NCBI GenBank assembly: GCA_017431185.1
Contig: JAFRLP010000602.1
Location: 1-10,854, forward strand
Direction of reading: 5' to 3'
Length of the DNA stretch: 10,854 nucleotides
Source of the DNA: Victivallales bacterium
GTDB taxonomy: Bacteria > Verrucomicrobiota > Lentisphaeria > Oligosphaerales > Oligosphaeraceae
Within the stretch, counting starts at the first letter, position 1, and every line of letters begins with the position of its first letter. The translations under genes were made by a program, and so were the position numbers. Shown in pieces: positions 1 to 10,854 of the stretch. Below the pieces are notes generated by a model. It was not told the DNA's origin and did not search any database. It was given only the letters and a program-made list of their open reading frames with translations.

Positions 1-341
1 GCCACGCCGATGATCTGCTCCTCGGTCTCCACCGAGCACGGCCCCGCGATCATCGCGAAGTGACCGCCCCCAATCTTCACGCCATTGACGTCGATGACCG
101 TGTCCTGAGGATGGAACTTGCGGTTCGCGGCCTTGTAGGGCTCCTGGATGCGCTTGACGTCCTCGACGATGTCCAGCGCCTTGATGAGGTCGATGTCCAG
201 CACGCTGGTGTCGCCGACCAGGCCGAGAAGCACCTGGCTGGCGCCAGTGGAGGTATGCACGGTGATATCATGCTTCTTCAGCCATTCGACCAGGTTGTCC
301 AGTTGCGCTTGATTGGGATTCGGCTTTAAGACGACGATCAT
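1..341 (-). CDS. aroF: 3-deoxy-7-phosphoheptulonate (DAHP) synthase, 5' part only
   Basis: DAHP synthase condenses phosphoenolpyruvate with erythrose 4-phosphate, the first step of the shikimate pathway to Phe, Tyr and Trp. The first 113 codons are visible and the gene runs off the left edge. Residues 1-70 (starting MIVVLKPNPNQAQLDNL) match the ferredoxin-like regulatory domain of Thermotoga-type Ibeta enzymes, and the start of the catalytic barrel follows, with FHPQDTVIDV (76-85), IGGGHFAMIAGPCSVE (90-105) and the family's GPCS motif. The start is set by AAGGGAG about 9 bases upstream of ATG. The gene has its own promoter and an aromatic-codon leader with a terminator upstream, so control by charging of aromatic tRNAs is expected. 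Family recognition is secure; paralogue naming (aroF, aroG or aroA) is conventional. Confidence 0.93.
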   Translation of the reverse strand, partial: MIVVLKPNPNQAQLDNLVEWLKKHDITVHTSTGASQVLLGLVGDTSVLDIDLIKALDIVEDVKRIQEPYKAANRKFHPQDTVIDVNGVKIGGGHFAMIAGPCSVETEEQIIGV

Positions 342-393
342 TTTGAAGACTCCCTTAGGTATGGATTGTGATGACTTGCCTTTACTGAAATGG

Positions 394-431
394 AAAAAGC
401 CCCGCGGCGATTCGGTATCGCTGCGGGGCTT
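394..431 (-). terminator. Rho-independent attenuator terminator in the aroF leader
   Basis: On the minus strand AAGCCCCGCAGCGAT (431-417) pairs with ATCGCCGCGGGGCTT (411-397) around the 5-base loop ACCGA. This gives a 15-bp GC-rich stem with one A/C mismatch, followed by a short run of Ts ending at 394. It lies inside the leader, 53 bases before the aroF ATG and 72 bases after the leader-peptide stop, so it is an attenuator and not a gene-end terminator. It would also stop read-through from the GH20 gene upstream. Confidence 0.88.
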
Positions 432-569
432 GAAAGCGTTCCCTCTTTTTGCTCTTGCGTGCTTCCGGTGATGTCCTGGAATCCTAAATCTCTTCAGAAG
501 CGTCAAGGCACAGCGATACCGCTACCGGTTCTAAAGTAGAATCGGTAGGAGTAGGTATAGAGGTATCGC
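397..569 (-). promoter_or_regulatory. Four-segment transcription attenuator (trp-operon type) for aroF
   Basis: Segment 1, GCGATACC (569-562), lies within the first aromatic codons of the leader peptide. Segment 2, CGGTATCGCTG (521-511), covers the last codons. Segment 3, CAGCGATACCG (423-413), is the inner 5' arm and loop of the terminator. Segment 4 (411-397) is its 3' arm. Segment 2 contains the exact complement of segment 1 (8 bp) and is the exact complement of segment 3 (11 bp). Expected logic: a ribosome stalled on Tyr/Phe/Trp codons covers segment 1, freeing 2 to pair with 3 as antiterminator; a ribosome that reaches the stop codon covers 2, and 3:4 terminates. The pairings are read from the sequence; the mechanism is inferred from enteric attenuators. 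Confidence 0.85.
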
Positions 570-586
570 CAGTAGTTGCGGTTCAT
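503..586 (-). CDS. Aromatic-rich leader peptide of aroF (27 aa)
   Basis: A 27-codon reading frame starts MNRNYWRYLYTYSYRFYF and ends RTGSGIAVP before TGA. Nine of its first 18 codons are aromatic: Tyr at codons 5, 8, 10, 12, 14 and 17, Trp at 6, Phe at 16 and 18. This density has no reason in an ordinary small protein but is the hallmark of an attenuator leader, here sensing all three products of the pathway that the downstream enzyme starts, with Tyr dominant. The frame sits between a promoter (615-642) and a terminator (394-431). No clear Shine-Dalgarno sequence precedes the ATG (TTCTTGCAACGGCT), which is a weak point. The product probably has no function apart from its translation. Confidence 0.85.
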   Translation of the reverse strand: MNRNYWRYLYTYSYRFYFRTGSGIAVP

Positions 587-614
587 AGCCGTTGCAAGAA
601 AGGAATTTTCGCTT

Positions 615-642
615 ACTATAAATTCATTTCATGGTTTTTCAA
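615..642 (-). promoter_or_regulatory. Predicted sigma70-type promoter of the aroF leader
   Basis: TTGAAA (642-637), 16 bases, TATAGT (620-615) on the minus strand, placing the start of transcription near 608, about 22 bases before the leader-peptide ATG. The -35 box overlaps the last codons of the upstream GH20 fusion gene. The same TTGAAA with a 16-base spacer precedes the tRNA-Glu gene. Confidence 0.6.
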
Positions 643-3469
643 ATGATTCCAAGTCAACGACCATGCCCCATGCGAGCACTTTACGTCCGGCCAGGTATTC
701 GTCTCGGATGGCCTGCTGAAGGCGGCTGGCGGGTTGCATGGTCTGCCAGTCGATTTCCTCGGCCTTCTCCTTGCCGAAGACGAACCAGGGGAACTCCTCG
801 GAGGGGTTCTGCTCCAGGAGCTTTCCGAGCCGCTGGAAATGCGCGAAGTTGCTCTTCGGCATCTTCTCGGCGAACAGCGGATTGAGCAGCCAGGAGTGGC
901 AGACACCGTAGCGGGGCCTTAAATCGGCAAAATGCTTTTTCATCAGCTCCAGGGAGTTGTCCACCTCCTTGGGATCCATCGGATAGCCGCCGGGAATATG
1001 GATGGCTATCACTGGATCGCCTTCCTGGACGCCCGGAAGCTCCTCCATCGGGATGAAATCCAGCGGCGTCTTCAGCACCTCGTATTCCAGGCGGCCCAGG
1101 CGAACGACTTCGCCGCTGACTTCCTTGTGGATCCATCCGCAGGAACGCGCCCAGATGCCGAGCCGCCCGTCATGCCCGGCGCGGTAGGAGTCGCTCATTC
1201 CGCGCATCCAGGTGGCGGTGAGGCGGTCGGGAAGATACGGGATGGCACCCATGGCGACCATGAGCTGGAAGAGCCCGCCGAGGTTGCCCAACAGCTTGTC
1301 GGGAGTGCCGGTATGCGCATCCGCCCCGTGTACGATGACGTGCTGCAGGAAATAGCTTCCCCACAGCCGCAGCACGAGGTTTTTCCGGGCGATGAGCTCG
1401 ACCTGCTCGAAGTCGTGACACAGTTCGGGGGTGACGGTGCCGCCGATCCACTGCCAGCGCGCTTCGGCGACTTTCGCAGTCAGAAAATCGGGGAAAGGTT
1501 CGCGAAGCAGCCCGGCATTCCAGCCCTTAGGGGTGTCCTGCAGAAGAGTGACACCGAGTTCCTGCGCGACGGATTCCAGCGAGGGGAGGGCGGTGCCCAG
1601 TGACACGCGCGGGACTGGCGGGACATCTGCGAAACTGAAATGCACCACGACTTCATGGACAATGGAATGCAGCTCGGTGCGGAAGAAGTTCGCCACGCCG
1701 TCGCGGTCGCCGATCATGCACCACGTGGTGTTGTCGGCAAGGAGGTTCTGCGGGTCAGCGATCTCTCCGGAGACTTGCGTGACTTCCGTGGGGAGAAGAT
1801 CAGGCTTGCCGTCGCCAATTACCCTGGCATAGACCACGCCGAGCCCGTTGTGACCGGTCGAACGGATGCGCAGGTCGCGAATGGTCGGCCGGTCAAGCGG
1901 GATGTCCATCGTGAAAAACGGCCTTTCGCCGTCATCGCCGGGCTTGGGTAGCCCCTGGTAGATGACCTGGAATTCATCGGTCGCGTTTTCCCGCACCGCC
2001 AATTCAATGCGTTGTACGCCATGCCAGTCGGGAAGCACCATGCGCAGTTCGAGTCGACTCTGCATCGTCGATGCGCGCTGGAGCGCCGCATTGATGGCGG
2101 CTGTCGCGTCGGAGAGCAACGCGTCCAGCTTGGCATGGGGGATGCCGGGCCGCAGGCGTGACCACTGCTCCAGGCGAAGCTGCCCGTAGGTCTCCCAATG
2201 CGCCTTAAGGACATCGGCGCCCTCCGGAGTGGCCTGACGGAGCAGCAGACGGCTCATCCACGTGGCGGTCTCCTGCAGCAATTGGCGGAATTTGACATGC
2301 AGCAGCATGTCGTCGAGGATGTCATTGGCCAGTTCGGAACGCCCAGTCCCCGAAAGAGTAGTCAGAATATCTTCTAATAGAACGAGTTGTGTGTCAAATG
2401 TGTCCGTGAGCTGGTTGGGTCGCCGTAGGAAGCCGCCGCTTTTGGCGTTGGCGAAAGGGGCGTCGGGAATGCGCGGAAGCGCGTAGAAGGAGTTGAGGGC
2501 GTGGATTTGCGCGGGTGTCGGGGTCGCCAGAATCGTCTTGGTGAGATATTCGGCGCACTCTTGGGATGACATGCCCTGCCAAGCCAAAGGCGCGGCGGCG
2601 ATCAGCGGGAGATAGGCGTGCATGAAGTCGTCCCGATGGCACCATGCGGTGACGCACATTCCGGCGGTTTCATATTTGCGTGCATAGTCGAAGTAGGTCG
2701 CCAGATTCTGCCAGCGCAGTTCGCGGGGCGCGATGTGGACTTTTAGGCCATTTGCCTGATACTGTCCCAGGCTGTCGCGCAGGACGCGGTTGCCGAATTT
2801 CCCATGTTTGTTGTCCACCGCCGCATCGTACTCCCAGTCCATCAACTCGAGTTGCTTGGGGAGGAGCGGCAGCAGCTCCGGGAAGTACTCGAACATGTCG
2901 TCCCAGATGACCATCCGGCAGGGGAAGCGCCGCTGGACCAATTCGACCAGCCACTGCAGGTGCTTCAGGAAGAGCCCCGGGCGGGTCTCGCCATGGGCGA
3001 GGCGTTCGCGGCAGCGCGGGCACGTGGCCAGGTGGAAGAGCTCGTCGTAGCCGAAATGTACGACAGGCGAGTCGAAGAGCGGAAGTGCCTGCTCCAGGAA
3101 GGTCTCGATGAGCTGGAGGGTGCCTGGGTGGCTGAGGCACAGCTCGTCGTTCGCCTCGCGAAGGTGCGCGAAATTCGGCTGGGCGAGCAGCTTGTCCGCA
3201 TGGCCGGCCAATTCGAGCGCGGGGATGACCAGGATGCCCTTCTCGCGGCCGTAGGCGACGATTTCGCGAATCTCTTCCGGCGAATACGACTCGTCCTCCG
3301 GCTGGAAATCCACCACGGGGACGCGGATGCTCATCTCGACATAGAAATACAGCGCGTTGTAGCCGTGGCGTGCCAGGAGGTCGATGAATGTCTTGACGAA
3401 GGCGACGGGTTCCTTTTGCCGAGCGACATCCAGTTGCGCGCCGATGATGGGGGAATACTGCGAAGTCAT
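629..3469 (-). CDS. GH20-like glycoside hydrolase fused to a NAT_N/GNAT_C-type acyltransferase module
   Basis: A 946-residue protein with no signal peptide or membrane segment, so probably cytoplasmic. Residues 1-310 form a GH20-like (beta-N-acetylhexosaminidase clan) barrel: VHFGYDELFH at 137-146 carries the paired acid residues D142-E143 expected for substrate-assisted hydrolysis, with WDDMFEYFP (189-197) and W276 as possible pocket residues. Residues 350-470 are mostly helical; 470-600 look beta-rich and unassigned. Residues about 620-946 resemble the acyltransferase pair NAT_N/GNAT_C (DUF5596), with LGRLEYEV (791-798), HIPGGYPMDP (824-833) and CHSWLLNP (857-864). An amino-sugar hydrolase joined to an acyltransferase-like unit suggests sugar de- and re-acylation, but the substrate is unknown. 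No Shine-Dalgarno sequence precedes the ATG; the next Met (45) would cut into the barrel, so this start is kept. Confidence 0.85.
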   Translation of the reverse strand: MTSQYSPIIGAQLDVARQKEPVAFVKTFIDLLARHGYNALYFYVEMSIRVPVVDFQPEDESYSPEEIREIVAYGREKGILVIPALELAGHADKLLAQPNFAHLREANDELCLSHPGTLQLIETFLEQALPLFDSPVVHFGYDELFHLATCPRCRERLAHGETRPGLFLKHLQWLVELVQRRFPCRMVIWDDMFEYFPELLPLLPKQLELMDWEYDAAVDNKHGKFGNRVLRDSLGQYQANGLKVHIAPRELRWQNLATYFDYARKYETAGMCVTAWCHRDDFMHAYLPLIAAAPLAWQGMSSQECAEYLTKTILATPTPAQIHALNSFYALPRIPDAPFANAKSGGFLRRPNQLTDTFDTQLVLLEDILTTLSGTGRSELANDILDDMLLHVKFRQLLQETATWMSRLLLRQATPEGADVLKAHWETYGQLRLEQWSRLRPGIPHAKLDALLSDATAAINAALQRASTMQSRLELRMVLPDWHGVQRIELAVRENATDEFQVIYQGLPKPGDDGERPFFTMDIPLDRPTIRDLRIRSTGHNGLGVVYARVIGDGKPDLLPTEVTQVSGEIADPQNLLADNTTWCMIGDRDGVANFFRTELHSIVHEVVVHFSFADVPPVPRVSLGTALPSLESVAQELGVTLLQDTPKGWNAGLLREPFPDFLTAKVAEARWQWIGGTVTPELCHDFEQVELIARKNLVLRLWGSYFLQHVIVHGADAHTGTPDKLLGNLGGLFQLMVAMGAIPYLPDRLTATWMRGMSDSYRAGHDGRLGIWARSCGWIHKEVSGEVVRLGRLEYEVLKTPLDFIPMEELPGVQEGDPVIAIHIPGGYPMDPKEVDNSLELMKKHFADLRPRYGVCHSWLLNPLFAEKMPKSNFAHFQRLGKLLEQNPSEEFPWFVFGKEKAEEIDWQTMQPASRLQQAIRDEYLAGRKVLAWGMVVDLESFEKP

Positions 3470-3549
3470 GGAGGAGAGTTGCGGAAACGTGGAGGAGATG
3501 CGGACAAGGTTAATATAGATCGTGATGAAAGGCTTTTGTCCTGTCCATC

Positions 3550-3577
3550 TTGAAAAATCGTTTTTGGGGGCTATGTT
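3550..3577 (+). promoter_or_regulatory. Predicted promoter of tRNA-Glu
   Basis: TTGAAA (3550-3555), 16 bases, TATGTT (3572-3577). Transcription would start near 3584, about 12 bases before the mature 5' end of the tRNA. Confidence 0.55.
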
Positions 3578-3595
3578 ATGTCAGTTTACGAAAGC

Positions 3596-3670
3596 GTCTC
3601 CATCGTCTAGTGGTTAGGACATCAGGTTTTCATCCTGGTAACAGCAGTTCGACTCTGCTTGGAGATGCCA
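3596..3670 (+). tRNA. tRNA-Glu, anticodon UUC
   Basis: A complete cloverleaf can be folded by eye. The acceptor stem is GTCTCCA with TGGAGAT (first pair G-U). The D arm is GTC...GAC. The anticodon stem TCAGG/CCTGG encloses the loop TTTTCAT, giving anticodon TTC. The variable loop is TAAC, the T arm is AGCAG/CTGCT with loop TTCGACT, the discriminator is G, and CCA is encoded at 3668-3670. The core CATCGTCTAGTGGTTAGGAC is typical of bacterial tRNA-Glu. Confidence 0.97.
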
Positions 3671-3680
3671 ATTTATTGAA

Positions 3681-3726
3681 GGCCCGATGCGTTTTCCCTC
3701 TCCTTTTCTCGCATCGGGCCTTTTTT
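3681..3726 (+). terminator. Rho-independent terminator of tRNA-Glu
   Basis: GGCCCGATGCG (3681-3691) pairs perfectly with CGCATCGGGCC (3710-3720) across an 18-base pyrimidine-rich loop, followed by six Ts (3721-3726). Two more A-T pairs can extend the stem. It starts 10 bases after the tRNA CCA end. Confidence 0.93.
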
Positions 3727-4047
3727 GTGTCTGGGCAGCGGTCTCTTCTCCACGGTATCGAGTGCCATTTCGGCCGTCGCCACGCATCTTCCACGCACCA
3801 AGTTGACAATTTATTACCAACTTGAATGCTGGTAACTTCAAATTTGCTCCACAATTCATAAAATAGACTAAAAATCTTAAAATATCACACAAAATAGTAT
3901 AAAATTATATTGCAAAAGATAAATTTGTTATATAAACTTGAAGAATCGGCAACAGGTTGTAAATTGGAGGTGCTGACGGCAGGGTGCCGAATGCGTCATT
4001 GGTCGTAGCCCATGCCCCGAGAAGGTCGGGAAAGGAGGTGAAGGCCG
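3727..4047. other. Non-coding spacer with an AT-rich block and nested inverted repeats
   Basis: No convincing gene is seen here. The first 70 bases are GC-rich; from about 3800 to 3950 the sequence is strikingly AT-rich. It opens with CAAGTTG (3799-3805) facing CAACTTG (3818-3824), which overlaps TTACCAAC (3814-3821) facing GCTGGTAA (3828-3835); a TTGACA box lies at 3803-3808. Several TATAAT-like stretches follow (for example 3928-3936). From 3960 on, GC content rises again, with a small hairpin CGGCA-GGG-TGCCG. This is probably the promoter and 5' leader of the small peptide gene at 4048. Confidence 0.45.
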
Positions 4048-4110
4048 ATGAGTATTTGGATTGCAATCATCTCGATTGTTATCGTCATCCGGATTAAGTT
4101 CCGCCGATAA
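4048..4110 (+). CDS. Small hydrophobic Ile-rich peptide (20 aa), possible type I toxin-like membrane peptide
   Basis: A 20-codon frame encodes MSIWIAIISIVIVIRIKFRR. It is preceded by AAAGGAGGTGA, a perfect Shine-Dalgarno sequence, about 7 bases before the ATG; this is the main reason to call it a gene. Residues 3-14 are almost purely Ile/Val/Ala/Trp and could span a membrane; the tail (RIKFRR) is basic. That layout recalls single-helix type I toxins such as the Ibs or Fst/Ldr peptides, though I recognise no family by sequence. Nine Ile and two Val in 20 codons also recall branched-chain leader peptides, but no ilv gene or plus-strand U-tract terminator follows. The gene stops one base before a minus-strand terminator, hinting at an opposing RNA. 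Coding status is likely, function unproven. Confidence 0.55.
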   Translation: MSIWIAIISIVIVIRIKFRR

Positions 4111-4146
4111 AAAAAGGCAGGCATCCGGGTGGAACCGGATGCCTGC
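4111..4146 (-). terminator. Rho-independent terminator, oriented on the minus strand
   Basis: GCAGGCATCCGG (4146-4135 read on minus) pairs with CCGGATGCCTGC (4128-4117), a perfect 12-bp stem with a 6-base loop. On the minus strand it is followed by C and then a run of Ts reaching into the peptide gene's stop codon; on the plus strand the following bases (GTGTCCC) are not T-rich. It therefore ends a minus-strand transcript, although no minus-strand protein gene lies upstream. The plus-strand peptide mRNA may still be stabilised by the same hairpin. Confidence 0.75.
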
Positions 4147-4258
4147 GTGTCCCGACGCGTTCGTGCGTCACTCGTCTCAACTGACCAGTGATGTAGCGAC
4201 ATGCGTCACAACCACGCATGTCGCATAGGCATTTCTGCCGTCAGTCTTGAAACTGACC
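4112..4258 (-). ncRNA. Candidate structured small RNA opposite the 3' side of the peptide gene
   Basis: Reading the minus strand towards the terminator at 4146-4111 gives a chain of hairpins: GTCAGT/ACTGAC (4257-4252 with 4245-4240), the perfect 11-bp GCGACATGCGT/ACGCATGTCGC (4224-4214 with 4206-4196), a small GACGC/GCGTC-type stem near 4170-4153, and the terminator. A weak promoter, TTGCAA (4288-4283), 16 bases, CATATT (4266-4261), would start it near 4254. The stretch has no open frame of note. It contains TGACGCAT, complementary to ATGCGTCA (3991-3998) in the presumed 5' leader of the peptide, an 8-base match that may be chance. The RNA is inferred, not recognised. Confidence 0.35.
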
Positions 4259-4518
4259 CTAATATGCCACGGATTTCAATATTTGCAAGCTCTGCGCAAA
4301 AATGGGAACCATATTATCAAACATCGCCGTCGGTATTTGACTGCATTACCGCAATTCTCCAGGGGATGCGCCCCCGCGCCTTTGTAGCCGTTAGGCCAAG
4401 TTTAGTTAGGTGCCATCACAGGGAATAAAGCAATTTCATATTATATTACATCTGTCAAATAACCCAAAATGTTTCCTGCGGTTGTCCGCCTTGCTGTAGC
4501 ATTGTCCTGTCCCTGCCG
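4259..4518. other. Intergenic region upstream of tcdA, nothing clear
   Basis: With 4111-4258 this makes about 400 bases without a recognisable protein gene. A frame of 75 codons from 4201 has no ribosome site and an odd composition, so it is left out. The AT-rich stretch near 4435-4450 could hold the tcdA promoter, but no good -35/-10 pair stands out. Confidence 0.4.
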
Positions 4519-5295
4519 ATGTCCGAAGAAAGTCTATCTCGATTGTCTCTTTTGCTTGGCGAGGATGCCGTGGGGCGTCTGCGCCAAAGTGCCTTCCTGG
4601 TCTGCGGACTGGGCGGTGTGGGTTCCTGGGCCGCCGAGGCGTTGGCGCGAAGCGGCGTCGGTGCACTCATGCTGGCGGACTTCGACACCGTAAAGGAAAG
4701 CAACCTGAACCGCCAGCTCGTGGCACTCAACAGCACCGTCGGCCGACTGAAGGCCGAGGTGATGGCCGAACGGCTGCGGGACATCCGGCCGGACCTCGAA
4801 ATCGAACTTGTCACCGAACGACTTGCCCCCGAAAATATCGCCGCGCTGCTGGATCGCCGCCCGCATTGGGACGGCGTGCTCGACGCCATCGACGAGCGTC
4901 CCGCGAAGCTCGCGCTGCTGGAGGCGTGCGTGCGGCGCGGCATCCCCGTGGTCTCCAGCATGGGCGCCGCCAACAAGCTCTCGCCCGACCATATCACGGT
5001 CGCGGACATCTCCAAGACGGCCGGGTGCCCGTTCGCCAAATTGGTCCGCAAGGAATTGCGCCGTCGTGGCGTGGCGCATGGAGTGACCTGCGTCTATTCG
5101 CCGGAGCTGCCCGTCGAGACCACCGATGAAGCGGTGGAGTCCCTTCGCGAGGCGCCGGGGGCCAAACGCCCGCTGGGCAGCATCGTCACCGTCACCGCGA
5201 TATTTGGACTGCGCTGTGCGCAGGCGCTGATGGAACCGCTGATGGACAGCGCCGGTCGCGCGCACCGCGGCGGCTGGCGTCCAGGAAAAGTCTAA
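4519..5295 (+). CDS. tcdA: tRNA threonylcarbamoyladenosine dehydratase (TcdA/CsdL, E1-like)
   Basis: TcdA uses ATP to cyclise t6A at position 37 of ANN-decoding tRNAs into the hydantoin ct6A; it belongs to the ThiF/MoeB/E1 superfamily. The 258-residue length fits the family. The Rossmann ATP-binding motif GLGGVGSW is at 30-37, the E1-type DFDTVKESNLNRQ at 54-66, the acidic VLDAIDE at 120-126, then SSMGAANKLSPD (146-157) and DISKTAGCPFAKLVRKELRRRG (163-184), the latter typical of TcdA and absent from ThiF and MoeB. No zinc-binding CxxC pairs or rhodanese domain are seen, which also excludes MoeB/UBA4. No strong Shine-Dalgarno sequence precedes the ATG; the upstream Met at 4469 is out of frame. 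It converges on the FtsK-like gene with a 62-base gap in which no clear terminator is visible. Confidence 0.93.
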   Translation: MSEESLSRLSLLLGEDAVGRLRQSAFLVCGLGGVGSWAAEALARSGVGALMLADFDTVKESNLNRQLVALNSTVGRLKAEVMAERLRDIRPDLEIELVTERLAPENIAALLDRRPHWDGVLDAIDERPAKLALLEACVRRGIPVVSSMGAANKLSPDHITVADISKTAGCPFAKLVRKELRRRGVAHGVTCVYSPELPVETTDEAVESLREAPGAKRPLGSIVTVTAIFGLRCAQALMEPLMDSAGRAHRGGWRPGKV

Positions 5296-5357
5296 ATCAA
5301 CGAAAGGATGGTTTGCTGTTCCCAGTAAGCCCGGCCTATGTTGGCAAGTCAAAGGGA

Positions 5358-6959
5358 TTAATCCCTATCCACCCCTTTGATTCGTTTCCATGCCTCCAAG
5401 ATATTCTTCACCAGTATGTTGCGCAAGCCGCTCTCGGGAGGCGGCGACAGAATGCCGCACGTTTCCAATGCGTCAAGGATGGCGGAGGCCTTGTTGTAGC
5501 CGATGCCGAGTCTCCGCTGGAGATTGGATATTGTTGGACGGCCGCTGTCAAGGATGGCCTGGATGGCCTTCAACAGCAGTTTCTGCTCTTCATTCAGCGA
5601 AGGTTTCCCTGAATCTATCCATAACTCATCCAGGTGTCCCACTATGGCATCGGCAATCTTTTCTGCCGCAATGCCAAGAGTATCGTCGTCAAAGTTAATG
5701 GACTCCAACAGGATGTCGTAGATCATCGTAAAGAGCTTATCCCGCGTCTCCAGCTTGGCGTAAGCTTTGTCGTCGAGGGCAGGTGTCGTCTCCTGCTGCC
5801 GCGTGTTGTACATGTTCTTCAATTGCTCGATGATGCGTGTAGCCTCCTCGGTTTTGAGATAACCGCCTTGAAGCCTCGTCACCCCCTCGCCAGGCGAATT
5901 GGCTCGCCCATTGTCGTCGCCAAGTGTCAGCGAACGGCAGCGGCAAAGCATGTCGCCGCGCCCAAGCAGTGATGCCGCGTCAGACGAACCATCCAGGAAT
6001 GCAGTTGAGGTGGCGGGATCTGGCATTTGGAAGGCAATCCTTTCGGGAAAGTTGATTTTGACGCACTCTGTCAGCACGCATGAATCAGGACGTGCCGTGC
6101 CAATAACAAGGTGGATGCCTGCGGCGCGGCCTTTTGCACACACCAAGGAAAGCGAATGCTCCATCTGATTTCGTGACTCCAGCATGAAATCTGCCAATTC
6201 ATCAATGAACATCACGATATATGGCAAAGTCCCTGGCTTCCTGTCATTGAGTTCCTGGATGTCTTTGCAGCCAGTTTCACGCATTACCTCATATCTGCGG
6301 TTCATTTCCGCCTGCAGCCATTGCAATGCCTCCAGCGTGTCTTCGAGGCTGGTAATGACCGGGAACTGCAAATAAGGCAAGTCCTTATAACGCGCGAACT
6401 CCACGTATTTGGGATCGACAAGGATCAGTTTCAGTTCATCGGGCGTATGCCGGAACAGCAGGGAGAAGATACACTCGTACATCAAGATGCTTTTTCCGGA
6501 GCCCGTGGTGCCTGCCACCAGCAGATTCGGCGCCTTTGCCAGATCCATGATGGCGATTTCCCCCTCCAGGCTTTTCCCCAGCATCAACGGCAGTGTCGCC
6601 ATGAGTTCAAGCCACAGGCTGGAACGGAACAACTCGCCCGCCAAGACCACCTCAAGAACGCCCGAGGGGACTTCCAGGCGGCATAGATAACTTCCGGGTA
6701 TTGGCAGCTGCATCCTGATTCCGTTGTCACCCAGCACCTTCCCAAGGTCGTCAAAAAGGCGCCCATAGCCATCGGGACATTCACCGTCCCCGACGATGAA
6801 GTCAAAGCAGTTGACCTGCGGTGAACGGAAGGCGCGGACGATTTTGCCTTTCAGGTCATATTTCCGGAAGGCTGCCTCAATGGCTTTCCGGTGTTTCTCC
6901 AGGGTGATGTCGATGGTTCCCTTGTCCAGCAATTCAATGAGTTCCTCTTCGTGTGGCAT
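5358..6959 (-). CDS. Soluble FtsK/SpoIIIE-type DNA translocase
   Basis: A 533-residue double-stranded-DNA motor protein. Residues about 1-110 resemble the FtsK alpha domain. The RecA-like beta domain has Walker A GTTGSGKS (150-157), VDPKYVEF (181-188), Walker B IVMFIDELADFM (248-259, D253-E254), KGRAAGIHLVIGTARPD (276-292; GTARP replaces the usual ATQRP) and LLGRGDML (331-338). Residues 455-533 form a winged-helix gamma domain (TISNLQRRLGIGYNKASAILDAL), which in FtsK reads DNA polarity signals. The 4-TM membrane domain and long Pro/Gln linker of cell-division FtsK are missing, as in plasmid, phage or accessory translocases; an acidic insert at about 385-455 separates motor and gamma domain. 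AGGA lies about 11 bases before the ATG. It is divergent from the LRR-ATPase unit, so a shared role in DNA handling or defence is possible; housekeeping XerCD-linked FtsK function is unlikely. Confidence 0.9.
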   Translation of the reverse strand: MPHEEELIELLDKGTIDITLEKHRKAIEAAFRKYDLKGKIVRAFRSPQVNCFDFIVGDGECPDGYGRLFDDLGKVLGDNGIRMQLPIPGSYLCRLEVPSGVLEVVLAGELFRSSLWLELMATLPLMLGKSLEGEIAIMDLAKAPNLLVAGTTGSGKSILMYECIFSLLFRHTPDELKLILVDPKYVEFARYKDLPYLQFPVITSLEDTLEALQWLQAEMNRRYEVMRETGCKDIQELNDRKPGTLPYIVMFIDELADFMLESRNQMEHSLSLVCAKGRAAGIHLVIGTARPDSCVLTECVKINFPERIAFQMPDPATSTAFLDGSSDAASLLGRGDMLCRCRSLTLGDDNGRANSPGEGVTRLQGGYLKTEEATRIIEQLKNMYNTRQQETTPALDDKAYAKLETRDKLFTMIYDILLESINFDDDTLGIAAEKIADAIVGHLDELWIDSGKPSLNEEQKLLLKAIQAILDSGRPTISNLQRRLGIGYNKASAILDALETCGILSPPPESGLRNILVKNILEAWKRIKGVDRD

Positions 6960-7248
6960 CGGTGTTGTTCCTGTTGTGGGTTATTTTGTATTTTTCTTTG
7001 GCTTCGACGGTTGGGCTCAATAGAATCAGCAACTGCCGTGCCAAGGAAACGCGGAGACACCAGCAGGCGGATTCTCTCGCCAGGACCATGACACACGGGT
7101 TCAGATTTATGCCATAGGTGTTCAGAATTTGACCACACAGCATCCGGCAATATGTCATCTCACGCATGGCTATCCACAACTCTGCATCTTGGCACGCTGA
7201 TTGCTAAATGACCAGTCAGTTCAACCTTTCACCACAGGAGAGACAACA
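6960..7248. promoter_or_regulatory. Divergent spacer with two inverted copies of a 21-bp motif
   Basis: TTGGCACG-N4-TTGCT-N-A-N-T occurs on the minus strand at 7044-7024, facing the FtsK-like gene, and on the plus strand at 7189-7209, facing the LRR gene. The copies agree at 15 of 21 positions without gaps. Each lies 40 to 85 bases before its gene. On the minus side TTGGCA is followed after 16 bases by TATTGA, a poor -10 box; the plus copy has no clear -10 box. They may be regulator sites or diverged promoters. A frame of 81 codons on the minus strand here (7179-6934) looks non-coding. Confidence 0.4.
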
Positions 7249-8178
7249 ATGACAAGAGAAGAATTTGAAAAAGCAGTCAGGGAAATTCAAGAGAATTTGG
7301 TTCCAGTCAAGGAGAAAGTGGTTGGCTTGGGGTATGACAAAATCGAGTTGACTTGTTCCGAGGAACGATTGGCGACCGCCACCGATGTCCGTGTGGACTT
7401 CGGCGGATATCCTTCACAATGGATTGATCTGCTGCTCCGCTTCCCGAAACTGAAGAGGCTGTTACTCCATGACTGTTGTTCCCAGCCAGACCATGGTTCG
7501 GGGTGGGAAGGGTTGTCCAAACTACAAAGTCTGGAAAGCCTGGAAATTCTGTATTGCGTGAATCTGAGCAATGATGCCATGAAGGAAATCAGTGAGCTTT
7601 CAAACCTTCGCGTCCTGAAAATCATTGCAGACAGTTGGCGTAAGGACAAGGATTTGGATTTTTCCGCCCTTGGGAATTTGAAGAACCTCCGCTATCTTGA
7701 ACTGCAGGCCGATGTCTGGGTTGATGACTTGGCGTTTGTGCAGCATCTGCCGAATTTGGAGGTCCTTGTTGTGGATGACAATGAGCACCTCGACCTGTCG
7801 CATTTCGAGGTCCCGAAAAGTGTAAAATTCATCGAGGTGCCAAGCTACGCGGTCAAGGAACTGCGGGAGCGCGTGGGCAAAAGGTGCCATGTAGTTGCGG
7901 GCTACAAGCTCTACGGCAAGGACAAGTATCGGTTCATGCGTCCAGAGGAACGGGAGGCGCAGGAAGGGAGTGACCAACGGGAGGCCAAACGGCGTGCCGC
8001 CTTGAAACGCAGGATTGCCAATGTAAAGTCAGAAATGGGCAAGTTGATGTCGGAGCCGCTTATTCCGGAACTCGGCAAGGCCCGCATTGTCGAGATGAAC
8101 GGTCATCTGACTGAATTGGAGAAGAGTCTGGAAGGGCAGACTGCGCCAAAGCCAATTGGCAGCCCCACATCCATTTAG
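7249..8178 (+). CDS. Leucine-rich-repeat protein with C-terminal charged helix
   Basis: A 309-residue protein with no signal peptide or membrane span, so probably cytoplasmic. At least five irregular LRRs follow one another: LLLRFPKLKRLLLHDC (61-76), LQSLESLEILYCVNLS (92-107), LSNLRVLKIIADS (117-129), LGNLKNLRYLELQADV (141-156) and LPNLEVLVVDDNEHLDL (167-183). The final 75 residues (about 232-295) are Lys/Arg/Glu-rich and probably helical or coiled coil. AGGAGA 8 bases upstream sets the ATG at 7249; an in-frame TTG at 7201 lacks a ribosome site. No catalytic domain is visible, so a sensor, adaptor or scaffold role is the natural inference. It is cotranscribed with the ATPase gene (11-base gap, whose ribosome site overlaps this stop codon), which implies the two products work together. 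I know of no named function for this pair. Confidence 0.85.
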   Translation: MTREEFEKAVREIQENLVPVKEKVVGLGYDKIELTCSEERLATATDVRVDFGGYPSQWIDLLLRFPKLKRLLLHDCCSQPDHGSGWEGLSKLQSLESLEILYCVNLSNDAMKEISELSNLRVLKIIADSWRKDKDLDFSALGNLKNLRYLELQADVWVDDLAFVQHLPNLEVLVVDDNEHLDLSHFEVPKSVKFIEVPSYAVKELRERVGKRCHVVAGYKLYGKDKYRFMRPEEREAQEGSDQREAKRRAALKRRIANVKSEMGKLMSEPLIPELGKARIVEMNGHLTELEKSLEGQTAPKPIGSPTSI

Positions 8179-8189
8179 AGGACACAGCC

Positions 8190-9098
8190 ATGAGTCGGTA
8201 TATCACATCCTTGACACTTCCCGACAAAGACTCGTTTCTCTTGACTGTCATCGCTGAATCCAAGAAGGATTACCCTGAATGGAGCTTTGTGCGCATGCCG
8301 TTCTTTCAGAATGAAGTCGATGGTTATCCAATCGGTCTTTTCCCAAAAGGGCTTTCCCTCGAATTTTCTCCCGTCACGATTCTCTACGGCAACAACGGCA
8401 GCGGCAAATCGACCATCCTGAACCTGATGGCCGAGATTCTTGAAATCGGCCGCCGTTCGCCAATCAACAATTCGCGATACTTCTCGCTATTCGCAAAATT
8501 CTGCCAGTTGACGACTCATTCGGATTTCGATGACATCGACCGACGGCGCGACATCATCACCAGCGACGACGTGTTCAAACATTGCTTCGAGGTCCGTGAT
8601 TCCAACCGCGAAAGCCTCATGCGGCAGAATGAAGTGGTCCAAGAGAAGATCAACGTGCAGCGGAATGGCGTCGTCCCCCTGCGGGAGCTGGAGGATTTCG
8701 GACGCTGGAAACGCGAAGTATCCTTGCAGCGGAAATCCTTTTCTGAAAACATGCGCAGATATTCCAGCCATTTGCTCAAGCCCGCCTCGAACGGCGAGAC
8801 CGCGCTGAAGTTCTTCACCTCCACCATCAACAGCGCAGGCGTCTATCTGCTGGACGAGCCGGAAAACAGCCTCTCTCCCGCCTTCCAGCTGAAGTTGCTG
8901 GAGTTTCTGCAGCAGACAGCCGAATGGATGAACATCCAGTACATCATCGCGACCCACTCCCCGCTGCTCCTCGGGATGCCCAAGGCGAAGATCATCAACC
9001 TGGACGAGGAGGGTGCCCCCAAACGCAAGTGGTCGGAACTGGAGAATATCCGTATTCTCCACGACTTCTTCGCGGAAAGAGAGGCCGAGTTCAAGTGA
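8190..9098 (+). CDS. AAA/ABC-type ATPase (COG3910-like stand-alone predicted ATPase)
   Basis: A 302-residue stand-alone ATPase of the ABC/SMC-like class. Walker A GNNGSGKST is at 67-75, the ABC signature appears as SNGETAL (200-206), Walker B VYLLDEPENSLSP at 218-230 (catalytic E223), and the H-loop IIATHSPLLL at 252-261. Between the Walker A and signature motifs lies a compact helical insert (about 85-195) with ITSDDVFKHCFEVRDSN, too short for a coiled-coil arm. No nuclease (TOPRIM, HNH) is fused. The carboxyl end (KWSELENIRILHDFF, 280-294) resembles what I recall of stand-alone ATPases of unknown function in gut Firmicutes, suggesting a mobile gene family. AGAGGA overlapping the LRR stop codon is its ribosome site, so translation of the two may be coupled. 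Confidence 0.88.
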   Translation: MSRYITSLTLPDKDSFLLTVIAESKKDYPEWSFVRMPFFQNEVDGYPIGLFPKGLSLEFSPVTILYGNNGSGKSTILNLMAEILEIGRRSPINNSRYFSLFAKFCQLTTHSDFDDIDRRRDIITSDDVFKHCFEVRDSNRESLMRQNEVVQEKINVQRNGVVPLRELEDFGRWKREVSLQRKSFSENMRRYSSHLLKPASNGETALKFFTSTINSAGVYLLDEPENSLSPAFQLKLLEFLQQTAEWMNIQYIIATHSPLLLGMPKAKIINLDEEGAPKRKWSELENIRILHDFFAEREAEFK

Positions 9099-9173
9099 AT
9101 TGCCACAGCGGCGAAGTCACCAACATGCGGCGCCTTCGCCGTGCGCGGTAAGGTCGGCTTCTAACTTACTGCG

Positions 9174-9204
9174 GTTCCCTGCCGTTTTGAAATCGGCAGG
9201 GAAC
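9174..9204. terminator. Strong hairpin after the LRR-ATPase unit, possible terminator
   Basis: GTTCCCTGCCG (9174-9184) pairs perfectly with CGGCAGGGAAC (9194-9204) around a 9-base loop, 75 bases after the ATPase stop. The bases after it on the plus strand (TTCGTCATT) are not a clean U-tract, so it may be an inefficient terminator or an mRNA 3'-end stabiliser. Confidence 0.45.
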
Positions 9205-9307
9205 TTCGTCATTCCCACGTTCCAAGTCCGACGACGTAGGTTCTTCCCTCCGATGTTCATGCCCGAAACACTTACGAGGTGTGGGATAACGGCTAGTTTC
9301 AGAATAA

Positions 9308-9415
9308 TTCGCCAGCCCACAGCTGTCCCACAAAATCCTGCCACAGGAGAATGACGATGCCGTCTACTTTGCGCCGCATCGGCTCACGGCAGACCAGCTG
9401 TCGCCTCCGGAATTG
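9308..9415 (+). pseudogene. Possible remnant of a coding sequence
   Basis: In the frame read from 9308 the conceptual protein (FASPQLSHKILPQENDD, then AVYFAPHRLTADQLSPPELP) has a natural amino-acid mix and GC-rich third positions like neighbouring genes, yet an in-frame TAA precedes it at 9305 and no start codon fits. Downstream the composition decays. It could be the tail of a gene broken by deletion or frameshift. I do not recognise the family and chance is not excluded. Confidence 0.25.
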
Positions 9416-9667
9416 CCCTCCTCCGCAATGGTACGAAGCCCCTGGGCCAAGCCAACACTTTCAGACTTTTGCTCGAAAATCGCCGACAGTTCCGGCAATT
9501 TTGATATGTTACATTCCCGAAAAGTATTGGTATTCGTGCTATTCTACCGGTGCCTTGCTGACAGAATGCGTTGTGGTTGCGCCACGGTAGCTGCATAGTC
9601 AAATTCATGGATTTAGGCTCAATTGCCAAAACTTCGGAAATTTATTGTTTGCTTTTTATTCATTTGC

Positions 9668-10717
9668 TTATTCTCCGCTTTCTTCTGTCGGCTCATTTGT
9701 TTGCATATGTTGTTTAAAATCGGATTCCAAAATGTCAATCATCGATTTTTCATGTTTATCCGCCTTATCGACAGTCCATCCCTCCTTATCCCTTTCGGCT
9801 AGATGATACATGAGTAGCATTTTAATGCTTTCAAGACGCCCAGTGTTAAGCCAGTCCTTTACCCGTCCAAATTTGGTTCCTATCCCATCGTCTGACTGCG
9901 CGGAATTGGCACTCTGCGACATCATGGCTAGATTTCCAAATTTATGAAGGTTTGCTTCTGGATCATCTCGATCTCCCCAAATCTCATCTTCTTTTGACTG
10001 CGGATGCAAATGCTCGATGGAAATATTATCCCTAAAACGATATCCAGAAATAGCTTCACGCTCTCTTTCGTTCAAATCAGCAAAAAGGTCATTATTTTCC
10101 TCACGTTGATGCAATTCCCAGAGCAGAAAGTCCAACTTCCAAAACCAGTAACGAAAAATCTTGCCATAACACAAGTTGTTCGAATCCAAGGTGCCCCGCT
10201 CAGAGAAGTCCTTTTTATGCCAACTGTTTTCCATCTTACGTAAGGCATCGTAGGACAATGCTCCGCGATTTGAAGCGAAATAGGCCTTCAAAACCCATTC
10301 CTGCGCTTCTCCAGAGGAAACATGGAGCATCGTCTGAAATTGCTTCATTCGGTTGATCTCATCGTCCGTTCCAGTATTATCACGGAAAGCATAATCCAAA
10401 TCCCCTTCAGAATCCTGTAAATATACGATGTGCTTGTCCAACCATTCTCGGTACTTCTCAAGTTCAACAATGTAATCTTCTGGTTTGAACTTATTTGCTC
10501 CCAAATTCGTTTGGAATAATTCAATCAACCTATGCCTCTGAATAAGTGGTTCAGATACTTTTTGGATCCTGCATAGACAACACAGTGCGTGCAGAGCCAG
10601 TATCTCTGGCCTCATGACCAAACGATTCTTAGGAGGTGTTTTGTCTTCGGCAGGTGGTGTGTCGTTTTCTGTCTTTTTTTCAACCCCAATGACTTTTTTG
10701 TATTTATCATTTTTCAC
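9668..10717 (-). CDS. GmrSD-type DUF1524 HNH nuclease protein, probably 5'-truncated
   Basis: The 349-residue product carries the HNH nuclease signature of the DUF1524 family: YRFRDNISIEHLHPQ (226-240) supplies the E-H-x-H strand, and LHKFGNLAMMSQSANSAQSD (257-276) the H...N...N helix. A helical region (36-220, from RPEILALHALCCL) precedes it, as in the middle of DUF262-DUF1524 proteins, which restrict modified phage DNA. The DUF262 (ParB-like NTPase) part expected before it is absent. The only available start is a GTG within CACTAGTG, without a ribosome site, at the junction with insertion-sequence-like DNA; the first 35 residues are a charged linker, not a normal N-terminus. The simplest reading is a gene cut by an insertion. 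It is more AT-rich than the genes to its left, a sign of separate acquisition. Confidence 0.8.
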   Translation of the reverse strand: MKNDKYKKVIGVEKKTENDTPPAEDKTPPKNRLVMRPEILALHALCCLCRIQKVSEPLIQRHRLIELFQTNLGANKFKPEDYIVELEKYREWLDKHIVYLQDSEGDLDYAFRDNTGTDDEINRMKQFQTMLHVSSGEAQEWVLKAYFASNRGALSYDALRKMENSWHKKDFSERGTLDSNNLCYGKIFRYWFWKLDFLLWELHQREENNDLFADLNEREREAISGYRFRDNISIEHLHPQSKEDEIWGDRDDPEANLHKFGNLAMMSQSANSAQSDDGIGTKFGRVKDWLNTGRLESIKMLLMYHLAERDKEGWTVDKADKHEKSMIDILESDFKQHMQTNEPTEESGE

Positions 10718-10718
10718 T

Positions 10719-10854
10719 AGTGTCCCGTAAAAATCAAAGATAGGAGGTTGAATCTAGCTTAAAATCAAAGAATTAAGTAGTCATTTTCGTGCGCGACGAT
10801 TTGAAACGAGTATCTTTGCATCCTTACAAGAGGACTGCAAATGAACAGGGACAA
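10719..10854 (+). mobile_element. Left end of a probable insertion sequence (IS4-family-like), continuing past the window
   Basis: From TAGTGTCCCGTAAAAATC (10719 on) the sequence resembles, from memory, the termini of IS4/DUF4372-type elements. About 120 bases of non-coding leader hold an 11-bp direct repeat, AAAATCAAAGA (10730-10740 and 10761-10771). A ribosome site and an ATG follow at 10841. The boundary coincides with the abrupt start of the DUF1524 gene. No inverted partner or target duplication can be seen because the other end lies outside the window. Confidence 0.4.
10841..10854 (+). CDS. First codons of a probable transposase (partial)
   Basis: ATG AAC AGG GAC AA (M N R D K/N) follows AAGAGGA 7 bases upstream and reaches the window edge. 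Transposases of the DUF4372/IS4 type often begin M-N-x-[GD]-K, which fits, but five codons cannot prove identity. The call rests mainly on the ribosome site and the IS-like leader before it. Confidence 0.35.

Follow-up and report, generated by a model that had tools for sequence, protein, structure and literature searches.

The window analyzed here, a 10,854-nucleotide stretch of a Victivallales genome (contig JAFRLP010000602.1), opens with part of a DAHP synthase gene, and a short frame crowded with aromatic codons precedes that gene on the same strand. This raises the question of how entry into the aromatic pathway is controlled in this lineage. Enteric bacteria govern this step mainly through repressors, and for amino acid genes in Bacillota the usual picture of RNA control is the T-box. 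The initial annotation proposed control by translation of a leader peptide, and computation supports it through the folds obtained at successive ribosome positions and through conservation in relatives. The reading we favor, with a probability of roughly 90%, is a trp/his-type ribosome-mediated attenuator that sets the aroF operon by the charging of tRNA-Tyr and tRNA-Phe, possibly also of tRNA-Trp.

The controlled gene (3..341, minus strand) is represented by its 5' part and runs off the window. It encodes a type I-beta DAHP synthase with a ferredoxin-like regulatory domain; the 113-residue fragment matches PF18152 (74.4 bits), and its PF00793 score of 18.6 bits is below the cut-off of 25.5. 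The closest match, locus L001 of Victivallales bacterium isolate RGIG1601 from goat abomasum, is 96% identical over the fragment and carries the complete gene (338 amino acids; PF00793, 248 bits), which confirms the enzyme named initially. A Shine-Dalgarno-like AAGGGAG can be read ahead of the window gene (348..356, minus). In L001, the operon has the order aroF-tyrA-aroB-aroA, with DAHP synthase followed by prephenate dehydrogenase, 3-dehydroquinate synthase, and EPSP synthase; Oligosphaera ethanolica (L005) has aroF-tyrA-pheA, where prephenate dehydrogenase is followed by chorismate mutase-prephenate dehydratase. Prephenate dehydrogenase belongs to the Tyr branch, in keeping with a Tyr-heavy leader. 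Genomes G001, G002, and G003 hold one DAHP synthase each, their second matches (32 to 34% identical) being taken for KDO8P synthase.

The leader frame, MNRNYWRYLYTYSYRFYFRTGSGIAVP closed by a stop codon, is the translation of 586-503 on the minus strand (503..586) and ends 161 bases before the DAHP synthase start. Translation reproduced the 27 codons described initially, with six Tyr, two Phe, and one Trp, all nine within codons 5-18. Such a codon-rich leader (9 aromatic codons in 27) is a hallmark of trp/his-type attenuators, and it is kept in relatives, although a clear Shine-Dalgarno sequence is missing in the window. At least nine aromatic codons in 18 were found in none of 60 shuffles of the 350-base stretch upstream of the L001 gene. 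The leader is not a chance frame, given these shuffles, the identity of 285 bases between the window and L001, from 40 bases before the leader through the gene start, and the specificity for DAHP synthases described below. A chance ORF was rejected on the shuffles and on the upstream regions of 494 other ORFs. The next relatives, L002 and L003, are further Victivallales from the rumen. Against L002, 83/84 leader bases and 28/28 third positions are identical, versus 77/113 third positions in the first 113 codons of the gene; against L003, the values are 81/84, 27/28, and 83/113.

Upstream of the leader, a sigma-70-like promoter site (615..642, minus) joins a -35 element TTGAAA (642-637) to a -10 element TATAGT (620-615) over a 16-base spacer. 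Because 0.7 such sites are expected by chance per 1,000 bases scanned, the match is weak alone. The same hexamers and spacing occur in L001, L002, and L003, 27 to 28 bases 5' of the leader ATG, and L002 keeps them though its sequence farther upstream differs. Downstream of the leader lies an intrinsic terminator (394..430, minus), made of a 3:4 hairpin at 430-398 (-24.3 kcal/mol) and a TTTTT run at 398-394 whose first T is also the last base of the stem. The setting between promoter and terminator, noted from the letters alone, is thereby borne out. A simple terminator scan of this strand over positions 1-1000 listed none and missed the 430-398 hairpin, which we attribute to a mismatch in its stem. 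A terminator between leader and first gene is typical of trp/his-type attenuators and is present in 120 of 124 distinct leaders, the exceptions being L029, L115, L122, and L142.

The RNA between promoter and gene offers alternative pairings. Region 1 (TGGCGATACC; 562..571, minus) spans the Trp6-Arg7-Tyr8 codons. Region 2 (CGGTATCGCTGTG; 509..521, minus) contains the last leader codons, and region 3 (CGCAGCGATACCG; 413..425, minus) lies within the 5' arm and the loop of the terminator hairpin. Folding also places an inner hairpin within the leader (522..548, minus), enclosing the Phe16-Tyr17-Phe18 codons. Region 2 is partly complementary to region 1, the 1:2 pairing of TGGCGATACC (571-562) with GGTATCGCTG (520-511) being perfect over 10 bases when G-U is counted, and fully complementary to region 3: the 2:3 antiterminator pairs 521-509 with 425-413 in a perfect 13-bp duplex of -22.5 kcal/mol. 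The stretch 600-370 folds better than 200 of 200 shuffles (z -4.56). Since region 2 is the end of the leader ORF, it is the site that a ribosome finishing translation would occupy. Read from the sequence, all four predicted parts of a trp-type attenuator are in place.

The behavior of these parts was followed by folding the RNA 3' of the ribosome footprint up to the terminator loop, a stage at which region 4 has not yet been made. For the window, the expected number of arm-and-loop bases paired upstream is 17 with the A-site at each of codons 1-18; it falls to 15 at codon 19, 12 at codon 20, and 7 at codon 21, and is 7 at the stop. According to structures drawn for Tyr5, Tyr8, Tyr12, Phe18, Gly21, and the stop, the 13-bp antiterminator forms with the ribosome on codons 5-18 and is lost at Gly21 or the stop. 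The wider leader set comprises 135 calls including the window, reduced to 124 distinct leaders by merging and to 120 with a terminator. Across these 120, a stall at the median aromatic codon sequesters a fraction of 0.67 of the terminator arm and loop; the value is 0.49 when loci exchange arms, 0.45 when arms are shuffled, and 0.27 for a ribosome at the stop. A leader's own fraction exceeds the mean of swapped arms in 104/120 cases, the mean of shuffled arms in 111/120, and the stop value in 114/120. Trp/his-type attenuators have an antiterminator that is incompatible with the terminator and that a ribosome at the leader stop keeps from forming. Such an element is seen in the 13-bp 2:3 duplex, in the window folds, and across the 120 leaders. 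Taken locus by locus, exceptional pairing is frequently absent, with 48/120 loci in the top 5% against swapped arms and 50/120 against shuffled arms. Aromatic codons are concentrated ahead of the drop in pairing: among the 109 leaders with a defined drop, they make up 862/2114 codons before it versus 169/1206 after it, and 849 of 970 clustered aromatic codons lie ahead of it.

Under the attenuator reading, RNA polymerase would start near 608 and a ribosome would begin translating at 586. Where Tyr-tRNA and Phe-tRNA suffice, this ribosome would reach the last leader codons or the stop and cover region 2; region 3 would then be free, the 3:4 hairpin could form, and transcription would end near 394. 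If Tyr or Phe runs short, the ribosome would stall on codons 5-18, region 2 would pair with region 3, and polymerase would read into the DAHP synthase gene and the genes behind it (tyrA, aroB, and aroA in L001). The ORF, the competing pairings, the way these shift with ribosome position, and the conservation in relatives come from sequence and computation; to them, this scheme adds three suppositions, namely transcription and translation of the leader, stalling of ribosomes on it, and termination that tracks the supply of amino acids. Without translation, the 1:2 hairpin would presumably form first and lead to termination, a step that equilibrium folding does not support: 1:2 is not favored over 2:3 in the window, and the antiterminator forms even with the ribosome at codons 1-4, so that a protective 1:2 hairpin would depend on folding order alone. 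The 1:2 pairing is present in the window, a leader-internal hairpin covaries in 15 Bacillota sequences, and L003, whose region 1 reads CAATACC, breaks one 1:2 pair.

How widely such leaders precede DAHP synthases was assessed in two sets of loci. The first holds the best 80 of 368 loci from a scan of genome contigs, with the upstream ORF scored 40-270 bases 5' of the gene. Upstream sequence suffices for 77 DAHP synthase genes, and at least seven aromatic codons in 18 precede 67 of these, versus 2 of 494 other ORFs (at least 200 codons, any frame) at the same loci; for at least nine, the counts are 45/77 and 0/494. The check suggested with the initial annotation, namely that aromatic codons be kept before orthologues, thus came out in its favor. 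The second set, 134 loci, derives from 197 genomes of the Oligosphaera class and 249 of the Anaerovorax phylum, which we label Lentisphaeria and Bacillota throughout. A strict caller required at least six aromatic codons in 18, reached by at most 6 of 200 shuffles, and a stop 40-270 bases before the gene; equal proteins were merged before counting, and identity was measured to L001. Because the loci are best matches and chosen stretches rather than a random sample, the resulting shares are not prevalences: at 60% identity or more, leaders were called before 51/76 Lentisphaeria (23 negative, 2 too short) and 58/67 Bacillota DAHP synthases, at 50-60% before 15/41 from Bacillota, and below 60% before 1/15 from Lentisphaeria (L199, doubtful). 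Calls elsewhere were 2/2 in Coriobacteriia, 0/4 in Spirochaetes, and 0/1 in Planctomycetes, and a search of 149 genomes of the class of L037 gave one clear leader (L237) among 19 further loci. By eye, four negative calls look real (L116, L126, L036, and L047), L015 has too little upstream sequence, and five positive calls are doubtful (L029, L115, L142, L174, and L199). Plasmid records searched with the leader region returned nothing.

Two close DAHP synthase copies occur in several Lentisphaeria genomes (G153, G154, G157, G162, G163, G170, and G173). By the strict caller, G157, G162, G163, and G170 have an aromatic leader on one copy and none on the other.

Regions 2 and 3 are invariant in the clade of the window (three distinct leaders), so covariation is seen in more distant relatives only. 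From the 124 distinct leaders, 15 Bacillota leaders were selected for their similar region 2. One of these supplied the structure, an origin that favors it over slid versions in the comparisons that follow. Inner hairpin and antiterminator together are paired in 93.2% of cells versus 26.8-55.6% after sliding by 1-3 columns, with 6/19 pairs changed on both sides (3/10 in the antiterminator). None of 500 shuffles did as well in percentage paired, in cells changed on both sides, or in covariation score; on two weak measures, pairs changed on both sides and further pair types, 11/500 and 179/500 did. Two antiterminator pairs fail in 5 of the 15 sequences. Inner hairpin and terminator are paired in 95.0% of cells versus 37.8-53.7% when slid, with 11/20 pairs changed on both sides and 0/500 shuffles matching on any measure. 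Three small Lentisphaeria sets were also analyzed. Inner hairpin, antiterminator, and terminator were all found in set 1 (1/7 pairs changed on both sides in each), antiterminator and terminator in set 2 (3/7 each), and inner hairpin (4/7) and terminator (1/7) in set 3; in sets 1 and 3, helices outside the model score equal or nearly equal.

Codon choice in the leaders favors structure as well. Compared with the mean for the same peptide encoded by redrawn codons, the leader RNA is more stably folded in 112 of 124 leaders and ranks in the best 5% in 75/124; for single loci, the redraw gave 14/200 for the window, 10/200 for L002, and 65/200 for L003. Shine-Dalgarno sequences were counted in 122 leaders with enough sequence. 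Lentisphaeria leaders have one in 5/51 cases by a strict and 20/51 by a loose definition (their DAHP synthase genes, 27 and 48), and Bacillota leaders in 44/69 and 53 (genes, 58 and 68). In the window (586), L002, L003, and L018, a pyrimidine-rich stretch before the leader start stands in the place of the Shine-Dalgarno sequence. The Corynebacterium glutamicum ilvBNC leader is reportedly made without a ribosome binding site, according to a study cited in PMC4046766.

Could the terminator merely end the transcript of the upstream glycosidase-like gene (629-3469), with the ORF a chance intergenic frame? That gene lies on the same strand and ends at 629, about 200 bases before the terminator, which would suit such a role. 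However, the promoter-like site falls between gene and leader and is kept in L002 despite the differing upstream sequence, the leader is conserved at silent sites, and aromatic leaders precede many other DAHP synthases at frequencies far from those of other ORFs (67/77 versus 2/494), so that this explanation appears extremely improbable. We give as little credence to sensing by a riboswitch, T-box, or protein-bound attenuator with the ORF secondary. One locus, L206, among the 20 scanned loci of other Bacillota DAHP synthases does have a T-box, but the window and 15 relatives (12 with a leader) gave only tRNA matches at gathering score, and what is conserved are the codons and pairing regions of a translation-coupled switch. 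At that score, neither RF00230 (T-box) in the window and these relatives nor any Rfam 15 amino acid leader family in the window was matched, and T-box or another Rfam family was rejected on these scans. Twenty more loci (15 other Lentisphaeria DAHP synthases and 5 trpE) had no T-box. A peptide acting in trans after release, or as an arrest peptide, and not through codon supply is slightly easier to entertain, as a trpL-derived peptide is reported to act in trans in Sinorhizobium (PMC7298713); still, we hold it to be very unlikely, since the peptides diverge by eye between clades, save for aromatic residues and those whose codons lie in paired RNA, and Phe and Tyr replace one another.

A closer contender is a variant of the attenuator reading, whose odds overlap with it: a leader that senses Trp as strongly as Tyr and Phe, as the initial annotation implied by naming all three amino acids. 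In its favor, the window, L002, and L003 share the single Trp codon (Trp6), a Trp codon occurs in the sensing zone of 12/50 Lentisphaeria leaders (as WW in L096 and L100), and one DAHP synthase supplies all three pathways in G001-G003. Codon counts point the other way. Sensing zones hold Phe, Tyr, and Trp at 167/162/14 in 50 Lentisphaeria leaders (Trp, 14 of 343 aromatic) and at 275/216/13 in 57 Bacillota leaders (13 of 504), a Trp share below that of 80 DAHP synthase proteins (711/401/117; 117 of 1229), these being raw counts with no significance test; the window leader itself has one Trp codon versus six for Tyr. In addition, trpE, found in 6/7 genomes examined, has a leader of its own in G003, G001, and G002 (L225, L226, and L228): a conserved leader ending FSWRWR lies upstream, with a terminator-like hairpin by eye between leader and gene, apparently a Trp attenuator. 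Trp-rich frames also precede trpE in G048 (AWYWRGHRW), G053 (AWWWRGLRW), and Oligosphaera (SWSWRWR); by locus, such frames stand in L227, L229, and L230. The trpE leader appears to give Trp its own gauge, and that of DAHP synthase would read mainly Tyr and Phe. Codon counts and the separate trpE leader weaken Trp as an equal signal, a role we consider unlikely though far from negligible; a minor Trp input is possible. The claim of sensing all three thus finds support for Tyr and Phe and not for Trp on equal terms. Comparison with relatives supports well a probable real attenuator, ordinary in principle, that reads mainly Tyr and Phe.

The leader-bearing DAHP synthase clade unites Lentisphaeria with Clostridia, and the Lentisphaeria enzymes of at most 54% identity, with that one doubtful call among 15, group apart from it. 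Gene and switch may accordingly have arrived as a unit. In two quick trees, Lentisphaeria and Bacillota are intermingled. When all 26 Lentisphaeria rows were constrained to one group, the log-likelihood rose by 26.5 and p-AU was 0.783, so that a single clade is not rejected and, as this constraint fits better, repeated transfer between phyla is not claimed. Tentatively, and at somewhat worse than even odds, we may be looking at a family of Tyr/Phe attenuators, undescribed as far as our literature searches reached, that was inherited with one type I-beta DAHP synthase clade; Lentisphaeria would have received both together, kept the switch, and rewritten nearly all of its sequence. In the same tentative reading, the family would span Clostridia, part of Lentisphaeria, and a few Coriobacteriia, with sensing codons shifted, Trp added in some lines, and the Shine-Dalgarno sequence lost. 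Plain vertical descent of gene and attenuator is also compatible with the trees, which fix neither direction nor number of transfers.

Elsewhere in the window, the gene upstream of the leader (629-3469, minus) encodes a 946-residue protein with a glycosyl hydrolase 20 catalytic domain joined to a GNAT_C domain. A 20-codon hydrophobic ORF at 4048-4110 (plus), MSIWIAIISIVIVIRIKFRR, has a strong Shine-Dalgarno sequence and, by eye, a hairpin directly 3'; among all loci searched, its pattern occurs besides the window only in L001. We take it to resemble the small membrane peptides of type I toxin-antitoxin pairs. An AAA_21-type ATPase (8190-9098, plus) lies downstream of a leucine-rich-repeat protein, and a protein with a GmrSD C-terminal domain is encoded at 9668-10717 (minus), with no obvious partner in the window.

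The first enzyme of the aromatic pathway thus appears to be under a translation-coupled switch, one without an Rfam match, in Lentisphaerota and many Clostridia. Many carriers are gut and rumen genomes. The switch gives a prediction that can be applied directly to many uncultured gut bacteria, and the leaders form a natural series in which to study how an attenuator stays functional through changes in sequence and sensing codons.

Among known systems, the enterobacterial trp, pheA, and his leaders define the four-region logic, in which a codon-rich leader decides between terminator and antiterminator. The leader described here would follow the same logic before other genes, and the window has no Rfam leader match at gathering score. 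T-boxes bind tRNA directly, without translation. Those of Bacillota likewise read tRNA charging to control termination, and the window has no T-box match at that score. The T-box of L206, a Bacillota DAHP synthase outside the leader-bearing clade, is another tRNA-sensing control of the same function. A close functional parallel is aroR of C. glutamicum, whose aroR-aroF attenuator was reportedly first described by Neshat et al. in 2014. Leader-peptide attenuation of aroF by aroR (PMC11802643; predicted in PMC4046766) resembles our case in its Phe-Tyr-Phe leader before a DAHP synthase operon and in stalling that raises transcription (PMC11802643); compared by description only, it differs in reportedly responding to Phe, not Tyr, limitation and in belonging to another phylum. 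Acholeplasma uORFC-13-1 is similar in that a uORF with a Phe-coding U run is predicted ahead of aroF, together with a promoter and a terminator, and it differs, again by description, in comprising 24 examples from Acholeplasma and environmental sequences only (PMC8632094). Attenuation of E. coli aroF has been hypothesized (PMC8632094). The hisS leader of bacilli is also a translated leader before an amino acid gene, for another amino acid and gene (PMC2965389), and the leucine-rich attenuator peptide of Staphylococcus aureus is a Bacillota leader for other amino acids and genes (PMC5794164). Apart from ermC, Naville and Gautheret (2010) were aware of no leader peptide system beyond Proteobacteria and Actinobacteria, and their own addition was hisS in bacilli (PMC2965389); later Bacillota systems exist (PMC5794164). 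In Actinobacteria, the operons for Phe or Tyr showed no conserved RNA structure upstream (PMC1262725), and the terms phosphoheptulonate and leader peptide are absent from the main text of PMC11109978. Our searches found no literature on leader-peptide attenuators in Lentisphaerae, though subscription papers could hold one. The noteworthiness initially given to translation-based control of DAHP synthase therefore applies to its occurrence in this lineage and not to the principle, for which aroR is a reported and uORFC-13-1 a proposed precedent. The mechanism itself is known; what is new here, within the reach of these searches, is that it occurs in Lentisphaerota and that the family is so broad.
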